A stretch of 48,306 nucleotides of DNA, taken from contig JAHELV010000026.1 of NCBI GenBank assembly GCA_024644015.1, positions 1,918 through 50,223 of the forward strand, written 5' to 3'. The notes under the pieces were generated by a model, which worked only from the letters and a program-made list of their open reading frames with translations, ran no database searches and was not told where the DNA came from. The stretch comes from Nitriliruptorales bacterium. GTDB taxonomy: Bacteria; Actinomycetota; Nitriliruptoria; Euzebyales; JAHELV01. Both the position numbers and the translations under genes were made by a program. The first letter of the stretch is position 1; every line of letters starts with the position of its first letter. This document shows positions 1-48,306 of this stretch, piece by piece.

Positions 1-1
1 C

Positions 2-103
2 GATGTCGCGGCGTTCCACACCGCGGTCCTCGGCCACGCGGCCGTCCCACTGCGCACACTCGAGCGGCTGGTGGACGACTGGGTGACGGCACGGGCGCGC
101 TAG
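2..103 (+). CDS. C-terminal end of a DUF885-family protein (partial)
   Basis: Only the last 33 codons are in the window, ending at TAG 101-103. The tail reads FHTAVLGHAAVPLRTLERLV and then DDWVTARAR. This resembles the usual end of DUF885 proteins, where a 'FHD.VLG.GALPLDVLER.V..W' segment closes the helical, metallopeptidase-like fold. Function of the family is largely uncharacterised. The assignment rests on this short tail only, so it is tentative. The stop lies 3 bp before the first repeat unit. Confidence 0.55.
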   Translation, partial: DVAAFHTAVLGHAAVPLRTLERLVDDWVTARAR

Positions 104-106
104 ACC

Positions 107-250
107 GCGTGGCGGACCGTCTGCCGACGGACGCAAGTTCGCGGAGCCTGGTTCCGCGAAGCGCGTGGCGGACCGTCCTGACACGGTCGCAAGTTCGCGG
201 AGCCTGGTTCCGCGAAGCGCGTGGCGGACCGTCCCCTGCCGACGGTCGCA
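107..250. repeat. 56-bp tandem repeat, about 2.6 copies, with REP-like hairpin
   Basis: Units start at 107, 163 and 219 with GCGTGGCGGACCGTC. Each of the first two contains a hairpin with arms TTCGCGGA and TCCGCGAA and loop GCCTGGT (138-160 and 194-216). The third unit keeps the GCGTGGCGGACCGTC head but diverges after about 250; there the opposite strand reads GGAGCCTGTTTCG, as if the hairpin were partly present in inverted form. All three reading frames stay open through the repeat, which creates false N-terminal extensions for the next gene. Related copies occur near 7784 and possibly 46884. Confidence 0.85.
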
Positions 251-383
251 AAGTTTTTCGAAACAGGCTCCGTCGATCCACGATCGACCGGTGCGTCCGG
301 GTCCGCGTGCCACTATCGTCAGCACGCCGCGGTGGATGCGGCGTCGCAGTTACCCAGATGCCACGAGCGAGGTCTGCACCAGC

Positions 384-1184
384 GTGAGCGCCGTGATCAC
401 CTTTCTCTCGGACTTCGGTCTGACAGACACCTACAGCGGTATCTGTCGCGCCGTGATCGCCACGGTCGCGCCGGAGGCGACGGTGATCGACCTGACCCAC
501 ACGGTTCCCGCACTCGACGTCCGCCGCGGTGCCACCGCGCTCGCCGACTGCGTGTCGGTCGCTCCGGCCGCGGTGCACCTCGCGGTCGTCGACCCCGATG
601 CGGCGACCCGGCCCGGCGTCGCGCTCGTCGCCGGCGCCTCGCGCCTCGTCGGTCCGGACAACGGGTTGCTGCTGCCGGCAGCGGAGGCGCTGGGCGGCAT
701 CGACGCGGCCTATCTGCTCACCGACGGACGGTGGCACCGCGCGCCGGCGTCGCCGGTCTTCCGCGGGCGCGACGTGTTCGCACCGGTGGCCGCCCACCTG
801 GCCACAGGTGTCGCGCCCTCGGACGTCGGGCCGCGGATGGACCCCTGCCGGCTGCAGCGTCTGGACGGCGTGGACTCCGTCGTCGGGCACCGCCAGATCG
901 CCACGCAGATCCGTCACATCGACTGCTACGGCAACGTGCAGCTGTCGGTCACGACCGGCGATCTGCAGCGCGCCGGGCTCGACCATGGTCAGCCGGTGCG
1001 GGTCGGCACGCGGCATGAGACCCTTGACGTCCGCCGCGTCGACAGCTTCTCTGATCTGTCGTCGGGTGAGCTCGGGATCGTGGAGGACTCGTTCGGGTGG
1101 CTGGCAATCGTTGCCGGCGCTGCCGCCGCCGCCGACCGGCTGGACCTGCGGGCAGCTGATCCCGTCCGTCTCGGGGATGACTGA
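384..1184 (+). CDS. SAM hydroxide adenosyltransferase (DUF62, SAM hydrolase)
   Basis: The 266-aa product belongs to the DUF62 family, which hydrolyses S-adenosylmethionine to adenosine and methionine and is related to fluorinase/chlorinase. Visible family motifs are the N-terminal FLSDFGLTDTYSG with Asp10, VVDP (67-71), GPDNG (90-94), RGRDVFAPVAAHLA (127-140), the nucleotide-contacting CYGN (181-184) and the C-terminal SSGELGIVEDSFGWLAI. GTG 384 follows GAGG at 369-372 and places the conserved strand at residue 4. An in-frame ATG at 165 would start inside the tandem repeat and add a low-complexity tail, so it is rejected; GTG 393 is an alternative. It heads a run of plus-strand genes, with 3 bp to the next start. 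Confidence 0.85.
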   Translation: MSAVITFLSDFGLTDTYSGICRAVIATVAPEATVIDLTHTVPALDVRRGATALADCVSVAPAAVHLAVVDPDAATRPGVALVAGASRLVGPDNGLLLPAAEALGGIDAAYLLTDGRWHRAPASPVFRGRDVFAPVAAHLATGVAPSDVGPRMDPCRLQRLDGVDSVVGHRQIATQIRHIDCYGNVQLSVTTGDLQRAGLDHGQPVRVGTRHETLDVRRVDSFSDLSSGELGIVEDSFGWLAIVAGAAAAADRLDLRAADPVRLGDD

Positions 1185-1187
1185 GCG

Positions 1188-2342
1188 ATGAGTGCACTGG
1201 CGACAGCCCAGCGGGCGGTGGCCGCCTCCGCGGTTCCCCGGCCCGACCGGTCGACGCTCCAGCGGCTGGCGGCCTGGTACGCGCTGTCGCGGGTGGTCGT
1301 GTGGACGGGGGTGCTGGCGGGCTGGACCTTGCGCAGCGATCTGACGGCCAACGCACTGCTGCGGCGGCTCGACGCGAGCTGGTATCTGGACACGGCCGCC
1401 TTCGGCTATGCCGGCCGAGCGGCCACGCCGGACGCGATCGTCGCGGATCACGCGGTGCTCAGAGGCGCGTTCTTCCCGCTGTGGCCGCTGGTCGCCAGGT
1501 ACACGCGCCCGGCCGGTGTGCCGATCGAGGTCAGCGCGACCATCGTGGCGGCGCTGCTGGGGTTCGGCGTCGTTGTCGGGTCGTGGGTGCTCGTCGGCCG
1601 GGTCGCCGACCGTGCCGCCGCCGACCGCGCTGCGTTGCTGGTCTGCGTCTTCCCAGGGTCGTTCGTGCTGTCGATCGCGTACGCCGAGGCGCTGATGCTG
1701 TGCCTGGTGGTGCTCTGCCTGATCGCGCTGGTCGAACAGCGTTGGTGGCTTGCGGGCGTTGCGGCCGCGCTGGCGACCGCTGCGCGGCCGAACGCGATCG
1801 TGTTGCTGCCGGTGTGCCTGTGGGCCGCCGGTTCCGCCATCGCCCGCCGCGGTGAGTGGCGCAGCCTGGTCGCCCCCCTGCTCGCACCGATCGGGGCCAT
1901 CGGGTTCCATGCGTTCCTGTGGTGGCGCACCGGGCGGATCGACGCCTGGGATCTCATCCAGCGCAACGGCTGGGACGAACGGGTCGACTTCGGCGCGGGA
2001 AACGCGGAGCGACTCGGCAACCTGTTGCGCTGGTCCGACCCGGATCCGGGCACGGTGCTGCTCGGCCTCGGACTGCTGACGGTCCTCGCGGGAGCGTGGG
2101 CGCTGTGGTGGTGGCGGCCGCCCGCGGTGCTCGGGCTGTACGCCGGCGGCGTGATCGGGCTGGCGGCGATGGCACACACGCTCGGGCCACGGCCGCGGTT
2201 CGTCTTCACCGCCTTACCGCTCGTGTGGGCGCTCGCGGTACGCCTGCGCGGGGAGCGGTTCAACGCCCTGATCGGGGCGTCTACCGCCGGCCTCGCACTG
2301 CTCAGCGTCGTGTACATCGTCGGCAGCGTGGCCAAGCCGTGA
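1188..2342 (+). CDS. PIG-V-type membrane mannosyltransferase
   Basis: A 384-aa polytopic membrane protein that fits the PIG-V/GT76 family of dolichol- or polyprenyl-phosphate-sugar-dependent transferases. Diagnostic segments are the luminal acidic loop LDASWYLDTAAFGY (61-74), AFFPLWPLVARY (94-105), VFPGSFVLSIAYAEAL and the LATAARPNAIVLLP helix. About nine or ten hydrophobic segments are present. By family logic it would transfer a mannose-like sugar to a lipid or protein acceptor outside the membrane. The donor and acceptor cannot be read from sequence. Its stop overlaps the next GTG start (GTGA at 2339-2342), indicating translational coupling. Confidence 0.75.
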   Translation: MSALATAQRAVAASAVPRPDRSTLQRLAAWYALSRVVVWTGVLAGWTLRSDLTANALLRRLDASWYLDTAAFGYAGRAATPDAIVADHAVLRGAFFPLWPLVARYTRPAGVPIEVSATIVAALLGFGVVVGSWVLVGRVADRAAADRAALLVCVFPGSFVLSIAYAEALMLCLVVLCLIALVEQRWWLAGVAAALATAARPNAIVLLPVCLWAAGSAIARRGEWRSLVAPLLAPIGAIGFHAFLWWRTGRIDAWDLIQRNGWDERVDFGAGNAERLGNLLRWSDPDPGTVLLGLGLLTVLAGAWALWWWRPPAVLGLYAGGVIGLAAMAHTLGPRPRFVFTALPLVWALAVRLRGERFNALIGASTAGLALLSVVYIVGSVAKP

Positions 2343-3640
2343 CGTCCGACCCCGCGCGGCGTGGCCGACGACCGGACGCGGGTGCGAATGAGGCGTCGGG
2401 CGTCGGGTCGCGAGCGGTCCGCAGCCGTCGGGTCCTGGCGTGGCTCGTCACGCCACCTCAGGTCGCGCCCTTCCGGCCCGGCTCGTTCCGCAGCGGGGTG
2501 CACGACGCCGCGCCGGCTTCCTGGCTCGGCATCGCACTCGGGATCGCCTTCGGCGTCTGCTTCGCCACCGGGCTGTTGTCGCACCTGATCCAAAGTGGCG
2601 GAAGCCTGCTCGCCCACGACGTCGTCAGCGGTGGCGGGTGGCGGGCCTGGCCGACAACCGGTGGCGGCCTGTACCGTGTGACGCAGGGCCTGCACGTCGT
2701 CACGGGCGTGGCGTCGTTTCCCCTGCTGCTGGCGAAGCTGTTCGTGGTCTACCCGCAGCTGTTCACGTGGCCACCGGTTCGTGGCGCGCGACACCTGATC
2801 GAGCGGCTCAGCCTGCCCGTGCTGGTCGGGGGCAGCCTGTTCATGCTGATCACCGGCGTCCAGAACGTCATGTACTGGTACCCGTGGGGCTTCTTCTTCC
2901 CGGTCGGCCACTACTGGATGGCGTGGGTGACCTTCGGCGCACTGATCGCCCACGTCGGCGCGAAGGCGTCTGTCGCCGCGCAGGCCGTGCGGCGCGGACT
3001 GCCAGATGGCACCGCACCGCGCGACACGCTTCCGCCGGAGGGTGGACTGACGCGTCGGACGGTCCTGACCGGCGCCGTCGCCGCATCGGGGGTGCTCGTT
3101 GCCGCGTACGCGGGCGGCACGGTCCGGCCGCTCGAGCGGCTGGCGGTGCTCAACGCCCGGGCGCCTTCGGTCGGCCCGCAGGGCTTCCCGGTGAACAAGA
3201 CGGCGGCGTCGGCCGGCGTCGAGCTGACTGCGGTGGACCCCGCCTACCGCCTGCGCGTCGTGGGCAACGTCGGCGCCGAGTTGCGGCTGTCCCGCGCGGA
3301 CCTGCTGGCCCTGCCGCAGCACGAGGCGGTGCTGCCCATCGCATGCGTCGAAGGATGGTCGGCTACCAAGCGCTGGACCGGCGTCAGCGTGGCGACGTTG
3401 CTGTCCCGGGCCGGTGTGAGGCCGGGTGCCAGCGTGCGCGTGTCGTCGCTGCAGTCCGGAGGCTTCTACCGTGCCTGCGATCTGACTCCGGCGCTTGCCG
3501 CCGACGCCGACACCCTCCTCGCGCTGCAGGTCGAGGGCGAAGACCTCCACCTCGACCATGGCTACCCGGTACGGCTGATCGCCCCCAACAACCCCGGCGT
3601 GCTGCAGACCAAGTGGGTCGGTACCGTCGAGGTGCTGTGA
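2339..3640 (+). CDS. Membrane cytochrome-b-like / molybdopterin-dependent oxidoreductase fusion
   Basis: The 433-aa product has two parts. Residues about 60-215 are a four-helix membrane domain with well-placed histidines (H82, H119, H191, H205) that could ligate haem b. After an internal twin-arginine-like stretch and hydrophobic helix (LTRRTVLTGAVAASGVLVAA, 237-256), residues about 300-433 form a sulfite-oxidase/YedY-type molybdopterin domain with the candidate Mo ligand Cys336 in IACVEGWSATKRWTGV. The architecture suggests electron transfer from an external Mo site to a membrane haem. Substrate unknown. Start is GTG overlapping the previous stop. The next ORF begins at the last base of the stop. 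Confidence 0.8.
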   Translation: MTSDPARRGRRPDAGANEASGVGSRAVRSRRVLAWLVTPPQVAPFRPGSFRSGVHDAAPASWLGIALGIAFGVCFATGLLSHLIQSGGSLLAHDVVSGGGWRAWPTTGGGLYRVTQGLHVVTGVASFPLLLAKLFVVYPQLFTWPPVRGARHLIERLSLPVLVGGSLFMLITGVQNVMYWYPWGFFFPVGHYWMAWVTFGALIAHVGAKASVAAQAVRRGLPDGTAPRDTLPPEGGLTRRTVLTGAVAASGVLVAAYAGGTVRPLERLAVLNARAPSVGPQGFPVNKTAASAGVELTAVDPAYRLRVVGNVGAELRLSRADLLALPQHEAVLPIACVEGWSATKRWTGVSVATLLSRAGVRPGASVRVSSLQSGGFYRACDLTPALAADADTLLALQVEGEDLHLDHGYPVRLIAPNNPGVLQTKWVGTVEVL

Positions 3641-4167
3641 TGACGGGCGCCGGGCAGCGGACAAACGACGTGGCCACCGATCTCGACACGCGGGTCGAAG
3701 CCGTGCCGGGATGGCTGTTCTGGGGCTTGACGGTGCTGGGCGCGCTCGTTGGCGGGTTCGGGCTGTACGGCATGTGGCTGCATCGCGGCACCGGAATCCT
3801 CGACGTCCGCTGGCGGCCGATCCTCACGTGGGTGGTGGGCGCGATCGTCGCCCACGACCTGGTCTTCGCCCCGCTCGCGCTTGCCGCGGGCAGGGGCCTG
3901 CGGTGGGTCCGCCCCCGCGCGCTGCGCGCCCCGCTGCAGACGGGCCTGGCCCTGTCGGCGTTGGTCACGTTGCTCGCGTTCCCGCTGGTACGCGGCTACG
4001 GCGTACGCGCCGGCGACCCGTCGCGACTGCCGTTGCACTACGGTGTCGGGTATCTCGTGCTGCTCGGGGTCATCTGGGTCGGTTGCGCGGGGTGGGCGTG
4101 GTATCGCGGACGGGACCGGGATGATGGTGCAGGCTCCGCTGCCACCCGGCCCACGGGCCGCTCGTAG
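3640..4167 (+). CDS. Small multi-pass membrane protein, unknown
   Basis: A 175-aa protein with four predicted membrane helices (GWLFWGLTVLGALVGGFGLY, the LTWVVGAIVAHDLVFAPLAL segment, a third near LALSALVTLLAFPLV, a fourth near GYLVLLGVIWVGCAGWAW). I do not recognise a family. The ATG shares a base with the TGA of the oxidoreductase gene (TGATG), so the two are almost certainly co-translated. It may be a partner or assembly factor of the membrane molybdoenzyme. That role is inferred from context only. The C-terminus is a charged cytoplasmic tail. Confidence 0.75.
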   Translation: MTGAGQRTNDVATDLDTRVEAVPGWLFWGLTVLGALVGGFGLYGMWLHRGTGILDVRWRPILTWVVGAIVAHDLVFAPLALAAGRGLRWVRPRALRAPLQTGLALSALVTLLAFPLVRGYGVRAGDPSRLPLHYGVGYLVLLGVIWVGCAGWAWYRGRDRDDGAGSAATRPTGRS

Positions 4168-4187
4168 TCGAACGGAGCGAGTTTCCC

Positions 4188-5249
4188 ATGCAGGTTCTGG
4201 TCACGGGCGGCGCCGGCTTCATCGGGTCGCACGTCGTGGATGCGCTGGTCGCGGACGGGCATCGCGTGCGGGTGCTCGACGTGCTGTCCGATGCCGCGCA
4301 CGCGGGGCGTCCGTCCTACCTGCGTGGTGACGTCGACTACGTCGAAGCCGACCTTGTGTCGGTCGCGAGACGCCCGCGAATCGTGGCCGGCACGGACGCC
4401 GTCGCGCATCTCGCGTCACGCGTGGGCATCGGCAAGGACTTCCTGGACGCGCCCGACTACGTCCGTGACAACGCGCTGGGTACCGCGGCGCTGCTCCGGG
4501 CGCTGGCCGAGACCGGCTTCGCGGGCAGGTTGGCCCTGGCCAGCTCGATGGTCGTCTACGGCGAGGGTCGGTACCGTGGGTCGGACGGTCGTGTCGTCCG
4601 GCCGCCCCAACGCGACCCCGACGACCTGGCGGCGGGCCACTTCGAGCCACGTGATCCGCGGACCGGGGACGCATTGGTCCCGGACGCGGTGCCCGAGGAT
4701 GCGCCAATCGACCCGCGCAGCACCTACGCCGCGACGAAGGTGCACCAGGAGCATCTGTGCCGCGTGTTCGGCGCGGAATGTGGCGTGCCGGTCACGATGC
4801 TGCGGTACCACAACGTCTACGGACCCCGCATGCCCAGAGACACCCCGTACGCCGGCGTCGCGAGCATCTTTCGCAGCGCCTACGAGATCGGCCATGCCCC
4901 GCAGGTCTTCGAAGACGGTGGGCAGCTGCGCGACTTCGTCCACGTCACCGACGTCGCGGCCGCCACCGTGCGGGCGCTGCTGATACCCACACCGGTCGAC
5001 GGACCGGTCAACGTGGCCAGCGGCACGCCGAGGTCGGTGCTCGACCTGGCCGTCGCACTGCGTGCCGCGTTCGGCCCGCATGCGCCCGAGCCCGTGGTCA
5101 CGGGACGGTGGCGGGTCGGCGACGTGCGGCACGTGTTCGCCGATCCGACCAGGGCGCGCCGCGAACTGGGTTTCAGCGCCGGCATCGACTTCGCCGCCGG
5201 CGTCGCCGACTTCGCCACCGCCCCGCTGCGCGCGTCGCTGGCGGGATAG
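4188..5249 (+). CDS. NAD-dependent sugar epimerase (dTDP-L-rhamnose 4-epimerase-like)
   Basis: A 353-aa extended SDR protein. The Rossmann motif VTGGAGFIGSHVVDAL is at residues 5-20, the catalytic segment is LASSMVVYGEG followed by Ser-Thr-Tyr-Ala-Ala-Thr-Lys (YxxxK). The long insert between the VYGEG strand and the YxxxK helix (about 50 residues, with a DPDDLAAG stretch) resembles 4-epimerases of dTDP-L-rhamnose/6-deoxy-L-talose type rather than UDP-glucose epimerase. It would supply an activated sugar to the glycosyltransferases on either side. It starts 20 bp after the membrane protein and ends 5 bp before the next gene. Confidence 0.8.
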   Translation: MQVLVTGGAGFIGSHVVDALVADGHRVRVLDVLSDAAHAGRPSYLRGDVDYVEADLVSVARRPRIVAGTDAVAHLASRVGIGKDFLDAPDYVRDNALGTAALLRALAETGFAGRLALASSMVVYGEGRYRGSDGRVVRPPQRDPDDLAAGHFEPRDPRTGDALVPDAVPEDAPIDPRSTYAATKVHQEHLCRVFGAECGVPVTMLRYHNVYGPRMPRDTPYAGVASIFRSAYEIGHAPQVFEDGGQLRDFVHVTDVAAATVRALLIPTPVDGPVNVASGTPRSVLDLAVALRAAFGPHAPEPVVTGRWRVGDVRHVFADPTRARRELGFSAGIDFAAGVADFATAPLRASLAG

Positions 5250-5254
5250 CCGGC

Positions 5255-5947
5255 GTGGACGGCGTCGTCGCGGTCCTACCGGCGCTCAACGAGGCCGACG
5301 CGCTGCCCGCAGCGCTCCGTGGGGCACCGGACTGGGTCGAGCTCGTCGTGGTCGACAACGCCTCGACCGACGGCACGGCGGCCGTCGCGACGGCGCTGGG
5401 GGCGCGCGTGGTCAGCGAGCCGTTCCGCGGCTACGGTGCGGCGGTGCAGCGTGGCCTGGCCGCCGCCGCGGGCGCGCAGTACATCGCGATCCTCGATGCC
5501 GACGGCACGTTCGACTGGGCCGATCTGGCGCACATGCTCGCCCCCCTGCAGCAGGGTCGCGCCGACGTGGTGTTCGGTCGGCGCGCTCCGTGCCGGCGGG
5601 AGCCGGGCGCGATGCCGCGGCACGTCGCGGCCGCCAACGCCGTGCTCGGGCGCCTGTGCGGCCGGATCGCGGGAGTGGATCTGCACGACATCGGCCCGTT
5701 CAAGGTGCTCCGCGCCGACGTCGTGGACCTGATCGGTGCGCGCGACCGCACGTACGGCTGGCCGCTGGAGTTCGCGCTGCGCGCCGCACGCGCTGGTCTG
5801 CGGATCCGCGAGGTCGACGTCGCGTACCGCGTCCGGGCTGGTGTGTCCAAGGTCACAGGCAGACCGTGGCCCACGGTGAAGACCGCGGTCAGGATGCTGG
5901 TGGTCCTGGCCGGACACGCGGTCGCCGTGCGCCGTGGTGGCGGCTAG
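5255..5947 (+). CDS. Family 2 glycosyltransferase
   Basis: A 230-aa soluble GT2/GT-A enzyme with VVAVLPALNEADALPAAL at the N-terminus, VVVDNASTDGT for nucleotide binding, and AILDADGTFDW as the metal-binding DxD-like motif. The length and lack of membrane helices match dolichol-phosphate-mannose-synthase-like or glucosyl-3-phosphoglycerate-type GT2 proteins. Paired with the epimerase 5 bp upstream it probably uses a nucleotide sugar to glycosylate a lipid or polymer. GTG at 5255 is the only start that keeps the first beta strand. The stop overlaps the convergent 6-phosphogluconolactonase gene by 4 bp. Confidence 0.85.
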   Translation: MDGVVAVLPALNEADALPAALRGAPDWVELVVVDNASTDGTAAVATALGARVVSEPFRGYGAAVQRGLAAAAGAQYIAILDADGTFDWADLAHMLAPLQQGRADVVFGRRAPCRREPGAMPRHVAAANAVLGRLCGRIAGVDLHDIGPFKVLRADVVDLIGARDRTYGWPLEFALRAARAGLRIREVDVAYRVRAGVSKVTGRPWPTVKTAVRMLVVLAGHAVAVRRGGG

Positions 5948-6642
5948 ACCGGCTCGCTCAGCTCGGCCGCGGCGTCGTGGGTCGCGATCACGATGACATC
6001 GCGCCGGCGAATCCGTGACGCCGGAACGCCGGTGCCCTGCAGCGCCCGCCGCAGCGCCGCGGCCTTGTCGGCGCCGGTCACCTGCCAGACCACCAGCCGC
6101 GCCGCGTTGATCGTCGGATAGGTCATCGTCATGCGCATGCGCCCCTGGTACGGTCCTGCGATCGCGACCCAGCGGTCACGGACGTCGAGTACCGGGTCCC
6201 CCGGGATAAGCGATGCTGTGTGGCCGTCCGCGCCGAGGCCGAGGTGCACGACGTCGGCGATCGGCGGGACGCCACACACGGTCTGCAGACGCGTCGCGTA
6301 GCTTCTCGCCGCGGCCTCGAGGTCGTCGTCGGTGACCGGCATCGGGTGCAGTAGCGGCTCCGGGACGGTGTCATCGGCCAGCAGCGTGTCGGCGATCATC
6401 GTCCAGTTGCGATCGGCGTGACCGTCGGGTGCAACCCGCTCGTCGACCTGCACGATGTGCGTCGCGTTCCATCGCACCGGCAGCCGGGCGAGGGCCCGCA
6501 GCATCGGCGCCGGCGTCGACCCCCCGCTGAACGCCAGCGCCGCCCGTCCATGCCTGCGGATTCCGGCGCGGGCCGCGTCGGCGATCACCTCGGCGGTCCG
6601 CCCGGCGACGGCGCTGCCGTCGTCGTAGGTCTCGATGCGCAT
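5944..6642 (-). CDS. pgl: 6-phosphogluconolactonase
   Basis: A 232-aa enzyme of the oxidative pentose phosphate pathway, hydrolysing 6-phosphogluconolactone to 6-phosphogluconate. Recognised by ALAFSGGSTPAPMLRAL (35-51), the WNATHIVQVDERVAP segment with a D.NW continuation, HLGLGADGHTASLIPGDP, and a C-terminal WQVTGADKAAALRRAL. Length matches SolB-type bacterial Pgl. Zwf and OpcA are not adjacent here. It converges on the glycosyltransferase gene. Confidence 0.92.
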   Translation of the reverse strand: MRIETYDDGSAVAGRTAEVIADAARAGIRRHGRAALAFSGGSTPAPMLRALARLPVRWNATHIVQVDERVAPDGHADRNWTMIADTLLADDTVPEPLLHPMPVTDDDLEAAARSYATRLQTVCGVPPIADVVHLGLGADGHTASLIPGDPVLDVRDRWVAIAGPYQGRMRMTMTYPTINAARLVVWQVTGADKAAALRRALQGTGVPASRIRRRDVIVIATHDAAAELSEPV

Positions 6643-6733
6643 GGCCGCAGGATGCCCCGGCCGGAGCGGTCCGCAACCCCTGGCCCCGGCCGCCGCGGCC
6701 CGCAGCCCCGGCCGCGGCGACCGGGGCGCTGCG

Positions 6734-8113
6734 TCACGGTCGCTCGAGCTGCTGCCGCACGGCGGCCAGGCCGCTCAGGGCTCGCGATTCGACGTCGTGG
6801 ATGCGCAGCAGGGTGTCGCCCATCTCGGAGAACCGCTGCTCGACGGCGTCGGGCGCCAACGGGCACTCGGCGTCCAGCGCCGCGCGGCGCTTCCACAACT
6901 CGGTGCCGGCCGCGGCCGCCTCGTCGGCGCCGCCGTCGCCGTCTCCGGCGACGCATTGACGAACCGTCACCGTCAGGTCGCGCAGGTGGCACAACTGGTC
7001 CTCGACGCCGATCGCGATGCTGCCGAGCTGTGTCCACAGCTCGGCGGCGTCACGCAGACCGTGAACCACGTCGCCGACGTCGATGCCCACCGTCGGGCCG
7101 ACCTCGGTGAGGAAGTCGGCGTACAACCCGCGCAGATGCCCACCGGTCATGCCCGACGCGCTCGTGGCCTCCCAGACCGACAGCAGCGCCCCGCACAGGC
7201 CGACCCGGTCGTCGAACACCTGCCGCCACCCCTTGGCGTCGCCGGCGGCCGTCATCAGCCGGCCCCACCTGCGCCAGGCGGGCAGTGCGAACGACGTCGA
7301 CGTGCCCAGCATCTGGCCGGTGCAGTCGTCGATGCCGGCGCTGATCGCGGTGCGCAACCGCCCAGCGGTGATCATCATGCCGTCGGGCAGCGGGTCGATC
7401 AGCAGGTTCTTGTAGGAGCCGACGCGAGCACGGGCACGGTCGAGCACCTCGCGGGTGACCGTGAGCGGGGCGCTACCGCGGTCGTCGAGCTGGATGCGGT
7501 CGCCGTCCCGCCCGATCACCACCACGGGGTGGCCGCCGTGGCCGCTCAGGTCCGACGGCAGCTGCCAGTACCCGAGCACGCCGCGGTCGGGCCAGACGAC
7601 CGCGGGCCTTCCCGCGTCGAGCGGGACGTCGAGATGGCGTGCCGCGGTCCTGGCGCCGCTGGTCGTCTGCCGGTCGTAGGGCACGCCGAGCCGGTCCAAC
7701 GCGGCTCGGACACCGCGGTCGTGGTACTGCCACTGGTTGCGGAATCCAAGCGTGACGACCCGGCTGTCGTCGTGGGCGGACTCCGTGGAGCCTGGTTCCA
7801 CGAGGCTCGCGGTGGACCGGCCCCGCCGGCCGGAGAACTCCCACAGGATGTAGCCGGCACCGAGGCCGCCCATCACGCCGAACACGACCGCCTCGGACAA
7901 CGGTGCGTTGTCGGGGCCGGTCACACCCGAGTTGGCCAGCACGTTGGCAACGACGGCGGCGTCGGGGTGCAACCCACCCCGCAGCTCGTAGCCGAGTACC
8001 GTCGGCATCGGCGGGTCGGCACCCACGACGTGCCGGCGCGCCGTCGTGTACCGCTCTCCCGTCTTGGCCATCCGCGCGCGGATCCGCGCCTTGCGTCGCT
8101 TGTCACTCGTCAT
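6734..8113 (-). CDS. BtrH N-terminal / DUF4872-like protein carrying an embedded hairpin repeat
   Basis: The 459-aa product begins with a basic leader (MTSDKRRKARIRARMAKTGE), then a segment like the BtrH N-terminal domain (LGYELRGGLHPDAAVVANVL, then SEAVVFGVMGGLGAGYILWE). The rest fits the DUF4872-type C-terminal half, with PVVVIGRDGDRIQLDDRGSA and a helical tail. BtrH is an acyltransferase of butirosin biosynthesis, but most family members have no assigned substrate and no biosynthetic cluster is visible here. Near residues 95-115 the coding sequence runs through a copy of the REP-like repeat (7784-7822), encoding an atypical Arg/Ser/Glu-rich stretch. GGAGGG sits 8 bp upstream of ATG 8113. 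It is divergent from the CBS/DUF294 gene. Confidence 0.7.
   Translation of the reverse strand: MTSDKRRKARIRARMAKTGERYTTARRHVVGADPPMPTVLGYELRGGLHPDAAVVANVLANSGVTGPDNAPLSEAVVFGVMGGLGAGYILWEFSGRRGRSTASLVEPGSTESAHDDSRVVTLGFRNQWQYHDRGVRAALDRLGVPYDRQTTSGARTAARHLDVPLDAGRPAVVWPDRGVLGYWQLPSDLSGHGGHPVVVIGRDGDRIQLDDRGSAPLTVTREVLDRARARVGSYKNLLIDPLPDGMMITAGRLRTAISAGIDDCTGQMLGTSTSFALPAWRRWGRLMTAAGDAKGWRQVFDDRVGLCGALLSVWEATSASGMTGGHLRGLYADFLTEVGPTVGIDVGDVVHGLRDAAELWTQLGSIAIGVEDQLCHLRDLTVTVRQCVAGDGDGGADEAAAAGTELWKRRAALDAECPLAPDAVEQRFSEMGDTLLRIHDVESRALSGLAAVRQQLERP
7784..7822. repeat. Dispersed copy of the REP-like hairpin inside a coding sequence
   Basis: CGTGGA-GCCTGGT-TCCACG (7784-7802) has the same 7-nt loop as the hairpins at 138-160 and 194-216. 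The stem base pair change is compensated (CGCGGA/TCCGCG versus CGTGGA/TCCACG). The flank CGAGGCTCGCGGTGGACCG aligns with CGAAGCGCGTGGCGGACCG of the tandem units. It lies in frame within the BtrH-like gene and introduces no stop. Confidence 0.7.
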
Positions 8114-8364
8114 CGGTCGACCCTCCGTGACTGCGTCCCAGCAGACGCCCCACGCGCGTGGCCGGCGCAGCCATGGCAGCGAACCGATGTGTGCGATCGT
8201 CCCGAGGCGGATAGGCCCCTTTGCCCTCGGCGACGGGCGGCGTGGGCGCCCGGGTGAGGGTTCGGCGTGGGACTCGCCGCTGCAAGCCTAACACCACAGC
8301 CTCACGGCCCGCTGTCGGACAGCGTGGACGGGATGAATGCCGGACCAGTGGGGATCGTGGTGGC

Positions 8365-10158
8365 ATGGCCACCAGCCGCATGCCGCCAGAGGTCCTTGAC
8401 GATGTGGTCGACCTGTTGGTCGCCTGTCCCGCGTTCGTCGGTGTCGCTCGACAGCTGCTGCGCAGCCTCGCCGCCGAGGCGGAGATCGCCTACCTCGACG
8501 ACACGACCGCGGCGCTCACGCCCGCGTTCGTCGTCCAACGCGGCGGCATCGTGATCCGTGACGACGACACCCGCACCGTCGACATGGTGGCGGAGGGTGA
8601 GTTCTGCGCACCCGCCACAGACGAGTGCCTGGACCCGGTCGAGCCCAGCCTGGTGGTGTGGCTGCCCGAACACGCGATCGACCTGGCGTGGTCGGCCGCA
8701 CGTGACCTGCTCGTGGAGGCCCTCGACCGGCCCACCCGCTCGATCGACCTGCAGACGGCAGCGGTGCGGACCGTCATGCGGTCCCCGCTCCACACCGTCG
8801 AACCGCACGACACGTGCGCCGGGGTGGCGGCCCGCATGACCGCCGAGCGGATCTCATCGGTGGTCGTGACAGAACCAGACCGCATCGGCATCGTCACCGA
8901 CCGGGACCTGCGCTCCCGGCTCGTCGCCGAAGGAAGGTCCCCGCTGACGCCGATCAGGGACATCGCGAGCTACGACGTGCACACGATCAGGGCCAACACG
9001 CCGGTGTTCCAGGCGCTCATCGAGATGTTGGCCACCGGTATCCATCACCTGCCGGTCACCGAGGACGGCCGGCTGGTCGGCATGGTCAGCGCCGACGACT
9101 TGCTCGAGCTGGGCACCCGCAGCCCGCTGCATCTGCGGACGGCGATCGATCGCGCCACCTCGGTCGACGCGGTCGCGGCGGCGCTCGCCGATCTGCCGGA
9201 CGCGGTGGAGGCATTGCTGGCCGCGGGAACCACCGCGGGCGACGTCGGGCGGGTGGTGGCGACGGTCACGGATCGCGTGCAGCGTCGGTTGCTCACGCTG
9301 GCGTTCACGGAGTACGGCGATCCACCGGGTCACTACGGTTGGATCGCATTCGGCAGCCAGGCGCGACGCGAACAGACGCTGCAGAGCGATCAGGACCACG
9401 GACTGGTGCTGCCCGACGACCTCGACGCCGACGGTCACGCGTGGTGGGCCACCGTCGCGGAATGGATGGTCGACGCGCTCGAGCGGTGCGGGTACCCGCG
9501 CTGCAACGGCGGGGTGATGGCCGCGAACGCCGCGTGGCGACACACCGTATCCGGGTGGCGGCGTGCGTTCGCCGACTGGATCGCTCGGCCGAGCGAGAAG
9601 CATCTGATGGACTCGACGATCGCGTTCGATCTCCGGACGGTCGCCGGGAAGCTGCAGGTCGCCGAGCTGCTGGCGCCGGTCATTGCGAGCGCCGCACAGC
9701 ACGATGTCTTCCTCGCGCGGCTGGCCAGGGACGCCACTCGTCACCGCCCACCGCTGGGGTTCTTCAAGCGCTTCGCGGTCGAGCGCTCCGGCGAGCACGC
9801 CGGCTCGTTCGACGTCAAGGCCGGTGTGACCCTGCCGATCGCCGACATCGGCCGCCTGCACACGATGGTGCGCGGCGGCGGGCAGATCGCGACCGACGCC
9901 CGGCTCGCCGCGGCCGCTGACGCCCACCTGCTGTCGGACGGCCTGGCAGCGACGCTACGTGCCGGATATGAGCTCGCGACCGCGTTGCGGTTGCGGCGAC
10001 AGCTGGACCGCGTGCAGGCGGGTGAGCCAATGGACAACAGGCTCAACCCCGACCGGCTGCACGCGTTGACGCGCGCCCAGCTCCGGGAGACGTTCAAGGC
10101 CGTGCGCACAGCCCAGCAGAGCATCGAGAGCCGGTACCAGACCGGCAGGTTGGGCTAG
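8365..10158 (+). CDS. CBS-domain / DUF294 putative nucleotidyltransferase
   Basis: A 597-aa regulator-like protein with four parts: a degenerate cyclic-nucleotide-binding-like N-terminus (about 1-120), a CBS pair (about 130-255, with RTVMRSPLHTVEPHDT and GIHHLPVTEDGRLVGMVSAD), a DUF294 nucleotidyltransferase core with the hallmark FGSQARREQTLQSDQDHGLV (about 329-348), and a helical DUF294_C tail. Such proteins often neighbour a DnaQ-like exonuclease, as here. The physiological reaction is not established; uridylyl- or adenylyltransfer is inferred from the GS/DxD-like site. ATG 8365 is chosen since upstream in-frame codons lie in the divergent promoter region; a start near 8221 would be non-homologous. 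Confidence 0.85.
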   Translation: MATSRMPPEVLDDVVDLLVACPAFVGVARQLLRSLAAEAEIAYLDDTTAALTPAFVVQRGGIVIRDDDTRTVDMVAEGEFCAPATDECLDPVEPSLVVWLPEHAIDLAWSAARDLLVEALDRPTRSIDLQTAAVRTVMRSPLHTVEPHDTCAGVAARMTAERISSVVVTEPDRIGIVTDRDLRSRLVAEGRSPLTPIRDIASYDVHTIRANTPVFQALIEMLATGIHHLPVTEDGRLVGMVSADDLLELGTRSPLHLRTAIDRATSVDAVAAALADLPDAVEALLAAGTTAGDVGRVVATVTDRVQRRLLTLAFTEYGDPPGHYGWIAFGSQARREQTLQSDQDHGLVLPDDLDADGHAWWATVAEWMVDALERCGYPRCNGGVMAANAAWRHTVSGWRRAFADWIARPSEKHLMDSTIAFDLRTVAGKLQVAELLAPVIASAAQHDVFLARLARDATRHRPPLGFFKRFAVERSGEHAGSFDVKAGVTLPIADIGRLHTMVRGGGQIATDARLAAAADAHLLSDGLAATLRAGYELATALRLRRQLDRVQAGEPMDNRLNPDRLHALTRAQLRETFKAVRTAQQSIESRYQTGRLG

Positions 10159-10218
10159 GGGTGCGCGCGGTTGCGGGCACCGGTCCGGTGCAGACCCTGG
10201 GACACGACAGGAGGTTGC

Positions 10219-10614
10219 ATGATGAGCGAGCTGCGGGTGATCAGGCGTGCCCACCTGTCCGATCAGACGTCGCAGTCCGACGGCATGTCGCGCCGGGCCG
10301 CGGTGTCGGGCGACACCGTCGGCTCGTCGGCGCTGTGGATGGGCGAGACCCGCGTCGCGCCGTCGACCGCCAGCCAGCCACATCATCACGGTCGGTCGGA
10401 GACCGGGATCTACGTCGTGTCGGGCACGCCCGCGTTCTCGTTCCGCAACGAGCAGGGTGAGCTCGTGCGGCTCGCGACCGCAGCAGGCGACTACGTCTAC
10501 GTGCCACCCCATGTCCCCCACATCGAGGAGAACCCCTCCGCGAGCACCGAGGCCGTCGTCGTGATCGCGCGCACCACGCAGGAGGCCATCGTCGTCAACT
10601 TGCACGTGTTGTGA
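10219..10614 (+). CDS. Single-domain cupin protein
   Basis: The 131-aa protein has both cupin motifs: PHHHGRSETGIYVVSG, giving His-His and Glu metal ligands, and GDYVYVPPHVPHIEEN with the second His. A metal-binding small cupin could be an isomerase, dioxygenase or sensor; the substrate is unknown. A strong AGGAGG at 10209-10214 lies 4 bp before ATG 10219; the ATGATG doublet makes 10222 an alternative start. It sits between the DUF294 and exonuclease genes on the same strand, an unusual insertion into that pair. Confidence 0.85.
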   Translation: MMSELRVIRRAHLSDQTSQSDGMSRRAAVSGDTVGSSALWMGETRVAPSTASQPHHHGRSETGIYVVSGTPAFSFRNEQGELVRLATAAGDYVYVPPHVPHIEENPSASTEAVVVIARTTQEAIVVNLHVL

Positions 10615-10633
10615 CGCGGCGCGCGGCATCGCG

Positions 10634-11227
10634 ATGTTGTTCCGGCGTAGAGACGACCGTGATTGGCGCGACGCGGAGTTCGTTGCTGTCGACTTCGAGA
10701 CCACCAGCGGCGACCCGAGGACCGCGCGGCCGCTGTCGGTCGGGTGGGTCGCGATCCGCAACGGTCGTGTCCGGCTGGGCGCTGCGGGGTACCACATAAT
10801 CGCGTACGACGGACACCTGCCCCACGAGTCGCTGCCGATCCACGGGCTGTTTCCGCAGCAGCTCAGCGCCGGTGTCGAGCTGGAGCATGCTGCGGGACGC
10901 CTGCGTGCCGCCGTCGCCGACCGGATCGTCGTGGCGCACGGGGCATGGATCGAGCGTGCGCTGCTGGGCCGGCTGAGCGGGGTCCAGGCCGGCCTGGTGG
11001 ACACCATGGCGATCGTCCGCCGCCTCGATGAGCGGGTGGGCAGCGTCGCGCAGCCGGCGTCGCTGTCAGCAACCGCGCGACGGTTCGGCGTGCCGCAACT
11101 GCGTGCGCACCACGCGTTCGGTGACGCGTTGACGACCGCACTGCTGCTGCTCGTGCTGGCGACCCGCATCGAACGCGAACGGCGCGGCTGCGTCGTGGGC
11201 GATCTGTTGCGCCTCGGCCGCGGGTAG
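10634..11227 (+). CDS. DnaQ-like 3'-5' exonuclease
   Basis: A 197-aa DEDDh exonuclease related to the DNA polymerase III epsilon proofreading domain. Motif ExoI is FVAVDFETTSGDP (16-28), ExoII is DRIVVAHGAWIERALL, and ExoIII is HHAFGDALTTALLLL with the catalytic His and Asp. The protein is a stand-alone nuclease domain. It is paired with the CBS/DUF294 gene upstream in an arrangement known from other bacteria where the module accompanies acetate transport genes; no such genes are seen here. Confidence 0.85.
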   Translation: MLFRRRDDRDWRDAEFVAVDFETTSGDPRTARPLSVGWVAIRNGRVRLGAAGYHIIAYDGHLPHESLPIHGLFPQQLSAGVELEHAAGRLRAAVADRIVVAHGAWIERALLGRLSGVQAGLVDTMAIVRRLDERVGSVAQPASLSATARRFGVPQLRAHHAFGDALTTALLLLVLATRIERERRGCVVGDLLRLGRG

Positions 11228-11251
11228 GGCGGCGCCCGGGGTTCGACCCGG

Positions 11252-11986
11252 TCAGGCCGCGGCGGCGCCGCCGACCGCCGGTAGCTCGGCGTCGGGCAGC
11301 AGCGTGACCTCGGTACCGGTCAGCCCGCGCAGCCGCGCGAGGTTGTAGCGGCGGCCGGCGTCGTCGGGAACGTGCCCGGCACAGACCGGCCGGACGGGTG
11401 CGCTACCCAGCGGTAGCGCAACCCGGGCCGACAGCGTGCGCTCGTACAGCAGCTGCTCGCCCCGGAAGTGGGCATGGGCGAGGAACGTCGTGGCGGGCGT
11501 GCGCAGGCCGTCGCGCAGGCAGCGGGTGCAGACGCTCGGGACCTCGATGCGCAGTACGCGCTGGCGCTGTGCCCGGAACCCACGCTCGTACTCGAGTACC
11601 TGACCGTCGAGGTCGACGCTCAACAGCACGTAGCTGCGGGCCGGGTGTCTGACGGTCAGCACACCGAACAGGTCGACAGCCCGGGCGCGCTCGCGGAACG
11701 CGTAGAACCCGCAGCGGCAGTCCAACCCGGGCGGCACGCATGCGCGACGGCGACAGCGGGCCAGGCCATCGACGCCGTACCGCAGACTGGTTACGCCGGC
11801 CAGCCACGCATCGTCGTTGGGGCCGACGATCAGCTGGGCGATCTTGTACCCGCGGCTGGCCTCCAGCGAGTCGGTCGGCTCGTGACCGCGCCACCCGTTG
11901 CGCCGCACGTGCCGCTGGGCGGCCTCGGCGAGGCCGCGGGCGAGCAGCGGCAGCGCGAGCACCGACAGACTGAACAGCGTCTCCAC
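11252..11986 (-). CDS. Hypothetical cysteine-rich protein
   Basis: A 244-aa protein of unknown function. It starts (GTG) with a short hydrophobic N-terminus (LFSLSVLALPLLARGL) that could anchor it. A compact Cys cluster follows: CRRRACVPPGLDCRCGFYAF, then C-x2-C in VCTRCLRDG, plausibly a zinc site. The middle segment (RSYVLLSVDLDGQVLEYERG) is beta-rich and the tail is Ala-rich. Codon bias is normal for the region, so it is very likely a real gene. It begins 16 bp after the 47-aa ORF on the same strand and may be co-transcribed with it. Confidence 0.65.
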   Translation of the reverse strand: METLFSLSVLALPLLARGLAEAAQRHVRRNGWRGHEPTDSLEASRGYKIAQLIVGPNDDAWLAGVTSLRYGVDGLARCRRRACVPPGLDCRCGFYAFRERARAVDLFGVLTVRHPARSYVLLSVDLDGQVLEYERGFRAQRQRVLRIEVPSVCTRCLRDGLRTPATTFLAHAHFRGEQLLYERTLSARVALPLGSAPVRPVCAGHVPDDAGRRYNLARLRGLTGTEVTLLPDAELPAVGGAAAA

Positions 11987-12002
11987 GGTGCCGCGGTGGT
12001 GC

Positions 12003-12146
12003 TCAGCGCTCCGGAGTCTCCGAGCCGACCGGTTGTTCGTCGACGGTCTTCTCGTCGACCGCCGGCTCGACGGTGATCTCCTCGAGGTCGATCACCTCGT
12101 GCGCACGTCGGATGTGGTGGCGTGCGACAGGTCGTCCGAGGTCCAT
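12003..12146 (-). CDS. 47-aa hypothetical protein
   Basis: ATG 12146 is preceded on the minus strand by AAGGAGGGCTCC, a strong ribosome binding site with about 5 bp spacing. The product is acidic (DLEEITVEPAVDEKTVDEQP), with a basic Arg/His-rich start (RPVARHHIRRAH) and no hydrophobic segment. No family is recognised. The short distance (16 bp) to the next gene suggests an operon. The main evidence for it being real is the ribosome binding site. Confidence 0.55.
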   Translation of the reverse strand: MDLGRPVARHHIRRAHEVIDLEEITVEPAVDEKTVDEQPVGSETPER

Positions 12147-12404
12147 GGAGCCCTCCTTCGCGCCGAAACCCGGCCCTGGGCACCACGGTACCGCGTCGTG
12201 GAGGGCGCCGGAAGGCCAATTCCGCGGGCGGGCCGCTAGGCTCGCGGCGATGGTGCGTCCTGGAAGGCGGATCAAACGCGCGGGTCGGCGTCCGGTCGCT
12301 GCGGGCACTGGAGCGCCCGGGCGCCGACGGTGTTCCCAGCGGCAGCCCCGTGGCGTTCGGACAACGTCGGGGACGCATGGTCCCGCTTGCCGGAGGCTGG
12401 TCGG

Positions 12405-14654
12405 ATGACGCTCGTCGAACCGCGAGCGGTCAACGGTGCCGCCGACCGCCGAGCGGGCCGCGATCCCCATGCGGCGGCGCCGGCGTGTGTGCTGGACGAT
12501 CCCCGCGACCGCGCGACGCTGGGCGGACTCGTCGTGCTGGTCGTCGTCGTGCACGCCGTCGCCCACCGCGGAGGCATCGCGGTCGGCATGGACGTGGCCA
12601 CCCAGTTCATCCCGTGGTTCGGTTGGCTGGGAGACCAGCTGGCCGCCGGACACATCCCACAGTGGAACCCGGGCGTGTTCGGTGGGACGCCCTCTGCCGG
12701 CGACCCGCTGTCGGGCTGGGGGTACCTGCCCGCGATGACGCTGTTCGGGGTCCTGCCGCTGGGTGCCGGCGTCCATGCGTTCCTGGCGTCGCAGCTCGTG
12801 CTCGTCGGCACCGGGACCTACGTCCTGGCTCGGGCGCTGCGACTGCCGGTCGCCGCGGCGCTCGCCGCGGCGCTCACGGCGACGTTCAACGGGTTCGTGT
12901 TCCAGCGCAACGTCTGTTGCGTGGCGTTCGTCTCGGTCGAGGCGTGGCTGCCGTGGTTGCTCCTGGGCATCGATCGTGCGCTGGTGACGTCCGGCGCCCG
13001 GCGCGTCGGGGCCTGGGCGCTGGCTGGCGTGGCGCTGTCGCAGGTCGCCGGCGGCTGGCTCGGGCAGGGCACCGTGTACGTGATGCTCCTCGCGGCGGTC
13101 TGGCTGGTGGGACGCGGGCTGCAGTCGGCACGGCCGCGCCGGCAGCAACTGCAGACCATCGCGACGAACGCCGTGGCGCTGGCGATCGTCGGCGTGGGAT
13201 TGTCGGCGGCCGTCGTGTGGCCGCGACTGCAGATGAACCCGGCGACCAACCTGGCCGGCGGGTATCCAGGGCAGAGCCTGACGGCCTGGCACAGCGGTTG
13301 GTGGCCGGCCGACTGGGTTGCGTTGGTGCGGCCCGGAATCTGGCACGTGGGCGTGATCCCGGTCCTGCTGGCGGTCGTGGCCGTGGTGGCCGCACGGCGG
13401 GACCGGCTCGTGTGGCTGCTCGGCGGCGTCTTCGCCGGCGCGTTGGTGCTGGCCATCCCGACGCTCACGCCGCTCAACGCGCCGCTGTTCGTGGTTCCGG
13501 GACTTGATCGCGTGCTGACCCACGCGCCCCAACGCGTGTTGCTGGTCGCCTACCCGGCGATCGCGCTGCTGGTCGGGGTGGCACTGTCGCGCCTGCGGTT
13601 ACGCCACGTCGCCACATCGGCGCTGGTCGTGGTGGTGATCGTGCTGCTGTCAGTGGAGCTGGGCTGGGCGAACGTCCGCGCGTTCCAGCAGGCGCTCGAC
13701 GCGCCTCGCAACCCGGAGCTGCTGCGTCGAATCGATCCGGACGCGTTCTACGCGCCGTCGGGAGCCGGGCGGTTTCTGCAGGACCAGCGGGACCGCGGCG
13801 AGGTGGGCCGCTATGCCGCGTTCACTCCGGTGCCCCGCGAGGACGGCTCGGTGGTGTCCGCGTCGTACTTCTTCTTCTGGCACTTTCCCAGTGTGCAGTG
13901 GCTCGAGGCGCACAACGAGAGCATGTTGCTCGGGCTCGAGCACACCCAGGGCTACAGCCCGGTCCACCTCGCGCGGTTCGACGATCTGATCACGGCGGCC
14001 AACGGCCGCGGTCAGGACTACCACGTGGCCAACCTGTTTCCGGCGGCGTTCGACAGCGGTGCGTTCGACCTGCTCAACGGGCGCTGGGTGGTCATCAACC
14101 GCCGCGTCGACCACTCGGATCCCGAGCTGGTGGGCGAGCGGATGGCGGCGTGGCCGCAGGTCCACGTCGATCGGCAGGTCCGGGTCCTCGAGAACCCTGA
14201 TGCGCTGCCACGGGCTTGGCTGGTTGGTGATGCCACGCGGGTGGCGCCCGGGCGTGCCGTCGGGCTGCTGACCGCTGGCAGCATCGATCCCCGAACGACC
14301 GCGCTGCTCGAGACCGCGCCACCAGCGTTGGATCCGGACGCGCGGGGCACCGCTCGGGTTACCGCGCGCGGCACCGATGACCTGACGGTCCAGGTCGAGA
14401 CCACCGGGGACGCGCTGTTGGTGGTGTCCGAGCTGTACCACCCGGCGTGGCGTGCGACGGTCGACGGCCGTCCGGCCGAGCTGCTTGCGGCCGACCACGT
14501 GCTGCGTGCGGTCGCGGTACCCGCAGGCAGGCACACGGTCCAGATGCACCTGGATCGCACGGTGCTTGAGGCCGGCCTGGCCGCCACTGGGCTCACCGCG
14601 ATGGCGCTGATGGTTGCTGCATGGTGGATCCGCCGCCGGTCGGCAGCCCGGTGA
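12405..14654 (+). CDS. YfhO-like polytopic membrane protein
   Basis: A 749-aa protein whose N-terminal two thirds contain about ten to twelve membrane helices. The signature external loop GMDVATQFIPWFGWLGDQLA with QWNPGVFGGTP is shared with YfhO-type proteins (GT-C fold, lipid-linked sugar transferases involved in polymer or lipoteichoic acid glycosylation in Firmicutes). The C-terminal extracytoplasmic domain (about 450-730) has the YfhO-like SELYHPAWRATVDGRPAELL segment. Substrate unknown. GGAGG at 12392-12396 lies 8 bp before ATG 12405. Its end overlaps the next gene's GTG. Confidence 0.8.
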   Translation: MTLVEPRAVNGAADRRAGRDPHAAAPACVLDDPRDRATLGGLVVLVVVVHAVAHRGGIAVGMDVATQFIPWFGWLGDQLAAGHIPQWNPGVFGGTPSAGDPLSGWGYLPAMTLFGVLPLGAGVHAFLASQLVLVGTGTYVLARALRLPVAAALAAALTATFNGFVFQRNVCCVAFVSVEAWLPWLLLGIDRALVTSGARRVGAWALAGVALSQVAGGWLGQGTVYVMLLAAVWLVGRGLQSARPRRQQLQTIATNAVALAIVGVGLSAAVVWPRLQMNPATNLAGGYPGQSLTAWHSGWWPADWVALVRPGIWHVGVIPVLLAVVAVVAARRDRLVWLLGGVFAGALVLAIPTLTPLNAPLFVVPGLDRVLTHAPQRVLLVAYPAIALLVGVALSRLRLRHVATSALVVVVIVLLSVELGWANVRAFQQALDAPRNPELLRRIDPDAFYAPSGAGRFLQDQRDRGEVGRYAAFTPVPREDGSVVSASYFFFWHFPSVQWLEAHNESMLLGLEHTQGYSPVHLARFDDLITAANGRGQDYHVANLFPAAFDSGAFDLLNGRWVVINRRVDHSDPELVGERMAAWPQVHVDRQVRVLENPDALPRAWLVGDATRVAPGRAVGLLTAGSIDPRTTALLETAPPALDPDARGTARVTARGTDDLTVQVETTGDALLVVSELYHPAWRATVDGRPAELLAADHVLRAVAVPAGRHTVQMHLDRTVLEAGLAATGLTAMALMVAAWWIRRRSAAR

Positions 14655-15316
14655 CCGGTCCGGTGGCGATCGCAGTGGTCGTCAAGGCTCCGGTTCCGGG
14701 GCAGGTCAAGACGCGCATGCAGCCACCGCTGTCGGCCGACCAGGCCGTCGCCGTCGCCGCGGCCATGCTGCGCGACGTGACGCACGCCGCGCTGGCCACC
14801 GCCGCCGACGTGTGGTGGTCCTACGCGGGCGACCGTGGGGTGCTCGACGGCCTGCGCCCACCCGGGGTGCGGATGCTGGCGCAGGTGGGAGCCGGCCTGG
14901 CACGGAGGCTCGCGCATGCGCATCGCAGCCTGCACGCGGCCGGCGCCGAGCGGGTCGTGCTGGTGGGCGCCGACTGCCCGACGGTCGACGCTGCCACGCT
15001 GTGCGAGGCGGTCTCCCTGCTCGACGCGCACGACGTGGTGCTCGGTCCGGCAGCAGACGGCGGTTACACGCTGCTGGGCAGCGCGATCTGCGCGCCGTCG
15101 CTGCTCAGCGCAGTTGTGATGAGCACAGCCCACACGGGCGAGGACACCCTGCGTGAAGCAGCGCGGCTGGGGCTGGCCGCCGCGGTCATGGACGTTCGGC
15201 CGGACCTCGACACCGTCGACGATCTACGGGCCGCGCTGGCCGACGGCTGGCTCGACCGCGCCCCACACACGCGCGCCGTGACCGCGCGGCTCCTGGCGAC
15301 GCTTCCGACGCCCTGA
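14651..15316 (+). CDS. TIGR04282-type transferase (DUF2064, GT-A fold)
   Basis: A 221-aa nucleotidyl/glycosyltransferase-like protein: AIAVVVKAPVPGQVKTRMQP at the N-terminus, VVLVGADCPTVDAATL as the metal-binding strand, and VVLGPAADGGYTLLG. This matches the TIGR04282 family, similar to MobA/CofC folds, with poorly defined substrates and frequent linkage to lipid glycosylation genes. GTG 14651 overlaps the previous TGA (GTGA), the same coupling used at 2339 and 45599. ATG 14621 would add ten residues (MVDPPPVGSP) and is an alternative. Confidence 0.8.
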   Translation: MTGPVAIAVVVKAPVPGQVKTRMQPPLSADQAVAVAAAMLRDVTHAALATAADVWWSYAGDRGVLDGLRPPGVRMLAQVGAGLARRLAHAHRSLHAAGAERVVLVGADCPTVDAATLCEAVSLLDAHDVVLGPAADGGYTLLGSAICAPSLLSAVVMSTAHTGEDTLREAARLGLAAAVMDVRPDLDTVDDLRAALADGWLDRAPHTRAVTARLLATLPTP

Positions 15317-15332
15317 CGCTGGAGGTGTGTCA

Positions 15333-15354
15333 GGCTCCCCCGCTCGGGGCAGCC
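15333..15354. terminator. Hairpin between convergent genes
   Basis: GGCT-C-CCCC-GCTC-GGGG-C-AGCC folds into a stem of 4+4 bp with one internal mismatch and a 4-nt loop, located in the 64-bp gap between the convergent transferase and ABC permease genes. There is no U tract in either direction, so rho-independent termination is only suggested. Confidence 0.4.
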
Positions 15355-15380
15355 GCGAGGGGTGTCCGATCCGCCCCGGA

Positions 15381-17054
15381 TCAGTGGGTGCGCGGCTCCC
15401 ATGCCCAGAACCGCAGCGCCACGGCGAGGCCCAGCAGCAGCCACGCCGTCATCACCGCCAGGTGGTCCCAGAAGAAGCCGGCGCCCGGCACCGTCGGGTT
15501 CATGCCGTCGGCGACTGCATTGGTGAAGTGCTTGAGCGGGAAGACCCACCCCACGATCTCCATCCAGCGCGGCAGGGTGCCGATCAGGAAGATGTCGGAG
15601 AAGAACGCCAACGGCAGCAGCGTGGCGTTGGCGATGGCGGGGACCGCGCGGGCGTCGGGGGCGACGGCGGCCAACCCCAGCCCGAGCGCTGCGAAGCAGC
15701 CGATGCCGACGACAACGGAAGCCAGCAGGCCCGGGAGCGACCGCGGCACCAGTTCGACGCCGTAGACGACGATCCCGACGCCGACCGTGACGACCAGGCT
15801 CGCGAACGCCACGACGACCGCCGCCAGCATCCGGCCGACGATGAACGCCCAGACCGGCAGCGGCGTGCCGTGGATCCGCTTCAGCACCCCTTGGTCCCGA
15901 GCGAACGCGACACGTTGTGAGAAGTCGCTGTACGCCGCCGTCGCCGCACCGAACACCGCGAGCACCGGCGCAAGGAACTGCGTGAGCCGCACGTCCCCGC
16001 GTCCGCCGATCGTGTCGTTGCCGAACACGACCGGCAGCAACAGCAGCAGGATCACCGGGAAGCCCACGATGAAGAACGCCGACGCGGTGTTGCGCCAGAA
16101 CGCCCTGCTGGCGTACCCGACCTGGCTGGCGATCAGCGACACGGTCCCGGGGCGGCCGACCCGCTCGACGGGACGCAGGACCATGCTCGGATTCGCCACC
16201 GCCGTCTCGGGGGCCGGCCCCGCCGTGCCGCGCGTGGCACGCGTATCGGGCCGCGGTTCCCACCGGAACAGGCGCAACGCGACGAGGGCGCCGGCGACGC
16301 CCCACGCGGTCATCACCGCAAGGTGGTCCCAGCCGAACTGCGCTCCCTCGGCGAAGGGGTTGAAGGTGTCGGCCATCGCGTTGGCGAAGTGCTTGAGCGG
16401 GAAGAACCAGCCGATCCGCTCCAGCCACGGCGGCAACGCACCGATCACGAAGATGTCGGAGATGAACGCCAGGGGCAGGATCACCGCGTTGGTCAGCGCC
16501 TGCGTGGCGCTCTGGGACGGGGCGATCGACACGACGGCCAGGCCCAGCGCGGCGAAACAGCCGATGCCCACCACGACCGTCACGAGTGCCGCGGGCAGCG
16601 TGCGGACGATCAGCTGCACACCGAAGAACGCGACGCCTGCGGCGACCATCAGCGCGACCGAGACCAGGGCGATCCACACCGACGAGCCGATGCGGGCCGC
16701 CATGTACATCCAGGGCGCGAGCGGCGTTCCCCGTGCCCGCTTGAGGATGCCCTCCTCCCGCTCGATGACCACGCTGATCGCCAGGGATGTGAACGCGGCG
16801 GTCGTGGCCGCAAACGCCGCGATCGCGGGCGTCAGGAACTGCGCGACGCGTACGCCGCCGGTGCCGGGGATGGTCTCGTTGCCGGTCAGGCTGCCGAGCA
16901 GCACCAGGAACAGCAAGGGGAAGATCAGCGTGAAGAACGCTGCGATCGGCGAGCGCCAGAACGCCCGGTTCGCGTGTCGTAGCTGGGCGCCCACCATCGT
17001 CGCCACATGCGGCCGGCCGATGGCGATGGTGCCACGGCTGGGTGGCTCAGCCAC
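15381..17054 (-). CDS. ABC-2 type permease, two permease domains fused in tandem
   Basis: A 557-aa protein made of two homologous ABC-2 permease halves. Half 1 (about 18-275) and half 2 (about 300-557) share the order NRAFWR / SRAFWR, GVRVAQFLTPAIAAFAATTA / DVRLTQFLAPVLAVFGAATA, ILKRARGTPLAPW / VLKRIHGTPLPVW, VGIGCFAALGL in both, and FPLKHFANAMAD / FPLKHFTNAVAD near the ends, then WDHLAVMTAW in both. Each half has six predicted helices, so one polypeptide could form the full 12-helix pore that such exporters usually build as a dimer. Start GTG 17054 overlaps the ATPase gene by 8 bp. Likely exporter of a drug or lipid-like compound. Confidence 0.88.
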   Translation of the reverse strand: MAEPPSRGTIAIGRPHVATMVGAQLRHANRAFWRSPIAAFFTLIFPLLFLVLLGSLTGNETIPGTGGVRVAQFLTPAIAAFAATTAAFTSLAISVVIEREEGILKRARGTPLAPWMYMAARIGSSVWIALVSVALMVAAGVAFFGVQLIVRTLPAALVTVVVGIGCFAALGLAVVSIAPSQSATQALTNAVILPLAFISDIFVIGALPPWLERIGWFFPLKHFANAMADTFNPFAEGAQFGWDHLAVMTAWGVAGALVALRLFRWEPRPDTRATRGTAGPAPETAVANPSMVLRPVERVGRPGTVSLIASQVGYASRAFWRNTASAFFIVGFPVILLLLLPVVFGNDTIGGRGDVRLTQFLAPVLAVFGAATAAYSDFSQRVAFARDQGVLKRIHGTPLPVWAFIVGRMLAAVVVAFASLVVTVGVGIVVYGVELVPRSLPGLLASVVVGIGCFAALGLGLAAVAPDARAVPAIANATLLPLAFFSDIFLIGTLPRWMEIVGWVFPLKHFTNAVADGMNPTVPGAGFFWDHLAVMTAWLLLGLAVALRFWAWEPRTH

Positions 17055-17955
17055 CGTCCGGCTCGCCGATCAGGCGCAGGTAGGCGTCCTCGAGGGTCGG
17101 ACGGGCCAGCCGCAACGATTCGAGGTCGACGGTGTGCGCCGACGCCCATGTGGTGAGCGTGGCGAGCGTGCCGGTCGGCGCGGCGGTGTGCACGGTGACC
17201 TGTGGGCCGTCGACCTCTGTGGACGGGCCCAGGTCTGGCAGGTCCGTGGCCGGGACGCCGGCCGGCAGGCGGAAGCTGATGAGCGCCTCGTCGGGCTGGT
17301 CGTCGCTCAACTCGTCGGGCGTGCCGAGCGCGACCAGCCTGCCCTTGACGATCACCGCGACGCGGTCAGCCAGGTGCTGCGCCTCGTCCATGTAGTGGGT
17401 GGTCAGTACGATGGTCTTGCCCAGCGTGCGCAGGTTGTCCACCAGGACCCAGGCCTTGCGGCGCGCCGACGGGTCGAAGCCGGTCGTCGGCTCGTCGAGG
17501 AACAACAGATCTGGGTCGCCCACCAGTCCCAGAGCCAGGTCGAGCCGGCGCCGTTGGCCGCCCGACAGCGTCTTGATCCGGGCGTCGGCCTTCTCGCCGA
17601 GGCCGACGAGGTCGATGAGCTCGTCCACCGCCCGGCGACGCGGGTACATCCCCCGGTACAGCGTGATCAGCTCACGCACCGAGAACTCGTCGTCGACGCC
17701 TGCCTCCTGCAGGACGATGCCGATGCGCTCGCGGAACTCCCGGCCACCGTGGCGCGGATCGAACCCGAGGACCTCGACGTCGCCACCTGTGCGATCGCGG
17801 TGCCCCTCGAGGATCTCGACGGTCGTGGTCTTGCCGGCGCCATTGGGTCCCAACACGCAGAAGACCTCGCCCTCGGCGACCTCGAAGCTCAACCCGTCGA
17901 CGGCGGCCACGTCCGCGTAGCGCTTGCGCAGATCGCTGACGATGATCGCGCTCAC
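17047..17955 (-). CDS. ABC exporter ATP-binding protein (DrrA-like)
   Basis: The 302-aa ATPase carries Walker A GPNGAGKTTTVEIL, signature LSGGQRRRLDLALGL, Walker B LLFLDEPTTGFDP and the switch His in VLTTHYMDEAQ. The C-terminal extension (about 220-302) after the ATPase core resembles DrrA-type drug exporters. It energises the fused permease encoded by the overlapping downstream gene. GTG 17955 gives the normal start (VSAIIVSDLRKRYADVAAVD); a GTG nine codons upstream is possible. Confidence 0.9.
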   Translation of the reverse strand: MSAIIVSDLRKRYADVAAVDGLSFEVAEGEVFCVLGPNGAGKTTTVEILEGHRDRTGGDVEVLGFDPRHGGREFRERIGIVLQEAGVDDEFSVRELITLYRGMYPRRRAVDELIDLVGLGEKADARIKTLSGGQRRRLDLALGLVGDPDLLFLDEPTTGFDPSARRKAWVLVDNLRTLGKTIVLTTHYMDEAQHLADRVAVIVKGRLVALGTPDELSDDQPDEALISFRLPAGVPATDLPDLGPSTEVDGPQVTVHTAAPTGTLATLTTWASAHTVDLESLRLARPTLEDAYLRLIGEPDGG

Positions 17956-18226
17956 GCGACGGCAGCCGGCGTCAGGGCCCACGCCCGAGGCGGGCCGGGT
18001 CGGATGGTCATCTCGTCGCCTTCGTGGGTTGGTCGAGCACACTGTAGAGCTCGCATCAGGCGACGGTGGCGCCGGCGTCGGGTCGGAGGGCTGCGCCCGT
18101 CCCGCGACTGGTGTCGGGCTGTCGCGGTGATCGGTGTGTAAGACAATGGGGCCGAGCGGTGTTGACCAGAGTGGGGCACACGACACGAACGTTGGATCGG
18201 CTCGATGCGCACACACGGAGCAGGCT

Positions 18227-18739
18227 GTGGCTGACCGTTTCGCCGACGTCTTCCGCCGCCGGTACGCCGAGCTGGTCCGCCTGGCCGCGCGCATCACCGG
18301 CGACGCCAGTGAGGCGGAGGATGTCGCGCAGGAGGCGCTGACCGCGCTGTCGACACACGAGGTGCTTGACCGGCCGGACGAAGAGATCGCGGCGTGGCTG
18401 CGGCGCGTGACGATCAACGCCAGCTTCAACCGGCGACGCGGCCGGGACCGCAACAACGATCGCATGCAACGGTCGGCCGCCGCGGAGCGGCCCCTGCGGC
18501 CGGTGGAGCGCGCCGGCCCGCAACTCGCGCAGGTGGTCCGGTCTGAGGAGCGGGAGCTCGTGCGGTCCGCGCTGGCCCGCCTGCCCGAACGGCAGCGCAT
18601 GTGCGTCCTGCTGCGACACAGCGGCTACCGCTACGCCGAGATCGCAGCCGCGGTCGGCATCGCGGAAGGCTCCGTCGGCGTGCTGTTGTCCCGCGGAGAA
18701 CACGCCTTTCGCCGTCACTACGAGGAGATGCAGCCATGA
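18227..18739 (+). CDS. ECF-type RNA polymerase sigma factor
   Basis: A 170-aa sigma-70 family protein with region 2 (FRRRYAELVRLAARITGDAS to AWLRRVTINASFN) and region 4 (LARLPERQRMCVLLRHSGYR, then EIAAAVGIAEGSVGVLLSRG). It would direct polymerase to a small regulon, normally including its own operon. GTG 18227 follows GGAG (18217-18220) by 6 bp and starts at the first conserved helix; ATG 18134 is in frame but adds a 31-residue non-conserved leader. ATGA overlap with the anti-sigma gene shows direct coupling. Confidence 0.9.
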   Translation: MADRFADVFRRRYAELVRLAARITGDASEAEDVAQEALTALSTHEVLDRPDEEIAAWLRRVTINASFNRRRGRDRNNDRMQRSAAAERPLRPVERAGPQLAQVVRSEERELVRSALARLPERQRMCVLLRHSGYRYAEIAAAVGIAEGSVGVLLSRGEHAFRRHYEEMQP

Positions 18740-19770
18740 CCTGTCCGACCGCTGCGCGCCTGCGCGCCCATGTCGACGTCGCCGACGCCGAGGTCGCCGG
18801 TCACCTGGCCGACTGCGTGGCATGTACCGAATGCGTCGCCGGCTTCCGCGCCTCCGCGCGGCTCGCCGCCACGGCCATCGCCACGCTCGACACGGACAGC
18901 CCTGCGGCGGTCGACGTGGAGGCGGCGCTGCAGCACGTCGTGCCGCAGCCGTCGTCGGTGTCGCGCCACCACCCGGTTCGACGCCCAGCGTCGATCGCAG
19001 CCGGCGTGATCGCACTGCTCGTTGCCGTCGTCCTTGTCGTCACGCCGTCGGGCCGCCAGGCGGCGGCCGGCTTTCTCGCCGGTTTCCGGGCGGAGCAGAT
19101 CCAGGTGGTGACGTTCGATCCGGACCAGCCTCTGGTGGGCTTCGAGAGCCTGGCCGACATCGCCGACGTCGACACCGGCGGCATCGAAGACGCCCAGCCG
19201 ACCGAGGTCGACGACCTCGAACAGGCTGCCGACATCAGCGGCTTCCAGCCCTCGCAGACGTCGTCGCTGCCCGAGGGCGCGACGGTCGAGGGTATGCAGG
19301 CGTCGCCTCCGTCGACGGTGCGACTGACGTTTGTCGCTGCCCGCGCTCCCGAGCTGCCGCCCGCGCTCGACGGCGCCGAGCTGGTCGTGTCGGTGCCTGG
19401 TGCGGTCGCTTCGGCGTACCAGGTCGACGGACAGATGCTGGTCGTCGCGGAGGCGGGGCAGCTGACCGTCGACGCGGTCGGCGCCGAGCTGGGCCAGATC
19501 CGCGAGTACCTGCTCAGCCGGCCGGAGGTGCCCAGCGACCTGGCGCGGCAGCTGCTCGCGATCGACGACTGGACGACCACGCTGCCGATCCCGGTGCCGG
19601 TCGACTCGGTCGTGTGGCAGGACACGACGGTCGCCGGCCACCCGGGCCTGATGTTGCAGGATCCGATGGGTTCGGGGCTGCTGTGGCAGGCCGACGGGCG
19701 CATCCACGCGATCGGTGCCGAGGGGCTCGACGTCGACGCGCTGCGCCTGATCGCCGATGGCCTCCGCTGA
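18736..19770 (+). CDS. Zinc-type membrane anti-sigma factor
   Basis: A 344-aa protein. Residues 12-33 hold the ZAS-like motif H23-x3-C27-x2-C30, which binds zinc and clamps ECF sigma factors. One membrane helix (86-103) separates it from a large extracytoplasmic domain of about 240 residues rich in acidic and beta-forming segments; around residues 200-330 it resembles DUF4367/RsgI-like sensor regions only weakly. It overlaps the sigma gene by 4 bp and the ABC ATPase gene by 14 bp, so signal sensing, sigma control and export look like one transcriptional unit. Confidence 0.82.
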   Translation: MTCPTAARLRAHVDVADAEVAGHLADCVACTECVAGFRASARLAATAIATLDTDSPAAVDVEAALQHVVPQPSSVSRHHPVRRPASIAAGVIALLVAVVLVVTPSGRQAAAGFLAGFRAEQIQVVTFDPDQPLVGFESLADIADVDTGGIEDAQPTEVDDLEQAADISGFQPSQTSSLPEGATVEGMQASPPSTVRLTFVAARAPELPPALDGAELVVSVPGAVASAYQVDGQMLVVAEAGQLTVDAVGAELGQIREYLLSRPEVPSDLARQLLAIDDWTTTLPIPVPVDSVVWQDTTVAGHPGLMLQDPMGSGLLWQADGRIHAIGAEGLDVDALRLIADGLR

Positions 19771-20677
19771 CGCTGCGATCAGTGCCCGCGGCCTGCACAA
19801 GCGGTATGGCCGGCGCGTCGCGCTGCTCGACCTCGATCTCGACGTCGCCCCGGGGCAGGTCGTCGGCCTGCTTGGTCCCAACGGGGCAGGCAAGACCACG
19901 ACCGTCAAGATCCTCACCGGCCTGGTGCGGCCGACCGGTGGCAGTGCCGAGCTGTTCGGCGTCTCGGTGGCGGACCCCGCCGCACGCACGCGGCTGGGCT
20001 ACCTGCCGGAGCACTTCCGGTTCCCCGAGTGGATGACGGGCCTGGAGCTGCTGCAGTTCCACGCCAGGCTGGCCGGTCGCGACCCTCGTCGCGATGCCGG
20101 CCGTCTGCTCGATCTGCTTGCGCTCGTCGGGCTCGAGGGCCGTGGCGCCGAGCGCATCCGTGGATACTCGAAGGGCATGACCCAACGGCTGGGGCTGGCC
20201 CAGGCGCTGGTCGGAGACCCTGATCTCGTGTTGCTCGACGAGCCGACGTCGGCGATGGACCCGCTGGGACGGCGCGAGATCAGAGAACTCATCCGCGGGC
20301 TGGCCGGCAACGGCGTGGCCGTCCTGCTCAACTCCCATCTGCTGACCGAGGTCGAGCTCGTGTGTGACCACGTCGTGGTCATCGACCGCGGCAAGGTGCT
20401 GCGCAGTGGGACCCTCGACGAGGTCCGCAGTGCGACGCTGGAGGTGCGGATCGAGCTCGACCACGTCGACCAGCGGGTACGCGATCTGGTCGCTGGATAC
20501 GGCCGGGTCATCGCCGCGGACGAACACGAGATCCTGCTCGGCACCGACGACCCCGAGGTCGTGCCTCGTCTCGCGGTCGACCTGGTGCAGTCCGGCGCCC
20601 ACATCCGTGCGCTGGTGCCGCTGAGGCGTTCGCTGGAGGACGCCTTTGTCGGCCTCGTCGGCAAGGAGGAGTCGTGA
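19757..20677 (+). CDS. ABC exporter ATP-binding protein
   Basis: A 306-aa ATPase with Walker A GPNGAGKTTTVKILTG, a signature of the SKG type (YSKGMTQRLGLAQAL), Walker B LVLLDEPTSAMDP and a C-terminal regulatory segment. Its start lies inside the end of the anti-sigma gene, and the permease gene starts 28 bp later. The set is likely a sigma-controlled exporter. Confidence 0.9.
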   Translation: MASADAAISARGLHKRYGRRVALLDLDLDVAPGQVVGLLGPNGAGKTTTVKILTGLVRPTGGSAELFGVSVADPAARTRLGYLPEHFRFPEWMTGLELLQFHARLAGRDPRRDAGRLLDLLALVGLEGRGAERIRGYSKGMTQRLGLAQALVGDPDLVLLDEPTSAMDPLGRREIRELIRGLAGNGVAVLLNSHLLTEVELVCDHVVVIDRGKVLRSGTLDEVRSATLEVRIELDHVDQRVRDLVAGYGRVIAADEHEILLGTDDPEVVPRLAVDLVQSGAHIRALVPLRRSLEDAFVGLVGKEES

Positions 20678-20705
20678 AGTCCGACTGCGACGGCCGGAGG
20701 TCGAC

Positions 20706-21548
20706 ATGACCGCGCTGGCGGTGACGCGTCTGAGCATGCGCGAGGCGGTCAGCCGCCGGCTCGTGCTGATCGGGCTGGTGCTCAGCGCCGCGTTCCTGCT
20801 GCTGTTCGGCTTCGGCTTCGGCGCGCTCTACAGCCGGGCCGCCTCCGAGGCGGACAGCACCGCACTGGCGTTCGGTGCGTCGATGATCACGGTGCTGGGC
20901 CTGTACATCGTGCGGTTCCTCGCGGCACTGCTGGCGATCTTTCTGTCGAGCAGCGCGGTCGCGAGCGAGATCGACTCCGGCGTGTTGCACGCTGTCCTGG
21001 CCCGCCCGCTGTCCCGGACCTCGTGGCTGGCACAGCGCTGGCTGGCCTTCGTGCTGGTCACCGTCGGCTACGTGGCCATGATGACGCTGGCCGTGATCGC
21101 GATCGCCAACGGCATCGCCGGCTATGCGCCCCTGAACACCCCGAGTGCGATCGCGGTGATCGCGCTGGAGCTCGCGGTGCTGTTGTCCGTGGGTCTGCTG
21201 ACCAGCACCACGTGGTCGGCGGTGACCAGCGGAGTCGTGACGTTCAGCCTGTTCGGCGTGGCCTGGCTGGCCGGCATCATCGAGCTGATCGGTGACCAGC
21301 TGCGCAACCAGACGATGCAGCTGATCGGCATCGGCACCAGCCTGTTCATGCCCAGCGACGCGCTGTGGCGTGGCGCGTCGTTCTATCTGCAGCCGCCATC
21401 GGTCCTGGTGCTGAGCCGGCAGGCGGGGGGCGGCAACCCGTTCGCGGGGATCGCACCGCCGACCACCACCTTGATCGTGTGGTCGGTGCTGTATGCGACC
21501 GCCATGTTGCTGCTCGCGGCGTGGCGACTGCGGCGCCGCGACATCTGA
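20706..21548 (+). CDS. ABC-2 type permease
   Basis: A 280-aa integral membrane protein with six predicted helices, typical of ABC-2/NosY-type permeases: N-terminal amphipathic lead (TRLSMREAVSRRLVLIGLVL), SSSAVASEIDSGVLHAVLARPLSR motif after helix 2, and a C-terminal LAAWRLRRRDI. GGAGG ends a few bases before ATG 20706. It pairs with the preceding ATPase. Confidence 0.88.
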   Translation: MTALAVTRLSMREAVSRRLVLIGLVLSAAFLLLFGFGFGALYSRAASEADSTALAFGASMITVLGLYIVRFLAALLAIFLSSSAVASEIDSGVLHAVLARPLSRTSWLAQRWLAFVLVTVGYVAMMTLAVIAIANGIAGYAPLNTPSAIAVIALELAVLLSVGLLTSTTWSAVTSGVVTFSLFGVAWLAGIIELIGDQLRNQTMQLIGIGTSLFMPSDALWRGASFYLQPPSVLVLSRQAGGGNPFAGIAPPTTTLIVWSVLYATAMLLLAAWRLRRRDI

Positions 21549-21689
21549 CGCCGTGGCCGGCGGAACCTCGGCGACGGAGCTCGCGTCCTACGGCGTGGTG
21601 TTCGGCTGCCCTCCGGCCGACGATTATCCGCCACTCCCGCACGTGCACCGCGACCCTGTGTCCGGGTGACGGGCGACCCCCGTGGTGGA

Positions 21690-22694
21690 CTATCCGCTGG
21701 GGCGTTCGTCGCCGAACAGAAACGACAGCAGCACGAACCGGCGGCCGCGCTCGACGGGCAGCACCTCGTGCAGGTGCGCGCCCGAGAACACGAGCGCCTC
21801 GCCCGCCGCCGGCCGGTACCGATCCGACCCGTACTCGGGGAACCGCAGTTCGCCCCCGTCGTAGTCTTCGTTGAGGTTCAGCGTGAGCGCGAACCTGCGG
21901 TGCGCGGTCGCCGGGCTGAGGTTGTCGCGATGCGCGGTGAAGAAGCCGGCGTCATCAGCGTGGTAGCAGCCGATCTTGAAGCCCTCGAAGCGCGTCGCGC
22001 TGTAGGCGAAGGCCTTGCGGATCTCCGGCATCACCCGACGCCCGATGTGCGCGGACAGCGTGCGGAGCATGTCAGGCTCGGTGACGGTGTGGTCGCGCCG
22101 GCGCTTGCGCAGGCGGTCGGTCGTCTCGGTGCGAACACCGCCGACGCTCGCCTCGACGCCGGTCTCGATGCTGCCCGAGCGCTCCCATGACGCCATGAGG
22201 TCCGTGCACAGCCCGAGGGACAGCGCGTTCGGCACGAACAGCACGGGCGCCTGGCGCCTCGCGAGCGCGCCCCCGTCGTCATGCGTGGCTGCGGTCACCG
22301 CGGCCGCGATCGCGTCCACGTCGGTGCCGGGCTCGGCATGTCTGCACGTCGCAACGACACGGACGTTGGGGTCGAGGACGACCGACACGGGGTCTCCATC
22401 GTCGGCGACGCCGTACGCGCTGTGGACCGCCCCGTTGGGGTCGCTGAACGTCGCCGGGTCGACGGTCTGTTCGCCCGTCGCGACGACGTGCACGGTGATG
22501 TCGGAGGTGAGCTCGTCGCGGAGCAGATCCCGTACCGCGGCCGCCGCCGGTTCACCGCCGGCACCGGAGAAGACGACCACGGACGGCGTGCCGCCGACGT
22601 AGCCGTAGAACCGGGTGGGGTGCCCGTCGCCGCGTCGCGCGACGAAGTCGGCGGCGCGTTCGCCGCTGGTCACCAGTGCCCGCTGCGTCACCAT
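21690..22694 (-). CDS. Prolyl 4-hydroxylase-like 2OG-Fe(II) oxygenase with peroxiredoxin-like N-terminus
   Basis: The 334-aa protein has two domains. Residues about 14-135 look like an AhpC/peroxiredoxin-type thioredoxin fold (RFYGYVGGTPSVVVFSGAGG) but with no Cys at the peroxidatic position. Residues about 150-330 are the double-stranded beta-helix oxygenase with Fe ligands H255 and D257 (AHRDN), H309 (LHEV) and the 2-oxoglutarate Arg near 318-319. The predicted chemistry is hydroxylation using 2-oxoglutarate and O2; target unknown. Start ATG 22694 has GAGGG upstream. It lies opposite to two ABC operons on either side. Confidence 0.82.
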   Translation of the reverse strand: MVTQRALVTSGERAADFVARRGDGHPTRFYGYVGGTPSVVVFSGAGGEPAAAAVRDLLRDELTSDITVHVVATGEQTVDPATFSDPNGAVHSAYGVADDGDPVSVVLDPNVRVVATCRHAEPGTDVDAIAAAVTAATHDDGGALARRQAPVLFVPNALSLGLCTDLMASWERSGSIETGVEASVGGVRTETTDRLRKRRRDHTVTEPDMLRTLSAHIGRRVMPEIRKAFAYSATRFEGFKIGCYHADDAGFFTAHRDNLSPATAHRRFALTLNLNEDYDGGELRFPEYGSDRYRPAAGEALVFSGAHLHEVLPVERGRRFVLLSFLFGDERPSG

Positions 22695-22798
22695 CAAGAC
22701 ACCCTCGCATGCTGCCGTTCGTCCCCGCCACGATAGGGCCTGCACAATGGCACTGGTGGCGATCGTGCCTCGTCGCTCGCCACCAGGGAGGAGCCAGC

Positions 22799-23725
22799 AT
22801 GGCCGTGATCCGCACGGAGGGTCTGGTGAAGGACTACGGCAAGGTACGCGCGCTGGCCGGCGTCGATCTCGACGTCGCCGAGGGCGAGATCTTCGGATTC
22901 GTGGGCCCCAACGGCGCCGGCAAGACCACGACCATCCGGGTGCTGCTGGACCTGCTGCGGCCGACGGCCGGTCGGGCCGAGGTCTTCGGTGTCACGCCCG
23001 TCCAGGGCGGGCCTTCGCTGCGGGCCCGGATAGGCTACCTGCCCGGTGAGCTGGCGATGTCGGGCCGCAGGACCGCCGGGGATCTGCTACGGCACCTGGC
23101 CAGCCTGCGCGGCGGGGCGGGCGGCAATCGCATCGGAGCGCTGTCGGAACGTTTCGGTCTCGACCTCAATCGACCGATCAGGAGCCTGTCGAAGGGCAAC
23201 AAGCAGAAGGTCGGGGTCGTCCAGGCCTTCATGCACGGCCCGGAGCTGCTGATCCTCGACGAGCCGACGAGCGGCCTGGATCCGCTGCTCCAGCGCGAAT
23301 GCCTCGACCTCATGCGTGAGGCACGTGACGGCGGCGCGACGGTGTTCATGTCGTCGCACGTGCTCGGTGAGATCGAGGACGTCGCCGGACGCGTTGCGAT
23401 CATCCGCGACGGCGTGATCGTCGACGTCGACGATGTCGGCGCGCTGCGCAGCCGCGCGGGCCAGGTGGTCGAGCTGCGGTTCTCCGGACGGGTCGACATC
23501 GACGAGTTCCGCAACCTGCCGGGCGTCAGGGACGTGACCCTCGACGGCTCGACGATGCGCTGCATGCTCCACGGCGAACCCGACGCCTTGCTCAAGGCCG
23601 CCGCACGCCACCGCGTACTCGCGTGGTCCGCGCATGAGCGCGAGCTTGAGGATCTGTTCATCGACTTCTATCGCGGGCCGTCGGACCGCCGTCAACCCGA
23701 GGAGGTGACCTTCGATGGCCGCTGA
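22799..23725 (+). CDS. ABC transporter ATP-binding protein
   Basis: A 308-aa ATPase: Walker A GPNGAGKTTTIRVLLDLL, signature LSKGNKQKVGVVQAF, Walker B LLILDEPTSGLDP, switch His in SSHVLGEIED. The LSKGN signature is common in polyether/lantibiotic-type exporters with separate permease. GGGAGGAG lies 4-5 bp before ATG 22799. It overlaps the permease gene by 11 bp. Confidence 0.9.
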   Translation: MAVIRTEGLVKDYGKVRALAGVDLDVAEGEIFGFVGPNGAGKTTTIRVLLDLLRPTAGRAEVFGVTPVQGGPSLRARIGYLPGELAMSGRRTAGDLLRHLASLRGGAGGNRIGALSERFGLDLNRPIRSLSKGNKQKVGVVQAFMHGPELLILDEPTSGLDPLLQRECLDLMREARDGGATVFMSSHVLGEIEDVAGRVAIIRDGVIVDVDDVGALRSRAGQVVELRFSGRVDIDEFRNLPGVRDVTLDGSTMRCMLHGEPDALLKAAARHRVLAWSAHERELEDLFIDFYRGPSDRRQPEEVTFDGR

Positions 23726-24512
23726 GACCGTGCCCGTGCTCGCCGGCGTCATGCGCGAACAGCGCCGTCCGCTGGTGTTGTGGGGGTTGGCGCTGACAGC
23801 GGTCAGCACTCTCTACATCGCCATCTACCCCACGATGGGCATCGACGAGATGGCGTCGATGGTCGACAACCTGCCCGAGGCCCTGATCAACGCGCTCAAC
23901 TACGACGAGATCGGCACGGCTGCCGGCTACATCTCGTCCACTGTCTATGGGCTGCTGGGCCCTGCGCTGCTGCTGATCTTCGCAATCGCGACCGGGACGC
24001 GGCTGGTCGCGGGCCAGGAGGAGGACGGCACCCTCGAGCTCGAGCTCACCGCACCGGTCAGCCGGACCAGGGTGCTGCTCGAACGCGTCGCGGCGCTGTG
24101 GTGCAACGTCGCCGTGCTGGTCGCCGTGGTGGCGGTCGTGACGATCGTGCTGGCCGCCGTCCTCGACCTCGATGTGACGGTGGGCAACGTCCTCGCGGCG
24201 TCGACCGGGCTGCTCCTGCTCGTGCTGGGCTTCGGCACCGTCGGCCTTGCCGCGGGCGCGATCACCGGGCGCCGCGCGATCGGGCTCGGTGTCGCGGCCG
24301 GGCTCGCGGTCCTGGCGTTCATGCTCAACGCGATCGCACCGACCGTCGAAGCCGAGTGGATGACCATCGTCTCCCCGTTCTCGTGGTTCCTCGACGGGCG
24401 TCCGCTGGCCACGGGCTTCGACCTGTCGCGCCTGGCGCTGCTGGCCACCGTGCCGGTCCTCGCGGTCGCCGCGGCCGTCGTCGGGTTCCGGCGTAGAGAT
24501 CTGATGGTCTAG
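23715..24512 (+). CDS. ABC-2 type permease
   Basis: A 265-aa membrane protein with six helices, partner of the preceding ATPase. After helix 2 it has GQEEDGTLELELTAPVSRTR, the typical cytoplasmic loop of ABC-2 permeases that delete or insert into the membrane, and ends with GFRRRDLMV. The two genes form the third ABC export system of the block. Confidence 0.87.
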   Translation: MAAETVPVLAGVMREQRRPLVLWGLALTAVSTLYIAIYPTMGIDEMASMVDNLPEALINALNYDEIGTAAGYISSTVYGLLGPALLLIFAIATGTRLVAGQEEDGTLELELTAPVSRTRVLLERVAALWCNVAVLVAVVAVVTIVLAAVLDLDVTVGNVLAASTGLLLLVLGFGTVGLAAGAITGRRAIGLGVAAGLAVLAFMLNAIAPTVEAEWMTIVSPFSWFLDGRPLATGFDLSRLALLATVPVLAVAAAVVGFRRRDLMV

Positions 24513-24576
24513 CAGCGCGTGCCCACCACGGTCGACCCGGTGGCGTCAGGGTGCGATGTGCCGGCGTCGCCCCTTG

Positions 24577-25242
24577 TCAGCGCACGACGGCCAGCGCCAT
24601 GCCGTCGTGACCCTTCGCGCCGACCTGCTGGACGATCGCACCGGTCACACCGACCCGTGCCGCGAGCGCGGCGTTGAACCGCTGCGCCCCGGTGACCGCC
24701 GCGTCGTCGGTCGTGCCCTGCGCGACGCGTCCGTCCCGCACGACGTTGTCGGCGACGATCAGTGTGCCCGGCGCCGACATGCGCAGCACCGCGTCGAAGT
24801 ACTCGGCGTACGGCGGCTTGTCGGCGTCGATGAACACCATGTCGAACGGCCCGGCGCCCTCGCGTTCGATGTCCGCGAGGGTGTCGAGCGCGCGGCCCAC
24901 GCGGACCTCGACGCGGTCGGCGAGCCCGGCGTCGGCGATGCTGCGCCGGGCGACGTCGGCGTGTTTGGGCTCGTACTCCAGGGTCAGCAGTCGACCGTCC
25001 GGTGGCAGCGCCTGTGCCATCCAGATCGTGCTGTAGCCGCCGAGCGTGCCGATCTCCAGGATGTTGGTCGCGCCGCACGCCAGCACGAGCACCTGCAGCA
25101 GCCGACCGTGGCCGGATGACACGTTGATCGGCGGCAACCCGGCGGCCTCGGCCCGCTCCAGTGCGGCAGCGAGCGCCGGATCAGGCGGACCGAACAGGTC
25201 GTCGATGTAGGCGTCGACCGTCGCGTAGATGCCGCCGTCCAC
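24577..25242 (-). CDS. Class I SAM-dependent O-methyltransferase (catechol-OMT/CCoAOMT-like)
   Basis: A 221-aa methyltransferase of the O-methyltransferase family 3 type. The SAM site is NILEIGTLGGYSTIWMAQAL, metal and substrate region FDMVFIDADKPPYAEYFDAV followed by TLIVADNVVRDG. Length matches divalent-metal-dependent enzymes acting on catechols. The GTG at 25242 gives the canonical short N-terminus. It begins 20 bp downstream of the DUF6458 gene on the same strand. Confidence 0.87.
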   Translation of the reverse strand: MDGGIYATVDAYIDDLFGPPDPALAAALERAEAAGLPPINVSSGHGRLLQVLVLACGATNILEIGTLGGYSTIWMAQALPPDGRLLTLEYEPKHADVARRSIADAGLADRVEVRVGRALDTLADIEREGAGPFDMVFIDADKPPYAEYFDAVLRMSAPGTLIVADNVVRDGRVAQGTTDDAAVTGAQRFNAALAARVGVTGAIVQQVGAKGHDGMALAVVR

Positions 25243-25262
25243 GACCTGCCCGGTCCGTCGAC

Positions 25263-25490
25263 TCAGCGCCCGACGCGGCGGCTGGGCATGACGTCGTGCC
25301 CACGGGACCGCTCGCTGGCCACCGTGTCGCGGCGTCCGAAGATCAACGCGGTGAACAGCAACCCGAGCAGGCCGGCGGCCATGAGGATGTAGCCGACGAT
25401 CGTGATGTTGAGGCCCGCGACGGAGAAGTCGAGCGCGAACGCAAGGATCGCGCCGACCGCGATGAGCGCGATGCTTGAGCCGATGCCCAT
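25263..25490 (-). CDS. DUF6458-like small membrane protein
   Basis: A 75-aa protein with two membrane helices (GSSIALIAVGAILAFALDF and NITIVGYILMAAGLLGLLF), then a basic tail. This is the small actinobacterial membrane family annotated as DUF6458; function unknown. The start ATG 25490 begins MGIG, as in relatives. It may be co-transcribed with the O-methyltransferase 20 bp downstream. Confidence 0.8.
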   Translation of the reverse strand: MGIGSSIALIAVGAILAFALDFSVAGLNITIVGYILMAAGLLGLLFTALIFGRRDTVASERSRGHDVMPSRRVGR

Positions 25491-25585
25491 GGTGGTGTTC
25501 CTCGACTGTGAGCTTGTGGGTCGCGTACGTCGTGGTGGACGACCCGACTGTACCCGAGTTGGCGCTCGGACGCGCCCGACACCGG

Positions 25586-27466
25586 TCAGCCGGGCGGCCG
25601 TGTCGTACCGTCGGCGGCAAGGACCTCCATGGTGCGCTGCAGGAACGAGGCCATGGCGCCGCGTCGCACCGCGCGCCGCGGACCGAACAGCCCGGGGGAG
25701 CGACCCTGCACGATGCCGGCCTTGGCAAGGCGGTTGATGGCGCCCTCGTGCGTGTGGCCCGTGTCGTCCGCGAACACGTTGCCGCCCTCGCCCAGCGCGC
25801 GCCGGCGCACGTAGCCCACGGTGCGGTCGAGCAGCGCCGCCATCTGTGCGCGGCTGATCACCTGGTTCGGCCCGTACCGGCTGTCAGGCAGCCGGCCGGG
25901 GCCACCGGCGACGATGCCGGCGGCGGCGAGCCGGTGGATCGCTGCCGCGTGCGGAGACCGCGGTCGGACGTCGTCGAACGCCGCCTGCGCACTGGCGGGC
26001 AGTGTGTGGCCGGCGTCGCCCGGTCCGGGGTGTGCAGCGACGTAGTCGATCACGCGCGCGAGGAAGCTCGCCATCTGCGCCCGCGTCACGGGCAGCGCTG
26101 GGGCGTAGGTCGAAGTCGTCAGGCCCGACGTGATGCCGTACCAGGCCAGGCACGCGATGGTGCCTCGATGGGCGCTGTCGGCGATGTCGCCGAACGCCGG
26201 ATCCGGCACCTGTCCCGGCGGGCATGCCGTCGCGCTGGGGTCGAGGGCGGTCAGCCCGGGCTGGTACCGAACGGACAACGCGTTGGCCACCGGGCGTTCT
26301 GTCGGGTCGCTGAACCGGTTGCGGACCCGGCCCAGTACCGTCATGGTGGTCGAGCCGCCGCCGTCGAGCGACAGGCCCTGGACAGCGCCGAGGTCGAGCA
26401 GCAGGGTCGCCAGCTCCCACATGGTCATGCCCACCGAATGGGACTGCCGTCCGTCGACCGTGACCAGCAGCACCGCGTCGTCGGTGGTCACGGCCACCGC
26501 GGTGCGCGGATGACGCGGTCCGTTGTGCCGATCGTGACTGAAGCCCTCGGCGACCCAGTCGTCTGGCGAGGTCATCACGCCGTCGCGGACGATCAGCGGC
26601 CCCCCGGGCAGCACGTCTGCACTCTCGACCCACGTGGCGGCCGATACGTCCAACGGCGTTACCTCGACCGCGATCTCGACGGTGTCGCCGGCCGCCAGTC
26701 CGTCGAGACGCCCGCGCGCCCGGTCGTAGCCGATCAGGACTGCGCCGTCGTCGGGGATGTCGACGGCACCGGCGGTCTCCTCGACCGCGGTCACCAGCGC
26801 GGTGGCCGTGCCGAGCACCGGCAGGGTCAGCTGCGACAGCGTGGCCACCACTGAGCCGGGCGGCGCGGTCGCCGTCGGCCCCCATGGGGGTGTGTACGCC
26901 AGCAGCTCGCCGGTGCCGTCGCCGCCCGTCCGCAGCGGCACGTAGTTCAGATCGTTGATGACCGCGGGGTCGCGACCGGCGCGCTGCAGGCGCAGGCGCC
27001 CACGAAGCCGCGAGAAGACGGTGCCGCCGTCGCCGCGGATGCCGAGCGTCCCCCTGTGCCCCGGTCGGCCCCACTGCGTCTTGGGTCCCGTGAACAGCAC
27101 CCGGTCCGTGACGGCGACCCCATGCGGCTTGCCCCCGGCGGCGGGCAGCCAGAAGCCGCCGTTGACGGTGGCGAGGCCGCCGTCGGGCAGTGCCGCCGCG
27201 GCCATCCTCGACGTGGTCTGCGTGCCGGGGATCGCCCCCCCGGCATGTACCGGTTCCAGCCGCAGAGTCGGGGTGCGCGCAATCCGCACGACGTTGCCTC
27301 TGGCGACCGCGCCGTCATCCAACGTCACTGTGAATGTCTGGTGGCGCAGACCGTCGACCAGCGCCTCGCTGGATGTCACGCGGGGCGTGGTCTGACCGGT
27401 CGCATGAGCCGGGACCGGCAGCACGGTGCACAGGGTGAGCACGATGACCATGGCGCAACGTTTCAT
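25586..27466 (-). CDS. Secreted phosphodiester glycosidase with three SLH repeats
   Basis: A 626-aa exported protein. A signal peptide (MKRCAMVIVLTLCTVLPVPA, cleavage after AHA) is followed by a NAGPA/phosphodiester glycosidase domain (about 60-410) with GGLATVNGGFWLPAAGGKPH, PRTAVAVTTDDAVLLVTVDG and the LSLDGGGSTTMTVLG signature. Residues about 440-620 hold three S-layer-homology repeats (FGDIADSAHRGTIACLAWYG; FDDVRPRSPHAAAIHRLAAA; FADDTGHTHEGAINRLAKAG), which bind cell-wall polymers. It probably trims a phosphodiester-linked sugar of an exopolysaccharide at the surface. ATG 27466 is favoured since it starts the signal peptide. Confidence 0.87.
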   Translation of the reverse strand: MKRCAMVIVLTLCTVLPVPAHATGQTTPRVTSSEALVDGLRHQTFTVTLDDGAVARGNVVRIARTPTLRLEPVHAGGAIPGTQTTSRMAAAALPDGGLATVNGGFWLPAAGGKPHGVAVTDRVLFTGPKTQWGRPGHRGTLGIRGDGGTVFSRLRGRLRLQRAGRDPAVINDLNYVPLRTGGDGTGELLAYTPPWGPTATAPPGSVVATLSQLTLPVLGTATALVTAVEETAGAVDIPDDGAVLIGYDRARGRLDGLAAGDTVEIAVEVTPLDVSAATWVESADVLPGGPLIVRDGVMTSPDDWVAEGFSHDRHNGPRHPRTAVAVTTDDAVLLVTVDGRQSHSVGMTMWELATLLLDLGAVQGLSLDGGGSTTMTVLGRVRNRFSDPTERPVANALSVRYQPGLTALDPSATACPPGQVPDPAFGDIADSAHRGTIACLAWYGITSGLTTSTYAPALPVTRAQMASFLARVIDYVAAHPGPGDAGHTLPASAQAAFDDVRPRSPHAAAIHRLAAAGIVAGGPGRLPDSRYGPNQVISRAQMAALLDRTVGYVRRRALGEGGNVFADDTGHTHEGAINRLAKAGIVQGRSPGLFGPRRAVRRGAMASFLQRTMEVLAADGTTRPPG

Positions 27467-27543
27467 CACCAGTGAACCGACGTCGGCTGCGACTCCATCG
27501 GTACGCCGGCGGCGTGGTCCGGACACGCGAATACACTGCAGTC

Positions 27544-28209
27544 ATGGCGCTGCGTCCACTGGTCATCGCGTTCGACGTGAACGAAACCGTCTTCTCTCTG
27601 GACGCCGTCGGTCGGGCGCTCGACCGCGCAGGAGCGCCCGACGGTACGTTGCAGCGGTGGTTCGGCGCCGTGCTGTCGGACGGCTTCGCGCTGACGTGCG
27701 CCGGCGACTTCGCCGAGTTCCGTGTACTCGCGCAGCGGACGCTCACGCGGATGCTCGGTGACGAGGCCGCGGCGGCACGGGTGCTCGAAGCGTTCGCCAC
27801 GCTCGATCCGCATCCCGATGTTCAACCGGCGCTCGAGCGACTCCTGACCGCCGGCGTGCCGGCCGTCACGTTGACCAATGGGCATGCGGAGATGACCGAG
27901 CACCTGTTGGAGCGCGCCGGCCTGCGGCATCTCGTGGCCCGCTGCCACGACGTGGGCGAAGTCAGGCGCTGGAAGCCCGCAGCGTTGGCCTACCAGCACT
28001 GCGCCCGGCGCAACGACGTGGCACCAAGGCGGCTGGGCATGGTGGCCGTGCATGCCTGGGACATCCACGGCGCGCGCCGTGCCGGCCTGGTCACCGGGTA
28101 TGCCGGCCGCCATGAAGGTGGCGCGCCCCCGTACTTCGAGCCAGCGGATGTCGCGGCCGATGACCTGACCGGCGTCATCGACGGCCTGCTCGCGCTGCCG
28201 GAACCATGA
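27544..28209 (+). CDS. HAD hydrolase, haloacid dehalogenase type II-like
   Basis: A 221-aa HAD-superfamily protein. Motif I is FDVNETVFSLDAV with nucleophile Asp11, motif II LTNGHAEMT, motif III the Lys in RRWKPAALAY, motif IV MVAVHAWDIHGARRAGL. The motif IV form and lengths fit L-2-haloacid dehalogenases. The DxN spacing (Asn at the third position rather than a typical Asp/Tyr) leaves the substrate open. A TACACT box is seen 7 bp before ATG 27544. It overlaps the next gene by 4 bp. Confidence 0.82.
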   Translation: MALRPLVIAFDVNETVFSLDAVGRALDRAGAPDGTLQRWFGAVLSDGFALTCAGDFAEFRVLAQRTLTRMLGDEAAAARVLEAFATLDPHPDVQPALERLLTAGVPAVTLTNGHAEMTEHLLERAGLRHLVARCHDVGEVRRWKPAALAYQHCARRNDVAPRRLGMVAVHAWDIHGARRAGLVTGYAGRHEGGAPPYFEPADVAADDLTGVIDGLLALPEP

Positions 28210-29132
28210 CCGCCGGCGGCGAACGCGCCATCGGCCGCGAACGGACCATCGACGTCGACGGCCCGCTCCGAGTCGTCGAGTACGGCGACGCGGGGCCGGT
28301 TTTCGTGTGCGTGCACGGCCTCGGTGGATCGGCGCTGGACTGGCAGTTGCTCGCGCCGCGACTGGCGGAGCGCGGCCGCGTGCTTGCCTTCGACCTGCCC
28401 GGCTTCGGCGACAGTCCGCTCGGGCGGAGGTCGGCGACGATTGCACAACTGCGGGCGCTGCTCGACCGGTTCATGCACGACCTGGTCCGCGAGCCGGCGG
28501 TGCTGGTCGGCAACTCGATGGGCGCCATGCTCGCCGTGCTGCAGGCCGCCGCGTGTCCGCGGACCGTCAACGGCCTGGTGCTGTTGTCACCGGTGTTGCC
28601 GGCGTCGGCGTTGCGCCTGCCGCATCCGCTGACCACCGCGCAGTTCATCCTGTACGCGACACCCGCGGTCGGCGAGTGGTACGTGCGCGCCCGCCGTCGA
28701 CAGCTGACGCCTCAGGCGCTGGTGAACGCGACGCTCGGCTACATCGCGGCACATCCCGATCGCATCCCGGAGATGGTCTTCGAGGACCGCACCGCGCTGG
28801 CCACCCGGCGGGCCCTCGACCCGACCGGCGATCTGGCGTTCCTGGCGGCGGCCCGATCCCTGCTGCGGCTACTCGCGACGCCCCGCAGGTATCGGCGCGT
28901 GGTCGACCGTGTGATGGCGCCGGCGCTGGTGGTGCACGGGCGACGCGATCGGCTGGTGTCCGTCCGCGCGGCTCGGGCCGCGGCAGCGCGCCGCCAGGAC
29001 TGGAGGTTCGACTTGCTGTCCGAGGTCGGTCATGTGCCTCAGCTCGAAGCGCCGGAAAAGGTCGTCGCCGCGATCCATGAATGGCAGTCTTCGCTGAGTC
29101 AGACAGCTGCGAATTTCGCAGCGCCGCGCTAG
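28206..29132 (+). CDS. Alpha/beta hydrolase
   Basis: A 308-aa enzyme: oxyanion-hole segment VCVHGLGGSALDWQLL (35-50), nucleophile elbow GNSMG with Ser104, acid in VVHGRRDRLVSV, His in SEVGHVPQLEAP. The cap domain is helical. Substrate is not predictable (esterase, lactonase or dehalogenase). ATGA overlap with the HAD gene suggests both act in one pathway. It ends 4 bp into the convergent zinc-ribbon gene. Confidence 0.87.
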   Translation: MTAGGERAIGRERTIDVDGPLRVVEYGDAGPVFVCVHGLGGSALDWQLLAPRLAERGRVLAFDLPGFGDSPLGRRSATIAQLRALLDRFMHDLVREPAVLVGNSMGAMLAVLQAAACPRTVNGLVLLSPVLPASALRLPHPLTTAQFILYATPAVGEWYVRARRRQLTPQALVNATLGYIAAHPDRIPEMVFEDRTALATRRALDPTGDLAFLAAARSLLRLLATPRRYRRVVDRVMAPALVVHGRRDRLVSVRAARAAAARRQDWRFDLLSEVGHVPQLEAPEKVVAAIHEWQSSLSQTAANFAAPR

Positions 29133-29545
29133 GCGCGGGCCGGCAGTTCGCGCCGATCGGTGGCCTCGCCCCTGGATCCACCGAGGCGTTCGAGCTCGTT
29201 GGCGATCAGCTCGGCACGCCGCAGCTCGGCTTCGAGCACGGCCTCGAGCTCCCCGAGCTGCTCGGCGACGCCGCTCAGCGGCCTCGACGACGACAACGAA
29301 CGGGACAGACCCCACAGTTGCTGGGTGTAGCTGAGAGCGTTGCCAAGCGACTCACGGAGATCTTCGCGGTACTGACTGACACATCTCGTGCCCTGCGGAG
29401 GGCGCGGCGCGCGATTCTCGATCCGCGTCGGCTCGATTCCGCACCGCGGGCAGGTCGGGTGTTCATGATCCCGCTGGAACCAGTTGGGACACGCGAACCA
29501 GCGAGCACATGACGGACATCTGCCCCAGATCTCGGGTTTCGTCAT
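29129..29545 (-). CDS. Zinc-ribbon / coiled-coil hypothetical protein
   Basis: A 138-aa protein with an N-terminal double CxxC zinc ribbon (C10-x2-C13, C32-x2-C35) and a helical C-terminus (about 75-120) rich in Leu, Glu and Arg, likely coiled coil. No family is recognised. Minus-strand GGGAG lies 7 bp before ATG 29545. The zinc ribbon at the start and lone helix could make it a nucleic-acid or scaffold binder, which is speculation. Confidence 0.6.
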   Translation of the reverse strand: MTKPEIWGRCPSCARWFACPNWFQRDHEHPTCPRCGIEPTRIENRAPRPPQGTRCVSQYREDLRESLGNALSYTQQLWGLSRSLSSSRPLSGVAEQLGELEAVLEAELRRAELIANELERLGGSRGEATDRRELPARA

Positions 29546-29599
29546 TCGTGGACTCCCTTGTTGACAGCTGCACCACGTGCGTCATGTCCCATTGGGCAA

Positions 29600-29613
29600 T
29601 GTACATGCGTACA
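29600..29613. promoter_or_regulatory. Inverted repeat TGTAC-N4-GTACA
   Basis: TGTACATGCGTACA lies 55 bp upstream of the minus-strand zinc-ribbon gene start and 229 bp from the GNAT start on the other strand. The arms pair perfectly over 5 bp. It is a plausible operator for the divergent region; no regulator gene is adjacent. Confidence 0.25.
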
Positions 29614-29841
29614 CCCTGGGCGCGCCAGACTCAAGCTGAGGGGGTTGTGCTGCCCGTGATGAGCACGGTAACTAGTCTAGAGGGGCCACGTTCGGCGATC
29701 AAGGGGTTACTCTCGAGGACATGGTCAGGCTATCGGGAAGCAGGCGGCACGTCCACACATTGCGGATGTCGCGAAACTCCGCCAAACCGGTCACAATACT
29801 GCTGTGGCGGTCCTGCGCGGGGCGCCAACGGAGGTGACCCG

Positions 29842-30315
29842 ATGACACCGACGGCGTCTCATCACGGGCCCCGACCGGCGGCGCGGCCGCAGTCGATCTT
29901 CATCAGGCGCGCCGGCCCGGGCGACGTGCACGCCGTCGCGCAGCTGTGGGAGCGTGCCGGCCTGCCCCCGTCGTCGCGAGGCTTCCGCAACGAGGTCGCC
30001 CGGCTGCGCCGCCGTGATCCAGAGCTGGTGCTTATCGCGATGCTGGACGCCCAGCTGGTCGGAGCCGTCGCGGGCTCGTACGACGGCCGGACCGCGATGG
30101 TCTCACGGCTGGCGGTCGATGCGACCGTGCGTCGTCGGGGCGTCGGCAGCCGGCTCGTTGAGGCCCTGTGCACCCAGTTCCTCGATCTGGGTGCGGGCGC
30201 CGACGAGCTTGTGGTCCTCGACGACAGTGACAGCGGCGACGCGTTTTGGACATCGCTCGGATTCAGGCGGGGTGATACCGCCGTCTACTTCGTGCGGGAG
30301 CGGCCGGAACAGTGA
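29842..30315 (+). CDS. GNAT-family N-acetyltransferase
   Basis: The 157-aa protein has the GNAT fold: N-terminal IRRAGPGDVHAVAQLWERAG, acetyl-CoA-binding VSRLAVDATVRRRGVGSRLV and C-terminal FWTSLGFRRGDTAVYFV. The GGAGGTGA at 29830-29837 is 4 bp before ATG 29842. Substrate unknown. It converges with the next gene with a 1-bp gap. Confidence 0.87.
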   Translation: MTPTASHHGPRPAARPQSIFIRRAGPGDVHAVAQLWERAGLPPSSRGFRNEVARLRRRDPELVLIAMLDAQLVGAVAGSYDGRTAMVSRLAVDATVRRRGVGSRLVEALCTQFLDLGAGADELVVLDDSDSGDAFWTSLGFRRGDTAVYFVRERPEQ

Positions 30316-30316
30316 G

Positions 30317-30979
30317 TCACAGCGACCTGGTGCTCGATGCGAGCAACGATTGCGCGTCGTCGTCGCCGTCGATCGCGACGTCGGCCGCGTCGCGACCCGC
30401 GACGTAGAGCAGCAGTTCTCCCACCGACCCGGTCACGATGAGATCGGCGGGCGCGGTCGTCGACCCCGCCAGCGGCAGCACCCGGCGCGCACGGAAGCGA
30501 TGATGTCGCGTGCCGTCGGTCAGTTCGACCACCACGTCGCCGTCGAGCGCCAGCGTCCTCGTCGCGAAGCGTTTGGCCGCGGTCCACAGCAGCGGTGCGA
30601 TCGCCGTGTCGGGCACGGGGGTCGTCAGACCCGCGCCACCGCGCCGCACGTCCTGTTCGTGAATCCAGTCCTCCACGATCTGCGCGTTCGCGAGTGGGCC
30701 CGACAGCGGCCACGGAGGCCCGCTCCGCAGGGTTCGCACCAGTACGTCGCGACCCCGCGCCTTCCATGCGTTCCGGCGGTTGTCGGTGAGCGCACCAAAC
30801 GGGCCGCCGAGGACGATGCCCGGTCCGGTCCACGGTTCGCGTTCGCGCGTGATCAGGTGTGCCGCGATGTCTCCAGCGTCCCATCCCGCGCACAGCGTCT
30901 CGGCCGCCCACTGGTCTTCGGACAGGCCGGCGAGCAGCTCGCACAGCTCGTCGCGGCGCCTACGAACGAGGTTGGACAT
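30317..30979 (-). CDS. Mycothiol-type maleylpyruvate isomerase-fold protein (TIGR03085-like)
   Basis: A 220-aa DinB/MPI-fold protein. Metal ligands are suggested by AGWDAGDIAAHLITRERE and IVEDWIHEQDVRRG. Families of this type in Actinobacteria use mycothiol or serve as thiol S-transferases with unknown substrates. The C-terminal domain (about 125-210) resembles SCP2-like MDMPI C-terminal parts. ATG 30979 begins MSNLVRRRRDELCELLAGLS. It is divergent from the tRNA-Ser gene downstream. Confidence 0.78.
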   Translation of the reverse strand: MSNLVRRRRDELCELLAGLSEDQWAAETLCAGWDAGDIAAHLITREREPWTGPGIVLGGPFGALTDNRRNAWKARGRDVLVRTLRSGPPWPLSGPLANAQIVEDWIHEQDVRRGGAGLTTPVPDTAIAPLLWTAAKRFATRTLALDGDVVVELTDGTRHHRFRARRVLPLAGSTTAPADLIVTGSVGELLLYVAGRDAADVAIDGDDDAQSLLASSTRSL

Positions 30980-31063
30980 GGCAGGATCCCCCACGCGCTG
31001 ACCGGCGAACACACCTGACGACGATGGTACGCTGTCGCCTCGCCGCGCACGCCTGCGCGCCGC

Positions 31064-31152
31064 GGTGGAGTCGCATAGCCCGGCCTAGTGCGCCGCACTC
31101 GAAATGCGGTAGGGCGGCAACGCCCTCGTGGGTTCGAATCCCACCTCCACCA
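31064..31152 (+). tRNA. tRNA-Ser (anticodon CGA)
   Basis: A full class II cloverleaf: acceptor GGTGGAG/CTCCACC, anticodon stem CCGCA/TGCGG around the loop CTCGAAA, long variable arm, T arm GTGGG-TTCGAAT-CCCAC. Anticodon CGA reads UCG. Position 73 is A (31152), whereas bacterial tRNA-Ser usually carries G. No CCA is encoded. The last 14 bp (31140-31153) are duplicated downstream; see the repeat entries. Confidence 0.93.
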
Positions 31153-31153
31153 C
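31140..31153. repeat. Putative attachment-site core at the tRNA-Ser 3' end
   Basis: CCCACCTCCACCAC spans the 3' T-stem and acceptor strand of tRNA-Ser(CGA). An identical copy lies at 34823-34836 and a one-mismatch copy at 32063-32076. This is the usual geometry of a tRNA-integrated element. Confidence 0.5.
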
Positions 31154-31227
31154 GAGGAAAAGTTCCATTGTTCTGATGCCGCATGGCTGTGCTTCGTTGC
31201 TGGTGGTGTGCTGACGTTGCGTGTTGA

Positions 31228-31587
31228 TCACGCGACGTCGCGATCGTGTGGTGTGACCGGCAGCGCGCGGACACTGCCGTCCTGGCCGACCTCGAGTTCG
31301 ACGGTGACGCGCTGTGCGGGTGGTCGAAGTCCTTCGGCGATGAGTTGGCGGGCCAACGTGGTGTGGCCGATCGTTGCGCCGGATACGCGACTGCGACGCT
31401 CGGCCTCCTGCGACAACGCGTCGGCGAGGTCCGGGTCCAGGCGGACGCTCACGACGGCGCCGAGGCGCTTGGGTGGCGGCTCGCCCGACGACGTCGGCGG
31501 CAGCTCCTCCCAGTCGTCGGGGTTCTCCTCGCCACGCTCGATGCGTTCGACGAGCTCTCGCTCCTCGTCGGGTGTCATTCGCGGCAT
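31228..31587 (-). CDS. Antitoxin of a BrnT/BrnA-like pair
   Basis: A 119-aa protein with an acidic N-terminus (PDEERELVERIERGEENPDD), then VVSVRLDPDLADALSQEAER, a ribbon-helix-helix-like strand and helices, and a Pro-rich tail. It follows the BrnT-like toxin gene by 13 bp in the toxin-first order typical of brnTA. It should bind and neutralise the toxin and repress the operon. The match to BrnA is by architecture and context, not by strong sequence recognition. Confidence 0.65.
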   Translation of the reverse strand: MPRMTPDEERELVERIERGEENPDDWEELPPTSSGEPPPKRLGAVVSVRLDPDLADALSQEAERRSRVSGATIGHTTLARQLIAEGLRPPAQRVTVELEVGQDGSVRALPVTPHDRDVA

Positions 31588-31600
31588 TGTGTCTCCTGTG

Positions 31601-31864
31601 CTACCGGTCCCATGCGGTGACCGCTCGAAGCACGCGTTCGGTCTCGTCGGCCCACGTCACCAGGACCCTCAAGGACCGACCGGTATCGGTTCGGCCGTCC
31701 ATCGCGTACAGCGCGGCACGGCCGCGCTTGTTGCGGCGCCACATCGGGTCGTTGTGGAACACCTGCTCGACTTCGTACGGCGATACGTCGTGCTGCGCGA
31801 GGTGCTCCTCGTTCGCGGAGTCCCATTCGAAGAACGCTGCGCGACGAGGGTCGGGAGGACTCAT
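31601..31864 (-). CDS. BrnT-family ribonuclease toxin
   Basis: The 87-aa product carries the BrnT hallmark FEWDSANEEHLAQHDVSPYE, then EVEQVFHNDP, an Arg-rich loop and Tyr-..-GRSLRVLVTWADE. BrnT toxins are RelE-fold RNases that stop translation. Start ATG 31864 is chosen; an ATG at 31882 is also in frame but overlaps a TACAAT box. The pair sits about 75 bp past the tRNA-Ser gene in the accessory region. Confidence 0.8.
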   Translation of the reverse strand: MSPPDPRRAAFFEWDSANEEHLAQHDVSPYEVEQVFHNDPMWRRNKRGRAALYAMDGRTDTGRSLRVLVTWADETERVLRAVTAWDR

Positions 31865-31873
31865 CGACGCAAC

Positions 31874-31890
31874 GTAGCACATTGTATGAC
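31874..31890 (-). promoter_or_regulatory. Possible -10 box of the brnTA-like operon
   Basis: Minus-strand TACAAT lies about 15 bp upstream of ATG 31864. No convincing -35 box is found at normal spacing, so this is weak. Confidence 0.25.
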
Positions 31891-31963
31891 GGGCAAGTCG
31901 ACACGCGCTAGCCCTACGTGGGGCTCGTCCGATCCGAGGGTGGGTTCAGGCCGTACCATGGCC

Positions 31964-32076
31964 GTACGGGAGTTCCGCTGAGCGCCTCTCAGCGACACTC
32001 GGCTCGCCGATCTCCGTACCGAGCGGCACATTCAGGCATCCCAGTGGATACGGGTGTGGTGACCCACCTACACCAC
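31964..32076. repeat. First copy of a 112-bp module ending in the tRNA-like core
   Basis: The head GTACGGGAGTTCCGC with CTCTCAGCG matches 27 of 31 bases of the copy at 34725. The tail GTGGTGACCCACCTACACCAC contains the tRNA-end core with one change (A for C) and forms the inverted repeat GTGGTG...CACCAC. The middle is diverged. It lies between the brnTA-like pair and the vapB-like gene. Confidence 0.55.
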
Positions 32077-32169
32077 TTTCAATGCTTTTCATTGTTCCTT
32101 GTTGGATAGCAAAGACGTGATTCTGTGGATGGCGCTTGTCCGCAGTGTCGGCCGTGCGAGACTGTACGA

Positions 32170-32361
32170 ATGATGAGTGCCGCGCCCGAACCGACGACGC
32201 CGCGTGACCCAAAACGGTCACTGCGGGAACTGCTGGACTCCTTCGCTGAGCACCGGCAGCGTCACGGCATCGCCGAGTTGACCGACGACGAAGCACTGGA
32301 GCTGGCAGTCGCGGAAACGCGAGCGGCGCGTCGTGAGTTGCGTGAGCGCGGCGACCTGTAG
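32170..32361 (+). CDS. VapB-like antitoxin
   Basis: A 63-aa, mostly helical, charged protein (RSLRELLDSFAEHRQRHGIA, then ELTDDEALELAVAETRAARR). Short helical antitoxins of this look usually precede a PIN toxin gene, and here a PIN start codon lies 3 bp past the stop. The toxin downstream is truncated, so this may now act alone. ATG 32170 is followed by ATG 32173, either usable. Confidence 0.6.
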   Translation: MMSAAPEPTTPRDPKRSLRELLDSFAEHRQRHGIAELTDDEALELAVAETRAARRELRERGDL

Positions 32362-32364
32362 ACC

Positions 32365-32412
32365 TTGCGGGTCATCTTCGACGCGAACGTCCTGGTATCG
32401 GCCGCGAAACCC
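32365..32412 (+). pseudogene. Truncated PIN-domain toxin (N-terminal remnant)
   Basis: From TTG 32365 the frame reads LRVIFDANVLVSAAKP, the first strand of a PIN RNase with the catalytic Asp. After about 16 codons resemblance to PIN domains ends; no continuation is recognisable in any frame up to 32640. Probably a toxin gene cut by deletion or insertion. Confidence 0.6.
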
Positions 32413-32640
32413 GTCGAGCGCGAGCCAGTCCACTCGGGCCAGCGCAGTCCTCACGGCGACACAAGGCGCGACAGGGGACATGACCGAGCCGGCGAACTGA
32501 TCGCACGCGCGGTAGCTCCCAGGCACACCGCAGTCGTCCACGCACGTTCGCTCAAGCGCCGTAGTGTGACCGATGCTGTTCGCTACTGGGCAGTCCACGG
32601 TCGCGGTGGACGGCACCGCCGTGATGGCGATAGGGCGCGG

Positions 32641-34062
32641 TCATGCCTCGCGAGTCTTCACGCCCGGTCCGCTGACGTTCAGGATCATCTGCGCGCGCTG
32701 GTCAACGTACCGGGTCAGCAGCTGCTGGCCGTACCCCAACAACACGGCCCAGGCGAGGATCTGCGCCGACGAGTCGAGCGCGCTCAGACCAGGGATGAAC
32801 TCGCCGCGCATCAGCAGCAGGCCGAGCACCGCGGTCAGCGCTCCCGCCGGTAGCTTCAGTAGCGCGAGCGCCACGGGCAGGCTATACGGCGTCGAGGTCC
32901 CGCGGATCTGCCGTAGCGACGTGGCGGCGGACAGTCCCGCTGCGAGCAGCCCGACGAACGCGACAAGTGCGACGTCCAAGCGCCCGGCGGTTGCTCGGAT
33001 CGCATCGTCTCGGAGCGCCTGTTGTGTGGGGATTGTCGCCGGTTGCGGCTCTTCGTCTTGCGCGTCCCGCCCACCGTCGCCCTGTGGCTGCACGTCAGGG
33101 GTTCCCGGATCCTCGGACGTTTCGTCGGCGACCTGCGCAGGCGGGAGCTCGTTCTCATTGGTGGGACACACGATCAGGGTTCGGGCCCGCGTCCCGGTCA
33201 GCGCTGGCTCCGGCGCGTCGTCGGTCGCACCCGGTTCCGGCGATGGCTCCGATGCCTCGTCGGTCGCACCCGGTTCCGGCGACGGCTCAAGTGCTTCTTC
33301 GGTCGCACCCGGTTCCTGCGGCGGGATGGGTGCTGGAGCTGGGCGGGGTGCCACCGCGACCTCCTGCTCTTGGGTCGGTGTGAAGCACAGCGGCAAGGCG
33401 CCGGGATCGAGGGCGCCGACCGCCGCGATCACGACCGCGCCCACCAGTAGCACCGTCGCCGTAATCAGCAAGACGTTGCGGAAGCTGCGCAGCCGCATGA
33501 TCTTCCGACGCCCGGCCGAGTACGCGCCGCGCGTGGCCGCGATGACCACGGCGCGCTCGTCCGGGCTCAGAGTGCGCCTGTGGGACTTCGCCTTGTCGCC
33601 GAACGCGACCTCCGCCAGGCGACGCCGCCGATGATCTTCCTTGGGCAGGTGGACTTCAGCGTTCACGAGCAGACTCGGCAGTTGGCCGCAGACGTACGCG
33701 TCGGGCGCGATGCGTAGCAAGTCGACCTCAGCCGCGTCGAGGTTGGTCGACGCCCGCTCGACGCCAGCGCCATTGAGCGATGTCCAGGCCCGCGCGAAGC
33801 CGCGTTGGTTGGCAACACCGCGCACGCGGGCCAGGTGCCGCTGGATCGCAACCACCATCGCCTGCGAGCAATGGTCGCTCTCCCTCGAGCAGCACTCGTC
33901 ACTCGCGGCCGGTCCTGTTGGGCAAGCAAACGTCTCGAGCAAGGACTGCAGCTCATCGGCACGGGTCAGCGCGTGCTGCTGCCAGGGCGTATTCCCCAGC
34001 CACTCGTTCGCGTCGACCAGTCCCGGGTCCGGCGCGGTGCATCGTCGTCCGGCACATCGCAC
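32641..34062 (-). CDS. Multi-pass membrane protein with acidic Pro-rich repeat linker, unknown
   Basis: A 473-aa protein of unknown function. Residues about 15-190 are soluble; the stretch NLDAAEVDLLRIAPDAYVCG and LPSLLVNAEVHLPKEDHRRR looks like a conserved helical domain. One helix follows (196-217), then an extracytoplasmic or flexible linker (about 220-355) with three 13-aa units of EPSPEPGATDEAS type, then three hydrophobic segments (364-382, 395-417, 432-446) ending with AWAVLLGYGQQLLTRYVDQR. I have seen related C-terminal segments in other actinobacterial hypothetical proteins but cannot name a family. The start is uncertain: GTG 34062 overlaps the ribosome binding site GGGAGG, and the Cys-rich first 15 residues may not be real. 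Confidence 0.6.
   Translation of the reverse strand: MRCAGRRCTAPDPGLVDANEWLGNTPWQQHALTRADELQSLLETFACPTGPAASDECCSRESDHCSQAMVVAIQRHLARVRGVANQRGFARAWTSLNGAGVERASTNLDAAEVDLLRIAPDAYVCGQLPSLLVNAEVHLPKEDHRRRRLAEVAFGDKAKSHRRTLSPDERAVVIAATRGAYSAGRRKIMRLRSFRNVLLITATVLLVGAVVIAAVGALDPGALPLCFTPTQEQEVAVAPRPAPAPIPPQEPGATEEALEPSPEPGATDEASEPSPEPGATDDAPEPALTGTRARTLIVCPTNENELPPAQVADETSEDPGTPDVQPQGDGGRDAQDEEPQPATIPTQQALRDDAIRATAGRLDVALVAFVGLLAAGLSAATSLRQIRGTSTPYSLPVALALLKLPAGALTAVLGLLLMRGEFIPGLSALDSSAQILAWAVLLGYGQQLLTRYVDQRAQMILNVSGPGVKTREA
33206..33315. repeat. 39-bp in-frame repeats in the membrane-protein linker
   Basis: GTCGCACCCGGTTCCGGCGA-type units recur at about 39-bp spacing (three copies), encoding PEPGATDEASEPS-like 13-aa steps on the minus strand. 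The high identity at DNA level suggests recent slippage. Confidence 0.8.
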
Positions 34063-34142
34063 CTCCCGACATTACGAGCGTTGTCCGAGCGCGCTGATAC
34101 ACATTGCTGGCGACACACAAGGCGCGCCGCGGACGAGGCGGC

Positions 34143-34224
34143 CCAGCTGCGCCGCTGAGTGCGCGCAGCCGGTCAGGTCATACGCCTCAAGAATCTCCAT
34201 GATCTCCCTGTCAGACTTCTTCAC
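34143..34224 (-). pseudogene. IS21-type transposase (IstA) N-terminal remnant
   Basis: From GTG 34224 the minus strand reads VKKSDREIMEILEAYDLTGC followed by AHSAAQL, the typical start of actinobacterial IS21-family IstA proteins. After about 27 codons the match ends and the frame reaches a stop at 34072. No catalytic domain or IstB is present. It marks a decayed insertion sequence. Confidence 0.65.
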
Positions 34225-34724
34225 GATCCCTTCGTCGAGGTTGGCTCGGGCACAGACACCGCGAGTCAACCCACCGGGAGGGCATCGGACTTCGGAGCCA
34301 GAACGCTCGGTCCGGACATCACCTGGCCGCCGAGCCGGAGATCAGCTGTCCGTCAGACCGGATCCCGCTGTCCGCTCATCCGGAGATAGCCATGGCCGCT
34401 GGCACAGCGATCTTGCCGTTGCCTCGGCTGTGTCGCGGTCGACTGACCAACGCGGATCCCCGGCTATCTCATGTATCTCATGCCGCGGTCTGTATCCGGT
34501 TGGCGCGTGGCGCTGGCGTGTAAGCGCAGGCGAACGCCTGTGCTGGCAACGCGCAAATCGCTGGTCGGCGTAGGGCGGGTCCACGGTGTGCCCGTAGGGT
34601 CGGGAGGAACGGAGCGCTGCGAGTACCGGACCGCCGTTGACGCGGCCGAAGTCGGCCGGCGCTGGGTCTGTCGCTCGGAGGCTCGTGGGCCAGTTGAGGC
34701 TCGTGTCCGGGACGCACGCAGGAC
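34225..34724. other. Gene-free stretch, remnant-like
   Basis: No supported gene. Between 34340 and 34390 GCTGTCCG occurs twice 21 bp apart (CTGTCCGTCAGACCGGATCC and CTGTCCGCTCATCCGGAG), which could be the short repeated terminal sequence of the broken IS21-type element. The rest shows open frames with no recognisable product. Confidence 0.5.
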
Positions 34725-34836
34725 GTACGGGAGATCCGCGCAGCACCTCTCAGCGGTCCTTGACGGCGGGAGACCGGTGCTCAGCAGCACTCACCGGAAC
34801 GTACCGGAGGGTGTCGTGGTGACCCACCTCCACCAC
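34725..34836. repeat. Second copy of the 112-bp module ending in the exact tRNA core
   Basis: Starts GTACGGGAGATCCGC with CTCTCAGCG and ends with GTGGTGACCCACCTCCACCAC; the final 14 bp are identical to the tRNA-Ser(CGA) 3' end (31140-31153). It defines the likely right boundary of the accessory region. The stretch from here to 35035 holds no gene I can support. Confidence 0.55.
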
Positions 34837-35035
34837 TTAAGGACATTCGATCCACTGAGGTTCGACCCCTTGGACCGGCTGGCCACGGTGCGGCTCTCCG
34901 GGAATGACCCAGCGGCGGGGCGTGGGGCACTGGTTGCATGGTCGAACGCGTCGTCGTCGGCGTCTGGGACTGACCACGTCAGGCCGGAGCTGAGTGCAGG
35001 TCATTCACACGCTTGCCACTTGTAGCCTCGACCGG

Positions 35036-35956
35036 ATGGCCGACCTCCTCAGAAAGCCGTACGTTCCCGTCTCGATCGCTCTGCTGCTGGTCGTCGGCTA
35101 TGTATTGGTCACGAACAGCGATCCCATCGTCAACGGCCACCCGTCGTACGTCGTCATGTACTCCATCGCGATCGTGGCCGCATTTGCGGGTATCACGATC
35201 GGTGTCGTGCGGCGCAACACGAGGAGCCGGCTGTGGCTCGCGATCCTCGCCTCCTTGCCGATCCTGCTGCTCGTTCTCGCGTGCTGGCTCCTGTCCCCGT
35301 TCGCAGCGACCGACGCTGCTCTCGACGCGCTCATGGACTCCGAAACCGTTGTGGTCGAGCAGTCGTCGACGTGGATCACCCTCCGACCAACCGGCGACCC
35401 TGGCGATGTCGGGTTCATCTTCCAGCCGGGTGGCAGGGTCGATTCGAGGGCGTACGCCCGCATTCTGCGACCCCTGGCCGAAGCCGAGTTCCCCGTCGTC
35501 ATCGTCAAGCAGCCACTGGGCATAGCGTTCCTGGCGTCCGGGTTCGCCGGGGCATGGGTGGACGATCACCCGGACATGTCGCGGTGGGTCGCGAGCGGTC
35601 ACTCGTTGGGAGGTGTGGTTGCGTCGTCGAACGCTGCGGACGACCCCGACATCGACGGCCTGGCGCTGTGGGCGTCGTTCCCGCGGTCGGACATCTCCGG
35701 AACGACGAATCTCGCAGTCGTTTCCGTGTACGGCACCAACGATGGGCTGTCCAGCCCGAGCGAGGTTCTCGCCTCGGCAGATGACCTCCCATCGGCAACG
35801 GTCTTCGTCGCGGTCGAAGGAGCGGTACACGCGTTCTTCGGTGACTACGGCGAACAACCGGGCGACGGCGAACCCATCAGCCCCAGAGACCAGGCACAGG
35901 CTGAGATCGTCACCGCGACCATCGAGTTCCTCAGCGCGCTCACCGCAACCCAATGA
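35036..35956 (+). CDS. Membrane-anchored alpha/beta hydrolase
   Basis: A 306-aa protein with three hydrophobic N-terminal segments (about 10-27, 38-58, 66-88) followed by an alpha/beta-hydrolase_5-like domain. The likely triad is Ser190 (GHSLGG), Asp236 (VYGTNDGL) and His265 (GAVHAFFGDYG). The active domain probably faces the outside. Substrate unknown. ATG 35036 is used since it starts the first helix. Its stop overlaps a PIN fragment by 4 bp. Confidence 0.85.
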   Translation: MADLLRKPYVPVSIALLLVVGYVLVTNSDPIVNGHPSYVVMYSIAIVAAFAGITIGVVRRNTRSRLWLAILASLPILLLVLACWLLSPFAATDAALDALMDSETVVVEQSSTWITLRPTGDPGDVGFIFQPGGRVDSRAYARILRPLAEAEFPVVIVKQPLGIAFLASGFAGAWVDDHPDMSRWVASGHSLGGVVASSNAADDPDIDGLALWASFPRSDISGTTNLAVVSVYGTNDGLSSPSEVLASADDLPSATVFVAVEGAVHAFFGDYGEQPGDGEPISPRDQAQAEIVTATIEFLSALTATQ

Positions 35957-36150
35957 CCCCAGGGCCCCGTCGCGAGATCGCGGTCGACCGCACGGTCGCA
36001 GAGCGGGCCGGACGCATCCGCCGCGAGGTCAACCTCCGGCTCCCGGATGCGCTCATCGCTGCCACGGCCCTCGAACACGGCTTCAACGTCGCGACACGCA
36101 ATCACGGAGACTTCAAGCCGCCGGGGCTTCGTCTCCGAGTTCTCGGATGA
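35953..36150 (+). pseudogene. Truncated VapC-type PIN toxin (C-terminal remnant)
   Basis: A 65-codon frame whose second half, RLPDALIAATALEHGFNVAT plus RNHGDFKPPGL, is the C-terminal part of a VapC PIN domain, including the conserved acidic D and the TRN-x-x-DF motif. The N-terminal half with the first catalytic Asp is missing, and the apparent ATG overlaps the hydrolase stop. No antitoxin is adjacent. It is of a different PIN subtype than the fragment at 32365. Confidence 0.65.
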
Positions 36151-36516
36151 CCGTCCTGCGGCTAGGGCCTGTTTGGTGGTTCCGCTCGGCAATCGGCTGC
36201 GTCTGCATTCCCGCTCGCGTCGTTGCGGCTCGTGCGTGAACGCGACGAAGCCAATCGCGCGGATGCCGAGGGCGCCCCGTACTGGTCTGATCCGTCGCGC
36301 GACATCCGTCTCCTCGTCCGCACGTCCCGTCGGCACCGCGCGCTGCGTAGCCAGCGGCTCAGCGCATCGGGCCCGACCGCAGGCTACCGGGCTTCGCCCG
36401 ACGTCACCGGAAGCGCGGTCTCAGCCGAAGGGCCGTTCGCCGCAGAGGCGAACGGCTCTGGCCAGTCCAGAAGAGACCACCTTGACTGAACGAAGACCGT
36501 GATGGAGGTGGATGTT
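36151..36516. other. Gene-free stretch with one strong hairpin
   Basis: No supported gene in 366 bp. The only structure is GCCGTTCGCC-GCAGA-GGCGAACGGC (36432-36456), a perfect 10-bp stem with a 5-nt loop, 61 bp before the next gene start. Confidence 0.5.
36432..36456. terminator. Perfect 10-bp hairpin, possible terminator or leader element
   Basis: GCCGTTCGCC pairs completely with GGCGAACGGC across loop GCAGA. It lacks a U tract. It may end transcription from the accessory region or act in the leader of the TusA-DsrE gene. Confidence 0.4.
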
Positions 36517-37173
36517 GTGCGTACGCGGTCAGTCACCGAACTTGATGTCCGTGGGTTGACGATCACAACGGCCATCGCTGAGGCGGTGCGACCGGCATTG
36601 AGGGATCTTGCCATCGGCGAGGAACTCGAGCTGGTCACTGAACGGTTTGTGGCCATCGTGCCTGACCTCCAGGCCTGGGGACGGTTCGCCGGCCACGAGG
36701 TCGTCGGGGTCGTGCCCGACGGCGACCAGCAGCGCATTCGGCTGCGCAAGACCGAGCCGCCGGCTCGGGCGCCGTGGCGGGTGGCCGTGGTGGTCTCGTC
36801 GGACGGCTTGGAAGAGCTGCTCTCGCCGCTGGGCTTCGCGCTCGCCGCCGCACTGGAGGGCGCCGACGTCGCCGTGTACATCCAGGGCCCCGCGGTCCAT
36901 GTGCTACGCCCGGGCTTCAAGGCGCGCATGCCCGGAGTCTGGCGGCCGTTCAGCAGGTTCGCGCGCGCCGGCATGGAGCGCTCCGGGCACGTGTCGGCGC
37001 CCGAGAAGGTGCGTCAGCTGCAGGCGTTGGGTGCCCACATCTACGCCTGCGGGCCCTCGCTGCAGCAGTTCAAGGTGGACGCCGACAGGATGGCCTTCGC
37101 GAACGTCACGGTCTGCGAGTACCTGACGTTCATGGAGGTCATGGCGGACGCCGATGTCCAGCTCTACCCGTAG
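36517..37173 (+). CDS. TusA-like/DsrE-like fusion without the TusA cysteine
   Basis: A 218-aa protein. Residues 7-78 follow the TusA pattern (ELDVRGLTITTAIAEAV, then AWGRFAGHEVVGVVPD and IRLRK), but the sulfur-carrying Cys-Pro-x-Pro is replaced by Thr-Ile-Thr-Thr (15-18). Residues 87-218 are a DsrE/DsrF-like domain with VAVVVSSDGLEELLSPLGFA and the conserved Cys178 in IYACGPSL. Sulfur relay to or from a partner (perhaps the nearby rhodanese) is possible through Cys178 only. GTG 36517 follows GGAGG 36504-36508 by 8 bp; GTG 36499 or ATG 36502 would overlap that site. Confidence 0.78.
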   Translation: MRTRSVTELDVRGLTITTAIAEAVRPALRDLAIGEELELVTERFVAIVPDLQAWGRFAGHEVVGVVPDGDQQRIRLRKTEPPARAPWRVAVVVSSDGLEELLSPLGFALAAALEGADVAVYIQGPAVHVLRPGFKARMPGVWRPFSRFARAGMERSGHVSAPEKVRQLQALGAHIYACGPSLQQFKVDADRMAFANVTVCEYLTFMEVMADADVQLYP

Positions 37174-37304
37174 CCGCACGCCGCCGAGTCGTCGCGACCG
37201 GCCTTGCCGACCGGGCCCAACGTGACGCCGGGGGTCGGCGATGCCGAGATCGCCCGCACGACGATGGGCGTCCTTTGATGACGGCCGGCAGCGAGGAGCA
37301 AGCC

Positions 37305-37781
37305 ATGAGCACCGACATCACAATCCCCCGCTGGACGCCACCCGCGTGGCTCAACACGATGATGACGGCGATGCTGCGCACACCCGGGCTGCAGCGCCTG
37401 GTCGGCAGAACCACGGCGCTGATCACCGTGACGGGTCGCACCACCGGAACGCGGTACACGACTCCGGTTACCTACCTCCGAGATGGCGACATGGTCACCA
37501 TCGTCACCAAGACGTTCCGCACCTGGTGGCGCAACCTCGAAGCCAACCCCGACGTTCAGCTCCGGCTCGCCGGCAGGCAGTACCACGGACGCGCGCAGGC
37601 CTCGATCGGCGACCCCAACTGCTTGCCCAACCTGATCGCCTTCCTCGAACACCGCCGTCGTGACGCTCGCTTCTACGCCGTCACGTTCACCGACGGTCAC
37701 CCCGACGAACGTCGAGTCGCGGCCCTCCTGCCCTACCTGGTGATCGTCATGATCGCGCTGAGCCCTCCCGCGTCTGACTGA
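37305..37781 (+). CDS. Deazaflavin-dependent nitroreductase-family protein
   Basis: A 158-aa split-barrel protein of the Ddn/Rv3547 family (PF04075). Motifs: ALITVTGRTTGTRYTTPVTY, VTKTFRTWWRNLEANPDVQL, a typical F420-binding pattern. These proteins bind F420H2 or act as related oxidoreductases on quinones or nitro compounds. ATG 37305 has GAGGAG 7 bp before it; ATG 37278 is in frame but not needed. The presence suggests an F420-making actinobacterium. Confidence 0.85.
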   Translation: MSTDITIPRWTPPAWLNTMMTAMLRTPGLQRLVGRTTALITVTGRTTGTRYTTPVTYLRDGDMVTIVTKTFRTWWRNLEANPDVQLRLAGRQYHGRAQASIGDPNCLPNLIAFLEHRRRDARFYAVTFTDGHPDERRVAALLPYLVIVMIALSPPASD

Positions 37782-37782
37782 T

Positions 37783-37830
37783 GCCCGGCCTCTGAGCGGT
37801 TCTCGAAGCATCCACCGGGCGGGAACCGCT
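37783..37830 (+). promoter_or_regulatory. Interlocking complementary segments after the nitroreductase stop
   Basis: GCCCGG (37783-37788) pairs with CCGGGC (37815-37820), and AGCGGTTCTC (37795-37804) pairs with GGGAACCGCT (37821-37830, one G-U). The order A-B-A'-B' means a pseudoknot or two mutually exclusive hairpins. It begins 2 bp after the stop, so it may be a terminator or processing signal. The remaining 300 bp to the crcB start holds no gene I can support and no match to the fluoride riboswitch consensus. Confidence 0.3.
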
Positions 37831-38129
37831 GGACCGTGCGAAAGACCCGTCGCGTCGTCGGGCGCAGTTGCCGGTGGCGCGGCCCACGTCGAGGTGGACG
37901 TTGCGTGCCGGTTCGGACGCGCTGCTCTGCGACCACCTCTGAGGATCGACCATCTACTCCACAGGAGCCGCTCCCGGGCCACAGGACGGCCGGCGTGGTC
38001 TGCGGCCAGGGCGATAGCCTTGAACGTGCCCAGAAAGCGACTCGGTGTGGGGCTCGACCGGATCTGGCCGCGGCCGGCCGTGGTGCGAGTGGAGTCGACG
38101 AAACGAACGAAGTCGATGAGGGGGTCGAA

Positions 38130-38504
38130 GTGGGGGAGCGGCTGCTCTGGGTGGCGTTGGGCGGCGCGATAGGCGCGTGTGGACGCTTCCTGGTGTCATC
38201 TTGGGCGGTCCGCCGCCTGTCGGAGGAGTTGCCCTACGGCACATTGATCGTCAACGTCACCGGGTCGCTGATTCTCGGGTTGATCGCCGGTCTGATCTCT
38301 CGAGGGACCGACCTGCCCGACCCGGTGCGTCTCCTGATCGCCGTCGGTTTCTGCGGCGCATTCACGACCTTCTCGACCTTCGCAGTCGACACCATCGATT
38401 TGCTCGAGCGCACGTCATTGTCGTCGGCGTTGTGGAACGTTGCGCTGAACAACGTGCTGTCCCTCGTCGCGGTCTATGTCGGTCTGCGGCTGACGGTCAG
38501 CTAG
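38130..38504 (+). CDS. crcB: Fluoride channel CrcB/FluC
   Basis: The 124-aa membrane protein is a Fluc channel that exports fluoride as an antiparallel dimer. Recognised by LGGAIGACGRFLVSSW (10-25), GTLIVNVTGSLILG with Asn42, and GFCGAFTTFSTFAVDT with the Phe box and central Na+ site. Four membrane helices. Many Actinobacteria have crcB as a pair; only one is here, so a homodimer is likely. GTG 38130 has GAGGGGG upstream; longer in-frame extension to 37836 has no membrane character and is rejected. Confidence 0.93.
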   Translation: MGERLLWVALGGAIGACGRFLVSSWAVRRLSEELPYGTLIVNVTGSLILGLIAGLISRGTDLPDPVRLLIAVGFCGAFTTFSTFAVDTIDLLERTSLSSALWNVALNNVLSLVAVYVGLRLTVS

Positions 38505-38553
38505 GACGTCAACCTGGCCGGCAGACCTTCTGAGTGCGAACCCACAGAAGGGA

Positions 38554-38588
38554 CCGCCGGTCGGCCCGGGCACAGGGCAGACCGGCGG
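38554..38588. terminator. Bidirectional hairpin between crcB and formamidase genes
   Basis: CCGCCGGTC (38554-38562) pairs perfectly with GACCGGCGG (38580-38588), with an inner GCCC/GGGC extension, in the 97-bp gap between convergent genes. No U tract, but its position between two stops suits a terminator for both. Confidence 0.55.
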
Positions 38589-38601
38589 GAGGCGGGAGTC
38601 G

Positions 38602-39855
38602 TCAGCCCTGAGCCATCGGAACGCCCATGCCGGGATCGATCTGATGTGGACCTGACGCCGAAGGCGCCACGTCGAAGTCAAAGATCGCGGTGGGGATGTA
38701 CACCGTCGAGCACGAGTTGGGGATGTCGACCACACCCGATAGGCGACCCTCGATCGGGGCGGCCCCCAGGATCATGTACGCCTGGATGGCGCTGTAGCCG
38801 AACGTCGTCAGATAGTCGATCGCGTGGAGACAGGCTCGCTGGTACGACAGATGCGAGTCCAGGTACTTCTGCTCGCCGTCAAGCGTGACGCAGGTGCCCG
38901 AGAAGGCGAGCCACTGACTGTACTGCGGGTCGACGTTGCCGGGCATGAAGATTGCGTTCTCGGAGACGCCGTACGTCTCCATTCCGCCTTTGATGAGATC
39001 AACATGGAGGTCGATGAACCCACCCATCTCAATCGCGCCACAGAACGTGATCTCGCCATCCCCTTGTGAGAAATGCAGATCTCCCATCGACAGCTTCGCG
39101 CCGGGAACGAAGACGGGGTAGAAGACCCTCGTTCCTTTCGTGAAGTTCTTGATGTCCTGGTTGCCGCCGTTCTCACGAGGCGGCGCGGTTCGGGCGCCCT
39201 CGGCGGCGGCATTGTCGAAGTCGGCGCCCGAGAGCGTCCCGAGGATCGCGTCCTGCGGCAGGGGTGGCAGGGCAAGCGGCGGGACACGATTGGGGTCGGT
39301 GGCGATGAGTGCGGTCTCGCGTTGGGTCCACTTCGCGAGAAGTTCCGCAGATGGCGCCGTGCCCATCAGTCCGGGGTGCACGATACCCGTGAACGACACA
39401 CCCGGTATGTGACGAGAGGTCGCCGTCTGGCCCCTGAAGTCCCAAATCACCTTGTAGGCGTCGGGAAACTGATCGGTAAGGAAGCCGCCGCCATTCGACT
39501 TGGCAAACACGCCGGTGTAACCCCAACCTTGGCCCGCCAACGGGCCGGAGTCCTCTTGCGGAATTGGTCCGACGTCGACGATGTCGACGATCAACAGGTC
39601 GCCCGGCTCGGCTCCTTCCACGGCGAATGGACCACTGAGCACGTGCACGGTGCTGAGGGGTGCGTTGAGGACGTCATCGGCCGAATCGTCGTTGACGATC
39701 GCGCCATCAAACCACTCGCGACAGTCAACTCGGAATACGTCTCCGGGCTTCACCGTGACATTTGCGGGGACGTCCGGGTGCCAACGATTGTGCCCGACGT
39801 ACATCTGATCAGTGAACTTCTTCGTCGAGTCCAACGGGTACAGGTTCTTCGGCAT
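38602..39855 (-). CDS. fmdA: Formamidase / acetamidase
   Basis: The 417-aa enzyme belongs to the FmdA/AmdA family that splits formamide or short amides to ammonia and the acid. Family segments: KKFTDQMYVGHNRWHPDVPA, GDVFRVDCREWFDGAIVNDD, VHVLSGPFAVEGAEPGDLLI, FTGIVHPGLMGTAPSAELLA, MGDLHFSQGDGEITFCGAIE and the C-terminal VVDIPNSCSTVYIPTAIFDF. Full length. It is the last gene of the fmdB-like/amiS/fmdA set on the minus strand, 82 bp after amiS. Confidence 0.93.
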   Translation of the reverse strand: MPKNLYPLDSTKKFTDQMYVGHNRWHPDVPANVTVKPGDVFRVDCREWFDGAIVNDDSADDVLNAPLSTVHVLSGPFAVEGAEPGDLLIVDIVDVGPIPQEDSGPLAGQGWGYTGVFAKSNGGGFLTDQFPDAYKVIWDFRGQTATSRHIPGVSFTGIVHPGLMGTAPSAELLAKWTQRETALIATDPNRVPPLALPPLPQDAILGTLSGADFDNAAAEGARTAPPRENGGNQDIKNFTKGTRVFYPVFVPGAKLSMGDLHFSQGDGEITFCGAIEMGGFIDLHVDLIKGGMETYGVSENAIFMPGNVDPQYSQWLAFSGTCVTLDGEQKYLDSHLSYQRACLHAIDYLTTFGYSAIQAYMILGAAPIEGRLSGVVDIPNSCSTVYIPTAIFDFDVAPSASGPHQIDPGMGVPMAQG

Positions 39856-39937
39856 CGTCTGGCTCCTTGTGTTGGCGGCGGACGGGCATGGCAGATGAGC
39901 TCAGCGGCATTGGACCAGCCGGCTCGTGTGTTGTGGA

Positions 39938-40573
39938 CTAGACGGCAACATCAGCCTGGGATTCTCCGCTCGCCGCGCCGGAGCCTTGGAGCGCGGGCCA
40001 CAGCGCAACAAAGGCGACGACACCGAACACGGCGAGGAGCACGGCCATCAGGTTGGCGTTGTCGGCCCACCGACCGGTGAGCAGAAGGAAAGCGGGGATA
40101 GCGCCGGTGACGATGCCCTCAATGGCGGTAACGGCACCCGTGTAGCGCCCGATCCTCTCACGTTTGAGACCGAGCAGGACGAAGAACAGACCCCACAAGA
40201 ATGCCCAATAGAGCCAGATCACGCCGAAGCCGTTGTCACCGAAGCCCTCGCGGAAGAAGTTTGCACCGGCGTACACGACGGCGCACGCGGCGACGAAGGC
40301 CGAGAAATAGCCAAGTCCGGTGCCATCCAGATCCATGAGCAGGTTGAACGCGACGTAGAGGTATGTGAACCCGAAGAGGTACAAACCTGAAGCGCCGAGA
40401 ATCGTGTTCACATCACCATCGGCGGTGAATATGAGATACGTTGGGGTTACTACCTGCAGAATCCCAACGAAGATGTTCAACGGCGCTGCTGACTTGCTGT
40501 CGATCCAACCCAACAGCATCACTCCGTTGAGAAACAGTACAGCTCCTACATACAGCAGTCCAACACTTCCCAT
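39938..40573 (-). CDS. amiS: AmiS/UreI-type amide or urea channel
   Basis: A 211-aa protein with six or seven membrane helices. Family motifs are VGLLYVGAVLFLNGVMLLGW at the start, PLNIFVGILQVVTPTYLIFT, GFTYLYVAFN and VIWLYWAFLWGLFFVL. It should bring short amides (formamide) or urea into the cell for the formamidase encoded downstream. Confidence 0.92.
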   Translation of the reverse strand: MGSVGLLYVGAVLFLNGVMLLGWIDSKSAAPLNIFVGILQVVTPTYLIFTADGDVNTILGASGLYLFGFTYLYVAFNLLMDLDGTGLGYFSAFVAACAVVYAGANFFREGFGDNGFGVIWLYWAFLWGLFFVLLGLKRERIGRYTGAVTAIEGIVTGAIPAFLLLTGRWADNANLMAVLLAVFGVVAFVALWPALQGSGAASGESQADVAV

Positions 40574-40619
40574 CGGCGGACCTCCCCCTTCAAACGCCCT
40601 CAGTGTCGATGGCGACGCA

Positions 40620-40910
40620 TCAAGGGCGTGGCAACTTCCGAATCGCCGGGTTCGGCGGTGTCACGCGGGTACGAACGCGCTGCATTCGCGGAGGCAGTGA
40701 CGTCACAACCTCGGGTTCGTGGCGGCTTTTTTCGGCACGTTCGATGACCGTAGACACCGGGGATGGTGTCCGTTTGACGATCGGTGCTGAGTAGACGCGA
40801 ACCGAAGCCCCGTTGCATACCGCACAGTCGGCGCTGGTTGGCGCTTGACCCATCCGGTGATGCGACTCGAAAACGCCGTGTAGATCACAGCGATACTCAT
40901 ACGCAGTCAC
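40620..40910 (-). CDS. fmdB: FmdB-like zinc-ribbon protein
   Basis: A 96-aa protein starting MTAYEYRCDLHGVFE with the FmdB pattern: C8, C29 and C32 plus H11 where most relatives have Cys, so a C-H/C-C zinc site. The rest is basic and low in structure. FmdB proteins are encoded with formamidase and proposed as regulators of it. It is the first gene of the operon behind the promoter at 40989-41018. Confidence 0.85.
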   Translation of the reverse strand: MTAYEYRCDLHGVFESHHRMGQAPTSADCAVCNGASVRVYSAPIVKRTPSPVSTVIERAEKSRHEPEVVTSLPPRMQRVRTRVTPPNPAIRKLPRP

Positions 40911-40988
40911 AACGCCCCCTGATTCGCCTCAGTGAAGGACGTGTGATGTGCCCCTGTGCCTGTAGCGAAGCGCAGTCATTGGATACCT

Positions 40989-41018
40989 GTTATAGGGGGA
41001 GTTTTTGACGCTTGTCAA
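40989..41018 (-). promoter_or_regulatory. Sigma-70-type promoter of the formamide operon
   Basis: On the minus strand, a perfect TTGACA (+ strand 41013-41018) lies 18 bp from TATAAC (40989-40994), about 80 bp before fmdB. The -35 box is embedded in the inverted repeats GCTTG-T-CAAGC (41010-41020) and TTGAC-GCTT-GTCAA, a likely operator for a repressor or activator. The surrounding AT-rich patch is distinct from the genomic average. The rest of 40911-41364 holds nothing else I can name. Confidence 0.7.
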
Positions 41019-41364
41019 GCAAAGTTCTGCACGTTGATGTCTGCGTAACTCGGCGTAAGCGCTGCATCGCCCGTTGTGCTGTCCGGTGCAGAATAGGCGG
41101 AGATCGACCCCACCGGTGATCTACCCCTGGCGGTTGTCATCGCCCGTGGGAGCGGGTGTGGGCGATCCGTTGGTGTCGCGGTGGCGGCTCTGGTGGTCGT
41201 GGTCGACGTGCGCTTCGGCGGCCCGGTGTCGGCGGCCCGGTCTCGGCGGGACGTTCGGTCCGGGCGGTCAGGCCGTTCGACGTGGTGCCCGCGCGGTCGT
41301 TACGGCAAGCTCAGAGTCGAAGCGGGCCCGTGTCGCACGACGTGGCCGACGCCCGGAGGTTGCT

Positions 41365-41889
41365 GTGAAGGTACGCGACTGGATGAGTCCCGGCCCGGTC
41401 GCCGTGTCACCTGACACGTCGGTGGCCGAGGCGCGCAGACTGCTGCGCGAGATGGGCTTTCGTCACCTACCGGTTGTTGCAGACGATCCTGCCGGAGCGC
41501 TCACCACGGTTCGTGATCGCGTTCACGGGTTCGCGCTGACCGGCATGGTCAGCGACCGCGACGTCGCCATCGACCCGCACGAACTGCGCACCGCCGTGCG
41601 CCGTCGGCGGGTCGAGGAACTCGTGGACGATGACCGCCCGGTCGAGGCTGTCATGTCATCCCACCCGCACGTCGTCAGAGACGACGCCGAAGTCTCCGAG
41701 GCAGCACGACTGCTGCTCTCGCGCCAGATCGGAGCGCTCCCCGTTGTCGACAGGGATCGACGACTGGTCGGCATCATCACCGCCGTCGACTGCCTGCTGG
41801 CCTTCCGGGACTTCTACGATCGAATTCAAGCCGCACGCCGTGACGGCCTGCTGATCGTTCGGCCCAGGCGTCGTCTACAGGCCTCCTGA
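41365..41889 (+). CDS. Two-CBS-domain protein
   Basis: A 174-aa protein made of a CBS pair: VKVRDWMSPGPVAVSPDTSV to GMVSDRDVAID, then PVEAVMSSHPHVVRDDAEVS to GALPVVDRDRRLVGIITAVD. CBS pairs bind adenosyl compounds (AMP, ATP, SAM) as sensors; the partner is unknown. GGAGG at 41354-41358 lies 6 bp before GTG 41365. Longer in-frame frames to 41074 add only Val/Arg/Ala low-complexity sequence. Confidence 0.85.
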   Translation: MKVRDWMSPGPVAVSPDTSVAEARRLLREMGFRHLPVVADDPAGALTTVRDRVHGFALTGMVSDRDVAIDPHELRTAVRRRRVEELVDDDRPVEAVMSSHPHVVRDDAEVSEAARLLLSRQIGALPVVDRDRRLVGIITAVDCLLAFRDFYDRIQAARRDGLLIVRPRRRLQAS

Positions 41890-41922
41890 CCGGTTGACGG
41901 GAGTCGTGCGGCGCTCGTTTCC

Positions 41923-42531
41923 TCACGCACTCGAGTACCAGGGATCTGTGATGTCGAGATACCTGGGGTCTCCGTCTGAGATGGCCAGGTACTCACTCAT
42001 GTACGTCTCGAACTCCGGTGCGTTCGATGTCTCCTCCTCTTTTGCGCGTGCCTCGGCTTCGGAGGTGAAGTACATGGCGTTGGTGAAACGCCCGGTTCTG
42101 GGATGCCACGCAAAGATCCCACCGATGACGTCAGGCCGAAGCAGCTTCATCTGGTCCTGCATCGCCTTGTCGATCTCACGCGCCTTGTCGACGTCGGTCA
42201 CTTTGCCTTGGATCACCTGAACGAACTCGGCGTCGTCAGAGCCCCCATCATTGACCAGATCGACCAACGTGCAGTCGTGGAACAAGGGCTCGTCCAGGTA
42301 CTGCGACGTTTCTCGCCACCAGTCACTCTGCTCGGCTCTGTCGCCGTTCGCGCGCGCGGCCGCTTCGTCTTCGAAGCGGGCCAACGCGATGAACTCGCCG
42401 TCTGAGGTCACTCCGGCAGTGGTGCCGAGGAATCCCTTGGCGGCCGGCTTGAGCTGTCGGTCCCACTCCTCCCACTGCTTGCGTAGTGCGGCTGGGTCAT
42501 TCGCTCTGCCTTGGATCACCTGTACGAACAT
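41923..42531 (-). CDS. Tandem dimeric alpha/beta-barrel (ABM-like) protein
   Basis: A 202-aa protein with two homologous halves: MFVQVIQGRANDPAALRKQW (1-) and EFVQVIQGKVTDVDKAREID (about 104-), each continuing with a conserved beta strand (FIALARFEDEAAARANGD; TNAMYFTSEAEARAKEEE). Both resemble the antibiotic-biosynthesis-monooxygenase/dimeric ferredoxin-like barrel, so the chain could fold into the dimer by itself. Enzyme activity is not evident. It is 17 bp downstream of the rhodanese gene. Confidence 0.75.
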   Translation of the reverse strand: MFVQVIQGRANDPAALRKQWEEWDRQLKPAAKGFLGTTAGVTSDGEFIALARFEDEAAARANGDRAEQSDWWRETSQYLDEPLFHDCTLVDLVNDGGSDDAEFVQVIQGKVTDVDKAREIDKAMQDQMKLLRPDVIGGIFAWHPRTGRFTNAMYFTSEAEARAKEEETSNAPEFETYMSEYLAISDGDPRYLDITDPWYSSA

Positions 42532-42548
42532 GACTCTCCCTTCCGGCC

Positions 42549-42956
42549 TCAGCGCGTGGCGACGGGTCGATCTTCCTGCGAGGTCCGGCGGAGCACAGGC
42601 AGCCCGTCGTCGCGCCACGCCGCGAAGCCCCCGTTCACGTCGGTTGCGTTGCGGCCCAGCGCGATGAGACGCGTCGCGGCGAGGCTGGAGCAGTAGCCCT
42701 GCGCGCACATCACGATCAGCGGGACGTCGGTCCGGCCAAGCCTTGGATCATGCGTTGACGAGAGGGGGTCGGCGCGCCACTCGAGAACGTTGAGCGGGAT
42801 GGCGATCGCGCCGGGCACCGCGCCGTCCTGCTCGCGTTGTTCCGTGGTGCGTACGTCGACCAGCACGCCGCCATTGTGCACGGCTTCGGCGGCTTCGTGT
42901 GGTTCGAGGCGGTGTAGCCGCCGCCGCGCCTGGCTCAGCATCTCATCGACGGTCAT
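42549..42956 (-). CDS. Rhodanese-like sulfurtransferase
   Basis: A 135-aa single-domain rhodanese: VLVDVRTTEQREQDGAVPGA, IPLNVLEWR, active loop IVMCAQGYCSSLAA with the catalytic Cys, and TDVNGGFAAW. It could take sulfur from thiosulfate or persulfides. ATG 42956 is chosen; GTG 42992 would add 12 residues. It follows the 42-aa ORF and the palindrome-covered promoter. Confidence 0.87.
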   Translation of the reverse strand: MTVDEMLSQARRRLHRLEPHEAAEAVHNGGVLVDVRTTEQREQDGAVPGAIAIPLNVLEWRADPLSSTHDPRLGRTDVPLIVMCAQGYCSSLAATRLIALGRNATDVNGGFAAWRDDGLPVLRRTSQEDRPVATR

Positions 42957-42997
42957 GAAGCGCTCGCTGCAGGCTGGGTGCGCGGGACGCACCCTCT

Positions 42998-43126
42998 CTA
43001 GATACTCACCGACGCGGTGTCGGCGATCTCCTGTGTCACCTCACCGACTTCTCTGCCAACCGACCGGAGCGCAGGCATCGGCCGTTCGCCGCAGCCTGAG
43101 GTTCCTGCAAACAGCGATCTCGCCAT
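42998..43126 (-). CDS. 42-aa ORF upstream of the rhodanese gene
   Basis: On the minus strand GTGGAGGTGGACAGC precedes ATG 43126 with good spacing. The product (MARSLFAGTSGCGERPMPAL start, SVGREVGEVTQEIADTASVS end) is small, with one Cys and no hydrophobic helix. The stop is 42 bp before the rhodanese ATG. It may be a leader peptide or a small partner; no homology is recognised. Confidence 0.45.
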   Translation of the reverse strand: MARSLFAGTSGCGERPMPALRSVGREVGEVTQEIADTASVSI

Positions 43127-43172
43127 GCTGTCCACCTCCACTTGGCTGCCCCGCCGCAACCCCGGCATGCTC

Positions 43173-43202
43173 ACTATCCGTCTGTCCGGACAACGTTGTC
43201 AA
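43173..43202 (-). promoter_or_regulatory. Promoter with overlapping palindromes (rhodanese operon)
   Basis: On the minus strand TTGACA (43197-43202) is 18 bp from GATAGT (43173-43178). Two perfect palindromes overlap the core: GACAACGTTGTC (43189-43200) and TGTCCGGACA (43183-43192). This geometry indicates a dimeric repressor site covering the -35 and spacer. The start of the 42-aa ORF follows 47 bp downstream. Confidence 0.6.
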
Positions 43203-43340
43203 TAGCCCACGTTGGCCGGTATGGATCAGCGGGTGCGGGCCGGTGCTGAGGCGGGCAGGGGTGCACCCGCGTGAAGGGGATCGCTGCCACGCACGGCCGG
43301 TACCCTTGGCGCCGTTCGCGTGGCCGACGAGGAGGTCTCG

Positions 43341-43835
43341 GTGAGCACGCTCGCCCACCGCATCTGGATGGAGGAGGCGCTGGCGGAGGCCCGCGTGGCC
43401 GGACTGCACGACGACGTGCCCGTCGGAGCGGTGGTCGTTCGCGACGGGCACGTGATCGCACGCGCTCACAACGAGAGGGAACGCCGGCAGGACCCCACCG
43501 CGCACGCCGAAGTCCTTGCGCTGCGCGCCGCCGCGCAGGAGATCGGCTCGTGGCGGCTGGACCGGTGTGTGCTCTACGTCACGCTCGAGCCGTGCGCCAT
43601 GTGTGCCGGGGCTGTCGTGCTCGCGCGGGTTCCGCTGCTGGTCTACGGTGCGACGGATCCCAAGGCCGGCGCGGTCGGGTCGCTGATGGACCTCGCACGT
43701 GACGAGCGGCTCAACCATCGGGCGACGGTCGTCAGCGGCGTCCGCGCCGACGAGTGCGGCGCCATACTGCGCCAGTTCTTCAATCGGCGACGTGCGGATG
43801 CCCGGGTGACCGCGAAGGGCGAGAATCGATCGTGA
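43341..43835 (+). CDS. tadA: tRNA-specific adenosine deaminase TadA
   Basis: The 164-aa cytidine-deaminase-fold enzyme converts A34 to inosine in tRNA-Arg(ACG). Zinc site: HAEV (H55, E57) and TLEPCAMCAG (C85, C88). GAGGAGG lies 6 bp before GTG 43341; GTG 43320 would add seven residues. The C-terminal QFFNRRR is typical. It lies next to the truncated globin gene (TGATG overlap) and to a tRNA-Ser gene. Confidence 0.93.
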   Translation: MSTLAHRIWMEEALAEARVAGLHDDVPVGAVVVRDGHVIARAHNERERRQDPTAHAEVLALRAAAQEIGSWRLDRCVLYVTLEPCAMCAGAVVLARVPLLVYGATDPKAGAVGSLMDLARDERLNHRATVVSGVRADECGAILRQFFNRRRADARVTAKGENRS

Positions 43836-44224
43836 TGACCGATGACACCCCGACCGTATTCGCCCAGGTCGGCGGCGAAGCTGCCTTCCACGCGCTCGTC
43901 GACGACTTCTACACCGCCGTCGAACAGGACCCCGTGCTGCGGCCGCACTACCCCGACGACCTCGAGCGCGGGAAGCGCCATCTGGCGCAGTTCCTGGCGC
44001 AGTACTTCGGTGGCGGGCCGATCTACTCGCAGCGCCACGGTCACCCCCGGTTGCGCATGCGGCACGCGCCATTCGCCATCACCGAGCGTGAGGCGCTGCG
44101 ATGGGCGCAGCTGATGGCGGGGGCCATCGGCGCGCAGGGCTGGCCCGAGCCGGTCGCCCGCGAGGTGCTCGAGTACGTCGCGCGGTCGGCACCGCACATG
44201 ATCAACACGCCGCTGGACGCCTGA
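43835..44224 (+). CDS. glbO: Group II truncated haemoglobin
   Basis: The 129-aa protein has the trHbII/O pattern: Tyr26 (B10) in VDDFYTAVEQDPVLRPHYP, proximal His77 in LRMRHAPFAI and Trp90 (G8) in EREALRWAQLM. It would bind O2 or act in peroxide/NO handling. The ATG shares a base with the tadA stop. Confidence 0.9.
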   Translation: MTDDTPTVFAQVGGEAAFHALVDDFYTAVEQDPVLRPHYPDDLERGKRHLAQFLAQYFGGGPIYSQRHGHPRLRMRHAPFAITEREALRWAQLMAGAIGAQGWPEPVAREVLEYVARSAPHMINTPLDA

Positions 44225-44296
44225 GCGGTCAACCAGTTGTCGTGTTGGGCCGTTGCGCTCTCAGTGCCGACGTGCGGTGCGCGGCGGTGGGGACGG

Positions 44297-44385
44297 CGGA
44301 GCCGGAGGGATTCGAACCCTCGAGGGCGTTGCCGCCCTACGGCCATTCCAAGACCGCGCCATAGGCCAGACTAGGCGACGGCTCC
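44297..44385 (-). tRNA. tRNA-Ser (anticodon GGA)
   Basis: Class II tRNA on the minus strand: acceptor GGAGCCG/CGGCTCC with discriminator G, anticodon stem CGGTC/GGCCG around TTGGAAT, giving anticodon GGA, long variable arm (TAGGGCGGCAACGCCCTC), T arm GAGGG-TTCGAAT-CCCTC. The variable arm is the same as in the tRNA-Ser(CGA) at 31064. Confidence 0.93.
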
Positions 44386-44447
44386 GGCAGAACGTGAACT
44401 CGGCGGGCAGTATAGCGAGCGAGGACAGTACGCTTCCGGGGAGTTGG

Positions 44448-45602
44448 ATGGCCGAGCGCGCACGACCGGGATCGGGCGGGATGTTCGGCTCGACCTGGAC
44501 CGTTGCGCGGGTGCGTGGCGTCCCGCTGTTCATCGGCCCGTCGCTGTTGCTGCTTGTCGGGCTGTTCACGTTCTGGCTCGGGCGCGCGTTCATCGGCCGG
44601 CCGCTGTTCGCGGGCGCGCCGCTCGCCGCATGGCTCGCGGCCGCCGTCGCCACTCTGCTGTTCGTCGCCTGCATCTTCGCGCACGAAGTCGGACACGCCG
44701 TCACCAGCCTCGACCGGGGTGTCGAGGTGCGCGGGATCACGCTGTTCCTGCTCGGCGGCGTGACCGAGTCCTACGGCGAGCCGAAGCGCGCCTCGGACGA
44801 GGTCGTGATCGTCGGCATCGGTCCGCTGATCAGCCTGGTGCTCGCCGCCGTGTTCGGCCTGCTGGCGCGCGTGCTGCCGGACTTCTCGGCGCCCGAGCTC
44901 GTCGCGGGCTACCTCGGGTGGCTGAATGCCGCAATGGCGATCTTCAATCTGGTACCCGGCTACCCGCTGGATGGTGGCCGGCTGTTGCGCGCCGTCCTGT
45001 GGATGGTGACCGGGTCGCGGCATCGTGCGACACGGCTTGCCGCGCGGGTTGGACAGGGGTTCGCGTCGCTGCTGCTGATCGGTGCGCTGCTGTCGGTGAC
45101 GGGCGTGCCGGTGTTCGAGCCGCGTCTGCTGTGGATCGCCGCACAGGTCTTCGCCAGCCTGGGGCTGTGGGGCGGTCTGATCGGGTTCTTCCTGCTGCGT
45201 TCGTCGTCCGACGCCCACCGGTCGGCGCGCATGCGCGAGCAGCTGGGCCGCGCACGCGTCCGCGATCTGATGGGCACCGTGCCACCCACCGTGCCGGCCG
45301 GCCTGCAGCTCAGCGACGTGGTGGCCCGACTGCAGACCCGCCCGTCGGTGTTGTGGCCGGTGGGGCGCCCGCTGGTTGGCGGCATCAAGCTCGATGACCT
45401 CAACGGTGTTCCCCGCGAACAGTGGCCGCGCACGACCGTCGACGCCATCGTCGAGCCAGACGTGTTCGTTGCCGACGACACACCCATGGACGAAGCCGTG
45501 GATCTGCTCGTCCGGGCGCGTGACCGCATGCTGATCGCCGTCAGGGACGGCGAGCCCGTCGGCCTGCTCACCCCCAGTCTCGTGGCCGACGTCTCGACGT
45601 GA
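44448..45602 (+). CDS. Site-2 metalloprotease (Rip-like) with CBS-type tail
   Basis: A 384-aa intramembrane zinc protease. Active site H79-E80-x2-H83 (FAHEVGHAV) and N167-x2-P170...D175 (NLVPGYPLDGG). Six membrane helices. Residues about 250-384 are a cytoplasmic CBS-like pair (RVRDLMGTVPPTVPAGLQLS; TTVDAIVEPDVFVADD), as in Rip3-type enzymes. It may cleave an anti-sigma factor, perhaps the one at 18736, which is speculation. ATG 44448 has GGGGAG 4-5 bp before it. It overlaps the next gene (GTGA). Confidence 0.87.
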   Translation: MAERARPGSGGMFGSTWTVARVRGVPLFIGPSLLLLVGLFTFWLGRAFIGRPLFAGAPLAAWLAAAVATLLFVACIFAHEVGHAVTSLDRGVEVRGITLFLLGGVTESYGEPKRASDEVVIVGIGPLISLVLAAVFGLLARVLPDFSAPELVAGYLGWLNAAMAIFNLVPGYPLDGGRLLRAVLWMVTGSRHRATRLAARVGQGFASLLLIGALLSVTGVPVFEPRLLWIAAQVFASLGLWGGLIGFFLLRSSSDAHRSARMREQLGRARVRDLMGTVPPTVPAGLQLSDVVARLQTRPSVLWPVGRPLVGGIKLDDLNGVPREQWPRTTVDAIVEPDVFVADDTPMDEAVDLLVRARDRMLIAVRDGEPVGLLTPSLVADVST

Positions 45603-46660
45603 GCCGCGGAGGTGCGTGGCTGCGGCGGGCGTTCCTGCCGACATCGATCGCGTTGCTCATCCTGGCCGGCACGGCCGTGCCGCTGCCCGCCTTCATCGAG
45701 AGCCCGGGGTCGGCCGCGGGGATCCCGGGATGTGTCGGCATCGTGGAACGTCCCGACGCTGCAGTCAACGGCGACTACCTGTTCACCACCGTTGCGCAGC
45801 GGAATGCGACCGTCTTCGGGCTGCTGGCCGCCCTCGTTCGACAAGACCAGCAGGTGGTCGCGCCGAGCGACCTCCTGGGCGACGTGCGCCGCGACCGGTA
45901 CTTCGAGCGTCAGCGCCAGATCTTCATCGACTCGACGGACCGTGCGATCGGCGTAGCGCTCGAGGCGGCCGGTCTGCCGGTCGAGCTGCTCGGCACAGGC
46001 GTCGACGTCGTCGAGGTGATCGACGGCGCACCCGCGGACGGCGTGCTGCAGGCCGGGGACATCATCACGGCAGTCGACGGGATGCCGGTCGCCTCGGACG
46101 CCGAGCTGATCGCTGCGATCGCCGACGAGCGCCCGCTCGAGCTGCGGCTGCGGCGTGACGGCGCGCACGTGACCGAGGTCGTCACGCCGCGGGTGCAGCG
46201 CAACGACGCCGAGCCCCGGCCGATGATCGGTGTCCGCATCACGACGCACGCGCCGGAGGTCCGGGTTCCGCTCGCCATCGACGTCTCATCGGGACGCGTT
46301 GGCGGCCCCAGCGCGGGCCTGATGATCGGCCTGGCCATCTTCGACCTCGTCGACGACGAAGATCTGGCGCGGGGACGGCGCATCGCCGGAACGGGAACGC
46401 TCGCGCTCGACGGGACGGTCGGGCCGATCGACAGCATCGACCTGAAGGTCCCCGCCGCCGCGCGTGAGGGGGCCGAGGTGTTCATCGCTCCGCGCAACCA
46501 GGCCGATGCCGCGCGTGCGGCCGTGCCGCGGGGCAGTGACTTGTCGGTGATCGGCGTCGGGACATTCGCTGAGGCGCGGCGGGCGCTCGCCAGGGCCGAC
46601 GCGACGGCGACGGCGACGGCGACGAGCGCCGAGGCGTGCCGCTACCGGCCCGACGCCTGA
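45599..46660 (+). CDS. PDZ- and Lon-type serine protease (YlbL-like)
   Basis: The 353-aa secreted or membrane-anchored protein has one N-terminal helix (about 12-30), a PDZ domain (about 115-200, GAPADGVLQAGDIITAVDGM) and an S16 Lon-type proteolytic domain with Ser238 (GGPSAGLM) and Lys283. Such proteins degrade exported or membrane proteins; in Bacillus YlbL removes the cell division inhibitor YneA. The C-terminal Ala-Thr repeat is coded by (GACGGC)n. GTG 45599 overlaps the site-2 protease stop. Confidence 0.87.
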   Translation: MSRGGAWLRRAFLPTSIALLILAGTAVPLPAFIESPGSAAGIPGCVGIVERPDAAVNGDYLFTTVAQRNATVFGLLAALVRQDQQVVAPSDLLGDVRRDRYFERQRQIFIDSTDRAIGVALEAAGLPVELLGTGVDVVEVIDGAPADGVLQAGDIITAVDGMPVASDAELIAAIADERPLELRLRRDGAHVTEVVTPRVQRNDAEPRPMIGVRITTHAPEVRVPLAIDVSSGRVGGPSAGLMIGLAIFDLVDDEDLARGRRIAGTGTLALDGTVGPIDSIDLKVPAAAREGAEVFIAPRNQADAARAAVPRGSDLSVIGVGTFAEARRALARADATATATATSAEACRYRPDA

Positions 46661-46692
46661 CGCGTTCGGGCGGACGTCGCTCGGCACGCTGC

Positions 46693-46698
46693 TATCAT
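46693..46698 (+). promoter_or_regulatory. Possible -10 box of the SRP RNA gene
   Basis: TATCAT stands 22 bp before the RNA start. A matching -35 is not clear, so this is suggestive only. Confidence 0.3.
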
Positions 46699-46720
46699 CC
46701 GGGTTCCGCCGTGGTTGGTA

Positions 46721-46846
<126 letters not shown>

Positions 46847-46883
46847 TAGCGGCCGCGGCGGGTCTGCCGGGCGCAGAACTGGG

Positions 46884-46917
46884 GGGAGCCTGGTTGCCCG
46901 ACACGTCCGGCGGACGG
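46884..46917. repeat. Possible diverged copy of the REP-like element
   Basis: GGAGCCTGGTTGCCCG followed by GGCGGAC at the same spacing as in the units at 107-218. The stem is largely lost (weak pairing). It sits between the SRP RNA and dnaX. Confidence 0.3.
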
Positions 46918-46946
46918 CTCCGCCGGACAGGAACCGACGAGGTGCC

Positions 46947-48306
46947 ATGGCCCACGTCTCGCTGTATCGCAAGTACCGGCCACAGACCTTTGCCGAGATC
47001 GTCGGGCAGCCCCACGTCACCGAGACGCTGTCACAGGCGCTCACTGAGGACCGCCTGCACCACGCGTACCTGTTCACCGGCCCACGTGGCACGGGCAAGA
47101 CGTCGACCGCGAGGATTCTGGCCAAGGCCGTCAACTGCGAGCAGGGCCCGACGCCCGCGCCGTGCAACGTCTGCCAGCAGTGCCGGTCGATCACCGCCGG
47201 TGCGAACGTCGATGTGATCGAGATCGACGCCGCCAGCCATGGCGGCGTCGACGACGTGCGTGACCTGCGGGAGCGTGTGGCGTTCGCGCCGGCCTCGGCA
47301 CGCATGAAGGTCTACATCGTCGACGAGTGCCACATGCTTTCGACAGCCGGGTGGAACGCGTTCCTCAAGACGGTCGAGGAGCCCCCGGACCACGTGCTGT
47401 TCGTCTTCGCCACCACGGAGCCGCACAAGGTGCTCGCGACGATCCTGTCGCGCACGCAGCGCTTCGATTTCCGGCGCCTCGCCGCCGACACGCTGACGGC
47501 CCGCGTCGAGCACATCGGCGCACGCGAGCAGGTCTCCTTCGACGTCGGCAGCGTCGCGCTGATCGTGGGCGCGGGAGACGGCAGCGCCCGCGACACCGAG
47601 TCGGTGCTCGAACAGGTCATCGCGTTCACCGGTCCCAAGGTGACCGTCGAGGGCGTCATCGAGGTGCTCGGCGCCACCGACGACGACCTGCTCGCAGACA
47701 TGGCGGCCAGCATCGCAGGTGGCGACGTCGCCGGCCTGTGCCGGTTGGTGCAGCGTCTGGCCGACAGCGGCCACGACCTGCGGCAGTTCGCGCGTGACGC
47801 GACCGAGCATCTGCGCGTGCTGTTCCTCCTCCAGTCCGCACCCGATGCCGACCTGGTGCCGGGCACACCCGAGCGGCTCGAGCTGCTGCGTGAGCAGGCA
47901 GGACGGCTCGGACAGATCGAACTGCTGCGCGCAGTGGACCTGCTGGCCGAGTGCCAGGCGCAGATGCGTCGCGGCAACACCCGTCTGCCGCTGGAGCTGG
48001 CGCTGGTCAAAGCAGCCTTGCCCGAAGCGTCGGGTGACGCCGCGGCACTTGGTGCTCGGCTGGACCGCCTCGAGCGCCGTGGCGGCAGCGACCAGGGTGC
48101 GTTGCCGGAAGCCCAGGTGGTGGCGCAGACCGACGATCGTGGTGAGCGGCCACCCGCGGCTGCGGTCGACAGCGTGTCTGCCGGACCGCCGTCCGCGCCT
48201 GCCGGACCGCCGTCCGCACCTGCTGGGCCGCCGTCCGCGCCTGCTGGGCCGGCGTCCGCCCCGCCGACCGCCTCGAACCGGATCGTGGTGATCTCGTCGT
48301 TGAAGG
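46947..48306 (+). CDS. dnaX: DNA polymerase III subunit gamma/tau (partial, 3' end outside window)
   Basis: 453 codons are present. AAA+ clamp loader: YLFTGPRGTGKTSTARILAK with Walker A 45-52, zinc module C64, C73, C76, C79, IVDECHMLS, sensor 1 FATTEPHKV and SRTQRFDFRRL. Domain III follows, then an Ala/Pro/Gly linker from about residue 410 with four 7-aa units (AGPPSAP). The ATG at 46947 has GAGG 6 bp upstream. No slippery A-run heptamer is seen in the part present. The C-terminal tau region is outside. Confidence 0.95.
   Translation, partial: MAHVSLYRKYRPQTFAEIVGQPHVTETLSQALTEDRLHHAYLFTGPRGTGKTSTARILAKAVNCEQGPTPAPCNVCQQCRSITAGANVDVIEIDAASHGGVDDVRDLRERVAFAPASARMKVYIVDECHMLSTAGWNAFLKTVEEPPDHVLFVFATTEPHKVLATILSRTQRFDFRRLAADTLTARVEHIGAREQVSFDVGSVALIVGAGDGSARDTESVLEQVIAFTGPKVTVEGVIEVLGATDDDLLADMAASIAGGDVAGLCRLVQRLADSGHDLRQFARDATEHLRVLFLLQSAPDADLVPGTPERLELLREQAGRLGQIELLRAVDLLAECQAQMRRGNTRLPLELALVKAALPEASGDAAALGARLDRLERRGGSDQGALPEAQVVAQTDDRGERPPAAAVDSVSAGPPSAPAGPPSAPAGPPSAPAGPASAPPTASNRIVVISSLK
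48178..48255. repeat. 21-bp in-frame repeat in the dnaX linker
   Basis: Four units of about 21 bp (GCCGGACCGCCGTCCGCGCCT type), encoding AGPPSAP. The third and fourth vary in GCTGGG for GCCGGA. Typical of slippage in a flexible linker. Confidence 0.85.

Follow-up and report, generated by a model that had tools for sequence, protein, structure and literature searches.

The tandem hairpin array at the start of the window (the whole stretch of 48,306 nucleotides analysed here, from a Nitriliruptorales bacterium) probably belongs to a genus-restricted family of non-autonomous, mobile, miniature palindromic repeats of 39-57 nucleotides (nt), which occurs in two main forms, A and B. The forms share a hairpin core and differ in their arms and in the places they occupy: form A lies in most cases between genes and in some cases in frame within them, and form B at the stop/start junctions of operons. 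Mobility is deduced from the turnover of copies and from empty sites; no fresh insertion within a species was seen in the data from four genomes.

Distribution of the family

The host assembly is a draft of 4.0 Mb in 161 contigs, and it was compared with three other genomes of its genus (the set is numbered G000 to G003), all of them drafts, 87-97% complete, with N gaps inside arrays. Genes were predicted with a purpose-built gene finder, host copies were examined through their fetched flanks, and the E-values given for model matches are rough. A preliminary description of this DNA had proposed that the repeat be sought throughout the genome, and this search returned 46 exact occurrences of the 13-mer core GGAGCCTGGTTCC in the 4.0-Mb host genome, against 0 for the reversed control and so well beyond what chance would give, and a further 25, 10 and 13 in the three congeners. 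Among 57 further genomes of the order and class, the core was found just three times, as single strays whose flanks lack the arms of form A or B. A covariance model of form A (R1) finds at least 36, 24, 36 and 33 copies in the four genomes of the genus, which are lower bounds with 150 candidates scored per genome, and it finds no matches in 20 genomes of the order and class. The form A pattern matches only one of the named genomes, a congener. Carriage by phages or plasmids finds no support, the searches of viral contigs (with the exact form A pattern) and of plasmids (blastn) being empty, and no Rfam family matches the repeat above its gathering score, the SRP RNA and a tRNA being the only such matches in the window. 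The repeat is a family restricted to one little-known genus of Actinomycetota, with no family outside it.

The array in the window

The features of the window that concern the repeat are the following (hairpins as read from the sequence).

106 to 247, minus strand (presumed functional strand): head-to-tail form A array, with units 106-161 and 162-217 and a partial unit 218-247
117 to 130, minus strand: hairpin 2, first copy, CCGTC/GACGG
138 to 160, minus strand: hairpin 1 of unit 1, with a perfect 8-bp stem and a 7-nt loop
171 to 188, minus strand: hairpin 2, second copy, GACCGT/ACGGTC
194 to 216, minus strand: hairpin 1 of unit 2, identical to that of unit 1
227 to 247, minus strand: hairpin 2, third copy, GACCGTC/GACGGTC
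249 to 275, no strand: native conserved flank outside the repeat, by alignment to three relatives without the array
384 to 1184, plus strand: SAM hydroxide adenosyltransferase gene (PF01887, E 1.1e-39; PF20257)
6734 to 8113, minus strand: gene for a BtrH_N + DUF4872 protein (Pfam), host of the next copy
7778 to 7833, minus strand: form A copy, in frame in the BtrH_N/DUF4872 gene, about 19 residues GRRGRSTASLVEPGSTESA (model E 5e-11)
46876 to 46930, minus strand: form A copy, degenerate, in the gap that separates the small SRP RNA gene from the following open reading frame (ORF; model E 6e-5)

The two perfect hairpins TTCGCGGA-GCCTGGT-TCCGCGAA at 138-160 and 194-216 are present as first described, and so is their head-to-tail tandem, for which the repeat scan (families D6/D18) gives a period of 56; the covariance model matches the array at 134-184 and 190-245 on the minus strand. 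The related copy near 7784, with the stem CGTGGA/TCCACG, is also real and extends over about 7778-7833. A third element, taken at first for a partly inverted unit, is not a repeat: the sequence AAGTTTTTCGAAACAGGCTCC at about 251-275 is native to this intergenic region, and similar sequence is kept at the same place in 3 of 3 relatives without the array, where the flank AAGT..TTCGAAACAGG is its counterpart. In the host the array lies between an upstream gene and the SAM hydroxide adenosyltransferase gene, which starts about 137 nt past it, and in all three relatives it is absent. The array adjoins a scaffold gap of about 100 N just left of the window, and positions 1-127 of the window repeat the sequence on the far side of that gap (contig C14, L050), so that its true number of units is uncertain; the assembly break seems to lie inside the tandem array. 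The degenerate copy at 46876-46930, the fourth in the window, is located about 40 nt past the small SRP RNA gene (46735-46834). The repeat scan also lists other short tandem repeats in the window, at 48178-48261 and 33201-33317, with periods of 21 and 39.

Anatomy and covariation of the stems

Read on strand F, form A (about 57 nt) is CTGTCCGGCGRAGCCGGTCCNCCGCGTGTTTCGTGGAACCAGGCTCCGCGAAGTT, in the order hairpin 2 (CCGGC/GCCGG), linker, and hairpin 1 with GGA-ACCAGGC-TCC, the invariance of which in the training set is a product of how that set was selected. On the strand that tolerates wobble pairs, it consists of two hairpins, CCGGC-GRA-GCCGG and then TTTCGTGGA-ACCAGGC-TCCGCGAA. Some copies of form A have a variant tail, TGGTCGTCTCGCTGACGCTCGACTTCC, which at the enolase site separates the two hairpins in G002 as additional sequence and is absent in G000. 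The ends of form A are able to pair (CGCGGAGCC...GGCTCCGCCG), and this end-to-end pairing shows no covariation. Form B (39-41 nt) reads ATGAGCGCCGCAGCGGAACCAGGCTCCGCGGAGGCCCTGAC at locus L084 and has the core in common with form A, while in form C, which is less common, the arms are perfect but of another sequence (GATTC/GAATC, GATCC/GGATC). A direct repeat of about 36 nt (CGCCAATC.AGCATCGCGGCGGTGACGGGCACGAA) stands on either side of the repeat at L040:2850-3150 and at L098:2390-2600, which makes a larger composite unit in both species.

Covariation across copies, the check suggested for the hairpin, was assessed on 56 distinct diverged copies that were found by the model outside its training set and fetched because their core differs. 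The stems do covary: two-sided changes occur at 10 of 14 base pairs, and the covariation score is 0.233 against 0.136 +/- 0.008 in shuffles, with 0 of 500 shuffles as high and all slid controls far lower. These counts lean towards the model, as the alignment of the 56 copies was fitted to it; the training alignment itself shows modest covariation. The change from CGCGGA/TCCGCG to CGTGGA/TCCACG, on which the claim of compensation had originally been built, is present but is the weakest example, since within the genus this pair is most often U.G when read on the GGAACCAGGCTCC strand, which corresponds to C.A on the strand quoted, and CG and TA are each one step away from that state. Clearer compensation is seen in TTCG/CGAA to TCTG/CAGA, and at the orthologous pheS site, where TTCG/CGAA in G000 is TTTG/CAAA in G001.

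Wobble pairs make F the better candidate for the folded strand. Read on F, the pair of the original example, which lies outside the core, is U.G in 48 copies, Watson-Crick in 42 and A.C in 1, and over all pairs there are 121 G.U against 42 A.C, an excess driven by two positions. For 33 of 40 copies the drawn structures give a lower energy to a long-range fold, in which hairpin 2 pairs with the core, than to the two hairpins, and minimum-energy folding often favours this fold. As a conserved structure I reject it, with a covariation of 0.066 against 0.063 in shuffles (154 of 500) and its loss in lineages with changed stems. For the form B unit, single-strand folding gives a stability no greater than that of shuffles. 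The hairpin may be under selection, or it may be renewed by copying from structured master copies; either fits the data.

Insertion sites between and within genes

The neighbours of the repeats are unrelated housekeeping and other genes. Among 110 neighbouring genes I found no linked gene family or regulon, the most recurrent families having 3 members, and no transposase among the recurrent families. In co-directional gaps of the four genomes, 37 clusters of form A have one orientation with respect to the genes on either side and 14 the other, a bias that simple insertion leaves unaccounted for. Sites common to different species are few (enolase, pheS, L040/L098, uvrC-rapZ, L075/L094 and the ATP-grasp gene), and the enolase copy of G003 is a decayed one. 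It would seem, then, that a copy is acquired, persists for some time and disappears again. Some of the shared sites keep the hairpin between species, which could reflect a local function there.

The sharpest insertion is found in a GCS2/ATP-grasp gene, where 57 nt (19 residues, FAEPGSANDAADRLRRTGR in G002) are inserted in frame in G002 and G003, while G000 and G001 read GGC AAC TGG at the same site, an exact empty site in proteins that are 77-81% identical. This insertion is not accompanied by a target duplication of 4 nt or longer. The copy at 7778-7833 in the window, which corresponds to a 19-residue gap in the alignment with a 35%-identical homologue, is likely a second in-frame insertion, less certain than the first. 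Within a gene, form A would add 19 residues that are tolerated. Other copies also lie inside predicted genes, including those for RecA and dCTP deaminase; in G001, these two genes (L073:5-1282 and L160:64-1617) have homing-endonuclease (intein-like) domains and a repeat copy inside the predicted ORF.

Form B at operon junctions

Form B is located at the ATGA or GTGA stop/start junctions of operon genes, among them uvrC-rapZ, lysS and argB, and runs in the same direction as the operon. The next start lies 5-6 nt beyond the element window for 9 of the 12 form B clusters on the same strand, and the unit usually brings a GGAGG Shine-Dalgarno sequence 6-8 nt ahead of that start. At L084 the upstream gene stops in ATGA and is followed by a minicistron, MSAAAEPGSAEALT, whose own TGA stop lies within the ATGA of the next start. 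Analogous junctions are found at L067, L043, L072, L080 and L078, and in L032, L053 and L046 the units are read through up to the same overlap, either as the extended end of an upstream ORF or as an open frame. In G003 the junction that corresponds to L084 is an empty site, which lacks the unit and contains ATGAGCG once (comparison of L084 with L188). For the lysS form B (L043) the relatives are too diverged upstream for such a reading. The uvrC-rapZ junction has two units in G001 and, in G000, eight cores together with an N gap. As a rule form B brings either a short ORF whose TGA overlaps the next start, or an upstream ORF extended to the same point, and it is probably tolerated because the stop/start overlap is re-created and a GGAGG is supplied. 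By analogy with MIRUs (mycobacterial interspersed repetitive units; PMC12548453), the minicistron may also couple translation to the next gene.

The differences in arm length and in niche, and the finding of exact-core form B in G000 and G001 only, could suggest that forms A and B are separate families whose cores are alike by convergence. I regard this as unlikely: the 13-mer is identical, the arms can be aligned, and in-frame copies of form A share an EPGS reading frame with most of the form B minicistrons.

Alternative explanations and the mobiliser

The invariant core within a covarying stem, and the position of form B at the ribosome-binding site of the next gene, would also be expected of a cis-regulatory RNA or operator, with a protein that binds the loop or palindrome and controls the adjacent genes. 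However, the neighbouring genes are unrelated, form A occurs in both orientations, at variable distances to genes and inside them, and the sites differ between species, all of which makes regulation an improbable explanation for the family.

The repeat had been likened to a REP element, arranged as in bacterial BIMEs and moved by TnpA-REP proteins. The likeness extends to size, dispersal, clustering and covariation, but neither to the BIME arrangement nor to the mobilisation. What was taken for an inverted unit is native sequence, and the arrays run head-to-tail without inverted dimers. Copies in frame within genes and at operon junctions had no place in that proposal. The defining mark of REPs is a GTAG or CGTC tag, and GTAG families are associated with RAYT genes (PMC3733652); beside the hairpin I find neither tag, the flanks being GCGTG.. 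and AAGTT. The search for a RAYT gene that had been recommended gave no match to PF01797 in the host or its three congeners, with the control positive in 5 of 14 known genomes. An origin from RAYT or IS200 elements (PF01797, PF07282) was rejected, with no match or one below the cut-off. The mobiliser is, on present evidence, not a recognisable RAYT. One might still suppose a true REP/BIME whose RAYT gene has been lost or falls within an assembly gap, as the repeats agree with published REPs in their small size, hairpin, dispersal, clustering and intragenic copies, and as REPtrons can be lost by deletion (PMC3733652). Against this, PF01797 is absent from four genomes that are 87-97% complete, and there is no tag, no transposase near the copies and no inverted dimer, so that I give this possibility slightly less credence even than regulation. 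Intrinsic transcription terminators or stabilisers of mRNA 3' ends, to which stable, GC-rich and mostly intergenic hairpins might point, are hardly credible, with no T-run and 0 terminator-like sites in the array and with convergent gaps accounting for only 7 of the 85 intergenic clusters of form A that were classified, in line with background.

If the repeats are mobile, as I favour, the mobilising enzyme would recognise the folded hairpin, in single-stranded DNA or in RNA, and tandem arrays would grow by slippage.

Relation to known repeats

The family shares traits with several known repeats and is a proven member of none. Like REPs and BIMEs it consists of hairpin repeats (20-60 nt in those) that are dispersed in many copies, clustered and in part intragenic, but it lacks their RAYT, tag and inverted dimers. 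RPEs are palindromic repeats of about 150 bp inserted in frame in unrelated genes (PMC10969869), and the in-frame insertion in a functional gene that marks them is found here as 19 residues in the GCS2/ATP-grasp gene, with occupied and empty sites; compared by description, however, RPEs belong to Rickettsia and are often intragenic, whereas the present repeats belong to Actinomycetota, measure 57 nt and are mostly intergenic. MIRUs are dispersed elements of 40-100 bp (PMC2734929) that insert at start codons in operons and carry a small ORF coupled, at a spacing of -4, to the gene that follows (PMC12548453). Form B resembles them in being short, prone to tandems and located at start codons in operons, with a small ORF at the next gene, and at one site in being an insertion against an empty site. 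The likeness is one of description, in another genus, with units of 39-41 nt around a core of the covarying hairpin type, and in a family that, unlike MIRUs, also has intergenic and in-frame members. MITEs, too, are small, dispersed and non-autonomous, and the ends of form A can pair, but there is no target duplication of at least 4 nt at the sharpest site, no known parent element and no covariation in the end pairing. The family is best filed under miniature interspersed palindromic repeats (REP/RPE/MIRU-like).

Tentatively, and with a little less than even confidence, I propose that one hairpin core has radiated within this genus into three harmless niches of a dense genome, namely intergenic sites, in-frame sites, and junctions that receive a minicistron and a Shine-Dalgarno sequence, by means of an enzyme other than a RAYT; MIRUs and REP/RPE elements may then be the ends of one continuum. 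How REP-like repeats without a RAYT spread, and how MIRU-like repeats do, is an open question, and here both lifestyles occur in a single family. With occupied and empty sites known to the nucleotide in four related genomes, the target rule and the mobiliser can be searched for by comparing a few genomes. The family also offers a clear case of small repeats that have turned into segments of proteins and, probably, into ribosome-binding sites.
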